This document shows, piece after piece, positions 1 through 64,000 of a stretch of DNA of 64,000 nucleotides. The notes under the pieces are model-generated. The model saw only the letters and a program-made list of their open reading frames with translations. It was not told where the DNA came from and searched no databases. Source of the stretch: Paenibacillus amylolyticus (GTDB taxonomy: Bacteria > Bacillota > Bacilli > Paenibacillales > Paenibacillaceae); contig NZ_CP121451.1 in NCBI RefSeq assembly GCF_029689945.1, forward strand, positions 4,898,001 through 4,962,000. Direction: 5' to 3'. Every line of letters starts with the position of its first letter. Position 1 is the first letter of the stretch. The translations under genes and the position numbers were made by a program.

Positions 1-457
1 CAATGAATCCGGTTTTCGTACCCAGACGTTTGCGTTGAGCTTCAATCACATCCAGATGTCCCGGGTTAATCTCAGGGATGACCATAGGTACATCTGCTGT
101 CCAGCGATGAGCCGAGTTGTTGGACACGACAGGTGTTCCTGTTTTGGCATAAGCCTCTTCGAGCGCTTGAATCTCATTCTTTTTCATATCAACCGCGCAG
201 AAAATAAAATCAACCTGACTGGCAAAAGCTTCGACCTGGGAAGCATCCTGAACAACGATTTTCTTCACTGCTTCCGGAATAGGAACTGCGAGTTTCCATC
301 TGCCTTGTACGGATTCTTCATATGTTTTACCTGCCGAATTGGCGCTTGCAGAAATCGCTGTTACTTCAAACCATGGATGTTGATCGAGCAGGTCCACAAA
401 ACGCTGACCTACCATTCCCGTTCCTCCGACGATACCAACTTTCAATTTTGCTGACAT
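1..457 (-). CDS. asd: Aspartate-semialdehyde dehydrogenase, N-terminal part (cut by window edge)
   Basis: The 152 visible residues carry the NAD(P)-binding loop 'GIVGGTGMVGQRF' near residues 8-20, a 'FIFCAVDM' strand and the 'VSNNSAHRW' stretch preceding 'VPMVIPEINP'. Together these fit aspartate-semialdehyde dehydrogenase of the archaeal/fungal-like branch rather than the short proteobacterial one (family knowledge). The enzyme reduces aspartyl phosphate to the semialdehyde that feeds lysine, diaminopimelate, threonine and methionine synthesis. The start is the ATG at 457, with AAAGGAAATG upstream. The catalytic cysteine and C-terminal domain lie beyond position 1. A T-box leader directly upstream (about 545-851) places the gene under uncharged-tRNA control. 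No frameshift is seen in the visible part. Confidence 0.85.
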   Translation of the reverse strand, partial: MSAKLKVGIVGGTGMVGQRFVDLLDQHPWFEVTAISASANSAGKTYEESVQGRWKLAVPIPEAVKKIVVQDASQVEAFASQVDFIFCAVDMKKNEIQALEEAYAKTGTPVVSNNSAHRWTADVPMVIPEINPGHLDVIEAQRKRLGTKTGFI

Positions 458-544
458 TCAATCATCATTTCCTTTCGGTGTGAGTTTCCTCTTCTTAAAC
501 ACTATTCAGGCATTTCCAAAGCGTGTAGCCAACATCCCGGAAAA

Positions 545-851
545 CCAAAAAATCCCATCCCCAAGACAATAGTCTCAGGGACGAGATTGAATTCTCGTGG
601 TACCACCCAGATTCGCCAATATGTCACCATATTAGCCTCTTCAAGTAGAGGTTTACAACTACGTTGCAGGCTGTAGACCATCCATACTCTAGCTCTGTAA
701 CAGGAGCGCCTGTCACACCATCCCTTAATGCTAAGTTCCGATGTGCTGCTCTGAGTCTTTATTCGATAAAAGATTCTTTACTCCTTTTCAGCTGCCGGAG
801 CTCTCTTTGAAAGAATGATTTTCATCTACTCGTCTCTTCGTCGCATTTGAT
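545..851 (-). promoter_or_regulatory. T-box riboswitch leader of asd (apparent Lys specifier AAA)
   Basis: Read on the minus strand, the leader has the distal Stem I motif (AGAGAG, CUCC stem, loop ending CUGAAAAGGAG, about 782-818), the loop-E pair AGUA/GAA of the specifier loop, the T-box core GGGTGGTACCACG at 608-596 and an intrinsic terminator: 9-bp stem 580-572/567-559, then a T run at about 552-546. The codon one base after the GAA of the specifier loop is AAA (760-758), followed by G, which would read tRNA-Lys. A TATAAT box (863-858) places the transcript start near 851. Lysine control suits asd. The T-box itself is secure; the codon assignment is inferred from alignment by eye. Confidence 0.85.
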
Positions 852-928
852 ATTGCGATTATAATATCAAAATTACCGTGATGAAGTAAACACATTTTTT
901 TGAATCTTAAAATTAATATGTGATTTCC

Positions 929-1774
929 TTACTGTTTGTTGGCAACAATGGCATAGGTACCCATTGGGCTTTCAAGCCCAGAGGCTTGATGTGTTCTGAG
1001 TAATTTCAGTTCGGAAAGAAGAAGCGTTTTTACTTTGTCCGGGATCGGAAGCCGTTCCAGTTCTTCAGGCGCTTCTGCCAGTGTCATTTTCGTTTCCCAG
1101 CGACCATCCTGCAGCTCAGGAGAATGGATAGAAGCCTCTTCCTTGATCCTCCAACCTGCCGCATGCACTAGTTCTTGGATATCCTCCGGTGTGAAAAGCG
1201 TACGCACATTGGAGAAGCTGTTCTCCTTGTAACATTCGACCTGGGACTGAATCAGAACAGATAACCAATGCGAGAGCTGGCTCACATCTGTAACGCGTGC
1301 ATCCCATTCGGCAAAACATAACTGATGCCCCCACCTCCTAACTTTGCGAAGAATCCGGGCCAGTTCGTCAAACGACTTCAAGTACCAGGAACAATGGGAA
1401 AGTACGATCACATCAAACTCATTCTCGGCAAATTGGGCTTGATCGCTTAAAATGTCAAAATGATAATCCATTCGAATTCGATCACCCAGCGGCGATCTCT
1501 GCAACTTGGCAGCTGCTTCGCCTACGGTCAGCGGTGTACCATAATCCTCTGGAGCAATATCTACACCATGAACGTATCCCTGCTCCCCCACCAGATGTGC
1601 AAGCACAGCCGTTGTATCTCCCTGACCACAACCGATTTCCAGCACGCGGCTACCTTCCTGTATTCCCCAAAAGTGTCCCAGTTTCATCCGATGTTCGGTC
1701 TGAATATACTGAATGGCGGCGTTGTCCTCCACGTCCATATACTTAATAAGGTCTCTGATGATCCTTTCATTCAT
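929..1774 (-). CDS. Class I SAM-dependent methyltransferase
   Basis: A 281-residue protein with a Rossmann methyltransferase core. Motif I 'VLEIGCGQGDTTAVLAHLV' lies near residues 45-63, the acidic end of strand 2 is 'VHGVDIAPED', and motif IV is 'FDVIVLSHCSWYL'. The size and single domain fit small-molecule methyltransferases of the UbiE/Methyltransf_25 type, but the substrate cannot be read from sequence. The start is the ATG at 1774 with GAGGGGTGAGG upstream. It follows galU on the same strand with about 150 bp between, so it may be read from the same transcript, although nothing else ties it to glycosylation. The asd T-box promoter lies beyond its stop codon. Confidence 0.7.
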   Translation of the reverse strand: MNERIIRDLIKYMDVEDNAAIQYIQTEHRMKLGHFWGIQEGSRVLEIGCGQGDTTAVLAHLVGEQGYVHGVDIAPEDYGTPLTVGEAAAKLQRSPLGDRIRMDYHFDILSDQAQFAENEFDVIVLSHCSWYLKSFDELARILRKVRRWGHQLCFAEWDARVTDVSQLSHWLSVLIQSQVECYKENSFSNVRTLFTPEDIQELVHAAGWRIKEEASIHSPELQDGRWETKMTLAEAPEELERLPIPDKVKTLLLSELKLLRTHQASGLESPMGTYAIVANKQ

Positions 1775-1926
1775 GATTCCTCACCCCTCAAAGAGCAACT
1801 TGTAGTTCCTGTTCATTGTAACGTCACTGGAAACATTGTACAATGCTGGTTTCTTATGAAGGGAACCTGTTCGAAGGTTAGTCTGACTTATAGCAACAGA
1901 GGTGATCCTCTGCTACATATCAATGC

Positions 1927-2799
1927 CTATGCCCATTGGGTTGCAAGCTTCTGAAGATAGGGGGTCAGCATGGGCTGTAATTCCTTGCGCATCAGTCCAA
2001 TCTCCAAGATTGCCTGAATATATCCGAATTGATCACCAATGTCGTAGCGATGTCCCTCCAGTTCAAGGGCCAACAGTTCCTCCACTTGACTCACTTCTTT
2101 CAAGGCATCCGTTAACTGATATTCCCCTCCAGCCCCTCTCTCAATCTGATCAAGGATTGGAAAAATGGAAGGTTTAAGAATGTATCTTCCCATTACCGCT
2201 GTTCGGGATGGTGCTTGTTCAAGGGAGGGCTTTTCGACCAGATTGGTGACTCGGTGAACCCGGTCCTCTACACCATTTGAATCAATAATGCCATATTTGC
2301 TCACATTTGCCGCGTCTACCTGACGGACACCGATGATCTGGTTGCCTGTCTTTTCATAGAGATGAACCATCTGTGCAAGAGCTGGCGGATCAGACACCAT
2401 AATGTCATCGCCAAGCAGTACTGCGAAGGCATCGTCGCCTACAAACTGCCGTGCACACCCAATGGCATGCCCCAGACCCAGCGGTTCCTTTTGACGAATA
2501 AAATGAATATTGGCCATCTCGCTGATCGCTTGCACCTCTTCCAACAAAGACTGTTTGCCCTTGGCGGATAACGAATGTTCAAGTTCAACTGATTTATCAA
2601 AATGATCCTCAATAGATTTTTTGTTGCGTCCGGTCACAATGAGGATGTTCTCAATGCCTGACTGCACCGCTTCTTCAACAATATATTGGATAGCCGGTTT
2701 ATCCACGATGGGTAACATCTCTTTCGGCTGTGCTTTCGTTGCTGGCAGGAAACGGGTGCCGAGACCCGCTGCCGGAATAACTGCTTTTTTAATTCGCAT
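1927..2799 (-). CDS. galU: UTP--glucose-1-phosphate uridylyltransferase
   Basis: GalU makes UDP-glucose from UTP and glucose-1-phosphate. The nucleotidyltransferase signature 'AVIPAAGLGTRFLPATKAQPKEML' opens the protein, followed by 'VDKPAIQYIVEEA', 'FIRQKEPLGLGHAI', 'FAVLLGDDI' and 'NLVEKPS', all hallmarks of bacterial GalU; the length of about 290 aa is typical. I prefer the ATG at 2799 (MRIKKAVIP), which has AAAGGA upstream, over the in-frame ATG ten codons earlier, which has no ribosome binding site. The gene is last in the GT39, GT2, gtrA, galU run, so it probably supplies the activated sugar for that envelope-glycosylation set. Confidence 0.92.
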   Translation of the reverse strand: MRIKKAVIPAAGLGTRFLPATKAQPKEMLPIVDKPAIQYIVEEAVQSGIENILIVTGRNKKSIEDHFDKSVELEHSLSAKGKQSLLEEVQAISEMANIHFIRQKEPLGLGHAIGCARQFVGDDAFAVLLGDDIMVSDPPALAQMVHLYEKTGNQIIGVRQVDAANVSKYGIIDSNGVEDRVHRVTNLVEKPSLEQAPSRTAVMGRYILKPSIFPILDQIERGAGGEYQLTDALKEVSQVEELLALELEGHRYDIGDQFGYIQAILEIGLMRKELQPMLTPYLQKLATQWA

Positions 2800-2856
2800 T
2801 TCATCATACAATCCTTTCATTTGCTTCATATAACCGATATTGCACGCTGTGAGCAG

Positions 2857-3248
2857 CTAAGTTGCTATTCGGAATACCCAATATCTGCTGGCCATATAGT
2901 TCAGAACCATCCCCATCAAGGTCGCCAGAATCTTACTTATCACAAGACTCCAACCCAGCATGTCATGCATAGTCATCAGAATCATCGCGGATAACGCAAG
3001 AACAACGAGATTCGTGATGAGAAAACGAATACGTTTGGTTCGATCGCCGCTCCCTCGCGCCGCATCCCGAAAGTCCAGCTGCCGTTCAGCCAATAACTAT
3101 TTACAACGCCGCAACTGTACGAGATGACTTGAGCTATCAGAACCGGAACACCGACCGCAGCAAGTATGGCAAATACCACCGCATCCAATGCCGTATTCGC
3201 AACACCCACAATGCCGAACTTGAAAAGCGTCACCAGACGTTTAGTCAT
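2857..3248 (-). CDS. GtrA-family membrane protein (split by a one-base deletion)
   Basis: Two overlapping frames together give a normal GtrA-like protein of about 130 aa with four hydrophobic helices. The first frame runs from 'MTKRLVTLFKFGIVGVANTA' to 'NSYWLNGSWTF'; the second continues 'RDAARGSGDRTKRIRFLITN' through 'LNYMASRYWVF', the usual family ending. The switch lies at about 3063-3072, where one C appears missing in TTTCGGG. GtrA proteins are thought to help flip or present polyprenyl-phosphate-linked sugars (family knowledge). The ATG at 3248 overlaps the end of the upstream GT2 gene by 8 bp, indicating translational coupling. I read it as an intact gene with a sequence error. Confidence 0.75.
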
Positions 3249-4227
3249 GATGAGCAACTCGGGCTGTCAATCGGGATTGCGCTTGCTGGCCCTCGGCTTG
3301 AACCACATCTCTCACAATGTATAGCGGACGTGCCTTGGTCTCATCATAGATTCGGCCAACATACTCGCCCAGAATGCCCAGCATGATCAGAATGAATCCG
3401 TTAAACATCAACATGATGCTCACAATGGACGGCCATCCTTTAATCGTCGAATCCGTAAAGATGGCTGAACCAATAACCGTTAACATGTAGATGAATCCGC
3501 CTACCGACAGGATCGCACCTAGATAACCTGCAAGCTTGAGTGGTTTATACGAAAATGAAGTAATGCCATCCAGACTTAGCTTCAGCATGCGCTTTAGTGG
3601 ATACTTGGTTTCGCCTGCCAGACGTTCATCGCGTTCATATTCAATAGCCGTCTGACGAAATCCGACCCAACTGACCAGTCCGCGCACAAACCGGTTTTTC
3701 TCCGGAAGACGTTTCATCTCATCACATACTTTGCGGTCAATCAGGCGAAAATCTCCAGTGTCTACCGGGATATCCGTATCCGTTGAGGCACGAAGTACAC
3801 GATAGAACAGACTGGCCGACCATTTCTTGAAGCGGGTTTCCCCGCTGCGTCTGGTGCGACGGGCATATACGACTTCATAGCCCTCTTTCCATTTGGCGAT
3901 CATATCCAGTATCAGTTCGGGAGGGTCCTGCAGATCCGCATCGATAATCACCACCGCATCCCCCACTGCATAATCCATACCCGCTGTTATCGCAATCTGA
4001 TGTCCGAAGTTCCGGGCAAAATCAATCAGTTTCACACTCTCGTCCCAACGAGCATAATCACGGATCATCTGTGCGCTTCGATCCATGCTGCCATCATTGA
4101 CAAACAGCAGTTCATAGCTCTCTCCTGTGCTGCCCATGACCTTCTTCAGACGCCGATAAGTCTCCTCAATCACCGCTTCCTCGTTATACATGGGAATAAT
4201 AATGCTGTATCGGTACGCGCGAGCCAT
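3241..4227 (-). CDS. Polyprenyl-phosphate glycosyltransferase, GT2 (GtrB/YkcC/DPM1-like)
   Basis: A 328-residue protein with an N-terminal GT-A domain: 'YSIIIPMYNEEAVIEETYRRL' at the start, 'LLFVNDGSMD', the metal-binding DXD region 'VVIIDADLQDPPELI' and 'TGDFRLIDRKV'. Two C-terminal transmembrane helices follow (about residues 230-290, 'AGYLGAILSVGGFIYML' and 'IMLMFNGFILIMLGILGEYVGR'). This layout is that of enzymes that transfer a sugar from a nucleotide donor to undecaprenyl phosphate on the cytoplasmic side. It sits between a GT39 enzyme, which would use such lipid-linked sugars outside, and gtrA. The start is the ATG at 4227 with GGGAGGGG upstream. Confidence 0.88.
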   Translation of the reverse strand: MARAYRYSIIIPMYNEEAVIEETYRRLKKVMGSTGESYELLFVNDGSMDRSAQMIRDYARWDESVKLIDFARNFGHQIAITAGMDYAVGDAVVIIDADLQDPPELILDMIAKWKEGYEVVYARRTRRSGETRFKKWSASLFYRVLRASTDTDIPVDTGDFRLIDRKVCDEMKRLPEKNRFVRGLVSWVGFRQTAIEYERDERLAGETKYPLKRMLKLSLDGITSFSYKPLKLAGYLGAILSVGGFIYMLTVIGSAIFTDSTIKGWPSIVSIMLMFNGFILIMLGILGEYVGRIYDETKARPLYIVRDVVQAEGQQAQSRLTARVAHHD

Positions 4228-4249
4228 GTTTGACCCCTCCCTTTTCCAA

Positions 4250-4326
4250 ATTTACACTGCCACTTCAATGACAGAATAACCTTCCAAGCGCTCTTATCGT
4301 GTAAATGATTAGTTCAATTTATATAG
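4250..4326. repeat. Internally deleted MITE-like element (copy D)
   Basis: This segment carries 'ATGACAGAATAACCTTCC' (about 4268-4285), matching the 5' core of the full copies at 16.2, 30.9 and 32.3 kb. It then jumps to the terminal repeat GTGTAAATGATTAGTTCAAT...TATATAG, which is near-identical to the end of copy A. The middle of the element is missing. Its end directly abuts the stop codon of the GT39 gene. Confidence 0.65.
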
Positions 4327-6537
4327 CTACAATTTCACTTCATACAAGGTGGTCTGTCCGTTGAATCCGAACCCGAATCCAAACCCAAGTCCAGCTTCAT
4401 TCTCTGTATCTCCATTATTCATGGACCCGTTGTCCGTACCTGTCTTCCATTCTGATGTTGGGATCTCGGTTCCGTGCTCTTTGATCCAATCGCTAATGTC
4501 CGAGTTCCCTCCGCGGCCACCCATGCCACCTACCATGAAGTACTTCACTTGCCCACTCTTCACGAGTTGCTCCAGTTCCTCTGTGGTGTACACGGGGTCT
4601 GAGCCGGAGAAACCTCCAAGCGTAATTACAGATGCTCTCGCATCAATGATGTAGGGTGCTGCCTGATTATAGTCCGTGGTGGCGAAGAGATACGTTTCGC
4701 CTGTATTGTGTTCTTTCAGATAATTTAATGTAACTGTATCCACTCCTTCGTTACGGTTACCCATTCCGCCACGGCCACCCGCCGTAGGCATTTCTGTGTC
4801 ACCTGCAACGTTCCCCATTGGCATGCCCATTCTGGCTCCACCAAACATGCTATTGGAACCTGTAGGTCCTGCTGCCGGAATCATGCTGTTCCCACCATAA
4901 GTAATCGGGGTGAATGCCCAGTAGACCGGACCGATCAGCATGACCGCGAATCCCGCGACAATGAAGCCCTGTTTCCATCGATGTGTGCGATGAAGCATAA
5001 CGACCAGGATGACCGTGATCAGAATGCCTGCAATCAACTCACTGATGGACCAGCCCGCACCGATCGTATCGTTATACACCTGCATGATATACCAGCCGAA
5101 CAGTGTCGTCAGCAGTACGGACAGCGGAAGTAACCATGCCTGCCTGCCATTGCGATCACTATATGACTTCCACATCGCTACAAACCCTGCGCCGGTCAGC
5201 GCTGCAATAGGAGGTGCAAGCATGATCAGATAATACTGATGGAAGAAGCCTGCCACACTGAAAAAGGCAGCAACCGGAAGCAGCCAGGCCAGCCAGAACA
5301 AGGCTTCCTTGTGCTTGTTGGTTATATTTCTCCGTCTTAACCCTGCAAATATGGCAATGCACCCAAGCAGCACAACTGGCAATAGCCAACTTGCCTGACC
5401 TGACAATTCTGTCTGGAACAGACGCAGAGGACCTTTCTCCCCTGTACCAAACATTCCGCCCATGCCTCCGCCACCGTTACCGCCAAAATTTCTTCCGTTT
5501 GGCATTTCCATATCATTCGGCATCTGTCCGTTCGGTAAATTACCATTCGGCCCATTCATGCCGCCCATGGCATTCATGCCATTTGAAGCATTTGGATTAT
5601 CGTTGTCTGCTGCATTGGCATCTCGTCCAGCGCCTGGGGAACCACTATTCGTCTGATTAGGAGTTGAGGTCATATCCCCTCGAATGCCACGGTTATTTCC
5701 CTGTCCGGTACCATTTGGCATACCCGCGTTACCTGAAGTATTCTGCTGACCGGTTAGCCGGGCCAGGCCATTGTATCCAAATGCCAGTTCCATAACCGAG
5801 TTCGTTTCACTGCTTCCGATATAAGGTCGCTCGTCTTCCGGTATGGAATCCACAGTGACCGCCCAGGATAATGAAACCACCGCCAGAATAGCTGTGCTGC
5901 CGATCAGCAGAATGATCTTCCTTCTCCACTTCGCCTGAAATGCGAGCAGATAGAACAAGTAGAAGGCTGGCAGAATCATGTAGGCTTGAAGCATTTTCAT
6001 ATTAAAGGCTAAGCCGATCAACCCAAAGGCAACCAGAATGCGCCAAGCACTGCCTTGTTTGCTGCCTTTAAACAAAAACCATGAACCCAGCAGCAGTGTA
6101 AACACCAGCATGCTGTCAATATTGTTGGTCCGGCTGACTGCCGCCACGACAGGCACAGTCGCCATTGCAAGTGCCGAGATTCGTGCTGCTGCAAGACCAT
6201 ATGTAGGCTTCACCATGAAATAGATCAGCAGCACCGAACCGATCCCCGCTAATACCTGCGGCAAAATTACGCTCCATCCGTGCAATCCGAATACATAGGC
6301 AAAGGCCGTCTGGATCCAGAAGACAACCGGCGGTTTGTCAACAGTTACGGAGCCTGCCGAGTCGAGTGAAGCATAGAAAAAGTTATGGAAGTTACTGAGC
6401 ATACTCCCAACAGCAGTCGTATAGTAGGAATTGGCATACTGATCATTCCAGATGCCGTACCCGTTCAGAAATGCCGCCAGTAATACAATCGGCAGAAGGA
6501 CAAAATCCATCCTTCTTTTGGTGTTATTCAATGTCAT
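4327..6537 (-). CDS. GT39-family membrane glycosyltransferase (ArnT/PMT-like, YkcB-like)
   Basis: A 736-residue polytopic membrane protein. The N-terminus has 'FLNGYGIWNDQYANSYYTTA' and the motif region 'SAGSVTVDKPPVVFWIQTAF', where ArnT/PMT enzymes carry catalytic acidic residues. About ten hydrophobic helices follow, with a soluble C-terminal domain (about 600-736). Family members move sugars from polyprenyl phosphate to envelope acceptors on the outer face. The neighbouring GT2, gtrA and galU support that role. Odd feature: residues about 265-365 form a low-complexity Gly/Asn/Met/Pro-rich loop between helices, and a second Gly/Met-rich patch lies near 565-600. It is first gene of the operon, start ATG 6537 with AAGGAGTGA upstream, divergent from a two-component system. 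Confidence 0.82.
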   Translation of the reverse strand: MTLNNTKRRMDFVLLPIVLLAAFLNGYGIWNDQYANSYYTTAVGSMLSNFHNFFYASLDSAGSVTVDKPPVVFWIQTAFAYVFGLHGWSVILPQVLAGIGSVLLIYFMVKPTYGLAAARISALAMATVPVVAAVSRTNNIDSMLVFTLLLGSWFLFKGSKQGSAWRILVAFGLIGLAFNMKMLQAYMILPAFYLFYLLAFQAKWRRKIILLIGSTAILAVVSLSWAVTVDSIPEDERPYIGSSETNSVMELAFGYNGLARLTGQQNTSGNAGMPNGTGQGNNRGIRGDMTSTPNQTNSGSPGAGRDANAADNDNPNASNGMNAMGGMNGPNGNLPNGQMPNDMEMPNGRNFGGNGGGGMGGMFGTGEKGPLRLFQTELSGQASWLLPVVLLGCIAIFAGLRRRNITNKHKEALFWLAWLLPVAAFFSVAGFFHQYYLIMLAPPIAALTGAGFVAMWKSYSDRNGRQAWLLPLSVLLTTLFGWYIMQVYNDTIGAGWSISELIAGILITVILVVMLHRTHRWKQGFIVAGFAVMLIGPVYWAFTPITYGGNSMIPAAGPTGSNSMFGGARMGMPMGNVAGDTEMPTAGGRGGMGNRNEGVDTVTLNYLKEHNTGETYLFATTDYNQAAPYIIDARASVITLGGFSGSDPVYTTEELEQLVKSGQVKYFMVGGMGGRGGNSDISDWIKEHGTEIPTSEWKTGTDNGSMNNGDTENEAGLGFGFGFGFNGQTTLYEVKL

Positions 6538-6735
6538 TCACTCCTTATTCGTTCTTCATGTCTACTATTGTGACATGCCAAAATAAAGCTGGGATGAGTG
6601 CCCGCTGAATGTTAACTGAGGATAATTCACAATCCTTTCAGCTAAATTTCAGTTTGGCAAGCGATAATACTACATACCATCCCTTCGAAGCGAGGGAGAA
6701 TTCTAGATGAATCAAGTAAGGAGAGAACGTACATT

Positions 6736-7419
6736 ATGAAGCTTAGCAGCGGAATTAAAATACTATTGGCTGATGATGAACCGCATATTTTACAATTTCT
6801 AGAGCTGGGACTAAGCAATGAAGGCTTCGATGTGCGGACTGCACCCGATGGAGCAGCTGCACTCGAGTTGGCGCTTGAATTCAAGCCTCATATGGCTATT
6901 CTGGATGTCATGATGCCAGAGATGGATGGATTCGAAGTGGTTGAGCGTCTGCGTAAGACCGGAGCTCAGCTTGGCGTGATTATGCTGACAGCGAAGGACG
7001 AGGTCGAGGATCGGGTTAAGGGCCTTTGGCTTGGTGCTGACGACTATATGATCAAGCCCTTTGCCTTCGATGAGCTGCTCGCCCGAATCCAGGCCAGACT
7101 GCGCAATCAATTTCCTTTGTTAATCGGAGCCGTCACTCACGGTCCTTTCCGCATTGATGATCAGCGCAAAGAAATCACCTATCAGAATCAGGTTCTGGAG
7201 TTATCTCCCACTGAATATGAGCTTCTGAAATTTATTGTGCTCAATCATGGGATTGTACTTAGCAAAGCGACCATTCTAAGCCGGGTGTGGGGGTATGATT
7301 TTGGCGGAGAAGAAAATATTGTGGAGGTATACGTTCGCTCCTTGCGCGACAAACTCGGGGATAAAGAGCATAGACTCATTCGCACGCTTCGGGGTGTCGG
7401 GTACAGGGTGGATCTCTGA
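6736..7419 (+). CDS. OmpR/PhoB-family response regulator
   Basis: A 227-residue protein. The receiver domain spans residues 1-120 with acidic pocket D13/D14, phospho-acceptor D57 ('AILDVMMPEMDG'), T85 and K107 ('MIKPF'). A C-terminal winged-helix domain follows (about 135-227: 'LSPTEYELLKFIVLNHG...VWGYDF...VEVYVRSLRDKLG...RGVGYRV'). The start is the ATG at 6736 behind AAGGAGAGAACG. The stop codon overlaps the ATG of the histidine kinase gene, so the two are translationally coupled. The pair is transcribed divergently from the GT39/GT2/gtrA/galU cluster, making that cluster a plausible target; this is inference from position only. Confidence 0.93.
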   Translation: MKLSSGIKILLADDEPHILQFLELGLSNEGFDVRTAPDGAAALELALEFKPHMAILDVMMPEMDGFEVVERLRKTGAQLGVIMLTAKDEVEDRVKGLWLGADDYMIKPFAFDELLARIQARLRNQFPLLIGAVTHGPFRIDDQRKEITYQNQVLELSPTEYELLKFIVLNHGIVLSKATILSRVWGYDFGGEENIVEVYVRSLRDKLGDKEHRLIRTLRGVGYRVDL

Positions 7420-8935
7420 TGAACTCATTGCCCAGAAAAAATAAACTTCGTTTAGGACGTCTTCGCCATTGGATCTGGCCTCGTTCCCTGCGTTCTCAAT
7501 TGCTCTCGCGTTCTCTGTTCGTGCTTGCGGGATTACTATTGTTAATCGGTATCCTGCAATTCTGGATCATGGAAAGCTTTCTCTACCGGAATCAGGCCAA
7601 AACCATGGAAGAACAGCTTATGTCGATGCCCCCGGTGTGGTACGGAGTCCAATCACGTAGCGGCTCTCCCAACAACCCTTTCGGCGGACAGGCAGGAAAC
7701 GGGTCTGGCAATCGGGTGCTGTTTATTCCGGACCGTTCACTGGCCCTGTTTGATAATCAAGGTACGTTCAATGATGTTTTCGGGGAAGACGGCCTGATAG
7801 CCCCTCATCTGTCAACCATTGAGTACCAGGACATTACCGCTGAGTTAAAGGAACAAAAACATATTCCCTACCGGATCGTAACGGATAGCCAAGGGAAAGA
7901 ACAACTGATTGTATTTGCCTCACCAGGTCCCCGCAATCGCGGCTTACCGATGGTTCAAATGGGAACAGCTACGAAGCCACTAAGAGACTTGATCATTAAA
8001 CAGCTTCTGATCTTCATCATGTTATCGCTGTTAGCCATGATAGCCGGGCTTATTCTATACACCAAGGTATTATGCCGGACGCTGGTTCCCCTGTCCAATA
8101 TGGTGAATAAGGTACAGCAGATTGATGCAGGCAGCCTCGCAGAACGTCTTCCTGTTGTTCAGGGGCAAGAGGAAGTGGATCAACTCGCAGTTTCATTTAA
8201 TGGCATGCTTGAAAGGCTGGAGAACTCATTTGAAGCAGAGCGTGAATCGAGAGAGCGGATGCAGCGTTTCTTGTCCGATGCCTCCCATGAGCTTCGTACC
8301 CCGCTTACCTCCATTCACGGCTTCATTGAGGTTCTACAGCGGGGGCAGCGACCAATCAAGAACAGTTGTATAAAGCACTGGACAGCATGCACGGCGAATC
8401 CGTGCGAATTAACAAGCTGGTTGAAGATTTACTGCTCCTGACGAAGCTGGATCAGGCCCCGAAGCAGGAATCGGAGGTCATTCAGCTGGATAGTCTGCTG
8501 CTCCAAATGCAACCCCAACTTGCCATAATGGCTCAGCAACGATCCATTCATCTTGATCTGACGGCAGAAGTATATGTTCTGGCTGACCCTTACAAGTTGA
8601 AGCAGGTTGTGCTGAATCTGTTCCATAATGCGGTGCAGCACACCGATCCCGAGCATGGAGCCATCTCCATAACGTTATATGCCACGCACCATCAAGCGGA
8701 ATTATCGGTGAAGGATAACGGCACAGGCATTGAACCTGCACATCTGCCCCATATCTTTGAGCGCTTCTACCGCACAAGCAGTTCTCGTTCGCGCAAACAA
8801 GGGGGCGCAGGTCTGGGTCTTGCCATTACCCGGTCGATTGTGGAATCATATGGCGGGAAAATTATGGTACGCAGTCAGGTTGGATCAGGAACGGATTTTA
8901 TGGTTTTGATCCCGCTGTATAAGGCAGATACCTAG
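7419..8935 (+). CDS. Sensor histidine kinase, HAMP type (frameshifted at a G run)
   Basis: Two overlapping frames form one kinase of about 505 aa. The N-terminal half has TM1 (about 28-50), an extracytoplasmic loop, TM2 (about 190-215), a HAMP domain and the H-box 'FLSDASHELRTPLTSIHGFIEVLQRG'. The C-terminal half, in the next frame, continues 'NQEQLYKALDSMHGESVRINKLVEDLLLL' with N box 'QVVLNLFHNAVQHT', G1 'VKDNGTGI', F 'HIFERFYR' and G2 'GGAGLGLAI'. The break is at 8340-8349, in a run of five Gs where one more G restores the frame. No catalytic element is lost. It is coupled to the response regulator upstream, and a terminator follows at 9229. Confidence 0.88.
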
Positions 8936-8959
8936 GCTGAGGGCAGTCTATGTCTAAGT

Positions 8960-9180
8960 CTAAGGGATAGGTTGTGCTCAATCTCTACGTGAGCGATAAG
9001 CTGAGCGCAGTTTCTACGTGAGCAATGAGTTGATTATCCGCAAGTTATAAGAAAGTTATAAGCTAGTTATGCGTTAGTTATCTTTAGCTCTTCGAATATC
9101 TATTAATAGCTCTGCGTGGTATCTACTAATAGCTCTGCGTATTATCTACCCATAGCTTATGTAAGCTATGACATCCTCTC
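8960..9180. repeat. Gene-free stretch with short degenerate tandem motifs
   Basis: No credible ORF is present. Short imperfect repeats follow one another: 'CTACGTGAGCRATRAG' at about 8981 and 9013, then 'AGTTATAAG/AGTTATGCG' units at 9043-9080, then 'ATCTAYTAATAGCTCTGCGT' twice at about 9098-9142. The phases and spacing are irregular. I see no ribosome binding site and no stable overall fold by eye; this may be decayed repeat DNA. Confidence 0.5.
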
Positions 9181-9228
9181 CAAGCGCTGGTTTCCTTAAT
9201 TTTACTTCCAGCTTTTCATTGCATGAAG

Positions 9229-9273
9229 AATCCCCCATTCATTTCGGTTAAGAAACAATGAGGGATTTTTTTT
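9229..9273 (+). terminator. Intrinsic terminator after the two-component operon
   Basis: AATCCC-C-CATT pairs with AATG-A-GGGATT across a loop of about 17 nt, followed by eight Ts. It is the first terminator after the kinase stop at 8935. Confidence 0.8.
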
Positions 9274-9359
9274 GTATCTGATGGAAAGAGTGTGGGGTAC
9301 AGCCCAATGGGTTTGAGGCATTCGGTCTTTCAGACGTTCGTACATTCAAATTTTCAGGC

Positions 9360-9552
9360 TAACGAATCTGAGACGTCTTATTTAACGTTTTGAAGCTCCA
9401 ACAGAAATCTAATGAACCTGAGCCACGTTATATGAGCATGAACAGCAGTTTACAGTGTTTTTATAGGCGAATCTAGGGAAATAGCGTGTCTGAAGTTCAT
9501 TACAATTTAGGAAGCGTACCTAAGGGCCGAATAAGATGTCTTGTGTTCGTTA
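9360..9552. repeat. Four-unit inverted repeat array (about 26-bp units, 50-bp spacing)
   Basis: Units of the form TAAYGAAYCTGAGACRYCTTAT occur twice in plus orientation (starting 9360 and 9410) and twice in minus orientation (ending 9502 and 9552). Both pairs are offset by exactly 50 bp, so unit 1 can pair with unit 4 and unit 2 with unit 3. The result is a palindrome of about 190 bp in a gene-free region between two convergent transcription units. No ORF is present. The flanking DNA 9274-9359 and 9553-9720 shows nothing I can name. Confidence 0.7.
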
Positions 9553-9720
9553 GATTAATTGTCTAGGTATTCGCCAAGCATCAGCAAGTTTGGAGCTCAA
9601 CACTTTTGAGACCCTTATATCCTCTGTCGTATAGCTTTCCTTAGTTTGGGCTAAGGCTTGAGCTTGCAACTACACGCTAAGATTCATCCCGATCTTTGAT
9701 TGCTTATCACAACGGTCACA

Positions 9721-10431
9721 TTACCAAGGGTACACACCATTTTCATCTAGGAATTCTCCGTTATGTCGTTTACCATCCGTCGCATAGCGCACGATAATTG
9801 CAGCGCCGGCTTCTTTTGATTTACCGCCTTCGGCATTGCCGTTAAGATCCGTTGACGTGAATCCCGGTGTTACCGCAAAGACTTGGGCCCTGCTGTTTCT
9901 GACTTCATAAGCCATCGAAAGTGTCATGGCACTGTTGGCCGTTTTGGATGAGTTATAGTCGAAGGCATTTAAAGTAAATTCCGCATTTTGCATATGGTCC
10001 AGAGAAGCCATGTCGGTCGATACATTAATGATTGTGCCTTCATTATCTTTGATTAACGGAAACAATCGCTGATTCAAACGGAAAGTGCCGAAAAAGTTCA
10101 CTTCGAAGGCGTTCCGCAGGGCTTCCTCTTTTGTATCCGTGAAGGATTGAGAAAAAGCACCCGGCATACCCGCGTTGTTAATCAAAAGGTTTATTGTGGG
10201 ATGAGTCTTATGAATGGTATCTGCTGCCTGCTCAATGCTCTTTAAGTCACACATGTCGATTTGTACAAATTCTACATCTAACCCCCTGGAAGTTAACTCG
10301 GAAACAGCCGCTTTCCCCCGTTCGAGACTGCGTGCACCAAGGATAACTTTCCAGCCTGCTTCACCTAACTGTTTGACGATTTCATATCCAATTCCTTTAT
10401 TGGCTCCGGTGACAAAGACAGTCTTTTTCAT
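9721..10431 (-). CDS. Short-chain dehydrogenase/reductase
   Basis: A classical SDR of about 236 aa. The NAD(P)-binding motif 'VFVTGANKGIGYEIVKQL' opens the protein, 'LLINNAGMPG' follows, and the catalytic Ser/Tyr/Lys region is 'INVSTDMASLDH...FDYNSSKTANSAMTLSMA'. The preference for the ATG at 10431 rests on AGAAGGATTATT upstream and on the N-terminus, which then begins right before the first strand. The substrate is unknown; related proteins are carbonyl or aldehyde reductases. It is transcribed divergently from a MerR-type regulator whose apparent operator sits in its promoter, so induction by a small reactive or redox compound is a reasonable inference. Confidence 0.85.
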   Translation of the reverse strand: MKKTVFVTGANKGIGYEIVKQLGEAGWKVILGARSLERGKAAVSELTSRGLDVEFVQIDMCDLKSIEQAADTIHKTHPTINLLINNAGMPGAFSQSFTDTKEEALRNAFEVNFFGTFRLNQRLFPLIKDNEGTIINVSTDMASLDHMQNAEFTLNAFDYNSSKTANSAMTLSMAYEVRNSRAQVFAVTPGFTSTDLNGNAEGGKSKEAGAAIIVRYATDGKRHNGEFLDENGVYPW

Positions 10432-10472
10432 AATAATCCTTCTTTCCCTGATTGATATATTTAACAATGTAT

Positions 10473-10503
10473 AAGTTACTATGCTACACTTAGTGTAGGT
10501 CAA
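10473..10503 (-). promoter_or_regulatory. MerR-type promoter with 19-bp spacer and central dyad
   Basis: On the minus strand, a -35 TTGACC (10503-10498) and a -10 TAACTT (10478-10473) are 19 bp apart. The dyad CTACACTAAGTGTAG (10484-10498) fills the spacer. An over-long spacer with a central palindrome is the hallmark of promoters activated by MerR-family proteins. It drives the SDR gene. Confidence 0.75.
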
Positions 10504-10529
10504 ATCTTTTTTTATAAAAGGAGATTAAC

Positions 10530-10888
10530 ATGTTAACCATTGGAGAAGTAGCGAAAAAAGTCGAGGTTTCAATCGGAGCGATCCGCTTTTACGAAAGAAA
10601 AGGACTGCTGAAACCTGCTGTACGAAGTGAACAGAATAACCGTCTTTATTCGGAGGATGATCTGAACTGGCTGGTCTTTATCAAATGTCTTCGTGAAACG
10701 GGCATGAGTGTGGAGGATATCAAAAAGTATTATGATCAGGTTAATGAAGGTACCTCTACTCTGAAGGAAAGAACCAAGCTGATTGAAGATCAGAAGCAAA
10801 AGTTGCTGAATGATATTGAGGAGAAAAAGCGCAGCTTGTTCACTTGGATAACAAATTGGAGCGCTATTATCGCGGAGAAAATTATTAA
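10530..10888 (+). CDS. MerR-family transcriptional regulator (C-terminus frameshifted)
   Basis: The N-terminal winged helix 'MLTIGEVAKKVEVSIGAIRFYERKGLLKPAVRSE' and 'RLYSEDDLNWLVFIKCLRETGMSVEDIKKY' are typical of the AdhR/redox-type MerR branch, followed by a coiled coil (about 75-105). As written, the frame runs to 10949 with an odd tail. Shifting by one base at about 10837-10841 instead gives 'HLDNKLERYYRGENY' and a stop at 10886-10888, the ending expected for the family, so I take that as the true end (about 119 aa). The start is the ATG at 10530 with AAAGGAGATTAAC upstream. The divergent SDR gene carries its apparent operator. No metal-binding cysteine pair is visible, so it is not a classical mercury or copper sensor. 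Confidence 0.82.
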
Positions 10889-11046
10889 GATAGTTCTGTG
10901 TACAGATGAAAAAACAGAAAAAATCAGGCAGTCAGTAATCGCTGTCTAACCTGATCCGAGATATTGATGTTATAGCGATTTCTAATGGGACGATGTTCTA
11001 GCCCTGATATGATTACGTCAAAACATTCGTCTGGAGACAAATGCAA

Positions 11047-11628
11047 TCAAATATGACCTTGGCTCTTACATAGTTGGTAATGGTTATATAATTCATTTTC
11101 AATCTCGATTAACGTTAACGGTTCAAAATCACATTTCTGTATGACCTTGTTGGATGCTTGATTGGTAGTCAAAGCGATGGCATTTAATATTTCCACGTTG
11201 GTATGTTCAAACAAATACTCCGTCATTCCTTTTAGTGCCTGCGTTGTATAACCACGGTTCCTGAAATCTTTCGATATCCCGTACATAATCTCCCGATTGG
11301 GTGCTGGCAATTCGTCCTTGATCCCTGAGCAGCACCATCCGATGAACTCATCATTTTCTTTGAGTACGATAACCATACGTAAGTATAAATCTCCGATATC
11401 CCCTCCCGCCATCACAGCTTGTTTAAAACGCTGATTCTCAGGGATTTCATATTCGGCGAGCCACAGGGCCCTCTCTTCAATTAAAGCGTTCCATCCGGGC
11501 AGGAATTCATACACCTCGGGTTGCCATGTGATTTCTTGCAGTTTCTCCAAATCCTCGAGTCGATACTCGCGCAAATAAATATCCTTGCAGTCGATGATTA
11601 ATTCATCGGTTTGTATGGGTTGGTTCAT
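11047..11628 (-). CDS. GNAT-family N-acetyltransferase (RimJ/RimL-like)
   Basis: A 193-residue GNAT protein. 'TDELIIDCKDIYLREYRLEDLEKLQEI' is the usual N-terminal strand, 'FIGWCCSGI' is the central strand, and 'EIMYGISKDFRNRGYTTQALKGMTEYLF' contains the acetyl-CoA loop (R-N-R-G-Y). The later 'LTTNQASNKVIQKCDFEPL' matches the asparagine/aspartate segment seen in RimJ/RimL-like enzymes. The start is the ATG at 11628, eight codons into the open frame, because AGGAGGAACT lies just upstream. It is followed on the same strand by nothing close, and lies 45 bp downstream of a second GNAT gene, probably in one transcript. The acceptor substrate is unknown. Confidence 0.8.
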   Translation of the reverse strand: MNQPIQTDELIIDCKDIYLREYRLEDLEKLQEITWQPEVYEFLPGWNALIEERALWLAEYEIPENQRFKQAVMAGGDIGDLYLRMVIVLKENDEFIGWCCSGIKDELPAPNREIMYGISKDFRNRGYTTQALKGMTEYLFEHTNVEILNAIALTTNQASNKVIQKCDFEPLTLIEIENELYNHYQLCKSQGHI

Positions 11629-11672
11629 AGTTCCTCCTACTACACACTTCATTTCAGCTTATGGGGTTTACT

Positions 11673-12248
11673 TTAAACAAGCCCCTCTTTAACCATAAAC
11701 TCGTCTTTGGTTAATCCAAAGAGAATCAGATCCTGGTATTTTCCATCGGTATAGATCACCTGGCGACGCACACCTTCCTGCACACATCCAAGTTTTCTCA
11801 TCATGGCTGCGGAAGGTTCATTCCCTTGAAGTACATAATCATTAAATTTGTTGAGCCTGCGCTCGAAGAAGGCATAGTTCAGCAAGATTCGAACGGCTCT
11901 GGTTCCATATCCTTTACCCCGATGATCCCTGTCAATCTGAATTCCAATGCTAAAGGTACCGTTCCTCTCATCAATGCTGTTTAGATTCACAGCTCCGACA
12001 TTCTCACCATCCATATTTACAATGGTAAACATGATTCGTCCTTTGGCTAATGAAAAATCAGAGAAGTTTTCCGTGAAATTCTTAGCCTCAACATGAGTTG
12101 GCGGTAACTCTACTGCGCACTCCAATAACCGACGGGCAGGTGTATCAAAGCGGTTATAATAATGATCTTCCCAGTCTTCCTCACGCAAAGCGCGTAATCT
12201 GACCTTGTCATCCTGCCAAAAATATTGACTATAATCGATCTCTCTCAT
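11673..12248 (-). CDS. GNAT-family N-acetyltransferase
   Basis: A 191-residue acetyltransferase. 'DDKVRLRALREEDWEDHYYNRFD' begins the fold, 'GENVGAVNLNSIDERNGTFSIGIQIDRDHRGKGYGTRAVRILLNYAF' contains the acetyl-CoA-binding R-G-K-G-Y-G loop (about residues 110-125), and 'NDYVLQGNEPSAAMMRKLGCVQEGVRRQVIYTDGKYQDLILFGL' is the typical RimJ/RimL ending. The start is the ATG at 12248 with GGAGGATTCGGAA upstream. It lies directly upstream of, and co-oriented with, the second GNAT gene; the two are not close copies. The substrate could be a protein N-terminus, a small amine or an antibiotic. Confidence 0.83.
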   Translation of the reverse strand: MREIDYSQYFWQDDKVRLRALREEDWEDHYYNRFDTPARRLLECAVELPPTHVEAKNFTENFSDFSLAKGRIMFTIVNMDGENVGAVNLNSIDERNGTFSIGIQIDRDHRGKGYGTRAVRILLNYAFFERRLNKFNDYVLQGNEPSAAMMRKLGCVQEGVRRQVIYTDGKYQDLILFGLTKDEFMVKEGLV

Positions 12249-12349
12249 TTCCGAATCCTCCGCTTAATCAACCAAATTTTTACTCCGAGCTACAAATATA
12301 ATAACCCATAATGTGGAATTGAAGGAGATTTGTTTTCAATAAACACACC

Positions 12350-12390
12350 GAAAATAACCCCGGACAGGACCAAGCCAGTTCGGGGGTTAC
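12350..12390 (-). terminator. Intrinsic terminator
   Basis: AACCCCCGAAC pairs with GTCCGGGGTT across a loop of about 12 nt, followed on the minus strand by TATTTT. It ends the transcript of the small acidic protein gene at 12417. Confidence 0.7.
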
Positions 12391-12416
12391 GCTCTATTTT
12401 ATATATTCATATCTCA

Positions 12417-12716
12417 TTACGATTCTTCCGGGTATTGAGGCTTGGACACATTATCCGGTACCGTTTCGTCAAAAACATCCTGACCCGGATAATCCCGTAT
12501 TTCTCCTTCATGAAGCTCATGATTTTCATAATCGAAACGATGTGCAGATCTCTGATCCACCCGCCACGGAGAACTTTTCCCGAGAGACTCGGATAACAAT
12601 GATGAACCGTAAGGACCCTCCGGGAATTCTTCGAGTGTGATATCGTTTCGCTGCGACTCCACCGTAGACACATCGGTATATTCTTGCCGTTCTTCACGCA
12701 AAAACTTATCTTTCAT
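12417..12716 (-). CDS. Small acidic hypothetical protein
   Basis: A 99-residue hydrophilic protein rich in Glu, Asp, Ser and Arg, without a signal peptide, membrane helix or recognisable domain. It starts 'MKDKFLREERQEYTDVST' at the ATG at 12716, chosen over an ATG 14 codons earlier because AGGAGGGACGAACG precedes it. The composition suggests a largely disordered protein. It stands alone between two oppositely organised units and has its own terminator at 12350, which together with the good ribosome binding site supports it being real. No function is proposed. Confidence 0.6.
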   Translation of the reverse strand: MKDKFLREERQEYTDVSTVESQRNDITLEEFPEGPYGSSLLSESLGKSSPWRVDQRSAHRFDYENHELHEGEIRDYPGQDVFDETVPDNVSKPQYPEES

Positions 12717-12793
12717 CGTTCGTCCCTCCTGATCCGCTTCCAGATGATCCACGCACACTTATTGTGAGCAAGACCAACCGTACTTATGCATGA

Positions 12794-14532
12794 TCATTCG
12801 CGAATCCATATTAATAGTACAAAACCAATGAGGCCAACCATGCTAATCCAGGTATCACGCTTGGACCATACCAATAACGAAGAGCGTGCTCCTAGCAAAG
12901 AGTGCTCTCTAACTTTACGCATTTCCATCGCAATGGTCATATCCTCTGCACGTTGGAACAGTGCCATTAACAAGGGAATCACCATCGGACCCAAGTCGCG
13001 AATTCGAACGGTATTTGGCCTTAAAGCTACCTTGCCGCGTGCCCGTACAATCAGCGAGAACCGTTGCCATTCACTCCAGATCATCGGAATAAACCGAAAG
13101 ATTAACGATACCGCCAGGGCAAACGAAGCTACGGGCAGCCTAATTTTTTTACCAATACCGAGTACCCAGTTCAGCCCTTCTACCATTCGCCCATAAGGCG
13201 TCGTCAGTGAAAACCAAAGACTTGCCAACGTGACAATAAACAAACGATACACGTTCAGCAAAGTGCCCTCTGCCTGCATCAGGGAGAAGCCAAAGTGCAG
13301 ACCTCCTCCCTCTGTTGAAAGGGTTGTCCCGGATAGCGCCGTTGATATGATGAAAAAGAATAACAGTGGCTTCAATAACTTCATGCATCCAGCCAAAGTC
13401 TGACGCGGTAGCACAGCAAGTGCTGCCACTACTGGCACCAGTGTTAACGTCAATCCCAACCAGCGCTGTTGAAGCATCGCTGCGGTGACCAGTAAAATAT
13501 ACAAAATCCATTTCAGACGCGGGTCCATGACACCATATCGTCCGCCTGATTGAGTCAATGTGTTTGGAAGAAGCTTCGCCTTCTCCCCTTCTAAATTCTC
13601 GATCCCATTGTCGCTCTCTGCCACCCTAATTACCGCTCCAGATGCCTCTTTTGATTTGTTCTGAACGCCCACCTCAACTAGCGTAGACTGAACAATACTT
13701 TCCGAAATCTCCTCTGGCGTCATCCCGGTAAATGGCAAATCAAGACCCGCGGACCTCATCTCCTGTGCTAATCGCATTGAAGGGGGCAGTCCGATCCCTG
13801 TCTGCTCCAACAACTCAGGCCTCTCATGTAGTTCTCTCGGAGTCAGATCGGCGATTAGTCGACCTTCCTGCAATAACAATACCCGATCCGCACAAGGCAA
13901 AAATGTATCCAGATCATGGGTTGCTACAACGACCCCACCATCTGCCTGACGATGTTGCTCCAATACATCCAGCAGCATCCCGACACTTTGCGCTTCCAAC
14001 CCGGCGCTTGGCTCATCCAGCAGCAGCCAGTGTGGATTAGTCGCAATGCCAAGAGCAAGACCCAGTCTGCGCTTCTCTCCCCACTGAGGGCAAATGGCGA
14101 CCTGTCTAGATGAAAACGGCGTTCACCGTCAGAGGATACAGGCGGGTCCCATTGGTTCAGTGCATTTGTGATCTGCTCTCGTTGCTGGTTCTCTGTAAGT
14201 CGATATGGACGCAGAGAATATGCGAATTCACGCTGAATATTTCGGGCAAACAGTTGTTGTTCCGGGAATTGAAACACCAGCCCCATCTGCAATAAAATGG
14301 ACTGCGGCACCTTTCCTTCTTGCCAGAAAGGCATGCCATCTATCGTAACACTTCCTGCATCGGGAGGTCTCAGACCCGCCAGCGTCTGAAGTAAAGTCGT
14401 TTTTCCCGAACCCGTACAGCCCAGCAGTAAAGTAATTTCCCCACTCTTCAAATGAATATTTATATCTTCAAGCAGTGCTCGTCTGCTCAATTCCGATGCT
14501 TCTATTCGTATATTGGTTAATTCGATCTCCAA
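12794..14532 (-). CDS. ECF transporter: EcfA2-type ATPase fused in frame to EcfT-type membrane protein (one frameshift)
   Basis: The first part is an ABC ATPase: 'LLLGCTGSGKTTLLQTLAGLRPP' (Walker A, about residue 38), 'GLVFQFPEQQLFARNI' (Q-loop), then after a lost G in the CCCC/GGGG run at 14079-14082 the next frame reads 'SGGEKRRLGLAL' (signature), 'WLLLDEPSAGLE' (Walker B) and 'VATHDLD' (H-loop). With no stop codon, a linker of about 60 residues follows, then 'MDPRLKWILYILLVTAAMLQ' and a CbiQ/EcfT-like protein of about 245 aa with five hydrophobic helices and the coupling motif 'IVRARGKVALRP'. The internal ATG at 13528 has only a weak ribosome binding site, so fusion seems genuine, although an error could hide a stop. 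It partners ecfA1 and the divergent bioY. Confidence 0.75.
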
Positions 14533-15370
14533 CGTGCGACCTCCTTAGCCAGTTGCTCGGACCGCAGTGGCATGGCTTCTGGCCTCATGCCTTTGTGCTT
14601 GAGCAATAGCGCAGTCTTTACAGTGAACGGAGGGTCCAACCCTAACCGTTCACAGGGAGATAGCCGCTCATTTATCAGCATAGTCTTCTCATTCGTCTCT
14701 GTCTCATAGAAGAAGGATTCGGGCTGCCCGTCGTACACACAAAGCCCTCGGTCAATAGCAATAATTCGATCACACAAGGTCGCTTCTTCCAGATGATGCG
14801 TTATCCAGATTACGGTTGTACCTCGCCGGGTGATTTTCTGAACGATGGCCTCGATGCGGTCTCTTGCTCCGGGATCAAGCATGGCTGTTGGCTCATCCAG
14901 AATCAGTATGTCCGGTTTGGCTGCGAGTGCGACGGCGATGTTAAGCAGTTGTTTCTGTCCACCTGATAACTGTGAGATGGCCATATCCGGGGATATTGAA
15001 GTCCTACGGTATGTAATGCGTCCTGCCTGTGCTCCAATTGTTCTTCTACAGTATTCATTAATTGTGACAATGCATAATGAAATTCCTCTTCAATCGTGTC
15101 CCCCAATACCTGTGCATCCGGTTGCTGCAATACACCCCGAACAGTAAGTTCATCTGAGATATGCCGCACCCCTCCCGATAGTGGAATGAATCCGATGAGT
15201 AGTCCGGCAAGCGTGCTTTTCCCACTGCCATTTGCCCCTACAATACTAATCCATTCTCCTTGATGCACCGTAAGTGAGACACCATCCAGCGCTTTCCTCA
15301 CTTGACCATCTTCCGAAGCATAATGCACTCGGACATCTTCTAAAGTAATGTTGGGCAGGTTGCCTTGCAT
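14517..15370 (-). CDS. ecfA1: ECF transporter ATPase EcfA1/BioM-type (one frameshift)
   Basis: Two frames combine into one CbiO-type ATPase of about 284 aa. The first carries 'ISIVGANGSGKSTLAGLLIGF' (Walker A) and 'GVLQQPDAQVLGDTIEEEF' (Q-loop). The second carries 'MAISQLSGGQKQLLNIAVAL' (signature), 'ILILDEPTAMLDPGARD' (Walker B) and 'VIWITHHLEEA' (H-loop). The break is at about 14987-14992, where the minus-strand CCCCGGAT lacks one G. The start is the ATG at 15370. Its end overlaps the beginning of the A2/T gene by 16 bp, so the ATPase pair is translationally coupled. Together with bioY this gives a complete ECF importer. Confidence 0.85.
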
Positions 15371-15419
15371 CGTAAATTAGTCCTTTCCCTTTCTATATCT
15401 ATGTGCTAAGATTCTAATC

Positions 15420-15447
15420 GTCAACCGCATTTATAAACTTGGTTAAC
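15420..15447 (+). promoter_or_regulatory. Predicted BirA operator of bioY
   Basis: GTCAACC, 14 bp, GGTTAAC: an inverted repeat matching the Firmicute BirA box pattern (GTTAACC-N14-GGTTAAC) with one deviation. It lies 35 bp before the bioY start codon, in the shared intergenic region with ecfA1. Biotinyl-AMP-bound BirA would repress transcription here. Confidence 0.75.
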
Positions 15448-15482
15448 AATTATATTACCAAAATGGAGAGGATTGTTCAAAC

Positions 15483-16073
15483 ATGAAATTATCTTTGCGA
15501 GGCATTGTATTCAGTGCACTTATGGCTGCAATATTAGTACTTTTTGGTTACATAAGCATTCCTATTGGCTTCTCCCCTGTACCGATCACATTACAAACCC
15601 TGGCTGTTATGTTGGCTGGAGGGTTACTTGGCCCACTCTATGGGTTCCTAAGTGTCACAATGGTTGTTCTGCTTACTGCGCTTGGCTTCCCTTTACTGCA
15701 CGGGACAGGAGGACTTGCGGTGCTACTTGGACCTACCGGAGGATATGTGATGATGTGGCCAATCTCCGCATTATTAATTGGACTGCTGCTTGCACGAATC
15801 AACATCAAAGGTGTCACAGGATTTATACTCGCTTTTATCATATTTGAGGTATTTGGTTCACTGCTAGTCTATGTCTCAGGGGTTCCTTGGCTTGCATATG
15901 CTTACAAAATGGATCTGCCTGAGGCTATGATTCAAGGATTCTATCCTTACATTATTGGAGATCTGATCAAAGCTGTATTTGCCACAATTATCATCGCACC
16001 TGTGCGCATGGTATTCCCACCTCAACGCCTCACAGGTAACATGCATTCAACGGTTGTAAAAGCGGAATCTTAA
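15483..16073 (+). CDS. bioY: Biotin ECF transporter S component
   Basis: BioY is the membrane protein that captures biotin and docks on an EcfA/A'/T energising module. The 196-residue protein is almost wholly hydrophobic (six helices) with the family features 'GFSPVPITLQTLAVMLAGGLLGPLYGFLSV' and 'LLGPTGGYVMMWPISALLIGLL'. The start is the ATG at 15483 with GGAGAGGA upstream. It is divergent from the EcfA1 and EcfA2-T genes and preceded by a BirA-type operator at 15420, which specifies biotin rather than another vitamin. A terminator follows at 16115. Confidence 0.93.
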   Translation: MKLSLRGIVFSALMAAILVLFGYISIPIGFSPVPITLQTLAVMLAGGLLGPLYGFLSVTMVVLLTALGFPLLHGTGGLAVLLGPTGGYVMMWPISALLIGLLLARINIKGVTGFILAFIIFEVFGSLLVYVSGVPWLAYAYKMDLPEAMIQGFYPYIIGDLIKAVFATIIIAPVRMVFPPQRLTGNMHSTVVKAES

Positions 16074-16114
16074 TAGAAGCTACATAAGGTATCCCATCTG
16101 CCTATCTTTGAAAA

Positions 16115-16152
16115 CGACAAAACCGCCAAAATCACTTTGGCGGTTTTCGTCA
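16115..16152 (+). terminator. Terminator after bioY
   Basis: Stem CGACAAAACCGCCAAA / TTTGGCGGTTTTCGTC-like with a 4-nt loop and a T-rich 3' arm. It sits 40 bp past the bioY stop. Confidence 0.8.
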
Positions 16153-16177
16153 CTTCTCATTCTATATAAATTTATAT

Positions 16178-16414
16178 TCTATATAAATTGAAATAAACAT
16201 TTACACGAAACGAAGAGGACAGAAAGAGCCTGAAGAAGCGAAGCGTTCGCCTACAAGCTTTCTGCAAGAAAGCTACATCGGAAGCATATGCTATCCCCGG
16301 ATTTACTCCTTTATAAAAGGAATCAAAATAATCTGGAGATAACAGCGATCGGAAGGTTGTTCTGTCATCGTAGTGTCCGGTGTAAATATTCTTTAGTTCA
16401 ACTTATATATTCAC
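16178..16414. repeat. MITE-like element, copy A (about 237 bp)
   Basis: Terminal inverted repeats: the left end CTATATAAATTGAAATAAAC...TTTACAC matches the complement of the right end, which on the minus strand reads ATATATAAGTTGAACTAAAG...TTTACAC. The core contains GATAACAGCGATCGGAAGG and AGAGGACAGAAAGAGCCTG, shared with copies B and C in opposite orientation. No ORF. The right end contains the stop codon of the ABC-F gene. Confidence 0.8.
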
Positions 16415-17871
16415 CTGAATCAATTGACGCCCCGTAATCCGAAATTGTTGATCCGCTGTATGTTCAATAAACCTCTGATCATGAGATACATACAGAATCG
16501 TTCCTTCATAAGCCCTGATAAAACGCTCCAACGCCTCCAATGCATGCATATCCAGAAAATTCGTCGGCTCATCCAGCAATAGAATGTTATATTGTCCAAG
16601 AAACAATTGACATAATTGAAGACGAATCGCTTCTCCGCCACTTAATGTCCCAACATTCTTGAGCAAGTCATTCCCTGTAAACTGCATTGCGTGCAACACA
16701 CTTCTCAGCTCTGATTCTTCATATTCCGAACGATTTTTCAGGAATTGTAATACCGTCTCTTTTTCGTGAAACGATAGCTCATTTGCTGAAAATAACCGAG
16801 CTTTGCTTTCGGTGACATCGTGATGTGATCTCCACCATGAAATATATGGTTAAGCAATGTGCTTTTGCCGCTACCATTGGCTCCGGTTATCGCTATCTTT
16901 TGTTTTAATGGAATTTGAAAACTTACATCCTGCAACAATATGTTTCCATCCACCACAAGCGTAAGGCGATCAACCATAATTGGGAATCGGTTGTGCAACT
17001 CCAATGTCTTCGGTTGACGAAAGAGGATGGGCCGTTCCTCTTGCACTGGTTCTACCTCGTGAAGCTGCTGCATCCGCTGTTCAATCGCTTTGGCTGCGCG
17101 GTATACCGCTTTTTGGCTGGTGCCTTTGGATTTTGTCTCAAACATACGATTTGCTTTTGCCTTGGTTTCTTTTTTGGACATGTTTCCGGCCTGCGCTATT
17201 TTCTCGGCTTTCTTCATCTTGTCCTGCGCAGCCAGTTCCAATCTTCTTTTTTCCTTTGAGAATTGTTCATGGGCCTGGTTTTGCTGTTCACGCTCCAGTC
17301 TTTTCTGTGCCTGATAATCGCTATAGTTGCCTGAATAGACGTGCACCTCTCCCTGATGAACTTCCCAGATCGTGGTCACCAGTTCATCCAGCACCGCACG
17401 ATCATGACTGATCAGCACAATGGCGCCATAATAATAACGCAACTCATCCAGTAAAAATGTAATGCCCCCTTGGTCCAAATGGGTTGTTGGTTCATCCAGC
17501 AATAAAACTTCTTGGTAATGAGTGAACATTTGAGCCAGTTTTAGACGGGTCTGTTCACCCCCACTCCACGTTTTATCGTGTTGAGGAATCGCTAATTTAC
17601 TGAGCAAAGCGCCATCAACTTCCAGAATTTCGTTAGGCTGGGGTGGTTCCACTTGTTCCAAATAACCAAACTCTGCGTACCGTTTTACCTTTCCAGCTGT
17701 TGGCTGGATCTGTCCAGCCATGAGTTTCAACAACGTACTTTTACCCTGACCATTACCACCTACTATACCGATGCGATCCAGTTGATGCACAGCCAGTCGT
17801 TCAATGTTCAATACTGCTTTATCCATATAGGTCATCTCAACCTGCTCTAATTCAAAACATATCTTTTCCAT
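16403..17871 (-). CDS. ARE-type ABC-F ribosomal protection protein (Msr/Vga/Lsa-like; one frameshift)
   Basis: Two ABC domains and no membrane segments. Domain 1: 'IGIVGGNGQGKSTLLKLMAG', 'TWSGGEQTRLKLAQM', 'VLLLDEPTTHLD' and 'VLISHDRAVLDEL'. A long charged linker (about 190-265) follows, then domain 2: 'IAITGANGSGKSTLLNHIF', 'LSGGEAIRLQLCQLF', 'LLLDEPTNFLD' and 'LYVSHDQRFIEH'. The frame is broken at about 16766-16773; one missing base restores 'FHEKETVLQFLKNRSEYEESELRSVLHAM'. Such proteins bind the ribosomal E site and displace drugs from the peptidyl transferase centre or tunnel (family knowledge). The start is the ATG at 17871 behind GGAGGTAGCGAAT. It ends soon after domain 2, its TAA lying inside MITE copy A. 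The leader carries two attenuators and an ErmDL-like peptide, which argues for an antibiotic resistance role. Confidence 0.87.
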
Positions 17872-17882
17872 ATTCGCTACCT

Positions 17883-17965
17883 CCGAAATAAGATTTATTT
17901 CGTATCGATAGCGAAGCACACTTCTATCGATACGAGCTTGTCATGCCAGCTCGTATCAATAGAAC
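17883..17965 (-). promoter_or_regulatory. Mutually exclusive hairpins upstream of the ABC-F gene (translational attenuator)
   Basis: On the minus strand, segment 1 (TATTGATACGAGCT) can pair with segment 2 (AGCTCGTATCGATA). Segment 2 can instead pair with segment 3 (CTATCGATACGA). A third stem, CGAAATAA-ATC-TTATTTCG, directly precedes GGAGG of the ABC-F ribosome binding site. Segment 1 overlaps the end of the MMTLLFY leader ORF, so ribosome stalling there would switch the pairing, as in ermC-type translational attenuation. Confidence 0.65.
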
Positions 17966-17979
17966 AGTAACGTCATCAT
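17956..17979 (-). CDS. Second leader peptide MMTLLFY
   Basis: A 7-codon ORF behind a strong AGGAGG (10-nt spacing) reads MMTLLFY and stops inside the first arm of the switching hairpins. It is too short to be a functional protein. Its position between the transcription attenuator and the ABC-F gene is that of a leader peptide. The start could also be the second ATG. Confidence 0.6.
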   Translation of the reverse strand: MMTLLFY

Positions 17980-18042
17980 AAGCGGTGTACCTCCTGTAGT
18001 CTTAACTAGACACCTAGCTAATCAGAATAGTGATGAGTAAAA

Positions 18043-18070
18043 CAAAAAATCACAGGCCAAGGCCTGTGAT
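18043..18070 (-). terminator. Leader terminator (transcription attenuator) of the ABC-F gene
   Basis: Perfect stem ATCACAGGCC / GGCCTGTGAT with a 2-nt loop, then TTTTTTG, on the minus strand. It lies about 115 nt after the first leader peptide and about 170 nt before the ABC-F start, so most transcripts should end here unless the upstream RNA refolds. Confidence 0.85.
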
Positions 18071-18183
18071 TCAATGTAAACGGAAAAACAAGTTAAACCA
18101 TGTATTTAAGGTCAGGATGATTGAAAATGACAGACTGATCCCGTTTACTCTGAACAACCTTCAGAGCCTTTGAACGTATTCAA

Positions 18184-18228
18184 TTACCGATTCAAAGGAA
18201 GGGAACGCAGTCTCATCGCATGTGTCAT
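18184..18228 (-). CDS. ErmDL-like leader peptide MTHAMRLRSLPLNR
   Basis: A 14-codon ORF with AAAGGTGG ten bases upstream. It reads MTHAMRLRSLPLNR. The ErmD/ErmK leader peptide known from Bacillus (MTHSMRLRFPTLNQ, from memory) shares MTH-MRLR, and ErmDL is reported to arrest the ribosome with macrolides at its MRLR segment (an Arg-Leu-Arg '+x+' motif). It is placed between the consensus promoter and the transcription attenuator, as expected for a drug-sensing leader. Confidence 0.85.
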   Translation of the reverse strand: MTHAMRLRSLPLNR

Positions 18229-18275
18229 GTTCAATAATCCACCTTTCATTATCATGTTATAGAAGTACATTTCCA

Positions 18276-18304
18276 ATTATAATTTTCCAATTCCACCATG
18301 TCAA
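18276..18304 (-). promoter_or_regulatory. Consensus promoter of the ABC-F transcript
   Basis: TTGACA (18304-18299), 17-bp spacer, TATAAT (18281-18276) on the minus strand: a perfect sigma-A promoter. Transcription should start near 18270, giving a leader of about 400 nt before the ABC-F start codon. Constitutive initiation fits control by attenuation. Confidence 0.85.
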
Positions 18305-18353
18305 CGGAACCAACAAAACTCTAATTCATTAAATTTCTATTCATTCTGTTTTA

Positions 18354-20253
<1,900 letters not shown>

Positions 20254-20286
20254 TCAAACAGGCCCTTTACCGATTTTTTTGCACGC

Positions 20287-20380
20287 AAAAAACCTAAGCC
20301 TTGAGTAAGGGTACAACGACACAATGGTCCTGACCTTCTCATGACTTAGGTTTTGCCTGCATAACCAGTAACAATCCCAG
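20287..20380 (-). promoter_or_regulatory. RAT antiterminator and overlapping terminator before bglP
   Basis: On the minus strand, GGGATTGTTACTGGTTATGC-AGGCAAAACC (about 20379-20350) closely matches the ribonucleic antiterminator consensus bound by LicT/SacY. Its 3' part overlaps a terminator stem AAACCTAAG...CTTAGGTTT with TTTTTTG (ending near 20287). Upstream lies TTGACA (20439-20434) and a TAATAT -10 with 18-bp spacing. Confidence 0.9.
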
Positions 20381-20449
20381 TTAAATCGTATTCAATTCCT
20401 GTTAGTCACATATTATTATAATTAAACCATTTTTGTCAACATTTAAATA

Positions 20450-21279
20450 TTATCGATTAACCACTCGTTCGATATGAACTGTCAGATACAGTTTTTCTTC
20501 ATTGGTCAGCTCATGGTTATACTCTTTTTTGACAAACAACTCAATTTTCTCCGTACATGCTGCGGCATCCGGATGTTTCTCCTTAATCATGTCATAGAAA
20601 TGATCATAGTTGTTATCGTAATGCGTTCCACTGAGCACTCGCTGGGAGAAAAACTTCAAATGTGTAATGAAGCGAAAATAACTGAGAGAGTCCTCATCAA
20701 ATTCCATTTTGAAATGATATTTCGCTATATTAATAATTTGCTGGATGAACTTCGTAATATTCATCGTTGTAATGACTTCCTCGTTCATCTCAGCGTTAAC
20801 GATATGAAGAGCAATAAAAGCGGCTTCATCTACTGGAAGCTCAATATTCATTCGAGTGTTGATCTGTTCCAGTGTCTTCAGGCCCAGTTCAAATTCAGGC
20901 TTGTACAACTGCTTGATCTCCCACATTAGTGCGTTCTTGATCTCCACGCCTTCCCGATAACGTTCGATCGCGAAGTTAATATGATCTGTAAGGGATACAT
21001 AGATGTTCTCATTCAGCTTTCGTCCCAAGTTCTCACGCGCATACGTGATGATCTCTTCCACAATTTCAATCAGTTCCATCTGAACTTCGCGCAGCAGCAT
21101 TTTGAAATTATCGGATGTTTGTTGGTTTTTCAATGCAAATACTTTCTGGATGCGGGTCTCGTCTACTTTGTCCCCGGCTTTTTCTTAAAGGCAATCCCAC
21201 GTCCCATCACCACAAGCTCTGCTCCATCCGCCTGATAGATGCTAATGACGTTATTGTTGATAACCTTTGCTATTTTCAC
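20450..21279 (-). CDS. licT: Transcription antiterminator LicT/BglG family (one frameshift)
   Basis: LicT binds the RAT hairpin of beta-glucoside mRNAs and prevents termination. The N-terminal RNA-binding CAT domain reads 'VKIAKVINNNVISIYQADGA' and 'ELVVMGRGIAFKKKPG'. One lost G near 21172-21176 then shifts the frame; corrected, it continues 'DKVDETRIQKVFALKNQQTSDNFKMLLREVQ', followed by two PRD domains with regulatory histidines ('SLTDHINFAIERYREG', 'AAFIALHIVNAE', 'ITHLKFFSQRV', 'LYLTVHIERVV'). The start is GTG at 21279 behind GGGGGG. The gene has its own RAT/terminator upstream, so it is autoregulated, and lies between bglH and bglP, each with one as well. Confidence 0.9.
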
Positions 21280-21337
21280 TTCAATCCCCCCGTCACGTTC
21301 CACTCTCTTGGCAGTTATACATCGTCTTTTGGGCATA

Positions 21338-21430
21338 CAAAAAAAACCTGAAGCATCACAAAATAAACAAGACGTAATGGTCTGCTTTTTGGTGCTTAGG
21401 TTTTGCCTACTTCGAGTAGTAACAATCCCA
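21338..21430 (-). promoter_or_regulatory. RAT antiterminator and terminator before licT
   Basis: On the minus strand, GGGATTGTTACTACTCGAAG-TAGGCAAAACC (about 21429-21398) is a second near-consensus LicT target. It is followed by a terminator whose 3' arm ends in AGGTTTTTTTTG (about 21346-21338). This makes licT expression self-dependent. Confidence 0.88.
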
Positions 21431-21450
21431 GAAACGATATATTTGCGTCA

Positions 21451-21487
21451 AGTATAGCGCGAACCTGACGATATGTCAACGCTTTCA
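21451..21487 (-). promoter_or_regulatory. licT promoter overlapped by a perfect cre box
   Basis: TTGACA (21479-21474), 17 bp, TATACT (21456-21451) on the minus strand. The -35 is part of TGAAAGCGTTGACA (21487-21474), which fits the CcpA cre consensus TGWAANCGNTNWCA at every position. CcpA binding would block polymerase, giving glucose repression of the operon. Confidence 0.85.
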
Positions 21488-21568
21488 CTATGAGGACAAT
21501 CAGAAGTCCCATGAGCACATGGTTCTCCCGATTGTTTAAGTTCAGAACTAAACGATTTATCTTTGTGA

Positions 21569-23065
<1,497 letters not shown>

Positions 23066-23080
23066 TTATAGAGACAAAAT

Positions 23081-23126
23081 ATTTAAGTTGAACCACACAA
23101 TTACACATTTTTTGTTCAACTTAAAT
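23081..23126. repeat. Short inverted repeat resembling MITE ends (copy E, tentative)
   Basis: ATTTAAGTTGAAC and GTTCAACTTAAAT form a perfect 13-bp inverted repeat around 20 bp. The arm resembles the TATATAAGTTGAAC terminal repeat of copies A and B, so this could be an end-to-end deletion relic. It lies in the bglH leader between the terminator and the start codon. It could equally be an unrelated hairpin. Confidence 0.4.
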
Positions 23127-23128
23127 AC

Positions 23129-23207
23129 AAAAAACCCGAACCAGCCTGGGTACACGATTACGTGTAAACAAGCCAGCTCAGGTTATGCCCATATCGGTAA
23201 CATTCCC
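23129..23207 (-). promoter_or_regulatory. Divergent RAT-like antiterminator and terminator before bglH
   Basis: The minus strand reads GGGAATGTTACCGATATGGG-CATAACCTGA (23207-23178), a weaker match to the RAT consensus than at bglP and licT. It is followed by a terminator with 3' arm CAGGCTGGTTCGGGTTTTTTG. The architecture is the same, so LicT control is likely. Confidence 0.65.
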
Positions 23208-23234
23208 AGATCACGATTATGCGGATTTGATAAA

Positions 23235-23264
23235 ACTTTAACAAGAATCAGAACCGTTGTCAAC
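23235..23264 (-). promoter_or_regulatory. bglH promoter
   Basis: TTGACA (23264-23259), 17 bp, TAAAGT (23240-23235) on the minus strand, about 30 bp upstream of the RAT-like element. Confidence 0.7.
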
Positions 23265-23295
23265 TTCTTGAAACTGGTTTAACCAAGAACTGCCC

Positions 23296-24126
23296 TTACA
23301 ATATTCGATAGAACGCAGCACACGTGCCGCCAAGAATCCTCTCTTGATCTGACACAGATAAGGAACGAATGTGATCCGTAATGATACCGTATACATCAGC
23401 ATATACAGCTGAAACGTTGCTTACGGGCCAGTCGGAGCCGAACATTAATCGTTCCGCACCAAAGGCTTCAATGGCGATATCCAGATAGGGTGTGAAGTCC
23501 TTTGAAGTCCAATTTGCCCAGTCTGCTTCTGTCACCATCCCTGAAAGTTTGCAGTAAGCATTCGGTTGTTCTGCCAATGACTCCAGTGCTTCTCGCCATG
23601 GTGAGAGTATACCTGATTTTATGTCGGGTTTGGCTAGATGATCAAGTACGAATCGCTGTTCAGGAAACGCTTTAACCAATTCAACAGCATAAGGCAGTTG
23701 CTCTTTGGATACCAACAGATCATAGGACAAATCATACTTTTGGAGCAATGAGATTCCCCGCTGAAAGTCTTCTCTCAATACATACTGAAGATCAGGTTCA
23801 TCCTGTATGACATGACGCACACCCTTCAGACTAGAATTGGACGCTAGCCGTTCAAGCTGATTTTGAACATCATCCGAACAAAGATCCACCCATCCGACAA
23901 CACCTTTGATAACATCGTATCGGTCTGCCAGTTGCAGAAGCCACTCCGTTTCTGTCAGTGATTGTCTGGCTTGTACTGCAATACATCCGTCCATTCCCGA
24001 TTGTGCTAATATAGGTTCCAGATCTTGTGGGAGAAAAGACTGACGAATGGCTTTCATTTCCTCTCCAATCCATCCATACTCGGCAATATTGTATTCCCAG
24101 AAATGTTGATGTGCATCCAGCTTCAT
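23296..24126 (-). CDS. Amidohydrolase of the fuconolactonase/rhamnonolactonase type
   Basis: A 276-residue TIM-barrel metal hydrolase of the COG3618 group. 'KLDAHQHFWEYN' at the N-terminus supplies the HxH metal ligands, 'GVRHVIQDEPD' follows in the middle, 'FVLDHLAKPDI' carries the later histidine, and 'LMFGSDWPVSN' supplies the catalytic aspartate. Relatives open sugar lactones such as L-fucono- or L-rhamnono-lactone. The ATG at 24126 is chosen for GGAGGGATATCAA upstream. It stands alone between the bgl genes and a divergent endoglucanase, so its sugar cannot be fixed from context, although a phosphorylative rhamnose pathway lies 10 kb away. Confidence 0.78.
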   Translation of the reverse strand: MKLDAHQHFWEYNIAEYGWIGEEMKAIRQSFLPQDLEPILAQSGMDGCIAVQARQSLTETEWLLQLADRYDVIKGVVGWVDLCSDDVQNQLERLASNSSLKGVRHVIQDEPDLQYVLREDFQRGISLLQKYDLSYDLLVSKEQLPYAVELVKAFPEQRFVLDHLAKPDIKSGILSPWREALESLAEQPNAYCKLSGMVTEADWANWTSKDFTPYLDIAIEAFGAERLMFGSDWPVSNVSAVYADVYGIITDHIRSLSVSDQERILGGTCAAFYRIL

Positions 24127-24308
24127 TTGATATCCCTCCAAGGGTAGTTGAATCTATTCATCGTTAGAATGCAATTATATCATTTCATGACTAAATCAAA
24201 TTATTATTTTCACACAAATCACAGATCAACCAGATCACTAATTATCACATGAATTTTATTTCAATTGTGCGGGTATCCCCCTATATACAATCATGATATA
24301 TTAAATTC

Positions 24309-24322
24309 CGAAAACGCTTTCA
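24309..24322 (+). promoter_or_regulatory. cre-like box upstream of the GH5 endoglucanase
   Basis: CGAAAACGCTTTCA matches the CcpA cre consensus except at the first base. It lies about 130 bp before the start codon of the endoglucanase. No other feature is recognised in 24142-24448. Confidence 0.6.
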
Positions 24323-24448
24323 ATACATAATTCGGTGGTGATCCCAATATTGGACAAGTCTTGATTTGGTTTGAGTTGAGCTCCATTCTCACCATGGCTT
24401 AACTTCTATTCAAGTTCAATCATTCTATCTGATAAGGAGACTATGTTG

Positions 24449-26172
24449 ATGAAAAAAACCGTAAATCGGTCCTCTCTCTTACCCTTGTAACCGCCATGAT
24501 TCTCTCCCTGTTCTCTTCGGCTATGGTTTCCGCAGCAACAGACAGCAGTGAACAGGCCAGTACCTCAGCCTCGCCAAGCAAGATGCAGGCATATGTGAAC
24601 GCCATGGAACCTGGCTGGAATCTGGGTAACTCTCTGGATGCCGTTGGTGAGGATGAGACAGCCTGGGGCAACCCTCGTATTACCAAGGAATTGATTCAAT
24701 CCATCGCGAGTGAGGGCTACAACAGTATCCGTATCCCTGTGACTTGGGAAGCCCACATCGGTAACGCACCCGACTATACAATTGATGCCGCTTATATGAA
24801 TCGGGTCCATGAAGTGGTAAACTGGGCCCTCGATGCCGATCTCTATGTCATGATCAATCTTCACCATGATTCCTGGCGCTGGATCAGTTATATGGAGAAA
24901 GATCATGACAACGTGCTTGCACGTTACAACGCTGCCTGGACTCAGATCGCCGACAAGTTCAAAGATGCATCCGACAAGCTCATGTTCGAAAGTGTTAACG
25001 AACCCCGCTTCTCCGAAGGCGGCACCACAGATGCGGCTATTGGATATCGCATGCTGGACGAGTTGAATACTTCTTTTCACAAAATTGTAAGAACTTCGGG
25101 TGGAAACAATGATACACGTCCACTTGTTCTTCCTACGATGCATACCTCTTCTGCTCAACCGGATCTGGATGCGTTGAATAAGACCATTCAAAAATTGGAT
25201 GACCCTAACATTATTGCAACCGTTCACTATTACGGGTTCTGGCCATTCAGTGTGAATATTGCAGGTTACACCAAGTATAACGAGGAAGTTCAGAAAGACA
25301 TTACCGATACATTCGATCGGGTATATAATGCTTTTACAGCCAAAGGCATTCCGGTTATCGTCGGTGAGTATGGCTTGCTAGGTTTTGACCAGCACACAGG
25401 TGTCATTGAACAAGGAGAAAAGCTGAAATTCTTCGAATTCGTTGGTCAATATCTGCGCCAAAAACAGATGACAACGATGTTATGGGACAACGGACAGCAC
25501 TTCGGACGCACAAGCTTTGTTTGGTCTGATCAGGAACTATTTGATATGATGAAAGCAAGCTGGACAGGACGCTCATCCACAGCTGAGACGGACCTCGTGT
25601 ACCTTAAACAGAATGAACCCATTCAAGATAAAAAAGTAAAACTCAATCTGAATGGCAACAAATTCAATTCTTTGAAAAATGGCACCACCCCTCTTGTAAG
25701 AGGTAAAGACTATACAATCCGAAAAGATGTGCTGACGTTAAAATCCAATCTGTTAACCAAATTGACAGCCTCTGGTGATTTAGGCGTAAATGCCACACTC
25801 ACAGCAGGCTTCAACCAAGGTGCCGACTGGAACTTTAACATCATTAAATATGACACGCCTAAGTTAAATAATACAACGGGTACGACCAGTGAATTTGCCA
25901 TTCCAACTACGTTTAACGGCAACCAACTAGCAACGATGGAAGCGACATATGCTAACGGAGAGAACGCCGGTCCACAGAACTGGACTTCGTTCAAAGAGTT
26001 CTCCTACACGTTCAGCCCAGATTACGATCGTCAGGTGATCGAGCTAAAACCTAACTTCTTCAATGAAACCAATGATGGCGAAATCACCCTCAAGTTCCAC
26101 TTCTGGAACGGAGATGTGCTGACGTACAAAATCACGAAAAATGGGACCAGCGTTGTTGGCGTAGCTCTATAA
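24449..26172 (+). CDS. Secreted GH5 endoglucanase with C-terminal X2/CBM46-type modules (frameshift in signal peptide)
   Basis: The catalytic GH5 domain (about 30-370) has 'WNLGNSLDAVGEDETAWGNP', the acid/base Glu in 'LMFESVNEPRF' and the nucleophile Glu in 'PVIVGEYGLLGF', typical of subfamily 4-like cellulases/xyloglucanases. A beta-rich Ig-like X2 module (about 385-465) and a module resembling CBM46 ('TFKEFSYTFSPDYDRQVIEL') follow. As written, the start region stops after 'MKKTVNRSSLLPL'; adding one A in the A run at 24452-24458 gives 'MKKNRKSVLSLTLVTAMILS' leading into 'LFSSAMVSAATD', a textbook signal peptide. The ATG at 24449 has AAGGAG nine bases upstream. A cre-like box suggests glucose repression. 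Confidence 0.88.
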
Positions 26173-26215
26173 CAGTTATAGGGATTCCTAACTTCACATA
26201 TTTCCCATTGGAATG

Positions 26216-26260
26216 ACAAAACGTTCTGTTCAGAGCCAAAGCTCTGGCAGAACGTTTTGT
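26216..26260 (+). terminator. Strong terminator after the endoglucanase
   Basis: ACAAAACGTTCTG...CAGAACGTTTTGT forms a 13-bp perfect outer stem around a smaller CAGAGC/GCTCTG hairpin, with a T-rich 3' arm. It is nearly symmetric and could act in both directions. Confidence 0.8.
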
Positions 26261-26342
26261 ATTATAAACAACCGAATAACGTATAACGTACAAGTAACCT
26301 TTCATACCTTTACACTAACTAGGACTGAGGGGGAAATTTGTC

Positions 26343-27242
26343 ATGTTTAAACGTGTAGACCGTCTTGCCATCGAACTTCCCATATCGAACAATCCGGATC
26401 CCAATGGAGCCAGCGCTGTTCAAGAGTTGATGGGTGGAAAATTCGGAGAAATGTCCACCTTGAACAATTACATGTTTCAATCTTTCAATTTCAGAGGCAG
26501 GTCCAAGCTACGTCCATTCTACGATATCGTCGCCAGTATAACTGCTGAGGAATTCGGTCACGTCGAACTTGTTGCCAATACAATTAACCTGATGCTTGAA
26601 GGTTCCACTTCACCAGGCGTCCCGGACTCCACTCCTCTGGGTGTAGGCAAAGATGCACGTATGACTTCACATTTTATTGAATCAGCTCAGACAGCGCTTC
26701 CTTATGACTCCATGGGAAGACCCTGGAATGGTTCGTATGTCGTGAGCAGTGGCAATCTGATCTTCGATCTTCTGCATAATTTCTTTCTTGAATGCGGCGC
26801 CAGAACCCACAAAATGAGAGTTTACGAAATGACGGACAACAAGACAGCCCGAGAAATGACAGGTTACCTGCTTGTACGTGGAGGTGTGCATGTTCTTGCT
26901 TATGCCAAGGCATTGGAGATCGCAACGGGTGTGGATGTAACGAAGATGTTCCCTATTCCAAGACTGGATAACAAAGCTTTTGAAACAACACGGAAATGGG
27001 AAGCGATGGGAGAACATCGCAGGCTGTACACGTTTAGCGACAAGGATTATCAGGGCATTGCCCAGATCTGGAAAGGCGTGCATCCAACGGATGGTGGCAA
27101 ACTGGAGGCTTTTGCTGGCTTGCCAGGTTATGGAGGGCCGGTACCTGAGCTGCCTGATCTGCCGGAAGAATTCGCACCAGGGATATCCGCAGAAGATCTG
27201 ATGCAGATTGCAGAGCGGCTGAAACGGCACGCTGGTCTGTAG
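26343..27242 (+). CDS. Manganese catalase
   Basis: Non-haem catalase that converts hydrogen peroxide to water and oxygen at a di-manganese site. The 299-residue protein begins 'MFKRVDRLAIELPISNNPDPNGASAVQELMGGKFGEMSTLNNYMFQ', with the ligand region 'ITAEEFGHVELVANTINLML' (E-E-x-x-H) and the second Glu/His set in 'FFLECGARTHKMRVYEMTDN' and 'YLLVRGGVHVLAYAKAL'. Length and order match the family. The ATG at 26343 is preceded by GAGGGGGAAATT. It has its own upstream region after the endoglucanase terminator and no obvious partner gene. It is cytoplasmic, without a signal peptide. Confidence 0.9.
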   Translation: MFKRVDRLAIELPISNNPDPNGASAVQELMGGKFGEMSTLNNYMFQSFNFRGRSKLRPFYDIVASITAEEFGHVELVANTINLMLEGSTSPGVPDSTPLGVGKDARMTSHFIESAQTALPYDSMGRPWNGSYVVSSGNLIFDLLHNFFLECGARTHKMRVYEMTDNKTAREMTGYLLVRGGVHVLAYAKALEIATGVDVTKMFPIPRLDNKAFETTRKWEAMGEHRRLYTFSDKDYQGIAQIWKGVHPTDGGKLEAFAGLPGYGGPVPELPDLPEEFAPGISAEDLMQIAERLKRHAGL

Positions 27243-27376
27243 ACCCTCGATTGACGTTTATTCATTCATAGGGCCTAGATTGGTTCATCGTTTAAATAGT
27301 GATACCTTACGTGCTGACTCTCTTGAATGGTTTGGATCACCGATGATCTGTTCTTTGGTTCCATAATCGGTGCGCA

Positions 27377-27418
27377 CAAAAAAGGAAACGGGTGAGATGA
27401 ATCTCTACCCGCTTCCCA
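27377..27418 (-). terminator. Terminator of the sucrose operon
   Basis: On the minus strand, GGAAGCGGGTAGAGAT...TCTCACCCGTTTCC with a short loop, then TTTTTTG. It lies 22 bp after the PTS gene stop. Confidence 0.82.
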
Positions 27419-27439
27419 CTTTATACCCTGCTATTGTGG

Positions 27440-29416
27440 CTAATTGAATTTCACCACAAGTACTGCTTCCCCATTGGCTTGCACATGGCCGGTTGAGGTT
27501 GCTGTAACTGTTGCTATCGCTTCATTCCCGCTTGGAATCAGCACAGGTGTAATCACCGGCAGACCCGCAGCCTGAATGACATCCATGTCAAATTCAATCA
27601 ATAATTGTCCTGCACTTACACAATCTCCGCTATTCACATGCGCGGTAAAACCGTTTCCTTTTAGTCCAACCGTATTAATTCCGATATGAACCAACATCTG
27701 TACACCTGTCTCATGCTCCAGAATCACCGCATGTTTACTCTTATTCATGACATGTGCGACAACACCGTCAAACGGTGCATAGACTTTGCCTTCGGATGGC
27801 TCAATGGCAATACCCTCACCCATGTGTTTTTCCGAGAACGCCGGGTCAGGAACCTGCTCCAGAGCAACGATGGTACCATTCAGCGGCGAAGCTATTTCGA
27901 GCAGATCTACTTTAGGACGATGGCTTGTAACGACAGCGGTAACTGAATTAGTATGCGAACTAGATGATCCCTCTGCTTTAACTTCAGTCGATGTTGCTCG
28001 GCTGTGCTCATGACTCACCGCTTCCTCTGCAACGGGTTGATCCTTATAGCCGAAGAACCAGGTAAGTGCAAATGCAATCGCCATGGCGACCACGTTAGAC
28101 AAGATGTACAACGGCAGTTGGCTGTTCAGGTAGAGCAATGTACCCGGAATAACGGTTACAGCCATACCTGTACCTTGCAGATGGAATAGGGAAGCGATGA
28201 AACCACCCACACCACCACCAACCAGACCCATGATAAATGGTTTCATATAACGCAAGTTAACTCCAAAGATGGCTGGCTCGGTAATGCCCAGAAATGCGGA
28301 CAAGGACGAAGGTAGTGCAAGTGCTTTGAGTTTCATATTTTTGGTCTTCAGGCCAACGGCCAGACAAGCGGCTCCTTGTGCTGCCATCGCACAGGTAATA
28401 ATCGCGTTGAACGGATTGAATCCCGTTTTCTCCAATAGCTGAATCTCCAGGAAATTAAAGATGTGATGTACACCGGTAACGACAATAATCTGATGGAAGA
28501 ATCCAATGATAATACCTGCGATGCCAAACGGAAGATCCAACACAGCCGTTGTACCATGCAGCACCCACTCTTCCAGGGAATGGAACACGGGGCCAATCGC
28601 GAATAGTCCAAGCGTAATCATAACCGTTAACGTAATAAAAGGAGTCAGGATCAAATCCAGTGCCTCAGGCACACGTCTTCTTAATACCTTCTCGAACTTG
28701 GCTCCAATCAAACCTACGAAGAACGCGGGCAAAACCGATCCCTGATAACCCACGACAGGTATAAAACCGAACATATGCAGCGGCTGTGCCGATCCATCTG
28801 CCACCGCGTAAGCATTGGGTAATGCCGGATTGACCAGCATCAGTCCCAGCACGATACCAAGTACCGGACTTCCGCCGAATACACGGAATGCAGACCACGC
28901 TACAAGTGCAGGCAGAAATGCAAATGCCGTATCCGTCAGAATCTGAGTAAATAACAGGAAATTGGCCGAGATATCATCAGGTGTTGCACCGAACAACGCC
29001 AAAATCTCATTCTGGGTAAGTAATCCGCGCAATCCCATGAACAAACCTGTAGCTACCAGTACGGGAATGATCGGAACAAATACGTCACCGAATGTACGGA
29101 TGGCCCGCTGAAAAGCATTTCCTTCCTTTTTCCCCTGGCTCTTCACATCCTCCTTGGACGATCCTTCGATTCCCAGCTTCTCGACCTCTTCAAAAATTCG
29201 ATTCACCGTTCCTGTACCAAAGATAATCTGATATTGACCCGAGTTGAAAAAAGCGCCTTTTACCTTCTCGATGTTCTCGACCGTTTTCTGATCAATCTTC
29301 TCTTTATCTTTCACCATGATGCGAAGACGTGTTGCACAATGTGCAAATGATGCGATATTCTCTTTGCCCCCTATGGCATGAATGACTTCCTGGGCAATAC
29401 GTTGATTCTCCGACAT
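27440..29416 (-). CDS. scrA: Sucrose-type PTS enzyme IIBCA
   Basis: A 658-residue permease. EIIB (1-85) has phospho-Cys in 'FAHCATRLRIMVKD', EIIC (about 110-455) has 'GITEPAIFGVNLRYMKPFIMG', and EIIA (about 500-658) has 'LVHIGINTVGLKGNGF' with the phospho-His. A Ser/Thr/Glu-rich linker separates C from A. The EIIC family is the glucose-glucoside superfamily; sucrose is assigned from the neighbouring GH32 sucrose-6-phosphate hydrolase and ScrR-like repressor rather than from the permease alone. The gene is intact, begins with ATG at 29416 with GAGAGGAATGAG upstream, and starts 26 bp after scrB, clearly the same operon. Confidence 0.88.
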   Translation of the reverse strand: MSENQRIAQEVIHAIGGKENIASFAHCATRLRIMVKDKEKIDQKTVENIEKVKGAFFNSGQYQIIFGTGTVNRIFEEVEKLGIEGSSKEDVKSQGKKEGNAFQRAIRTFGDVFVPIIPVLVATGLFMGLRGLLTQNEILALFGATPDDISANFLLFTQILTDTAFAFLPALVAWSAFRVFGGSPVLGIVLGLMLVNPALPNAYAVADGSAQPLHMFGFIPVVGYQGSVLPAFFVGLIGAKFEKVLRRRVPEALDLILTPFITLTVMITLGLFAIGPVFHSLEEWVLHGTTAVLDLPFGIAGIIIGFFHQIIVVTGVHHIFNFLEIQLLEKTGFNPFNAIITCAMAAQGAACLAVGLKTKNMKLKALALPSSLSAFLGITEPAIFGVNLRYMKPFIMGLVGGGVGGFIASLFHLQGTGMAVTVIPGTLLYLNSQLPLYILSNVVAMAIAFALTWFFGYKDQPVAEEAVSHEHSRATSTEVKAEGSSSSHTNSVTAVVTSHRPKVDLLEIASPLNGTIVALEQVPDPAFSEKHMGEGIAIEPSEGKVYAPFDGVVAHVMNKSKHAVILEHETGVQMLVHIGINTVGLKGNGFTAHVNSGDCVSAGQLLIEFDMDVIQAAGLPVITPVLIPSGNEAIATVTATSTGHVQANGEAVLVVKFN

Positions 29417-29442
29417 GTTATCTCATTCCTCTCACGTAATCC

Positions 29443-30918
29443 TTAATAATGCCATTGTGTAGCTTCAAAATCAGCTCTGCCTCCGCGTGCAAAGAAACGA
29501 ATATCCACGCTGTCCCGACTTGGGAAAATGCGGCTGGTAAAGACTTCTTCCCCATCGTTCACAAAGATCTCGACTGAAGATGCATCTACGAATAGTTGGA
29601 ACTTGATCACGTCCGCAGTAAACGTGCACCGCCGTACAAGGCCATTCTGCTCAGCCAGTTCGGCACCAGACATCGTCCGATCCAGAATAACTTTCTGCTC
29701 ACTCCGATCATACAGAAGAACCGTTTTCTCCGTTTCACTTGCTCGGAACTCGATGCCTACAATCTCTGCATCTACCTGACTTATCTCACATATCAGCTCA
29801 TAGGAAATCCCATTAAAACCAGGGAAAGAACGACTTTCATTATCCATTGTTGCACGAAAATGAGCCCCTTCCTCTTGCTTGCGCAATTGCTGCATTTCTG
29901 CAACTGGTTGTTGGATTAAATTCCCTTCTCGGAGTGACAACTGTCGAGGAATGGTCAGGCAATGAGCCCAACCATTATCGTCTGTTGGATACGTCAGATC
30001 GGGAAGTCCCATCCAACCAACCAGAATACGTCTTCCCTCCGGAGCCAGCATCGTCTGTGGAGCATAGAAGTCGAATCCACGATCCAACTCCTGAAATTCA
30101 CCATGTGTGAACTCTCTCGTCTGAAGATTAAGCGGCTCACCGATCAGGTAACCGGATTGAAAAATATTCTGATAAAGATCTCCCGCAGCATCCAAGCCTT
30201 GTGGGGAAAAGACAAGCACACCTTTCCCGTCGATCTCCATATAATCCGGGCACTCCCACATGTAGCCGAAGGAAGTGAATTGTGTACGAATTTCACCAAG
30301 GAACTCCCAGCTTTTCAGATCAATTGAACGATACAGTACCGTACATCCCGTCTCGTCTGTTCTCTGCGCACCAATGACACAATAATACGTGTCCCCTTGT
30401 TGCCACACCTTGGGGTCTCTAAAGTGTTCCGTGTATCCGGCTGGCACAGACGAGATTACCGGATCATTCAGTTTGGCTACTGAACCGCTTTCATCCATGA
30501 CTGCCAAGCATTGATACGGATGTCTAACCCAAGCCTGATCCCTCGTATTGCCCGTGTACAGCAAGTGCAGCTTGCCGTCTTTTTCAATCGCACTGCCTGA
30601 ATATGCTCCGTGTGAGTCATACCAGCTATCCGGTTCAATTCCAATCCCGACATTTTCCCAGTTCACCAGATTCTTCGAGCGGGTATGATACCAGTATTTC
30701 ATGCCGTGTTCTGTTCCAAGTGGAAACCACTGATAGAACAGATGATAATAGCCTTGATAATATGCAAAGCCATTAGGATCATTAAGCAGACCCGTTATGG
30801 GCTGAATGTGGTAACTCTGTCTCCAGGGACACGCGGATATCTGTGCTTCAAGCTTTGCAATCTCACCAGGCTCAGCTTGCTCAATTCGTCTGTAGCGTTG
30901 CTCTCTAGTCATTTTCAT
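29443..30918 (-). CDS. scrB: Sucrose-6-phosphate hydrolase, GH32
   Basis: A 491-residue GH32 enzyme with the three diagnostic motifs: 'ITGLLNDPNGFAYYQGYYHLFYQ' (nucleophile Asp in NDPNG), 'EHFRDPKVWQ' (FRDP) and 'MWECPDYMEI' (acid/base Glu in ECPD). A C-terminal beta-sandwich follows ('IQFFARGGRAD'-type end). It splits sucrose-6-phosphate made by the PTS into glucose-6-phosphate and fructose. The start is the ATG at 30918 behind GGAGAACAGCT, with a second ATG two codons on. MITE copy B ends 20 bp upstream, so the mRNA leader contains that element. Confidence 0.93.
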   Translation of the reverse strand: MKMTREQRYRRIEQAEPGEIAKLEAQISACPWRQSYHIQPITGLLNDPNGFAYYQGYYHLFYQWFPLGTEHGMKYWYHTRSKNLVNWENVGIGIEPDSWYDSHGAYSGSAIEKDGKLHLLYTGNTRDQAWVRHPYQCLAVMDESGSVAKLNDPVISSVPAGYTEHFRDPKVWQQGDTYYCVIGAQRTDETGCTVLYRSIDLKSWEFLGEIRTQFTSFGYMWECPDYMEIDGKGVLVFSPQGLDAAGDLYQNIFQSGYLIGEPLNLQTREFTHGEFQELDRGFDFYAPQTMLAPEGRRILVGWMGLPDLTYPTDDNGWAHCLTIPRQLSLREGNLIQQPVAEMQQLRKQEEGAHFRATMDNESRSFPGFNGISYELICEISQVDAEIVGIEFRASETEKTVLLYDRSEQKVILDRTMSGAELAEQNGLVRRCTFTADVIKFQLFVDASSVEIFVNDGEEVFTSRIFPSRDSVDIRFFARGGRADFEATQWHY

Positions 30919-30937
30919 AGCTGTTCTCCATTCTCGC

Positions 30938-31126
30938 TTATATAAGTTAGACCAAGAAACTTCACACTGGGACTACGATGGCAGAACAATCCTCCGATCG
31001 CTGTTATCCCCAGATTTCCTGATCCCTTATCTAAAGGGTGAAATCCGGTGATAAAGGCGAACACTCCGTTTCTTCAGATTTTTTTCTGCCCTCTCCGTCA
31101 TGGTTATTTCTTATTTAACTTATACG
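30938..31126. repeat. MITE-like element, copy B (about 190 bp)
   Basis: Ends TTATATAAGTTAGACCAAGAAA and, on the other strand, GTATAAGTTAAATAAGAAA are inverted copies. The core CTACGATGGCAGAACAATCC / TCCGATCGCTGTTATCCCCA / TCTGCCCTCTCCGTCAT is shared with copies A and C. It lies between the scr operators and the scrB start codon, so it is transcribed as mRNA leader. No ORF. Confidence 0.8.
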
Positions 31127-31134
31127 AAAATCAA

Positions 31135-31164
31135 ATTATAGGAACCGGTTCCAATAGGCAAAAA
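31135..31164 (-). promoter_or_regulatory. ScrR operator O2 inside a second promoter
   Basis: The perfect palindrome GGAACCGGTTCC (31141-31152) is flanked on the minus strand by TTGCCT upstream and TATAAT directly downstream (spacing 15). A LacI-type repressor bound here would sit between -35 and -10. Confidence 0.75.
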
Positions 31165-31226
31165 AAATAATTCCACATGGCATAAATGCCTGACCCAGTT
31201 CACATATCCAAATTACACATTCGGAA

Positions 31227-31285
31227 TGGAACCGGTTCGATGGAATTATCATAAAGGATGTTTTTATAATTTGTCAACGCTTTCT
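31227..31285 (-). promoter_or_regulatory. Main scrBA promoter with operator O1 and cre box
   Basis: On the minus strand, TTGACA (31277-31272) and TATGAT (31253-31248) are 18 bp apart. Operator O1, TGGAACCGGTTCGA (31240-31227), covers the transcription start. AGAAAGCGTTGACA (31285-31272), a cre-like site with one mismatch, overlaps the -35. The promoter lies inside the last codons of scrR. Confidence 0.7.
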
Positions 31286-32247
31286 CGGGGAATAAGTTCT
31301 ACATCAAGTGTTGTTCGTTCCTCCACCGACTCGCCTTTGACCAGACGAATAATGTGATTCGCTGCTACTTGACCAGCCTGCAAATAATGATATTTCACAG
31401 TCGTCAGCGTGGGATGAATCATCTCCGTAATATCATATCCGCCAAATCCGGTTACAGACAAATCTTGCGGTATGCGGATTTTATTGGAGAACGCAATCTT
31501 CATCACACCCAGTGCGATATTATCCGTAGCCCCTACAATGATCGTTGGGGTAAATTCTTTCAGGATAGCTTCCGCGGTCACGATGGCTTCCGACATCTTG
31601 AAGCTCGTCTCATAATATTTCACTTCACATCCACCACACTCGGCGATTGCCCGCTGGAACCCCTGCTTACGATAGATCCCTACCGCCCGATCCTTCTCGC
31701 TGACCCCCATATACACAATCTTGCGGTGACCCTGTTCGACGACATATCTGCCCATCTCATAGCCAGCCTGATCATCATTGTGAACCAGACTATGCAGCTG
31801 CTCATGCTGCTGCCCCACCAATAACACCGGAATCCGTATATCCTCAATGGCCTTTAGGTGTGCATCGGTCACCTCAGCAGCCAGCAGAATAATTCCCGAT
31901 ACCTTCTGTCGTGCAAAATCATAGATGGCATCAATCTCGCGCTGCATGTCCTGACTCGTATTCGCAATTAACATCTGATACTGATTACTTCGCAGTTCTT
32001 CATCAATTCCGATCAAGGTCTGGGATGTCGCAAAAGAATCCAGTCGTGGCACAACCGTACCAATGATACTGGTCTTCTTCGCCTTCAGACTCTGTGCAAA
32101 TGTGTTGGGAACATAATTGTATTGTTTGATAATACGCTCAATCTTCTGGCGGGTATCCTCGCTAACCGATCCGCCATTCAGGTAGCGAGAGACCGTGCTT
32201 TTTGCCACACCTGCCATCTGAGCGATATCAGAAATCGTTTTATTCAT
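31264..32247 (-). CDS. scrR: LacI-family repressor, ScrR type
   Basis: A 327-residue LacI/GalR regulator. The N-terminal helix-turn-helix 'TISDIAQMAGVAKSTVSRYLNGGSVSEDTRQKIERIIKQYNYVPN' includes the hinge, and the periplasmic-binding-protein-like effector domain follows ('SIIGTVVPRLDSFATSQTLIGID' ... 'PTIIVGATDNIALGVMKIAF' ... 'LSVTGFGGYDITEMIHPTLTTVKY'). The start is the ATG at 32247 with AGAGGAGTCTCT upstream. It precedes scrB and scrA on the same strand; two GGAACCGGTTCC-type operators lie between. No operator of that kind is seen before scrR itself, where MITE copy C occupies the leader. Confidence 0.88.
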   Translation of the reverse strand: MNKTISDIAQMAGVAKSTVSRYLNGGSVSEDTRQKIERIIKQYNYVPNTFAQSLKAKKTSIIGTVVPRLDSFATSQTLIGIDEELRSNQYQMLIANTSQDMQREIDAIYDFARQKVSGIILLAAEVTDAHLKAIEDIRIPVLLVGQQHEQLHSLVHNDDQAGYEMGRYVVEQGHRKIVYMGVSEKDRAVGIYRKQGFQRAIAECGGCEVKYYETSFKMSEAIVTAEAILKEFTPTIIVGATDNIALGVMKIAFSNKIRIPQDLSVTGFGGYDITEMIHPTLTTVKYHYLQAGQVAANHIIRLVKGESVEERTTLDVELIPRESVDKL

Positions 32248-32271
32248 AGAGACTCCTCTTATCTTCATTAG

Positions 32272-32501
32272 CTATATGGATTGAACTCAAGAATATTCAT
32301 ACTTACCACTCCGATGACAGGACAACCTTCCGATCGCTGTTATCCCCAGATGTTTTGATTTCCTTTTAAAGGTGAACCTCCGGAGATAAAGACAGGTTTA
32401 TGCTTGCGAAGTAGCTTTCCATTGAAAGCTTTTAACTCCACTTCTTCAGGTTCTTTCTGTCCTCTACGTTCTCGTGTGAATGTTTAGTTCAATCCATATA
32501 G
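32272..32501. repeat. MITE-like element, copy C (230 bp, best preserved ends)
   Basis: Perfect 16-bp terminal inverted repeat CTATATGGATTGAACT / AGTTCAATCCATATAG, extending imperfectly to about 27 bp. The core 'GATGACAGGACAACC', 'TTCCGATCGCTGTTATCCCC', 'GGAGATAAAGACAGG' and 'CTTCTTCAGGTTCTTTCTGT' is shared with A and B. It ends 25 bp upstream of the scrR start codon. No ORF. Confidence 0.85.
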
Positions 32502-32556
32502 TTTACCTTATATTATACTTCGAATCGCAAAGCTATGGCGAATTAGATGAAAAAGC

Positions 32557-32620
32557 AAAAGCCCGATGGCAATGTGACGTTCATACGGATGTATGATTCG
32601 ACATTCATCAGGCTGTTAAG
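32557..32620 (-). terminator. Terminator after the RNase J gene
   Basis: On the minus strand AGCCTGATGAATGT pairs imperfectly with ACATTGCCATCGGGCT across about 26 nt, followed by TTTTGCTTTTT. It lies 70 bp past the RNase J stop codon. Confidence 0.65.
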
Positions 32621-32686
32621 CTTCCATATATCCATTGGCTCAGACTGCCAGCACAAGAATGCTCACTATTACTAGCGACTAGCGTC

Positions 32687-34360
32687 TCAGACTTCGATAA
32701 TAATAGGCAAGATCATCGGTCTTCTCTTGGTTTGGGCGTATATATAGTGACCGATCTCGTCTTTTAGCTTTCTTTTGATCACATTCCACTGATTCACACC
32801 AGCCCCGGTCAACTCGCCCATTCTGTTCAGGACCAGCTCATGAATCTCGTGCATGAATTCTTCCGAGTCCTTGACAAATATGAACCCTCTGGAGATGATT
32901 TCGGGTGACGTGACCATTTGTTTCTCCGTTTTACTCAGTGTTGTCACAATCACCAACATGCCATCGGACGATAGTTGTCTGCGATCACGCAGTACAATAT
33001 TGCCAACATCACCCATGATCAGACCGTCTACAAGACTGTTCCCTGATGCAATTTTGGGACCCAGGGAAGCAGTACCGTCTTTGTACTGGATCATATCCCC
33101 ATTGTTCACGATAAACACATGATCACGCTCCATACCTACGGACTCGGCGAGCAGTCTGTGCTGATACAACATGCGGAACTCACCATGGATCGGAATCAGA
33201 TAATCCGGTTTCATCAGGGTTAACATCAATTTAAGTTCTTCCTGACTGCCGTGTCCAGACACATGCATGCCTGCTGCACCACTTGAACCATATATCACAC
33301 GTGCTCCAAGAACATACAGGTTGTCAATCACATGGGCAAGATTCCGTTCATTACCCGGTATAGCTCCGGCCGCTATAATAACCGTGTCCCCTGCGTTAAT
33401 TCTGACATGTGGATGTTTACCGGATGCCAGACGTGATAATGCCGCCATCGCTTCTCCCTGACTACCCGTACATAAGACAACGACTTCTTCAGGTGGGAAC
33501 TGATCCGAGTCGATGGCTTCAATCAACAATCCGTCAGGAACCTGCAAATACCCCAATTCACTGGCCACCGATACCACATTCACCATACTTCTTCCCAACA
33601 ATGCCAGTTTGCGCCCCGTCTCGAATGCTGCATTAATTATCTGCTGTACCCTGCTGACATTCGACGCAAAAGTAGAGATAAATACCTTTTGTTTTGCGCG
33701 GATAAAGGCATCCAGAATGTGGTCTCCTACAACACGCTCGGAAGGTGTAAATCCAGGTCTTTCTGCATTGGTACTCTCGGAGAGCAAAATATGGACACCC
33801 TGTTTACCAATCTCCGCCATGCGGTGCAGATCAGGGAACGGTCCATGTACAGGCGACATATCAAATTTGAAATCTCCGGTATGCACGACATTGCCCGCTG
33901 GGGTCTGAAAGAAAATGCCAAGACAATCCGGTATGCTATGACTGGTTGCGAAAAAAGAAACCTCGATGCCTCCCAACGCAATGCTGGAATGAGCATCGAT
34001 TGTATGCAGATCCGCCTTGCGCAGCAGCCCATGCTCTTTCAGTTTAAGTTCGATCAACCCGCGTGTGAGCCTGGATGCATACACTGGGATATTCATCTGT
34101 TTTAACAAATAGGGAATACCGCCGATGTGATCTTCATGCCCATGGGTAACCACAAGACCTCTTACTTTATCCAGATTCTCCAGCAGATAGGCAACATCCG
34201 GAATGATCAGATCAATGCCGGGCAATGTCTCGTCGGGAAACTTCGAACCACAGTCAATGACAATGATGTCCTGATTATACTGGATGAAATACATATTCTT
34301 CCCGATTTCATTCACGCCGCCAAGTGCAGCGATACACAGTTTGTTGTGGGCTAGATTCAA
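32687..34360 (-). CDS. Ribonuclease J
   Basis: Metallo-beta-lactamase/beta-CASP ribonuclease for RNA maturation and decay. 'GGVNEIGKNMYFIQYNQDIIVIDCGSKFP' starts the fold, 'VVTHGHEDHIGG' supplies the zinc-binding HxHxDH, 'GNVVHTGDFKFD' and 'LLSESTNAERPG' are later active-site motifs, 'VHVSGHGSQEELKLML'-type beta-CASP segments and 'YLIPIHGEFRMLYQH' follow, and a C-terminal dimerisation domain ends the protein. At about 556 aa it matches RNase J1/J2. I place the start at TTG 34360 (LNLAHNKLCIAAL), since AGAGGAGG lies about ten bases before it; an upstream TTG in frame would bury the ribosome binding site. Which paralogue it is cannot be told. Confidence 0.9.
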   Translation of the reverse strand: MNLAHNKLCIAALGGVNEIGKNMYFIQYNQDIIVIDCGSKFPDETLPGIDLIIPDVAYLLENLDKVRGLVVTHGHEDHIGGIPYLLKQMNIPVYASRLTRGLIELKLKEHGLLRKADLHTIDAHSSIALGGIEVSFFATSHSIPDCLGIFFQTPAGNVVHTGDFKFDMSPVHGPFPDLHRMAEIGKQGVHILLSESTNAERPGFTPSERVVGDHILDAFIRAKQKVFISTFASNVSRVQQIINAAFETGRKLALLGRSMVNVVSVASELGYLQVPDGLLIEAIDSDQFPPEEVVVLCTGSQGEAMAALSRLASGKHPHVRINAGDTVIIAAGAIPGNERNLAHVIDNLYVLGARVIYGSSGAAGMHVSGHGSQEELKLMLTLMKPDYLIPIHGEFRMLYQHRLLAESVGMERDHVFIVNNGDMIQYKDGTASLGPKIASGNSLVDGLIMGDVGNIVLRDRRQLSSDGMLVIVTTLSKTEKQMVTSPEIISRGFIFVKDSEEFMHEIHELVLNRMGELTGAGVNQWNVIKRKLKDEIGHYIYAQTKRRPMILPIIIEV

Positions 34361-34469
34361 CTCTACTCTTCCTCCTCTGCGTGGCAATCATATGCGACAC
34401 GGATCTATATTCCTAGTATGGAAACAATCAACTCACTTATGCATTTCAGCGTGATTAATGCCAAGAAAG

Positions 34470-34508
34470 TAAAAAAAACCACCACGGAATTTTCATTCCG
34501 AAGTGGTT
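34470..34508 (-). terminator. Terminator of the rhaEW-rhaA operon
   Basis: On the minus strand AACCACTTCGGAAT, 4-nt loop, ATTCCGTGGTGGTT with two mismatches, then TTTTTT. It is adjacent to the rhaA stop codon. Confidence 0.85.
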
Positions 34509-34512
34509 AGAC

Positions 34513-35784
34513 TTACACCAAAGATTTATCACGTTGTAATAATACGTCTTGTTCATAGGTTTTGATATCGGTGATCCACTTTTCACGAACGGGAACGCCT
34601 TGCTGCGCACAATAGTAGTCCCAGATTGCGCCAAACGGATAGGACTTGAACTCTTCTGTTAACGCAAGCCGCAGGGTGTAATCTCCGTCCAACTCGGCTT
34701 GTTTCAGAGCATCCACCGGTTCCAGCATCGCACGGAGAAGGGCTTTGATTGTGTTGCGAGTCCCCACAACCCATGCAGCTACGCGGTTAATGCTTGCATC
34801 AAAGAAATCCAGTCCAATATGCGTGGTCGCAAGCAGATCATGTCGAACCAGTTCACGCGCAATCTCCAGCAACTCATCGTCCATAATTACTACATGGTCA
34901 CTGTCCCAGCGCATCGGGCGGCTTACGTGAAGCAGGATGCCACTTGTAAATAAAGATAAGGAGGACAGTTTATTGGAAATAACCTCTGTTGGATGAAAAT
35001 GGCCCGCATCCAGGCAGATTAACGTATCATTTTGCAACCCGTAACCCATATAAAATTCATGAGAGCCCACCACATAGGCTTCCGAACCCAGACCAAACAG
35101 TTTGCTCTCTACCGCGTCCAGGTTATGCTCCGGGTTAAGTGATTCGGCGAATACTTCGTCCAGCGATGCCTTGAGACGTTTGCGTGGTGTCAACCGATCA
35201 ACCGGATTATCCTTGAAGCCGTCCGGTACCCATACATTGGTTACACAAGTCTGACCAAGCTGTTCCCCGAAGTAAGCACCAATCCGGCGTGATGCCTTGC
35301 AGTGATCAATCCAAAATTGGCGAATCTCAGGGTCTGAATGACTTAGCGTGAAGCCGTCACTTGATTTTTCATGGGAAAAACATGTTGGGTTGAAGTCCAG
35401 GCCGAGTCCTTGTTCTTTCGCCCATTTCACCCAGTTTTCATAATGCTTCGGCTCAATCTGATCCAGTTCAACCTGCTCGTCTGTATCCGTGTATATCGCA
35501 TGAAGATTGACCTTATGTTTGCCGGGAATCAGAGCAAAAGCTTGCTCCAGATCGTTACGGAGTTCTGCTGGTGTGGTCGCAGCCCCCGGATACTGACCAG
35601 TAACGGAAATACCGCCTGTTAACTCCCCATCTTTGTTCAGAAAACCTCTGACATCATCGCCCTGCCAGCAGTGCACGGATACTTTGATCTCCGCGAGTTT
35701 GTTCAGCACCTTCTCCGTATCAATTCCGTGCTGGGCATACAATGCCTTGGCTGCTTCATACGCTTGCTTGACTTGGTTATCCAT
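34513..35784 (-). CDS. rhaA: L-rhamnose isomerase
   Basis: Converts L-rhamnose to L-rhamnulose. The 423-residue sequence matches RhaA throughout: '[14 protein letters not shown]', '[18 protein letters not shown]', 'NLHAIYTD', '[21 protein letters not shown]', 'WVPDGFKD', '[21 protein letters not shown]', '[19 protein letters not shown]' and '[22 protein letters not shown]', which include the metal-binding Glu, Asp and His residues. The start is the ATG at 35784 behind AGGAGGGTTCTTGCGG. It is 19 bp downstream of rhaEW and followed at once by a terminator, so the operon has only these two genes; rhamnulokinase must be encoded elsewhere. Confidence 0.95.
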
Positions 35785-35803
35785 CCGCAAGAACCCTCCT
35801 ATT

Positions 35804-37872
35804 TTAACGTGTAAATGCTGCTGGTACACCGCCATCAATGGTCATCATGCAACCGGTTGTTTTTTCGGATTTGGAAGAAGCAAAGAAAGCAATTCCTTCC
35901 GCGATATCTTTTGGATAAATATTCACTAGCAGTGTCGTCCGTTTGCGATAATACTCTTCCAGTTGATCCGGTTCAATTCCGTATGCCGCTGCCCGTTCGT
36001 TTCTCCAGGAACCGTTCCAGATGGCTGAACCCTGTAGAATGGCATCCGGAAGAATCGTGTTGACACGAATGCCATACTCTCCACCTTCTGCTGCGATGCA
36101 GCGTGCCAGATGGGCTTCCAGTGCTTTCGCTGAACTGTAAGCCGAGGCACTTTTACCTGCATACACCGAGTTTTTGGACCCGATAAATACCATGCTTCCC
36201 CCAATACCTTGTTGTTTCATCAGCTTGAACGCTTCACGAGCCACGAGGAAGTACCCCGTGCCCAGTACATTCATGTTCAGGTTCCATTCTTTCAGGGATG
36301 TTTCATCAAATGGGCTGGATGTAGCCAATCCTGCATTGTTCACGATGATGTCCACTCCGCCATATTGCACCGCAACATCAGCATACGCAGATTGAACAGC
36401 TTCTTCATCGGTCACGTCCATTTTGAGCGCATAAGCACGATTTGCACCGTACTGATCATTAATTTCCTGTGCTACCTTCTGTGCGCCTTCCAGATTGAGA
36501 TCAGCAAGCACCACATGCGCGCCTTCGGAGACCAATCTGCGTGCAGTTTCACTTCCGATCCCACCAGCGCCGCCTGTAATAAACGCCACTTTACGGGAGA
36601 ACTCCGTTTCTGCCGGAGCCAGAGATAATTTGTACAGCTCCAGCGGCCAGTACTCCACATTGTAAGACTCGTTTGCACTGAGTGATACGAATTGACCGAG
36701 GCTAGTAGCTCCACGCATAACGGCAATGGCTCTGTGATACAATGCTCCGCTCACTTGGGAAAGAGCCCAGCTCTTGCCTGTGTTGATCATACCCACACCT
36801 GAAATGAGGATAACGCGTGGTGCCGCTTCGAACATGACATCCCCTTCGTTTTTGTTGCTCTCAAAATACTGCTTATATTGCTCTTTGTAACAGCCACACC
36901 TGCTACCAGCTTGGCTTTTAAACCTTCGATATCTTCCGCATCAGGTGTCCAATCGATGAACAGAGGCACCACTTTGGTATGTACCAGATGATCCGGGCAA
37001 GCTGCGCCCACCTGAGACAATTCCGGGGAATCTGCTCCGCCGACAAAAGCAAGGACGTCCTCTTGATCATCAAAGGACAAAATCATTTTTTTGCTATCCG
37101 ATACCGCTCCGCGAATCGTTGGCATCACACGTGATACGATCTGACGACGAACATCAGCGGGGAGTGCCAGGTGCTTCACACCACCAAACAGACTTTCTTC
37201 GTTCACCCGTGCTTCAATGAAAGCTTCTGCTTCATTAATGATCTTGATTGTCTGAGCATAACACTCTTCGGATGTTTCACCCCAAGTCACAAGACCGTGT
37301 TTTTCCATCAGTACGAGTTCGGCATTGGGATTCGAGAATACGCTTTCAGCAATCATTTTGGATAACGTAAATCCTGGACGCACGTAAGGCACCCAGACAA
37401 AACGATCACCGTAGATTTCTTTCGCCAATTCCTTGCCGTTATCCGCACAACACAGGCTAATGATCGCATCCGGATGAGTATGATCCACATGTTTATATGG
37501 AAGGAACGCATGCAGAAGAGTCTCGATGGAGGCACGCGGGTGCTTGGCATCAATCATGCAATGTCCCAGATATTCAACCATCTCTTCATCCGACATGGAT
37601 TCACGTTCAATTAATGGTTTTATATCTTCGAGCCCGAGTCCGGTAAAATGTTTGGCTTCCATGGAACCCAGATCTGAACCGCTGCCTTTCACATACATTA
37701 CTTCTACATCACGACCCCGAAAATCCTTTACCGTCGTTTTGGTAGACGTATTACCACCGTATATGTTGCATACACTGCGATCAGAACCAATGAGATTGGA
37801 TCGGTAAACCAGCTGTTCAAGTCCTGTCGTTTTCTCAGATGCCTGTGATGCATTCCATAAACTCTGTACCAT
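35804..37872 (-). CDS. rhaEW: Bifunctional rhamnulose-1-phosphate aldolase / lactaldehyde (short-chain) dehydrogenase (one frameshift)
   Basis: One gene of about 688 aa, as in Bacillus rhaEW/yuxG. The N-terminal class II aldolase half carries 'YGGNTSTKT', '[14 protein letters not shown]', '[13 protein letters not shown]' and '[13 protein letters not shown]'. The C-terminal SDR half carries '[19 protein letters not shown]', 'IIVNNAGLA' and '[23 protein letters not shown]'. The frame breaks at about 36884-36889, where a T appears missing; corrected, it reads '[34 protein letters not shown]'-like linker sequence without interruption. It splits rhamnulose-1-phosphate and processes the resulting lactaldehyde. 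The start is the ATG at 37872 with ATCGGAGGGAAACAA upstream. RhaA follows. Confidence 0.9.
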
Positions 37873-37890
37873 TTGTTTCCCTCCGATAAT

Positions 37891-37935
37891 GTTTGTTTTA
37901 TTCCTAATACGAGTTTAACATCTTTGTTTTATTTT
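37891..37935 (-). promoter_or_regulatory. Direct repeats upstream of rhaEW (possible regulator site)
   Basis: TTTGTTTTATT occurs at 37893-37903 and 37924-37934, exactly 31 bp apart (three helical turns), directly before the rhaEW ribosome binding site. Spaced direct repeats are common for DeoR- or AraC-type sugar regulators, but no regulator gene is adjacent. Confidence 0.45.
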
Positions 37936-38001
37936 GAAAACAAAATATTTTAAAACCAAACGGAAACATTCAAAAGTCACAACGATGGAGTTGTTTTATT
38001 T

Positions 38002-38032
38002 AAAAAAACACCCTGACGTGAACGTCAGAGTG
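38002..38032 (-). terminator. Terminator of the mannanase gene
   Basis: On the minus strand CACTCTGACGT, two-base loop, ACGTCAGGGTG with a G-T/C mismatch, followed by TTTTTTT. It lies 18 bp past the mannanase stop. Confidence 0.88.
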
Positions 38033-38050
38033 CTCTCTTTCACCAGCGGA

Positions 38051-39029
38051 TTAGAAAATCCCCGCTTTTTGGGAAGTGTTTTTAATACCATAGGTATCAT
38101 TAACCACGGTGTTGCCAAAGCTCGTTAAGCTTCCGTTCGGACCTGTGGCCATGTCCAGATAGTTCAGATCGGCATTATTTCCGTACCATGACCAAGCAAG
38201 CCAGCCTACCCCTTTTTCCTGACCATATCTCATGATCGCATACTCGTCCACGTCGCCATTCGTGTGGTATCCCCGAATTCACCAATGATCAGAGCCAATC
38301 CTTTGTTCAGCACATTCTCCATATTGGCTTTGACCGTTGCAGCATCTTTGCCGGCATACTCATACATATGAATCGAAAAGACTGTATTTTTCTGGGTATC
38401 GGCTGCAAATACACTTTGTCCATAATCGACGATGGATTGAGGGTATTGTCCCCATCCGGCTGCATCCACAATTAGCGTATTCTTGATTCCGGCATTTCTT
38501 AGTTTCGGAATGGCTTTTTTGTAACCATCAGCCCATGCGCTTCCATTCCACGTACCATACCATTCATTGGCGATGTTGACGATTACCCGATCTTCTTTGC
38601 CAATCAAAGCTTCCTTAATGCTAATCCAGTAGTTCACTGCCGCATCCAGTGAATTATAGTCATCTTTCCCTGTGGCATCATGTACTTCAAGTACAGCAAT
38701 CATTTTATTTTGATTAACCACATTAATGATATTTTTGACAGCGTTCAGATCATCTTTGGTGTACAGACTACCATTCGAAAGCACAATGCGAACCGTGTTG
38801 GCACCTGTTTTGGCGATGGCAGGGATAGCGATATTCAAATCATTCTTGTACCAGGAATGTCCGTGATTAACACCTCTCATGACAAAAGGTTTGCCTGTGG
38901 AATCATATAACTTGTTTCCGCTGACATAAAATCCTGTGGCAGCAGATGCTTTGGGGCTGCACTCCCCAATACCATGAACATGAGAGCAGCAATCACCGTG
39001 AAGATTGTACACTTTTTCAGATTAACCAT
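38051..39029 (-). CDS. Secreted GH5 beta-mannanase (two frameshifts)
   Basis: Three frames join into a protein of about 326 aa. From the ATG at 39029 (AGGAGG ten bases upstream) a signal peptide 'MVNLKKCTIFTVIAALMFMV' leads to 'ASAATGFYVSGNKLYDSTGKPFVMRGVNHGHSWYK'. One missing C in the run at 38952-38956 breaks it. The catalytic domain has 'VNIANEWYGTWNGSAW' (acid/base Glu) and 'LALIIGEFG' (nucleophile Glu). One missing G at 38271-38276 separates this from 'YHTNGDVDEYAIMRYGQEKGVGWLAWSWYGN', the typical GH5 subfamily 8 ending. Such enzymes cut the beta-1,4-mannan backbone. No carbohydrate-binding module is attached. Confidence 0.87.
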
Positions 39030-39208
39030 TCGTTTGCAACCTCCTGAATTGAATTTTTTATTTCAATTAACCCTGCTCTAGGCAACAAGTTAACTAAAAT
39101 CGGTTGGTAATAGAAGTCTCGTAGCAAGCCCATAACAAATTAACCTCATTTAGTTAATTTTTTAGTTTAAATAAACTTTATCGATAAGGTTATGAATATA
39201 TGATAATT

Positions 39209-39222
39209 TGAAAACGCTTACT
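39209..39222 (-). promoter_or_regulatory. cre-like box upstream of the mannanase
   Basis: TGAAAACGCTTACT fits the CcpA cre pattern except at the last base, about 180 bp before the mannanase start. The rest of 39030-39371 is AT-rich with several short TTAACTA/TAGTTAA motifs and an AGTTTA-AA-TAAACT inverted repeat at 39164-39177, function unknown. Confidence 0.5.
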
Positions 39223-39371
39223 AATCAAGTCCTTTTTACCATGATTAGTCATCTTTTCTTTTACACCACACGTCAAAAAGGCCTTTTCCCTCACAACTGT
39301 TCGGAAAAAGAACCTTCTGTATCCTAAACATAAGTTAACGCTTGATTATGGCTTGATGCCAACTAAGCCTC

Positions 39372-41698
39372 TTACCTACCCGCCAACACCACCCCAACCC
39401 GGTAATGTGGTATCACCCGAATCTCATTAAACTTTCCGATCTCCACACCCTCAAACCGCTCCACATAAGCCTGATTCACATAACTCTCGATCTTTCCTCT
39501 TCGCGTTGGGGTTATGGACAGACGAAGCGCGTGATCAGCCAGCAAATGACAGGATTGCTTCAAACCAAGCATCCAGTTATGCCCAAAGTGAATATGATCT
39601 GTTAACATCTGGTTATGAATGTGTGCTGCTGCAACATCTCCTTCATAATCAATCTCAACCCACACGTCATCGACTTGTTCTGGCCACGCTGTATCCAATC
39701 TCAATGTTGCTGCATACGCTTTGGGATAATCAACCTCTACAGCAGGCTCGTAAGGCGTAACATGGAATGTGTACGTACCGAATAGACCCTGCTTCGATTG
39801 TGATGATACGGCATATTCAGAAGCTGAAACATGCTCTGGAGCCGGATAGAAAGATACCTCCATCTCTGGTTGCTCCACGGAAGTACATATGAGCATCTCA
39901 TTCTGTACATATAGATGACTGCTGCTAATTACAAGCCTCTCTTCTCCACCCACTCGGAACCGGTAGGCATGTAATGCCTCTTCACGTGTCAATGTAATGA
40001 GACGTATGACTGTACCGTCCGATGTTGTTACTCGCATAGGATGGCCCTTGCCCGCAATCGGATGAATCACAACTTCATTCCCCTGCTCAGATACTGTACC
40101 TTCGGGCATATCCACGTTCGTCACCGACGATGTATCCATAACATACTCAGGTTTCATGCCTTCATGAGCATAAAAGACAGCGGTAAGCTCATTATCCACC
40201 CTAAATCGGGTCAGCGGCTGAACGGTAGCACTAATGATCTTCATTCCATCCAAATTCATATGGAAAGGCAGAATCGCCGCCATGCCGGATTTTAGCTGCA
40301 TCGTGCCTTCTCTTGGATAATAAGCCGTTCCTTTGCTGCTATGCAGCTCCAGTTGTATATCTCGATCTGGTAACGCCATATGATCCTGATAATTATTCAT
40401 GAACAGGAAGCCCGAGCCTTCTCGTTGTCGAACAGACCAGCGCAGGTCCCGCGTGTTCTCCGGTGTTATCGCAAGTTGATCTTCCGGTATGACACTGCCC
40501 ATTGGTGCAAGCAGCTCACCGTAGGACTCCAGGAACATGGACAAGGTTCGAATACGGTCATACGATTCACCAATACGTCCGAATTCCCCCAGCGGGGCTT
40601 GGTAATCATACGTCATTTTCGGCAAAGCCTGTTCGTTCATATATGATTGTTGCCCGACCGGATTGGTCCCACCGTGATACATGTAATAGCCAACCAGATT
40701 GCTGCCATTCGCCAGCTTCACGATGGTCATCGCTTCCACACTGTCCGCATCTACAACGGGCCGGGCATGATAACTGACCTGCATGCCGCCGGCAAGTTCG
40801 CAATACGCAGCAGGGTATTCCAGACTCGCATAATCCACTTCCTCAACAGGATTCACATGCAGATCCCGAAACAAATACTCTTGGCTTGGAGGCTGATTAG
40901 GAATCCATGGGGTGTACGCGTACCCCGCAAGCATGGGTAATGTTCCTTCTTCAGGCACCGCCGCATTCCCCATGCCGTGGCAGTGTAGAACATGGGGTGC
41001 ATACCGACTTCTTCGGCAATACTACGCAGCATCTTCAGATGGTCACGCCCATCCCGGCCAGATGAAATGTATTTGTCACGTGTATAACCCCAGGCATCCA
41101 TAGGTGCCCCGGCGTGCATGTACTCATTTTCCAACTGCACAGCTATTACGGGGCCACCCTCCTGGTAAAAACAGCCGTTAAGCTGGCGAGCAATCTCACG
41201 ATATAATCGCTTGGCATAATACAGATACCCTTCATCATTCGATCTCACTTCGAATGGGTAACTGAATAACCAATCCGGCATCCCGCCATTACGAACTTCC
41301 CCATGACAGAATGGACCAATCCGCACGATCAGTGGCAGCTGATGTTTGCCGCACAGATCCACAAAATGCCGCAAGTTCAGGTTCCCTGACCAATTAAACT
41401 CGCCTTCCTGCTCCTCGTGAAAATTCCAAAAGACATAGGACGCAATGACATTCACACCACCTGCCTTCATCTTCAGTAGCTCTTCTTCCCAGTGCAAGTA
41501 TGCAAATCTGGAGAAATGAAATTCACCTACAACGGGAATATGGGGTTTACCGTTACGAATCATATAATAGTTGGTAAAATCATAAGATTCCCCTCGTGGA
41601 TTCTTGCCTCCACGGCCAGTCATTCGACCCGCTCGAATCTCTTTATCTTCTGCATCCAGTATGAAACGGATCTGGCTTCCTGCTATGTTCTCGTTCAT
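39372..41698 (-). CDS. GH35-family beta-galactosidase (one frameshift)
   Basis: Two frames give one protein of about 775 aa. The N-terminal TIM barrel begins 'YYMIRNGKPHIPVVGEFHFSRFAYLHWEEELLKMKAGGVNVIASYVFWNFHE' and has 'VIAVQLENEYMHAG' with the acid/base Glu. After one lost G at 40967-40971 the next frame continues 'NAAVPEEGTLPMLAGYAYTPW', 'GYYMYHGGTNPVGQQSYMNEQALPKMTYDYQAPLGEFG' and C-terminal beta domains. There is no signal peptide, so it acts inside the cell on imported oligosaccharides. It follows the DUF5107-TPR gene by about 50 bp, presumably one operon. Exact substrate, galactoside or other, is open. Confidence 0.85.
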
Positions 41699-41750
41699 GG
41701 ATTATATAACTCCTTCGGTATGGATGGGATAGGGGCGAATCGATTATCCA

Positions 41751-44700
41751 TTATCGATGAAGGATTGCCCCTTGATGATTGGGGTTCTTCTCCAGAACCC
41801 GCTCCAGTTCAAGTTCTGCTTCACTTGTCCGACCAAGGCCAAGAAGACCCAATGCCCGCATGTAGCGGCAATGTTCTTCATTACGCTGATTGAGATCGTC
41901 GTCAAATACCAGGAAATCGGGCAGAGATACCGCAAAATAATCCATTCGGATGTGATCATGCATATGTCTTTCGGCATACTCAATACATTTGTTGAAGCGC
42001 CTGTTGGCTTCCTTCATATTGCCAAGCTTTTGCCAGGCCAGACCCTGATAATAGAGGGATTCTGGCGGTTGATCATTGTAAAACATCGCGCTTGCCGGCT
42101 CGGTAAGACCGATTGACGCTCTATGAAAACTCTCCTCTGCAGCCTGATTATTCTTCAGTTGCTGATAGGTACAGCCAAGATAAAAGTAAACGGCATTGTC
42201 TCCGGCCCCCTCCAGCTTACCTTCACCTAAGTTTTCCGGATAAACCAGCGCCTTCTGCAACAGCTCCAATGCTGACTCAGGTTGTTGTTTCTCCAAATGT
42301 TGCTTCGCCAGTTCCGTCAGTGCTATAACATACTGTCCTGTAACCTTGCCTTCTCCGCCCTCCCAGGGATGAAACCGCCTTGCCTGGAGAGCATCCCATG
42401 CTTCCTGATGACTCCCCTGCATATTCAATAGAGTTATCCACTCAATATACAGATCATCACGGTGGTGAACCAATTCCATATGCTGTTCCAGCAGTTTGAT
42501 TCGACGCTCGCAAGAATACCCAATCTTCTTGTGCAATTGATCCAACTCATAGAAGATTCGTGCATCCTGTGTATCCAGCCGGAAAGCTTCCTCCAACGAA
42601 GCCAGCGCAAGATCGGGGCGATTCAGCTTGTTATAATAAGCCAGTCCCAGATTCCGATGTACAGTTGAATATGCAGCATTCGCCTCGCGCGAAGTTTCCC
42701 AATGGGTAATTGCCTCCTCGTAGCGTTTATGATCATACAACCAATTTCCCAGGTAATAGTGAGCACGGGCATCATACGAATCCACCGTTAATGCATCCTG
42801 AAGCACCATGAATTCAAATAATGTGTTAGGAAAGCAATAATCCGTCGGAGCAGCTTTCCCCTGCTTTTGACATTCCCGGGCCTGCTCAACATCCCCCAGT
42901 TGACGTTGCACATAGGCTTGAGCATAACCAACCATAGGATAGGGCTGTGAATTTTCGGATTCAACATACGATAGTACCGTGAGTGCTTCTTCCCACAACC
43001 CGCAATCCGCGTAATCTGCGGCTAGGTTTAGATAATTATGAACGTCTCCTCGCATCAGACGATGAAAGTGCTCACGTGCTTGCTCCGCTTGCTCGCTCTC
43101 TGTAGATGCAATCGCTCCGTTGCAGATCAGGACTAATTCATGTGCGGCTCCAAATTCAACCGGGTCCAGGTCCAATGTTTCATACGCATATTGCATGGCC
43201 CGTTTATCTTGACCCAATCTGCGCAACAGAGCCACCTTCAGATGCCGAGCCTTGTAGTTACGAGTGTTACGGATCAGCGAACGTTCGATATGATCCAGCG
43301 CTTCCATGTCCCGATGTTGCGCCGCATCGATCTGAGCAAGCATGTAATAACCCGTATCCTGAAACTGTGCGGACCATACGGCTTTATATAGTGCTGCGTA
43401 GGCTTCTTCCTGTTTCCCCTGTAGCTTCAGACTCAGACCGAGTTGGTAAAAAGCTTCACTATCATACGGATTCGTATTTTTCCATGTCAGCGATTGTACA
43501 GCCTGTCTGAAATGCTTCTCTGCATCTTGAAACAATCCTCTGCGCAGAAGCAATGTGCCATACGCAATATTCAGACGAATATCCGTTGCGTCACGCGCCA
43601 AGCCTTCCAAATAATATGGTTCTGGTTCATATGTGGCATGCCGATATTGCTCCAAATGAAGTCCAGCCAGATATAGTTGTTCATTCGTACGAATCTCGGA
43701 TGGTAGCGGGAGTGGTGTGGCCGGGTCTGGAACTTCCTGAATCTCCGTACGTTCAGGCTGATAGGCTACAAGTACTTTTCCTTCCGCAGTTCGAACATAT
43801 AACTTCAACTCATGCCATTCATCTTGCTCGTTCCACGGGAATGAAGACTTATATAGTTGTGTAGGTGAGATATTGCATGTCTCATGAAGATATATTGTGG
43901 ATGGCCCTGTTACTTCAATCGTCACTTGGTCAAAAACCGACGTAGCATATACCATAACGTTTACCGCTCCGGTCGCTCCAGTCGCTCCAGTCTCTTCGGC
44001 CATTTCCAGATTAACCGCTGCATCAATCGTTGCATTTTTGACCAACCCAATTCCTTTATACGGCATAAAATACTGTGAAAATGATTTGGCTTCATAGGGC
44101 TGTAACCACGTAAAATCAGGCTGATTATCGGTATAGATGCCGGTCATTAATTCAATATAAGGTCCATCCTCGTCCGTTAACTGGCGATCCCAGGCTTGTC
44201 CGAATTCACCGTTCCCCCAGGTCCATTGTTTCTTGCCCGGAGAGATATGATGATTGGCAACATGCAGCAAACCTGCCTGAACCCCGTGGTCATAACCCCC
44301 TACAAAATTATAATCCGACTTATAAGCCATATAGGATGTGGGAACCGGTATGTTTTTGTATCGTGAGATATCTACACCCTCGGAATAGTCCATCTTGTAA
44401 TAGGTGCCGGTTGCGATGGGAAAGCGGGATACGTCCCGTTTTCCGTGGTCCAGCACAGCCGTTACATCAGGTGGAAACACGGATTGCGTATGATCGTTAA
44501 CGGCTACAGCCGGATTGGCCCACCATAGAAAAGTTTGAGGGACACTGGTGCGATTGTATACCTCAGCTTGGATTTCAAGATAAGCTTTGCCGGGATGTAA
44601 TGTGAAGCCAGCCGTCATTTTGGTACCATACATGCGATCAATCTCACCCAACCACACGGTAGCGCTTCCATCTTCGTTACTGCCAAAGGTATAATCGACT

Positions 44701-45106
44701 GGACCAAACGTGTTGGGCCGATGATGCTGTGGCCAGTTGAATTCAATTCCCCCAGAAATCCATGGCCCTGCCAGACCCACTAATGCAGGTTTAATCACCC
44801 GGTTATAATATACAAAATCGTAGTCATTGGTCCGATCCAGCGCACGATAGATCCGTCCACCCAGTTCTGGCATCATCTCGATACGTACATATTCATTTTC
44901 GAGAATAATTAATCGATACGACTTCATCTTTGCCTCATCTTCAATGCTGTCGATCACGGGATGCGGGTACACTTTCCCCGAACTTCCCTGGTAGATTCTC
45001 TTTCAAGAAACATCGGATTTTGGTCAGGCTTACCTGTACCATAGGTTGGAATATCTCTGGTTTCTTCCCATATGCAAACAGTTGATGTCGCTGTTACGTG
45101 ATTCAA
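41751..45106 (-). CDS. DUF5107 domain plus TPR repeat protein (N-terminal frameshift)
   Basis: A protein of about 1,117 aa. The N-terminal third (to about 375) is a DUF5107-type mutarotase-like beta-sandwich: 'VRIEMMPELGGRIYRALDRTNDYDFVYYN', 'WISGGIEFNWPQHHRPNTFGPVDY' and 'FLWWANPAVAVNDHTQSVFPPDV'. The rest is a chain of about ten or more TPRs ('AEKHFRQAVQSLTW...YDSEAFYQLGLSLKLQGKQEEAYAAL' and so on). The frame opens at 44972 as written, but one missing A near 44994-44999 joins 'IPTYGTGKPDQNPMFLER' to 'IYQGSSGKVYPHPVID', giving a TTG start at 45106 with GAGGAG upstream. The neighbouring GH35 suggests a carbohydrate role; no catalytic activity is established for the family. A short perfect GCTCCAGTC tandem at about 43972-43996 encodes TGATGATG. 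Confidence 0.75.
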
Positions 45107-45278
45107 ATCCCTCACTCCTCGGCCTCGTATATATTATGATCATACGCTCCGACATGCAGGAAGAACATTGACATTAAGCGGTTCTTGATGGACGATCTTC
45201 GGATTCCCCCATAACGTAAGAAAGTACCTGCCACCGATTAATACAGTGAAAGGTACTCTCTGATCGATCTTGATTCAT

Positions 45279-45989
45279 TCATCTGCGGCGTGCAAAATCC
45301 ACAAATCTGAATTTGTCCGGTCGATGCCTCGATTCCGTATACTGAAATTGACTGGCATCCTCCAGATACACCTGGCTCCTCACCACAACCACATTATGGA
45401 ACCCTTCAAGGTCAAGCAGCTCCCTATCCTCAGCGGTGGGTTCCTCCACCAAAATCTCTTTTTTGGCAAACGAAATGGTAAGCCCCAGCTCTTGCTCAAT
45501 GTACGCATAGATGGAATCATTACAGATCTCTTTGCTGAGCCCGGGAACAAGCCGTTGGCTAATGTAATCCTTGTCCAGTATGACATGCTCTCCATCGACT
45601 TTGCGCACACGTCTGATCTCCCAGACCTGTTCATTCAGACCAAAGTTAATTTTCTTGTGCAACGCCTGATCGACCTGTTGCTCCTCGAAAACCTTCACAT
45701 ACGTTTGAGCCCGATGTCCCATTTTTTTGGCTAATTCCTTGAAGCTGACCAGACCTGAGATGGGAAAATCGATCTTGCGTATGTCCAGTACAATGGAGCC
45801 TTTGCCTTGAATCTTCTGAATATAGCCTTCTTCATACAACATTTTCAATGCTTTGCGAATAGTCTCTCGGGACGTTTGATAATTTTCCGACAGATCCAGT
45901 TCCGATTGAAGCAGCGTTCCTGCCTCAATCTCTCCAGTCCGAATACGATCAGCAATATCTTCATATATCCGGATAAATTTATTGTTCAT
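45279..45989 (-). CDS. treR: GntR/HutC-family regulator, TreR-like
   Basis: A 236-residue regulator with an N-terminal GntR winged helix ('IYEDIADRIRTGEIEAGTLLQSELDLSENYQTSRETIRKALKMLYEEGYIQKIQGKGSIVL') and a UTRA effector domain. The segments 'FPISGLVSFKELAKKMG', 'KVDGEHVILDKDYI', 'SKEICNDSIYAYIEQELGL' and the C-terminal 'QFQYTESRHRPDKFRFVDFARRR' closely match Bacillus TreR, the trehalose-6-phosphate-responsive repressor. No trehalose PTS or phosphotrehalase lies in this window. It reads towards the DUF5107-TPR and GH35 genes, which may be its targets. The start is the ATG at 45989 in an ATTGTTCATTA repeat that occurs twice within 30 bp. Confidence 0.85.
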   Translation of the reverse strand: MNNKFIRIYEDIADRIRTGEIEAGTLLQSELDLSENYQTSRETIRKALKMLYEEGYIQKIQGKGSIVLDIRKIDFPISGLVSFKELAKKMGHRAQTYVKVFEEQQVDQALHKKINFGLNEQVWEIRRVRKVDGEHVILDKDYISQRLVPGLSKEICNDSIYAYIEQELGLTISFAKKEILVEEPTAEDRELLDLEGFHNVVVVRSQVYLEDASQFQYTESRHRPDKFRFVDFARRR

Positions 45990-46116
45990 TATTCATCACC
46001 ATTGTTCATTACCCTTTTTTATCATATTGGCAACCTATTATAGCATTAAAAAACAATCGAGCGGTAATGTCATTACTGGCAATGATTGAAGTACCACCTG
46101 CACGATTCTATTCAAT

Positions 46117-49100
46117 CTAGATATGCCGATCGAATGCTGACGCTTTATCCACTTGATCTGTACGGTTTTCATCCATAACTTGAATCAGCTTATTTAATCG
46201 GAAGATCAGCGCTGCGGCTTCGGATCTGCTTAAATGCTGCATAGGACGGAAACTGCCATCTTCATATCCGGTAATCATGTACAAACCCGCAAGTTCCTGC
46301 ACTTCTTCTTTGGCCCAATCGGATACATCCGTCTGGTCGGTAAATGATTTTGGGGAAGTCAGCGGTTCCGGTCGTATTTTACGGACCACATTCGCTATAA
46401 TTTTGGACGCCTGTTCCCTTGTCACCAGCGCATGTGGAGCGAATTTGCCATTCCCCATGCCTTGAACCATCTCGTGATGAACGGCCGCCTTAATCTCAGG
46501 AGCGAACCAATCCTCGTCATTCACATCCTGGAATCCATGTTGTTCATTAACCGTTGTGTCCACACCCATTAAACGCACGATCAATGCGGTAAATTCTGCA
46601 CGTGTGATCGGACGGCGTGGTTCGAAGTGAGTTTCACTTACACCTTGAATAATATTTTGTTCCGCCAGCCAGGTAATCTGGTCCTTATTGAATGTTTGGT
46701 TGATATCGATAAATTTGATATTTTTTTTCGCAGGCAGATCAGGTTGCTTAGCAGATTCAGATTGTGAATTCAACTGATCGGCTTGTTCAGATGTACCATT
46801 TGGACTCGGGGTACTGCCACCGCCCCAAGTGGTTGTTGGGTAAGGAAAAGTCATCGTTGCTGCCCGTTTGCTTTCACTTTCTCACCCGCTGAATTTTCCG
46901 TCCATATTTCCAGCTCATAATGCTGCTCGGCATTTAGTCCTGTCCATACATAACTGCGTTGTGTGCCACGATAGATCTCCCGATCTTTATACATGATTCC
47001 AATCACTTCATTCATTGAGTCCAGTTCCCAAGTCAGCTTAATCGTATTGGTGCCTTGCGCTACAGCTGCAACTGTCAGATCCCCGGAAGGCAATGTCTCG
47101 AATTCCGGAACCTGGAGCGCCTCACCCTCCCCTGCGTCATTGAAAGGAATGATTACAAAGTCAGCATAACGCTCTGCACTGTTTAATTCAGATACAGATA
47201 AGGATGTTTCCGTGGTCGTTCCCACAAGCTCCTCATTTCGATAGACTCGATAACCCGCAGCACCCGGAATCAGTTCCCATACAATGTCTGCACCATGGAT
47301 TGAACGTCCCTCGATGACAGGAGGTGAAGCAGCACTACCAGGCAAAGTCATTGCATGAAGATAATAACCCCCATCACTACTGCCCGAGGCATTCATGGTC
47401 TTGACTGTATAGATATAGTTCACGCCCGGTTCAAGTTCCTTGTCGTCATAGAACAGCTCGTCTGCAGGAACACGAGCAACTTCTACACCGTCACGCTCAA
47501 TGATGAACTGCTCTGCACCTTCGACCCGGCTCTGTTCAAATAGAAGACGAATGTGGTCCTTCGCCGATTGATACTCCACGTTGACAGGAGCTGCCGGCTT
47601 GGTCAGGACAGCATATGCCAGTTTCTCTGATGCATCTCCCTGATCATTCTCTGTGTAGATTTCAATCACGTACTGCTTGCCGGCATCCAGTTGATCAACG
47701 ATAAACTCTTTTTGTGTGCCACGATATACTTCTGTACCATCCAGCAATACAACAAACGTTTCATTCCTATAAGGGAATTCCCATTCAAGCTTGGCATGAT
47801 CTGTCTCCGGATAGATCTTCATTTCCAGTGAATCAACATGAGGCAAGGTATAGAATGGATTCACAGTCATTGGGCTTCCTGAACCGGCCGTATTATAAGG
47901 AATAATCTCTACCTGATCATATCGGGCTGCACTCTCCAGATGAGTTAATCTCACCTCTGTGATATTACCATCTTCAATCGTGGTGAACATCTGATCTCCA
48001 ATACGAATGGTATATCCCTCCGCACCTAGTACCTTTGGCCAAGAGATTACCCCCTCCATCTCCCCAATCATGCTTGCATGTAAAGGTTCATTGATGGTTG
48101 CAGGCAACGTACGCAAATAAACTTCGAAACCGGAATCGCTCTCACCCGTTGCATTCGAGGTTTTGATGGTATAGGTGTAATACTCTCCTGGTATCAGTCC
48201 GTGATCTTCGAAAGAAGTTTGATCTGTTTGAATCCTAGCAACTTCAACGCCATCCCGCATAATGATGAATTGCTCTGCGCTCCTTGTGAAACTTCCGGTC
48301 AGATCCAGCACGGCAGTCTCATCTGTCATGTGTGTTATGCCTGCTGTCTGAGGGGATGCAGGTTTCGTTAAGACCTGAATCTGAATAGACTCTGACCGAT
48401 GACCATCTTCATTGATCGCAACGAGTTCGAATTCATACGCTGTGCCATCCAGCAGACTATTGAAATGCACAGACGGTTCAGACACAGTCTGAACATCTCC
48501 CGTTAGCTGATTACGAATCTCATACGCAACCGCTCTCTTAACAGCGTCCCAAGCCAAATCCACCGCATGTGTACCGGCATTCACTGTGATATCTTCTGCA
48601 ACTACCGGCAATGTTTGAGTCATGATACTGACAGTAAGCGGTGCACTCATTCCACTAGCATTAACTGCCCGAATCACATAAGTATATTTTGTTCCTGGCG
48701 ACAGATCCTTGTCCACAAATTGGGTTTCACTTGAATCCATCTGAGCGATCTCTCTTCCATCCCGTTCAATGATGTAATGATCTGCTCCTTGGACACCTGT
48801 CTTGCTGAAATCCAGCCCCAGGCTGTCTTTTGCTACATCATATACGGCAACCTTAGCGGGTTTCTCAGGCAAAGTCAGCAGGGATACATCCGTCACTTCA
48901 GAACGAGTCCCCTGTCTGTTGACCGCCAATAATTGATAGTGATGCCAAGTCCCATCCCGGAGTCCTGTAATCATTGCTTCATTTTCCATTCCTCTATAGA
49001 TCTCTTTGCCATTTTGCTCAATCACATATTCAGCGGCCCCTTCCACGACAGACCAGGAAACGTTTGCCCGATGCACTCCTGGATCAACAAGTACTTCGGT

Positions 49101-52100
49101 AGGCGACACAGGTTTGGACAATTGGATGAGCTGCGCTGTCCCGCCTGAACCGGAAGTATTCGTAGCCTGAACTTCCAACGTATACTCTGTCCCTGGCAAC
49201 AATCCCTCCGCCGTGTAGGTCAGTTCTGATGTTCTTCCCACTTCTGTTCCATTGATTTTTACAATATAAACATTCGCCGTATCTACGGCTTGCCATGCAA
49301 GTCCCATGCTTGTTTCACCTGTCCATGTCACGTTCAGTCCTTCCGGTCTGCTTGGCAGTGTAAGAACCGTACTCCTGGTGGATGCACCGTACCCGGCAGC
49401 GTTGCCTGCCTGTACTTCATAGGTATACTCCCGACTGCTTGACAGCTGATGAACGACGAGTTGTGTATCTGAAATCTCATGGCTCTGTCCATCAATAATC
49501 ACGCGATATTTCGTTGCCCCATTTACAGGTTCCCAGCTCAAGATCGCTCCCTGTTCAGTTACTTGAGCAACATGAAGTCCTGACGGGCTCTCCGGTAGCG
49601 TTGTTCCTGATACCGTACTGCGCATTCCCTGTCCACTTCCGTTCATTGCTTGTACTTCCAGCTGATAAGAGGTACCCGAACTCAGACCCGCAAAAACCCA
49701 TTCTTGAGTTCCGGCAGGAACCGTTCCCGTCTTCTCTCCATTCAACCATAATTCATAGTGATCGGCTCCTCGTACTGCTTCCCAATGCAGATGAAGGCTC
49801 GCGGTGGAGGCATCTGATACCTGTAAGCCGGACACTTGCCCAGGTAAAGTCTTGAGCAAAGGTAATTCTGCCAAAGGCCCTGGTCCTGTCTCATTTCCGG
49901 CAATTAATGCATAGCTGTATCCCGTTCCGCTATCCAGACCCGAGTCCAGATACTCCGTCTGCTCTCCTTCATATATGGCTGTTCCATCGCGTGAAAGACC
50001 GTAATACGTTGCAGAAGTCACCGTCTCCCATTTTAATGAAATATCATGCTCTTGAATTTCAACAGCCACAAACTCCCCGGGCATTGCCGGCAGTGTGAGG
50101 AATCCGGTTCTACTGCTGCCACCTGATCCACTTTCATTCATTGCCGTCACCGAGATGTTATGAATGGTTCCTGGAACGAGATTGCTGACATAGGGAAGGC
50201 GATCAGGATCAGATATCGTCTGATCAAACACCGTGACCCCGTCCGAAGTTGTAGCAATGATGCGGTACCCATCTGCTCCCCGTACTGAATCAAACTGAAT
50301 TTCGGCCAAATCGGGCTGCGAATCTACTTTCCGAACATGCAACGTTCCTGGGGCTGCCGGGATCGTTAATACTTGAGCGCTTACTGCATCACTTACTCCG
50401 GTATGGTTTCTCACTCTAACTTCATATTCATAGACCTGACCACCGCTCAGGGAGTGATCGATTATGCTGTGGGTAGGATAATCGAGTGTCCATGACTGTC
50501 CTGTCGTTTTATTCGTTATCTCATACTGATATCCATTGGTGTACCTTTCCCCCGTGGGCAGATCCACTGTAAGTTCAGCTGATGTCTCACTGATCTGTGA
50601 CATTCTCACACGACTGGGTTGCTCAGGCTTGCGTTGAAGATGGTAAGGTGATGAAGTTGTCTCGTATGTATTACCTGATCTGTCCATGGTTTTGGCATGG
50701 ATGTACCATATGCCTTCCGATTCTATGGATATTTTATGCTCGTCAGATCGAGCTTCAAGCCAATGATCCGGTGAATCTGCACTGTTCGTTACTTGATAGA
50801 ATCGTTCCAGTTCCTGAATTCCCGAGTGGGCATCGGCATACTGAATCGCAGTGGACATATCCGTGTCCGTCCAGTCATGTCCGTTCGGTGCAAATGTAAT
50901 GGTTGGCGCCATCTGATCCACATAGGCGATTCGACTGACTTCCTTGCTCACATTGCCAACGGAATCCCTTGCTCGCGCCCGAATGGTGGTAGCACCATTC
51001 GCGCTTACTGTACCGGTATTGCCTGTTACGTAAGGGCCATCATTCAGGCTGTATTCATAGGAGATCGCTCGTTCATCCACACTACCTGCGATGGTGAATT
51101 CCACATGCTCTTTGCTCCATCCAGCAGAACTTAAACGAATTACGGGCTCGGTTGGCGCTGTCGTGTCGATTCGAGCCGTAGCCTGGGCATATGTGCTTAT
51201 ATTGCCTACACGGTCAAGTGAGCGTGCATATATGATCGTTTCTCCCTCATCGGTAACCTTCACTTCGCCCGTGTAATCGATCCAGGGACCTTCTTCGCTC
51301 AGTCGATATTGGCTTTTGGCAAGCCCGCTGCCTGCATCTTCACCACTGGTTATTACAAAAGTTACATTCTGATTCGTCCAATCCTCTTCACTTAACGTAA
51401 TCGTTGGTTGCTCAGGCCCAGTCTTGTCGATTCTGGCTGTTGCCGAAGTGGAAGCACTGACATTGGCAGCCCGATCTACACTTCGCGCATAAATCTCGGT
51501 TATCCCTTCTTCACTGAGTGTAAAAGGGGTTTTGTAATCACTCCATTCTCCCTCGCTTCCCAGCTTGTACTGTGTAAGACCTATGCCACTTGCTGCGTCC
51601 GTACCTTCCGTTAATGTCACGATTACTGCCGCTTTTGTCCATTCGGGCGGATTCAGCGAGATGACAGGTGGCGTGGGTGCAGTCCGATCCACCCTTGCTG
51701 TCACAGACGTTTCCTGTCCTGTATTGCCAAACGCATCGATACTGCGTGCCATAACTGTTGTGTTGCCTTCACTGTTCACAGTAAACGGAGCATCGTATTC
51801 ACGCCATTCTTCTGTCGGACCGACTTTCACTTCCGTCTTCGAAGTTCCGCTCAAGGCATCCTTTCCCTCTTCAACCGTAACGAGTACATCTTCCTTGGTC
51901 CATGAGGATGGAGTGAGTGTAACAGAAGGAGCCGTTGGACCGGTCGTATCTTTCATCATCTCTCCAGCGGATATAAATGGAGTCTGTATCCCTTCTCCAT
52001 TCAATGCCGCCACAAATACTTCGTATTTTCCGTCCGCAAGTCCGGTCAGAGCAAACGCTGTACGTGTCGAAGTTGTTGTTCCCGTTGCAAGGACTTGCCC

Positions 52101-53614
52101 GCCTGGATTGCGTATTTCCGTTTTGTATTGGGTGCCCGCAGGGTTACTGTTATTATTCCAACTCGCTGTAACCGAGTTGCCTGATTGTGACACAGCCGCA
52201 GCTGCGGGTGGATTAGCCAGTGTATACTTGGAAGCTGGACTGGAATACCCCGTATAGGAACCGCTTGAATTTTTGGCCCGTACAGCAAAAGAGTAACTGG
52301 TATTCGGTGTGAGTCCAGTCACCTGCCGACTGTTTGTTGTCCCTGTGTCCACAATCTGATTTGTTGTCATATTCTTCAGTTCATACGTAACGGATGCATC
52401 ATTCGCCTTTTTATCCCAATTCACCGTCAAGTTGTTAGAATTAACTAATGTATATGTCGGCGTTCCGGGCACAACAAAACTTCTTACCGTAAAGTTAACG
52501 GTTCCTGCTGAGGACACTCCACCTTTATCATCCATGACCCATACCTGCAAGGTGTGTGTTCCGTCTGGCAGAGTATCAGGCAATGTGTAGTTGGTATTGA
52601 AAGACTGATTAGAACCCGTTGCGATCATCTGGGTCAGAATATTCTCGGTCCCACCATCAATGGACCATTTCACGGTCAGCAGGTCACCTACATCCGTATC
52701 CTTTGTTGTACCAGAGATCTGAAGTTGCTCGCCTTTGTAATAGGTTTGACCCGAAGAGGGGGCTGTTAAGGTAAATGAAGGTGGAGCATTCTTGGACCAA
52801 TCCCCACGATGGTCGAAAATTTGCGTGAAGCCTGATTCGCTGTTGACTTGGCGTCCCACCAGAATTGAGCAGCTGTATCACTCGCCGTAACGGTCTGGCC
52901 TGGAGTAAACGCTGAAGGTGCAGACCCTCCCGTAAGTTGGGCGCTATCTGGACTGCTGTACTGGCCCATATATATGCGATCTGCATTCACTACGTTGTAC
53001 GTATTGGCATAAAAAGCTGTGACCTGAACACCGCCGCTGTAATTGCGCCATCCATTCTCGATGACTTCAAACGGAGAAGCATCATTGCCATTCACCATCG
53101 TATCCCAATAAAAGGTTCCACCCAAATTCAATGCCGTTCCGCTACGGTTGATAGCTTCAAGTTCTACCTTCATGTATCCGCCTTGCGAGGTAGCATTAAC
53201 GATAGATACACGCAAAATATATTCCACATTGTCCTTTTGTCGGGACATTTCAATCACATTATTGTTAATTCGGTAATAATTAAGCGGCAATGATTTGAAG
53301 TTCACGGGAGCACCGTTGTGGTCAATAATGGTGGACACGTTCCCGGTATCGCCGCCGTAAAATACATTCGTGTTTGGCAGCAATACAATTCTGTATTTAC
53401 CGTCACTATTCATCTCCACCTTCACCTTGGAGGACTGTACCGCCTTCATGCTGGACGTATCGGATACAATCCCGATCGTTTCAACCGTTTCAGCCATTAC
53501 CGCGGATGCACCCCATTCAAGCAACAGGGCTTGAGGTGATAATAATGCAAATGCCAGTACCACCTTGGTTAGCTGTTCCGCTTGTTTCTTCACACGTTTT
53601 CCTGATTTCTTCAA
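46117..53614 (-). CDS. Giant secreted FN3/Ig-like surface protein with C-terminal SLH domains (two frameshifts)
   Basis: About 2,500 residues assembled from three frames. From TTG 53614 (AAGGAGAG upstream) a signal peptide 'VVLAFALLSPQALLLEWGASAVMA' precedes a beta-rich N-terminal domain (about 40-290). An Ig-like module ('FTLTAPSSGQTYYKGEQLQISG'), two FN3 modules and five repeats of the type 'WTKEDVLVTVEEGKDALSG...VMARSIDAFGN' follow, then about sixteen FN3 modules and three SLH motifs ('FQDVNDEDWFAPEIKAAV', 'FAPHALVTREQASKIIA', 'SWAKEEVQELAGLYMITGYEDGSFRPMQHLSRSEAAALIFRL'). One base is missing near 52794-52800 and one G near 46860-46864. SLH domains tie it to secondary cell wall polymer. 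The role may be adhesion or polysaccharide binding. Confidence 0.85.
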
Positions 53615-53638
53615 CGTCTGCTCTCCTTTTTGGCACAC

Positions 53639-53691
53639 AAAAAGGGAGGCACCCCAACAAAGGAACGATGTCCTAAGTTGGGGTGCCTCCC
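53639..53691 (-). promoter_or_regulatory. Terminator-like hairpin in the leader of the giant surface protein
   Basis: On the minus strand GGGAGGCACCCCAAC and GTTGGGGTGCCTCCC form a perfect 15-bp stem around an 18-nt loop, then TTTTT. The hairpin fills almost the whole leader between the promoter and the ribosome binding site about 25 nt on. The loop contains TTCCTTT, complementary to the AAAGGA of that site. It looks like an attenuator, but I see no ligand-binding domain. Confidence 0.75.
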
Positions 53692-53714
53692 CTAACAAGT
53701 GTCATTTTTTCTTG

Positions 53715-53743
53715 ATTATAACGATTCAGCGCATGAATGTAAA
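53715..53743 (-). promoter_or_regulatory. Promoter of the giant surface protein gene
   Basis: TTTACA (53743-53738), 17 bp, TATAAT (53720-53715) on the minus strand, with a start expected near 53708. Confidence 0.75.
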
Positions 53744-53768
53744 CACTTGATCATGAACGCCTTACTTC

Positions 53769-54791
53769 TCATTTCTCATCTCTGATCTTTAACAACGCCT
53801 CGTCCAATGCACCAACGACCTTGTCACACCAACCATCAAATTCCGGATCTTCGGTCTGTAATTCAGGATTCGCCAGGATATGCTCGATCGTACTTCGAAT
53901 ACCCTGATCGGCTCTCGTCGTTGCTACAAAATCCGGAACGAGCCGTTTCAGTTTGCTATTGTCAAACACAACCGTATTGGCTTTGTCTCCCAGCAAACCG
54001 CCACGAAGATCCTGGTCACTGCATGCTGCCAAGAACTCGGAAGGTACATGTACAGCATGAAGCTTAACTCCCAACACGCTGGCAATAATCTCATGAATCT
54101 GATTCCAGGTGACGGATTCGTCCGAGGTGATATGTACGGATTCGCCAATTGCGTGGATGTTGCCCATAAGCCCGATAAAGCCTTTGGCAAAATCAGTATT
54201 GTGCGTAATGGTCCACAGTGAGGTGCCATCTCCATGGATGATAACGGGTTTGCCCTCACGTATGCGCTTGAGAACCTGCCAGCTGCCTTGAGCACCATGA
54301 ACACCGAGAGGGACCGATTTGTCGCCATACGTATGACTCGGACGCACGATGGTCACTGGAAATCCATGCTCGCGGTACTGTTTCATCAGATAGTCTTCAC
54401 AGGCAATCTTATTGCGCGAATACTCCCAGAATGGATTTGACAATGGCGTTCCTTCCGTAATCCGGTAATCTGCCAGAGGTGTCTGATACGCTGATGCTGA
54501 ACTTATAAAAATAAACTGCTTCGTTTTATCCTTGAACAAACGGTAATCTCTCTCCAATTGAGACGGTACAAAGGCGATAAAGTCTGCCACAACATCAAAT
54601 TCCAGATCAGCAATCAGTTCTGCTACACGTGCCTCGTCATTAATATCCGCTTGAAGTACGTTGACTTCGGCAGGTAACTCATCGTTCCGATTGCCCCGAT
54701 TAATCAAATAAAGTTCACAGCCCTGCTGAGCAAGCATCTCTGTAATGGCCGTGCTGATGGTGCCTGTCCCTCCAATAAATAGCGCTTTCAT
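53769..54791 (-). CDS. NAD-dependent epimerase/dehydratase family protein (extended SDR)
   Basis: A 340-residue extended SDR. 'MKALFIGGTGTISTAITEMLAQQGCELYLINRGNR' is the Rossmann start (GGTGTIS), 'FDVVADFIAFVPSQLERDY' follows, the catalytic Tyr/Lys pair is in 'FWEYSRNKIACEDYL', and 'TIVRPSHTYGDKSVPLG' is the substrate-side motif. Similar proteins act on nucleotide sugars or other small substrates; some are listed as isoflavone-reductase-like. I choose the ATG at 54791, 35 codons into the open frame, since AGGAGGTGGCGTAT lies upstream and the glycine motif then begins at residue 7. It follows the cupredoxin gene and its terminator. Confidence 0.83.
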   Translation of the reverse strand: MKALFIGGTGTISTAITEMLAQQGCELYLINRGNRNDELPAEVNVLQADINDEARVAELIADLEFDVVADFIAFVPSQLERDYRLFKDKTKQFIFISSASAYQTPLADYRITEGTPLSNPFWEYSRNKIACEDYLMKQYREHGFPVTIVRPSHTYGDKSVPLGVHGAQGSWQVLKRIREGKPVIIHGDGTSLWTITHNTDFAKGFIGLMGNIHAIGESVHITSDESVTWNQIHEIIASVLGVKLHAVHVPSEFLAACSDQDLRGGLLGDKANTVVFDNSKLKRLVPDFVATTRADQGIRSTIEHILANPELQTEDPEFDGWCDKVVGALDEALLKIRDEK

Positions 54792-54842
54792 ATACGCCAC
54801 CTCCTGATCGGATTTTACCCACTTCCCCATGATATCACGCAC

Positions 54843-54884
54843 CAAAAAAGGAGCAAAGCTCGGTGACCCGAAACCATGCTCCTT
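54843..54884 (-). terminator. Terminator after the cupredoxin gene
   Basis: On the minus strand AAGGAGCA...TGCTCCTT with a CGGGTCACCG inner hairpin, then TTTTGG; it starts directly after the cupredoxin stop codon. Confidence 0.8.
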
Positions 54885-54888
54885 CTGC

Positions 54889-55314
54889 TTATACAACCTT
54901 AATCGTTGCGTATATCATGTACATCCCGCAGTGAATCTCATATTCTCCCTTGGGTAGATCTTTATCGACCGTATAATAATTAGGTCCCTTTTGCATGTAC
55001 AGATCCATACCCAGCTTCTGTGATCCGACTGATTTCACATGTGTCACCGACCGGGTCAGAATAAAGTTGATTTTGGTCGGTACGCCAGCTTTCACCTCAA
55101 TAACGTCTGGTCCAAAACCATCGTTACTTACATCCACATCAATGACTTCATATCCATTCAGATCCTCAGGAGTCTCGACTTGTGCAGTTACCGCACTTCC
55201 CGATCCCGGGGATAAGTCTTTGCCCATGAAATAAACCAAAAATGATCCAAGCAATACAACAACGGTCAAACCCAGCGTCAACCAGGGCCATGTTTTTCCA
55301 AACCAGCTTTTCAT
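54889..55314 (-). CDS. Membrane-anchored cupredoxin-domain protein
   Basis: A 141-residue protein. One N-terminal membrane helix ('WPWLTLGLTVVVLLGSFLVYFMG', about 9-31) leaves the rest outside the cell. The C-terminal domain (about 55-141) is a cupredoxin fold: 'VSNDGFGPDVIEVKAGVPTKINFILTRSVTHVKSVGSQKLGMDLYM' contains the first His, and 'KGEYEIHCGMYMIYATIKVV' gives Cys and Met, the usual C-terminal copper ligands although spaced differently from plastocyanin and without the second His in its normal place. It resembles stand-alone relatives of cytochrome oxidase subunit II. A role in copper handling or electron transfer is inferred. The start is the ATG at 55314. Confidence 0.75.
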   Translation of the reverse strand: MKSWFGKTWPWLTLGLTVVVLLGSFLVYFMGKDLSPGSGSAVTAQVETPEDLNGYEVIDVDVSNDGFGPDVIEVKAGVPTKINFILTRSVTHVKSVGSQKLGMDLYMQKGPNYYTVDKDLPKGEYEIHCGMYMIYATIKVV

Positions 55315-55447
55315 CTAAACACTCCTCATTCGATGTCCCATCCATATTCAATCCACAGACAGTTGTATTCTTTAAGCATACCTGATTCGCATGCCAATGA
55401 AAATGACCCCTCTGGGCTATTGTGGTTGAACACAGTTACTACAATAT

Positions 55448-55474
55448 AAAAAAGCCTGATTGCTCAGGCTTTTC
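55448..55474 (-). terminator. Terminator of the EamA gene
   Basis: On the minus strand AAAAGCCTGA-GCAA-TCAGGCTTTTTT: a compact stem with a T run, about 45 bp past the transporter stop. Confidence 0.9.
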
Positions 55475-55520
55475 TACGGTTATACCCGTTTTTGCTTCGC
55501 TATATCCCTTTTGGTATAAC

Positions 55521-56473
55521 TCAGGAATATATCGGTGTACTTCGACTTCGTCTCAAACGTAATTTATACAACTCTGGCAGGGCTACACCGATGAGCACAA
55601 TGATCACTCCAATCCATTGCAATCCGCTGACATGCTCATGGAGCACGATAGACGATAGCAGTACTGCAATTGGAAGCTCCACTGCACCCAGGATTCCGGC
55701 CATGTCACCACCGATATGCGGAACGCCAATAGCGAAAAGCACCGGTGGAATGAATGCCCCGAAGAATCCAAGCAGCAGTCCAAACACAAGCAACTGGCTC
55801 CAGATCAACCCGTTAAAGAGGAATGTTGGCGGGACAGAATGCACAGCAGGATCAATCCGCCTGTAACCATCCATGCACTGCGGAAGGCCGGATGCGCTGA
55901 AGGAACCGCTTTGCCGCTGAATAATACGAACAGAGAGTAACTTACGGCTGCCATTAGTCCAAGAGCAATACCCAGCCCATTGAACTCACCCAATCCTTGT
56001 TCCAGGAAACCCGCTGCCAGCAAGGTCCCGCCAAACAAAATGATTAACGTCAGGAACGTGACTTTGTCTGGACGTTGACGTTTACTTATTGCCTGAATCA
56101 ATACGCTAATCCATGTAAACTGGAACAGCAGGATAATGGCAAGTGAAGCCGGGATGTAACGCAAGGACTGATAATACACGAGACCTGTAATGACCGTTGG
56201 TGTTCCGGCTGCCATCAATAACAGACGTTGTTTCCACGTCAACCGCTTGAATACCTGAGCCACGGCTCCTGATGATTTGCCATTTACCTGTGATTGACGT
56301 TTTGCTCTAAATCTTGTGTACAGCGCCAGCATCCAGGATAGAAGAAAACCCGTGATCAGCTGTGTTCCCACAACCTCTCCAAGTTTATAGCCTTCGCCGT
56401 ACGCCAGAACCACAATCGTGGATAATATGCCATAGCTCATCGCTCCCGCGAGAACGGACAGATAATATTTCAT
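55521..56473 (-). CDS. EamA/DMT-family transporter (one frameshift)
   Basis: Two frames join into a ten-helix protein of about 318 aa typical of the drug/metabolite transporter superfamily. The first frame begins 'MKYYLSVLAGAMSYGILSTIVVLAYGEGYKLGEVVGTQL' and ends in 'FRSAWMVTGGLILLCIL'. The second continues 'PPTFLFNGLIWSQLLVFGLLLGFFGAFIPPVLFAIG' and 'GILGAVELPIAVLLSSIVLHEHVSGLQWIGVIIVLIGVALPEL', the conserved final EamA repeat. One C is missing in the run at 55829-55833. The start is the ATG at 56473 with AGGAGGTTTATTCACA upstream. A purine-type riboswitch in the leader suggests export of a purine-related compound or an end product of purine metabolism. Confidence 0.85.
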
Positions 56474-56552
56474 TGTGAATAAACCTCCTGATGATAAGAA
56501 AAATACGCCTGCATGTTGGGTTCATGCCAAGGTCACAGACACATACAAATGC

Positions 56553-56670
56553 AAAAAATCCTAACTTCGAGCAAGGAATACATCGATTCCTTGGCATCGT
56601 AGTTAGGAAGTATAGGCTTCCCGTAGAGACCCTCGCCCTGTGTACACTTTCGGCCTGCGAGGTTATACGA
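56553..56670 (-). promoter_or_regulatory. Purine-type riboswitch (variant) with terminator, before the EamA gene
   Basis: Minus strand, aptamer 56670-56597. P1 is TCGTA/TACGA, J1/2 is TATAA, P2 is CCTCGC/GCGAGG, J2/3 is GTCTCTAC (consensus TNTCTACC), P3 is GGAAG/CTTCC, and J3/1 is AACTACGA. The C of ACTACG is the base that selects guanine-like ligands. Unlike the classical 7-nt loops, L2 is about 20 nt and L3 is CCTATA. The 3' half (CCTAACTACGA) also forms the 5' arm of a terminator ending AGTTAGGATTTTTT (to 56553), so ligand binding should relieve termination: an ON switch, like the pbuE adenine switch. Confidence 0.75.
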
Positions 56671-56764
56671 AATGATATATGCAATTTGATGTAATTCGTG
56701 TGTGACGACTTTTCATATATTACATGGGAGGTGAGATGGTGTCAACCCTATTCCGCATAAAAAA

Positions 56765-58981
56765 TCATGTTTGATTGGAGCCTGAAGAATCCCACTCCAA
56801 TGTTTGCTGCAAACCTGCTTTTAACCCTTCCAGATCCAGCCCATCCACAGCAAATGCTTCACGGATCAAAGGTGGCGCGACAAATTCATCATACTTGCCC
56901 AGATAAGGTGCTTCATCTTCAGCCAGTAGAGCAGATGCGTCTTCAGCCGTGCGACACTCACTCATAATCTCAGCTAACAACGTTCTTTCATCAACCTTGC
57001 CAGACACTACAAAATAATATGGCACCATGGGCACAACCGAACGCAAGGCCAGTTTGCCTGACAGATTATGCTTCATCAATCGCTCCAATGTACGGAATGA
57101 TTTGCTTCCCACCCAAGGAAGAACATACATGGAATCTCCCCCTGCCGGAATGACGACCTGCTTCAACAGTCCGCTTTCACGAGCGAGCCGGCGTGCCCGT
57201 TCAAGTCGATTGACAGCTTGTGGAGACAGATAAGGATATATGACCGAATCGGATAATACCTCACGCATTTTCTGTACCACCGTTGTGTGAATGTCTCCGC
57301 CCGCGCCAAGCCATAACGTATCCACTTTACCTTTGGCAGATTTCACATACACAGCCTTGTGCTTGTGATCGACCTCTTCCACTTTCCACAGTTTGCCTGC
57401 AAGCGAGAAGCAATAGCCAGGTGGCGGCACGGTTGTAATGGAACCAATCTCTTCCGAGCCGTTCAATACTTTATGTTCCTCATCGTCCTTGAACACCGCG
57501 TAGAAGCGATAATTATTTACGATTTTCTCACCAGTCAGGCCGATAATTAATGTGTGATCCTCTGTCCATTGCAGGTGATCCGTCTCGATGAGGTAATTCA
57601 GGAAAGCCTGATATTGATCAGGTCTAATCAATGCAAAGGGAGCTAGCGAAAGGATCGCTTCCGCAAGTTCTCTCGGCTCCGCCTCCCCATACTTTTCAGC
57701 ATGCTCATCGTCTGATGGTAGAGCACACCTATAGGCATTTTACGAGCTTCAAGCGGTTCGACCCATTTGGTTTTCACGTATAGCTCAATAACAGCAATCG
57801 CACGCATCAACGTCCACGGCATACGCGCCGGCAATTGGGCCTCTTCGTCTTCTTCCTCCGGACATACAAAAAGCATCTCTGATGCCATGTCCTCTCGTCT
57901 CCCGGAACGTCCCAAACGCTGTACAAAACTGGATGCACTATACGGTGCACCGAGCTGAACCACACGTTCCAGCTCACCCAGGTCAATCCCCAGTTCAAGC
58001 GTGACCGTTGCCGCAGCAACCGCAGGTCCCGATCCAGTACGGAGGGCAGCTTCTGTCTCCTCTCTCAGCATGGCCGAGATACTCCCATGATGCACATGGA
58101 ACACATCACGTTCCTCTCTGCGAGCCGCGACCCGCCGCATCTCAAGAATGGTGACTTCTGCATCGGTTCGGCTGTTGGTGAAGATCAACGCTTTTTTGCG
58201 ATGTGTGCTCTCATAGATGAAGTCATAGTACGCTTTGCGTGCGTTATGAAGCTGCTCCGCCTGCTCTTCATCCTGTGCGTCTGGAAAAGAGAAATGTTCC
58301 ACCCGCAGTCGAAGCTTGCGACCCCCGGGGAAGAGACCACATCCACCCCCTGCTGCGTTCCGGCAGCAAGCCAAGCTGTTGCCGCATCATAGTCACTAAG
58401 TGTAGCGGATAAGCCTACTCTTCGCGGTGCACAACCAGCCATACGTTCGATTCTCGCCAGCTCGCTGAGGACTTGAATTCCCCGATCGACTCCCATGAAG
58501 GCATGTACCTCATCGATAATGACATACCGCAGATCATGAAACAGCGCCGGAATTGCATTCGGTCGATTCATAAGCAGACCTTCCAGCGATTCTGGCGTGA
58601 TCTGGAGCACACCGGACGGATTTTTCATCAGCTTTGTTTTCTCCGCCTGAGGTACGTCCCCATGCCAATGCCATACTGGAATATTCCCTTCGGTTAACAG
58701 ATCCTTGAGACGTTCGAATTGGTCATTAATCAGGGCTTTCAAAGGCCCGATATACAAAATGCCAACCGATTTGGAAGGCCGTTCATGCAGCTCGGTCAAT
58801 GCAGGAAAAAAGCCGCCTCCGTCTTGCCGGAGGCTGTGCCTGCCGCAATCAGCATATGATGCGGGGTATGAAAACAGATATTGCAGGCCTCAATCTGGGC
58901 AGGTCGAAGCGATTCCCATCTTTTTTTATATATAAATTCCTGAACGAATGGCGCCAGCCGATAGAATGGATTCTCATTCAT
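56765..58981 (-). CDS. SF2 DEAD/DEAH-box helicase, Lhr/BrxHI-like (three frameshifts)
   Basis: Four frames join into one helicase of about 740 aa. Q-motif region 'FYRLAPFVQEFIYKKRWESLRPAQIEAC', motif I 'IAAGTASGKTEAAFF', Ia 'ILYIGPLKALINDQFERL', 'GVLQITPESLEGLLMNR', motif II 'YVIIDEVHAFMG' (DEVH), III 'VGLSATLSD', IV-V 'ALIFTNSRTDAEV', 'VTLELGIDLGELERVVQLG' and VI 'SFVQRLGRSGRRED', then a C-terminal domain of about 330 aa. Single bases are missing at 58806-58811, 58319-58328 and 57684-57690. The ATG at 58981 overlaps the stop of the ATPase gene by 4 bp. With that ATPase and a TerB-N/C protein it forms a three-gene operon suggestive of DNA processing or phage defence. Confidence 0.85.
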
Positions 58982-60321
58982 AATTCAAACTCCGCCAGAA
59001 AATCATCCAGATCATCCGTATTTGCGGAAGCCTCTGTCCCTTCCCCTGTTTCCTGAGGTTTGGCAGCCCGCTCGCCAAGTAATTGCGTATAAGTCACTTC
59101 GGGATTCTGGTGGAGCGTATGCAGTACATCCATAAAGTCCCGTACCACTTCTCGTGTCGTCAGCAATTCATCCGCACCCAGTCGGTTCACCGCCGTTTGC
59201 ATAAAATCAACCAATTGTTCATCCGTCAGACTTGCGCTGTATCCAAAATGCAGGGCATGAATCTGCCGAAGCTTCTGGAGTAAAATTAGAATCTCTTCAT
59301 GCGATAACATCGCCAGCTTCAGAATCGGGCCTGTATAATTGGCATACGCTTTGGCTGCATAACGACCATCAATAAGCCTGGAGCGAAGCGCTTCATAGCT
59401 GTATAGTCCACGCCGTTCGTCCTCCACAAATTGCGGCGTACCGCCCACGAATATGCCCAGGTGCTCCGCCTTGCCCTGCATCGTATCATTGAACATGGTC
59501 AGCAGTTTCTCATAGTTGCTTTGACGGGAGACACTGTTTGTAATTTTGTACAGATTCACCGCCTCATCAATGAACAACAGCAATCCTTTGTAACCAATGC
59601 GCGCTGTGAATTCAGACCACAATTTGAAGTAGTCATACCAGTTATCATCGTCAATGATCACGCCGACAGCCAGTTCTTTTTTTGCTTCCGTTTTAGTTGC
59701 AAATTCTCCCCTGAGCCAGCGAAGGGCCGCTTGTTTGCGATCCTCATCAGCGAGCTTGTACCCATTCCAGTAGGAGGCCAGTACCTTGGCAAAATCAAAG
59801 CCGTGAACCAGATTCTGCATCTCACCCGTCACCGCATAGATTTGCTTCTCAACCTCCAGCGTCAGCGCGGGATCATCCGGGCGCAGGTTCTGACTCTGCA
59901 TCGTCGATTGTTGCAGCCCTGCGATCCATTTTTGCAAAATCGGCTCTAACGCTCCCCCATCCGGGCGTGTACGTGTAGACAAACGAGTCATCAGTTCGCG
60001 GTATGTCGCAAGTCCCTGACCTTTGGTACCGACCAATCGTCGCTCTGGCGACAGATCGGCATCTGACACGACGAAATCACGGTCCATCGCATAGTTACGA
60101 ATCATCTGCAAAAGAAAGCTTTTACCACTGCCATAACGGCCGGTAATGAGTTTGAACGCTGCGCCGCCCTCCGCAATATTGTCCATATCTCGCAAAATGG
60201 CTTCCACTTCCGGCTTTCGTCCAACAGCAATCTGCTCCAGTCCTATTCGCGGGACAACACCCGCCGTTAATGAATTGACAAGTGCGGTGGTCAGCCGCTT
60301 CGGTATTTTAAGTTCTGTCAC
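58978..60321 (-). CDS. P-loop ATP-binding protein of the DUF2791/BrxD type
   Basis: A 447-residue ATPase, intact. The N-terminus 'TELKIPKRLTTALVNSLTAGVVPRIGLEQIAVGRKPEVEAILRDMDNI' precedes Walker A 'FKLITGRYGSGKSFLLQMIRNYAM', a helical middle part, Walker B 'GLLLFIDEAVNLYKI' and sensor-like 'LGIFVGGTPQFVEDERRGLYSYEALRSRL'. The tail ends in an acidic 'TDDLDDFLAEFEL'. This is the pattern of proteins annotated DUF2791 or BrxD in some BREX-type loci (family knowledge). Its ATG lies 6 bp after the TerB protein stop and its TGA overlaps the helicase ATG, so all three products should be made together. No other BREX component is present. Confidence 0.82.
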   Translation of the reverse strand: MTELKIPKRLTTALVNSLTAGVVPRIGLEQIAVGRKPEVEAILRDMDNIAEGGAAFKLITGRYGSGKSFLLQMIRNYAMDRDFVVSDADLSPERRLVGTKGQGLATYRELMTRLSTRTRPDGGALEPILQKWIAGLQQSTMQSQNLRPDDPALTLEVEKQIYAVTGEMQNLVHGFDFAKVLASYWNGYKLADEDRKQAALRWLRGEFATKTEAKKELAVGVIIDDDNWYDYFKLWSEFTARIGYKGLLLFIDEAVNLYKITNSVSRQSNYEKLLTMFNDTMQGKAEHLGIFVGGTPQFVEDERRGLYSYEALRSRLIDGRYAAKAYANYTGPILKLAMLSHEEILILLQKLRQIHALHFGYSASLTDEQLVDFMQTAVNRLGADELLTTREVVRDFMDVLHTLHQNPEVTYTQLLGERAAKPQETGEGTEASANTDDLDDFLAEFEL

Positions 60322-60327
60322 TGCGTA

Positions 60328-61904
60328 TCACCTCTTCACATGTTCAAACACATCTATATAATCAGGAACAATCCGATCACCATCAATGAGAAGATCACCG
60401 ATTGTTTCCATAGCTACATCATTAATTTCATCCAGCAAAAGCGCAGGCATCGTTCCATATTGCTCAGCCAGACGCATCAGCTCCGTATCCGGACTTGCAC
60501 CAAGTAGAACATGGATCGTGTGCACCTGCTGAGGGGATAGTTCCTTGGCAAAGAGCAGCCATTCCTCATCCAAATCAGCCTCAACAGACTCGTCCCACTG
60601 CAACCTAATCAATTCTATTGGTGCTGATGTTGCAATCTCTACTGTGGATGGATCTGTATTCATGTAATCTCCAGTTGGAGTGCTCTCATCCCTTGCATGT
60701 AGCGCATCTGCTGGATTACTTGTAACCTCTGCGTTGTTAACCTCGTCATCTTTCACTTCAGCAGGGTCATTTTCCTCAATCGTAAGTGCCAATCGCACGT
60801 ACTCACTTTCCTGCTGTAACGATGCCAATTTCTCCGTATCAATACGGATCACCGGTTGCTCCACAGCCTCAGCCTGCTCAACTGCATATGCTTTGTCTAA
60901 GTAACGTTCAATCAGATTCGCAAGTTCGGGTTCAAGGGTCTGCCCACGCAATCGGCCTCTGAATCCGAGTAATTCACGAAGTTTATTTTCAGTACATCGA
61001 TAGATCCGGGTAACCATCTGCACAAATTCAGGCTGTTCACCTATGGGCATATATCTGAACGATACCGATCTTCCATAGATGAAATCATCGTAAACTGCTT
61101 TGCGAAACAGCACGCGCTCCACCGTACGTTCTTCGTTGGGCTGAAACTCGGGCAGCAGTCCAACTTGCCGGGTACGTTCCAGGTACGATTGAACCAAGGC
61201 CATAACCCGTGGGATATACTGCTCCATCACTTCTTTGCCGCCATCTCTATAGAACTTACTGAGTGTAATATCGTAATCATAGTATCTTTGCAGCATATTC
61301 AGCGAAATTTCCGAGACTTTAACCTGTAAAATACGTTGCAGCTCCATATCAAGCATCTCTGCCGGCAGATATCCGCCCGAAAGGCTCATCACTTCGGATA
61401 ATGCCATCTCCATCTTATGGACCAGCACATAATCAACCATCCACTCTTGCATATATATATTTAATTGGGGAAGTCGTTCACGGTAATTCACCCATAGCTG
61501 CTTTAATTGATCATAGCCCTCCTGGGGATTCTGCCAGCCAATGCCGTTAATCAACTCATAGATATGAACAAACAGATAGGACAGATCGGTATCCGGGTAT
61601 CTTGCTTGGCGTACTTCCTTCCTCCAATACAAATACCACTTGCGCTGGGCTTCGTTCATCACACCATACGTTGGCCAATAACTCATGAAGGGTACCCGGG
61701 GGAGACATCCCCCTCCACATCTGCCCACTGCTTGGCTTCCTCCACAAAACGTGCCTCCGAAGACAATACGCCTCCACGATGCTGCATCGTATCGTATGCA
61801 GACTTCACAAGGGTTGATCGATCAGGAACCGGAACCGCAGCTGTCTCCGCTTCTTCACTCAGATCGATCTCCATAAATTCCAGTTGTCTTGAATCGTCTT
61901 TCAT
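60328..61904 (-). CDS. TerB-N / TerB-C domain protein (one frameshift)
   Basis: Two frames join into a protein of about 525 aa. A short N-terminal tail ('MKDDSRQLEFMEIDLSEEAE') and 'FVEEAKQWADVEGDVSP' lead, after one missing C in the run at 61696-61700, into 'MSYWPTYGVMNEAQRKWYLYWRKEVRQARYPDTDLSYLFVHIYELINGIG', the TerB-N signature. The C-terminal 'IRIDTEKLASLQQESEYVRLAL' and 'GTMPALLLDEINDVAMETIGDLLIDGDRIVPDYIDVFEH' match TerB-C. The canonical TerB core seems absent between them, where an acidic linker lies (about 365-420). Such proteins were linked by comparative genomics to DNA-processing modules (family knowledge). The start is uncertain: GGAGGAGGG lies 14 bases before the chosen ATG. Confidence 0.82.
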
Positions 61905-61962
61905 AGAACGTCATTTCACCCTCCTCCAAGACAGAATACGAACAGGTGTATCCATAGGGATC

Positions 61963-61977
61963 ATTATATCACTTGTC
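61963..61977 (-). promoter_or_regulatory. Extended -10 promoter of the TerB/ATPase/helicase operon
   Basis: TGATATAAT on the minus strand (about 61971-61963), an extended -10 with no convincing -35, about 60 bp before the first gene. It suggests the three genes form their own transcript. Confidence 0.5.
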
Positions 61978-62016
61978 CTGTGTCTGCGGTGACGAAATTT
62001 AGACATTCTTGGACAC

Positions 62017-62044
62017 CAAAAAGAAGGCATTGCTGCCCTCTTTT
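62017..62044 (-). terminator. Terminator after the phytochrome gene
   Basis: On the minus strand AAAGAGGGCA-GCAA-TGCCTTCTTT with one mismatch, then TT. It follows the phytochrome stop by about 75 bp. Confidence 0.7.
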
Positions 62045-62117
62045 ATCAAGTCAATATCACTTCTTCATCCATTCATTAAATCTTGGTCAAAATCAAAACG
62101 AACATTGCATAGGCGTA

Positions 62118-64000
62118 TCAACCAACAATTGCTCGATTCTTCCCTTCACTTTTCGCTTGAGCCAGCGCGCGACTCGCTTTTTCGATCAGGTTGGACACAT
62201 CATTGCGTTTATCCGGTACCAGCACTGCACCTCCAACACTAACCGTAACGACTCCGCTTGGGCCTGATGATTCCCGTTGAATCTGAAGTGCGAGAACATG
62301 CTGTCGGATCTCTTCCGCAAGTCCCGCAGCATATTCAGACGTTCTGCTCTTCAATTTCAGCATGAATGTTCCACCCCGAAGACGTGAAATCTGGGCTTCA
62401 TGTTGTTCGCTGACGACGGTAAGCACTTCACCGATCCATTGCAGACACAAGTCGCCACCCTGAAGACCGTATGCTGCATTATACGAACGGAAATCATCAA
62501 TATCTATGATGAGCAATCCCAGCGTACATTCATTTTGCATACAATCATCCCAGTCCTCCTGAAGCTGCGACTTGAATACCGTCTGTATCGGCATATCCGT
62601 CAATGGATCTGTGGTTAGATAGTTCTGCAGTTGGCTTGCCGTCTCGGAGTAATGGCTTTGCTCATGATGAGAAGCTCCACTATGCAGCAGCACCATTACA
62701 GAAGGTTTACCTGCATGTGTAACAGCAGCAAGCGTTATCTCAAGCAACAATGAGGTGCCGGCCGCTGTTGTGAAATAGGATTGGCTCGTGATCAAACTCG
62801 TGTTGTTCTGCTCTAATTCTTCAAAGCTCTGTTGCAGGGTAACTCTCGTTTGATCTGGTATCAATTCTTGGAAGTCTTTGCCCATCAGGTTTTTAGAATT
62901 TTCAAATCCAAGCAATTCAGCAGCCTTTGTATTGCAATAGATGATCTGACCGTCTGTCAGCGTAAAGAATGCCACGGGCGAATATTCCATTAATTGCAGA
63001 TAACGTTGCTCATTTTGTCGCAAAATGCGAGCGTTCTGCAACGCCTGCTCCTCTGCCTGAGCCAATTGGTTTTCTGTTTGCCGACGTACAATGGTTTTGA
63101 GTAAAGGTAACACACTCAGCTCTTTGGTAGTCCATGGGTATGAGCTCCCCTTCACAACCTCACGCCATTTTTCAAATGATTTGCGAGGGGACAACCGCAT
63201 TCCGTCATCCGTTTTGAGCACCGCTTTCGCTGGGTCACCCGCCCATTCCACAATCTGGACGACCTCTGGTCGGAACCAGATCATGTAGTTATGCTGTCCA
63301 GGCGAAATGGCAACATAAATAACCCCGGAGGCCTTATCCTGATAAGCTTTGGAACTCTCATACTCAGCACTCAGTCTTGAAGTGTAATAGCTGTAATCCT
63401 CTGCCTTTCCGGCAAGCCAACCTGCCAGTTCACGGATCTGTCCGCTGTTCGGCGTATCACCATAGAGCAACAGCTTGTCCTGGTAACAGATGGCTGCTCC
63501 GGTGGAATCCATCAGGTTCAACACCGTCTCTTCTTCTCCCTGCAATTCCTCAAGGACACGTGCAGGACTTGTGTTTCCAATAAAAATGTTGGCAATTCGT
63601 GAAGCGGCTTCGCGTGACTGTATCTCGGATTGATAGTCATCCAATTGTTGGCGCTGGAACAGTTCATTCGAGAAGAACGCCCCAGGAAATTACAGAGATT
63701 CCGCACGCGGTGGGGAACATATCTTGCCGAGTAATGGTGACATGTGATGAGGCCCCACAGCTGACTGTTATGGATGAGTGAGATTGTAACGGTTGCACCT
63801 ACACCCATATTTTGCAAATACTCAATGTGAAGAGGAGATACGCTGCGCAGAACCGAAAGACTCAAATTCAGCGGTTTGCCTGTGAGCGGTTGTAGCATAG
63901 GTACGATCTCCACAGGTGTATAATCGACATTTACAATGGTTCGTAACCAATTGCGAAGGTACAATTCCCTGGCCTGTTTTGGAATATCCGAAGCTGGATA
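62118..64000 (-). CDS. Bacteriophytochrome with PAS and degenerate GGDEF output (partial; one frameshift)
   Basis: The visible part begins at the strictly conserved phytochrome motif 'YPASDIPKQARELYLRNWLR', continues with GAF/PHY sequence ('SPLHIEYLQNMGVGATVTISLIHNSQLWGLITCHHYSARYVPHRVRNLC', including the CHH bilin-contact histidines), then a PHY domain, a PAS domain ('QLMEYSPVAFFTLTDGQIIYCNTKAAELLGF') and a GGDEF-like domain. The latter keeps 'LLIIDIDDFRSYN' but has 'RLRGGTFML' where R-x-G-G-D-E-F is expected, so cyclase activity is doubtful. One G is missing in the run at 63677-63683. The N-terminal PAS with the chromophore cysteine lies beyond 64000. It would sense red/far-red light if bilin is available. 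Confidence 0.88.

Follow-up and report, generated by a model that had tools for sequence, protein, structure and literature searches.

Two putative macrolide attenuators in series precede an Msr-type ABC-F gene in Paenibacillus amylolyticus, the first apparently belonging to a widespread RNA family

In the Paenibacillus amylolyticus window (the whole stretch of 64,000 nucleotides analysed here, positions 4,898,001 to 4,962,000 of contig NZ_CP121451.1) a leader of about 400 nt on the minus strand, flanked by a PTS-like gene on one side and an ABC-F gene on the other, contains a tandem attenuator that is genuine and conserved. We consider it probable, at roughly three chances in four, that two macrolide attenuators in series control this Msr-type ribosome-protection ABC-F gene. 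The first switch appears, by sequence comparison, to be a member of a widespread RNA family found before several kinds of macrolide-resistance genes, and this wider family is the most interesting part of the finding.

A previous sequence-only reading of the region had listed a promoter, a first upstream ORF (uORF1), a terminator, a second ORF (uORF2) and hairpins extending to the Shine-Dalgarno (SD) of the ABC-F gene. All these parts are present and conserved in relatives (Table 1), with a correction to the position of the terminator, which had been placed at 18043-18070. Close relatives carry identical or nearly identical promoter hexamers upstream. The stage-2 region folds with a z of -7.9, not equalled by any of 200 shuffles, and stage 1 with a z of -3.3, equalled by one of 200. 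Loci are designated below by L or G numbers.

Table 1. Features of the leader and of the ABC-F gene, in window coordinates.
Feature	Position	Strand	Basis
Promoter TTGACA-17-TATAAT	18276..18304 (TTGACA 18304-18299, TATAAT 18281-18276)	-	12/12 consensus, sigma-70-type
uORF1 Shine-Dalgarno AAAGGTGG, at the 5' side of helix P1	18239..18246	-	Sequence and pairing
uORF1 MTHAMRLRSLPLNR, R-L-R motif at codons 6-8, ATG...TAA	18184..18228	-	Sequence
Stage-1 RNA P1-P3	18115..18243	-	R2 covariance model, 129.7 bits, E 3e-28 (window is 1 of 20 training sequences); covariation
Helix P1	SD, start region and stall codons of uORF1, paired to 18137-18115	-	Stage-1 alignment
Helix P2 (inside P1)	18198-18189 with 18177-18167	-
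Helix P3 (inside P1), CUCUGAA/UUCAGAG		-
Antiterminator, GGC(U)CUG / UUCA / GUAAACGG (18168-18140) with CCGUUUAC..UGAA..CAG..GCC (18083-18061)	18061..18168	-	Folding, compensatory changes
Intrinsic terminator	18044..18072 (18072-18047 plus T-run)	-	Terminator scan; counterparts in relatives
uORF2 MMTLLFY, stop joined to hairpin segment 1	17956..17979	-	Sequence; AGGAGG 17995-17990 in front
Stage-2 switch, segments 1 (17957-17948), 2 (17938-17924), 3 (17911-17900) and 4 (17891-17873)	17873..17957	-	Fold z, pair counts, R1 covariance model 95.6 bits (window in training set)
ABC-F SD GGAGG, within segment 4	17884-17880; ATG at 17871	-
Msr-family ABC-F, first piece, residues 1-377	16738..17871	-	NF000168 ABCF_Msr_all 547.9 bits, profile 1-370 of 487
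Msr-family ABC-F, last piece, different frame	16403..16699	-	NF000168 144.7 bits, profile 391-486

Over its first 105 nt the stage-1 query shares 84% identity with the leader before a gene predicted as erm(D) in the B. licheniformis plasmid NZ_CP021671, and the uORF counterpart before the predicted erm(D) of L169 is MTHSMRLRFPTLNQ. This similarity and the presence of an R-L-R uORF with its own SD agree with the ErmDL-like first sensor that had been proposed for the window. The same stage-1 DNA was also found before mef(F)-msr(G) in Macrococcoides canis, before an rRNA-methyltransferase/msr pair in Priestia megaterium and before a macrolide phosphotransferase gene in Planococcus. A search against Rfam gave only a sub-threshold mir-126 hit for positions 17700-18500 of the window, and in 20 related loci only T-box and tRNA matches, both located elsewhere than the stage-1 element.

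Both the window and the erm(D) leader could be placed in one stage-1 alignment. Among 20 diverse members 91.9% of the cells of P1-P3 pair, with double-sided changes at 12 of 36 pairs (32 cells); none of 500 shuffles was as high, and slid controls reached at most 9 pairs and 16 cells, although these controls leave kinship in. The third base of the Leu7 codon of uORF1 covaries with its P1 partner (GC in 8, UA in 4, AU in 3 and other combinations in 5 of the 20 sequences). Across 27 sequences the native P1 strands gave a mean of -22.0 kcal/mol versus -16.3 for swapped strands, equalled in none of 5000 permutations, and for P2 and P3 one and none of 5000 permutations, respectively, were as good as the native strands (kinship is left in throughout these comparisons). 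In a larger alignment of 66 distinct R2 rows from the 67 places classified below, double changes occur at 34 of 35 pairs and in 357 cells, whereas shuffles gave 112 (sd 12) and slid controls no more than 89; these rows had been fitted to the covariance model and are hence biased towards it. An R-L-R sensor is less easily reconciled with two loci, L009 and L014, which have MRLY and MRLH in place of MRLR and keep the stage-1 RNA.

All 27 leaders with an RLR-type uORF1 have, behind it, a stable hairpin and then a T-rich run. The sequences, gene associations, conservation and alternative pairings are shown by the analysis, and the stalling, the nature of the drug and the succession of steps are inferred; on this basis stage 1 would work as follows. 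With no drug present, the pioneer ribosome would complete uORF1, P1-P2-P3 would form and the polymerase would stop at the terminator; P1 would also shut the start of uORF1, so that only a ribosome starting before P1 is complete could read it. The same early-ribosome logic, together with NusG pausing, is described for tlrB (PMC6851288; here and below, PMC numbers refer to excerpts of the papers). With a macrolide, the ribosome would stall at the R-L-R codons. As these lie in one strand of P1, neither P1 nor part of P2 could form under it, and the freed strand would pair with the 5' arm of the terminator to give the antiterminator.

Folding of the window RNA up to the terminator loop is consistent with this scheme, since the 5' arm of the terminator was in the antiterminator with a probability of 0.86 when the first 34 nt of uORF1 were blocked versus 0.01 unblocked. 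In the 20 of the 27 leaders for which the comparison was made, the blocked probability was 0.83-1.00, but 17 of the 20 already exceeded 0.4 unblocked. Because many relatives thus form the antiterminator at equilibrium even unblocked, the stage-1 model leans on the co-transcriptional order of folding. In the core of the antiterminator 98.1% of cells are canonical, and one pair has gone from G-C to A-U, both sides being altered, in L019, L020, L021 and L025 (the L019 group); the terminator stem likewise covaries. An alternative antiterminator, formed by 18137-18115 with the terminator arm, was unsupported and the longer helix of Table 1 took its place. The terminator and the competing antiterminator, as seen by sequence and folding, thus favour the transcription attenuation by uORF1 that had been suggested.

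We have compared the leaders of related ABC-F genes across the family. Matches to the first piece of the window gene (E<=1e-80) were found in 65 of 394 family genomes and fall into two clades, A (that of the window, 55-92% identity) and B (39-45%). The hosts of the close relatives are P. amylolyticus, P. xylanexedens, P. tundrae, one strain filed as P. polymyxa and others, while the relatives in Sporosarcina and Tetzosporium show 63-74% identity. By inspection, clade A loci mostly carry a uORF1 of the MTHAMRLRFLPLNR type and a uORF2 ending in LLFY or alike. The stage-2 covariance model (R1) found 37 places in 35 of the 394 genomes, 33 of them before msr and 4 before mef-like genes, and 25 of these 33 msr loci in Paenibacillaceae also carry stage 1. 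The remaining eight (L018, L032, L033, L035-L038 and L043) have no recognised stage 1. In L018, which has no R2 match, uORF1 and P1-P3 appear to have been deleted naturally and the promoter leads straight into the terminator, so that the msr gene should be largely off. In four other clade A loci (L039-L042, 58-60%) the stage-1 RNA lies further upstream or alone, with no R1 match. The two stages in series that had been read from the window alone are therefore, as far as anatomy and comparison tell, a conserved property of these leaders.

Clade B loci (L027-L031, L044-L067, L069 and L071-L073) have a different second-stage module. Their second uORF ends in HWYFFI or a variant (PNWYIYI, IHLYFFI or YWFYFFI) in 32 of 33 loci, all but L048, and the first is often MxHSMRLR or MxHSMRIR, with MFFPVI, MWFTLCA, MIPRIW, MYFPVV or MFLLFV in some loci. 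Closely behind the uORF there is an anti-SD-like stretch, such as CCUCCCUUC, that judged by eye might base-pair with GAAGGAGG in the msr SD, and also a competing local hairpin, AAUCGCAGG/CCUGCGA. We had considered that these msr genes might share the same stage 1, but none of the 33 loci matched R2.

The second switch has the geometry of a translational attenuator. In ermC the uORF overlaps segment 1 of the leader and the pairing 1:2/3:4 alternates with 2:3. Likewise, in the window uORF2 overlaps segment 1, the pairings 1:2/3:4 and 2:3 are mutually exclusive and the SD lies inside segment 4, which holds it in the 23 aligned clade A leaders too, so that the uORF2 and switching hairpins noted earlier at the ABC-F SD probably constitute a conserved ermC-like scheme. 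Over these 23 sequences the SD-masking pairs 1:2 + 3:4 are formed in 95.6% of cells and 2:3 in 92.0%; double changes affect 6 of the 24 pairs of the former and 3 of the 12 pairs of the latter. The terminator scan detected no Rho-independent terminator between uORF2 and the ABC-F start. Messenger RNA that has read through the first terminator would carry uORF2, and a ribosome held at its end (LLFY, with the stop codon in the A site) would cover segment 1; 2:3 could then replace 1:2 + 3:4, exposing the msr SD.

The peptide itself is conserved. We searched for uORFs with the stop joined to segment 1 and segment 2 behind, without requiring LLF, and all 26 distinct sequences obtained end in L-L-F-(Y/F/H)-stop. 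In the 24 sequences with a recognised start and SD, 4 different codons occur at one Leu position and 5 at the other and, since LLF(Y/F/H)-stop persists through these synonymous codons, it is the peptide, and not the DNA alone, that is kept. The R1 matches outside this search pattern in L125, L130, L134, L138, L147 and L171 also end in LLF(Y/F)-stop. The ending is not universal, however, as the mef-side match of L168 ends in LFFY-stop and a match in L194 (26.9 bits) does not fit.

Equilibrium folding gives weak support to the second stage. With a ribosome at the end of uORF2 the accessibility of the SD increased in 16 of 20 leaders (mean from 0.40 to 0.51; L138 and L167 are not covered), but the gain was 0.02 or less in several of them, the value fell in L037, L043 and L204, and in the window it changed from 0.40 to 0.43. 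Until segment 4 has been transcribed, 2:3 forms in the blocked RNA, and with another 3' end 2:3 wins. Since the gain in accessibility is small, the case for the second switch depends less on energy than on conservation and geometry. The little SD released, together with the eight msr loci that have the LLFY module and no recognised stage 1, is what one would expect if only stage 1 sensed the drug and translation of uORF2, or ribosome density on it, opened the SD hairpin by coupling, or if the hairpin just damped leakage. We regard this as unlikely because coupling alone needs no conserved amino acids, against what is seen in the 26 uORF2 sequences, and because in L038/L075, L037/L076 and L167 the module lies between mef and msr, in the place that the drug-arrested peptide MsrDL (MYLIFM) occupies in Streptococcus according to the excerpts of PMC10314930. 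Like MsrDL, the LLF(Y/F/H)-stop product is a short hydrophobic peptide just upstream of msr. It is much less probable still that the second hairpins act mainly on the stability or processing of the mRNA and not on initiation. Mef(E)L is reported to affect stability too (PMC4335068), but the SD is held in segment 4 throughout the aligned clade A leaders and, by eye, clade B can mask it at the same place with a quite different hairpin. Two drug-sensing attenuators in series thus remain our preferred reading.

The gene controlled is assigned, by its profile matches, to the Msr family. The intact protein of the relative L004 scored 738.1 bits with NF000168 (cut-off 680), compared with the two separate matches of the window gene, the frame of which is interrupted, in the present assembly, near 16,740, a break that the sequence-only reading did not mention. 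The open frame of 400 amino acids compares with 484-550 in most clade A relatives, and L022, L025 and L026 also have shorter ABC-F frames or partial matches. All this might point to a decaying locus, in which the ABC-F frame is truly broken in the strain and the leader regulates nothing useful. However, the leader is intact, and the genes around it at 12794-15370, 16403-17919 and 18397-20247 also seem split between frames, as from assembly indel errors, while the PTS-like neighbour is a single continuous frame in L018. The completeness of the window genome is 95.84, versus 99-100 for most close relatives, as expected from such errors. Because the neighbours also look split and the completeness is low, a sequencing error is the likelier cause of the break, and decay seems to us quite unlikely.

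To establish the distribution of the stage-1 RNA we searched 398 sampled Bacilli genomes. A sequence pattern was found in 36 of them, 12 in the genus of the window and 24 outside, two of the latter (L137 and L175) being chance matches that were dropped from the count. In the other 22 the first recognised downstream gene was always msr, mph, erm, mef, an rlmA-type gene or hflX, although in L143/L179 it lies as far as 1.1 kb downstream of stage 1. The R2 covariance model (E<=0.001) detected 104 places in 92 of the 398 genomes, of which 12 are in the genus of the window, 22 had already been found by the pattern and 70 remained; even among the weakest matches, with 32-40 bits, many are still upstream of hflX. 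Leaving out G652, G705 and G827, we classified 67 of these further places by BLAST of the downstream ORFs against nine reference proteins, and 59 precede genes of the same kinds: hflX 20 (housekeeping hflX and hflXr pooled), erm 15, mph 8, mef-like 7 (with no more than 28-31% identity to the reference in six cases), msr 6 and rlmA 3. When seven of the nine references were checked against NCBIfam, HflX, Erm and Msr passed the cut-offs, and rlmA, mph and mef are to be taken as class names by similarity because their models matched below the cut-offs of the named subfamilies. The other 8 places (L191, L213, L216, L235, L248, L255, L256 and L268) fit no class or only doubtfully. In L213, L235, L256, L255 and L248 the genes downstream of the stage-1 RNA, by eye those of MFS transporters and of an SDR-like enzyme, are candidates for new macrolide-inducible genes.

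The two modules are also found together outside the Paenibacillaceae. Six loci (L127, L138/L180, L173, L195, L204 and L217) have both before msr with no gene between, so that loss of mef from a mef/msr leader is only one possible origin of the leader in the window. In others there is a gene between the modules, namely mef(F) in L167, an MFS (mef-like) gene in L168 and, in both L171 and L147, the gene of a macrolide phosphotransferase, and in L144 and L145 stage 1 precedes msr with no R1 match. The first slot is variable. The uORF1 of Sporosarcina L127, MTHSMRLRFPTLNR, is one residue off ErmDL, and in L075, L076 and Sporosarcina L125/L126 this slot is occupied, before mef or msr, by a uORF encoding MAFLQLY, MAFLELY or MGFVQLY with its own terminator. 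As differing first uORFs precede the same second module, the first-slot sensors are exchanged and the second stays.

Several elements of this leader have been described in other systems. RLR leaders before msr or mef have been published, and so has the attenuation of ABC-F genes at two levels. MTASMRLR is the sequence of both Msr(A)L and Mef(E)L (PMC4335068), and msrD is under two leader peptides, MefAL (MTASMRLR) and MsrDL (PMC10314930), so an RLR sensor before an ABC-F gene is not as unusual as had been supposed for the window. By the description of the streptococcal operon in those excerpts, the mefA/msrD leaders also comprise an RLR peptide first and a short hydrophobic one just before msr, but in that operon they are separated by mefA and both work at the level of transcription, whereas the window has no gene between and its second stage is an SD switch with no terminator. 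Similarly, the mef(F)-msr(G) operon of M. canis plasmid pMiCAN82a has both modules by model (R2 157.2 and R1 83.2 bits), with mef(F) between them, unlike the window. The erm(D)/erm(K) leader (ErmDL) shares the R-L-R uORF, P1-P2-P3, the terminator and the sequence identity given above; in the window this first stage lies before msr, and a second attenuator, apparently a translational one, comes after it. That of ermC is translational (PMC10219788); the window peptide ends in LLFY-stop and is the second in a series, the alternation of segments being shared as set out above. In vmlR (PMC9226507), cplR (PMC10201436) and tlrB (PMC6851288) transcription and translation attenuation act on one gene as in the window but, as far as the excerpts describe, a single uORF does both there and two uORFs in the window. 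The hflXr leader rli80 has a 14-aa RLR ORF and transcription attenuation (PMC6310831), and hflX is the largest class behind the stage-1 RNA; unlike the window it has a single stage, and the likeness concerns the uORF as described, a shared fold not being described in that excerpt. In the open-access literature searched we found no account of the shared stage-1 RNA family nor of a single leader in which each of two uORFs serves one level, which is weak evidence of absence, and no paper on the HWYFFI peptide or on a uORF in a Paenibacillus ABC-F leader.

Taken more generally, the P1-P2-P3 and terminator switch with its R-x-R uORF could be a general macrolide sensor of Bacilli, a cassette moved among erm, mph, mef, msr, rlmA and hflX genes, to which Msr-type genes would add the translational LLFY sensor. 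The msr product would then be made only if both nascent-peptide tests are passed, as in a serial AND gate, possibly with different drug spectra. We propose this tentatively, as its chances are in our judgement slightly under even. The separate accounts of erm(D), mef/msr, hflXr and tlrB, each centred on a single gene, now look like one RNA family with a testable fold, and the R2 sequence model can be used to find unrecognised macrolide-inducible genes. The LLF(Y/F/H)-stop peptides and the HWYFFI-stop peptides of clade B are candidates for new drug-sensing arrest peptides. Furthermore, the tandem leader poses the question of why two nascent peptides should be queried serially before one resistance protein.
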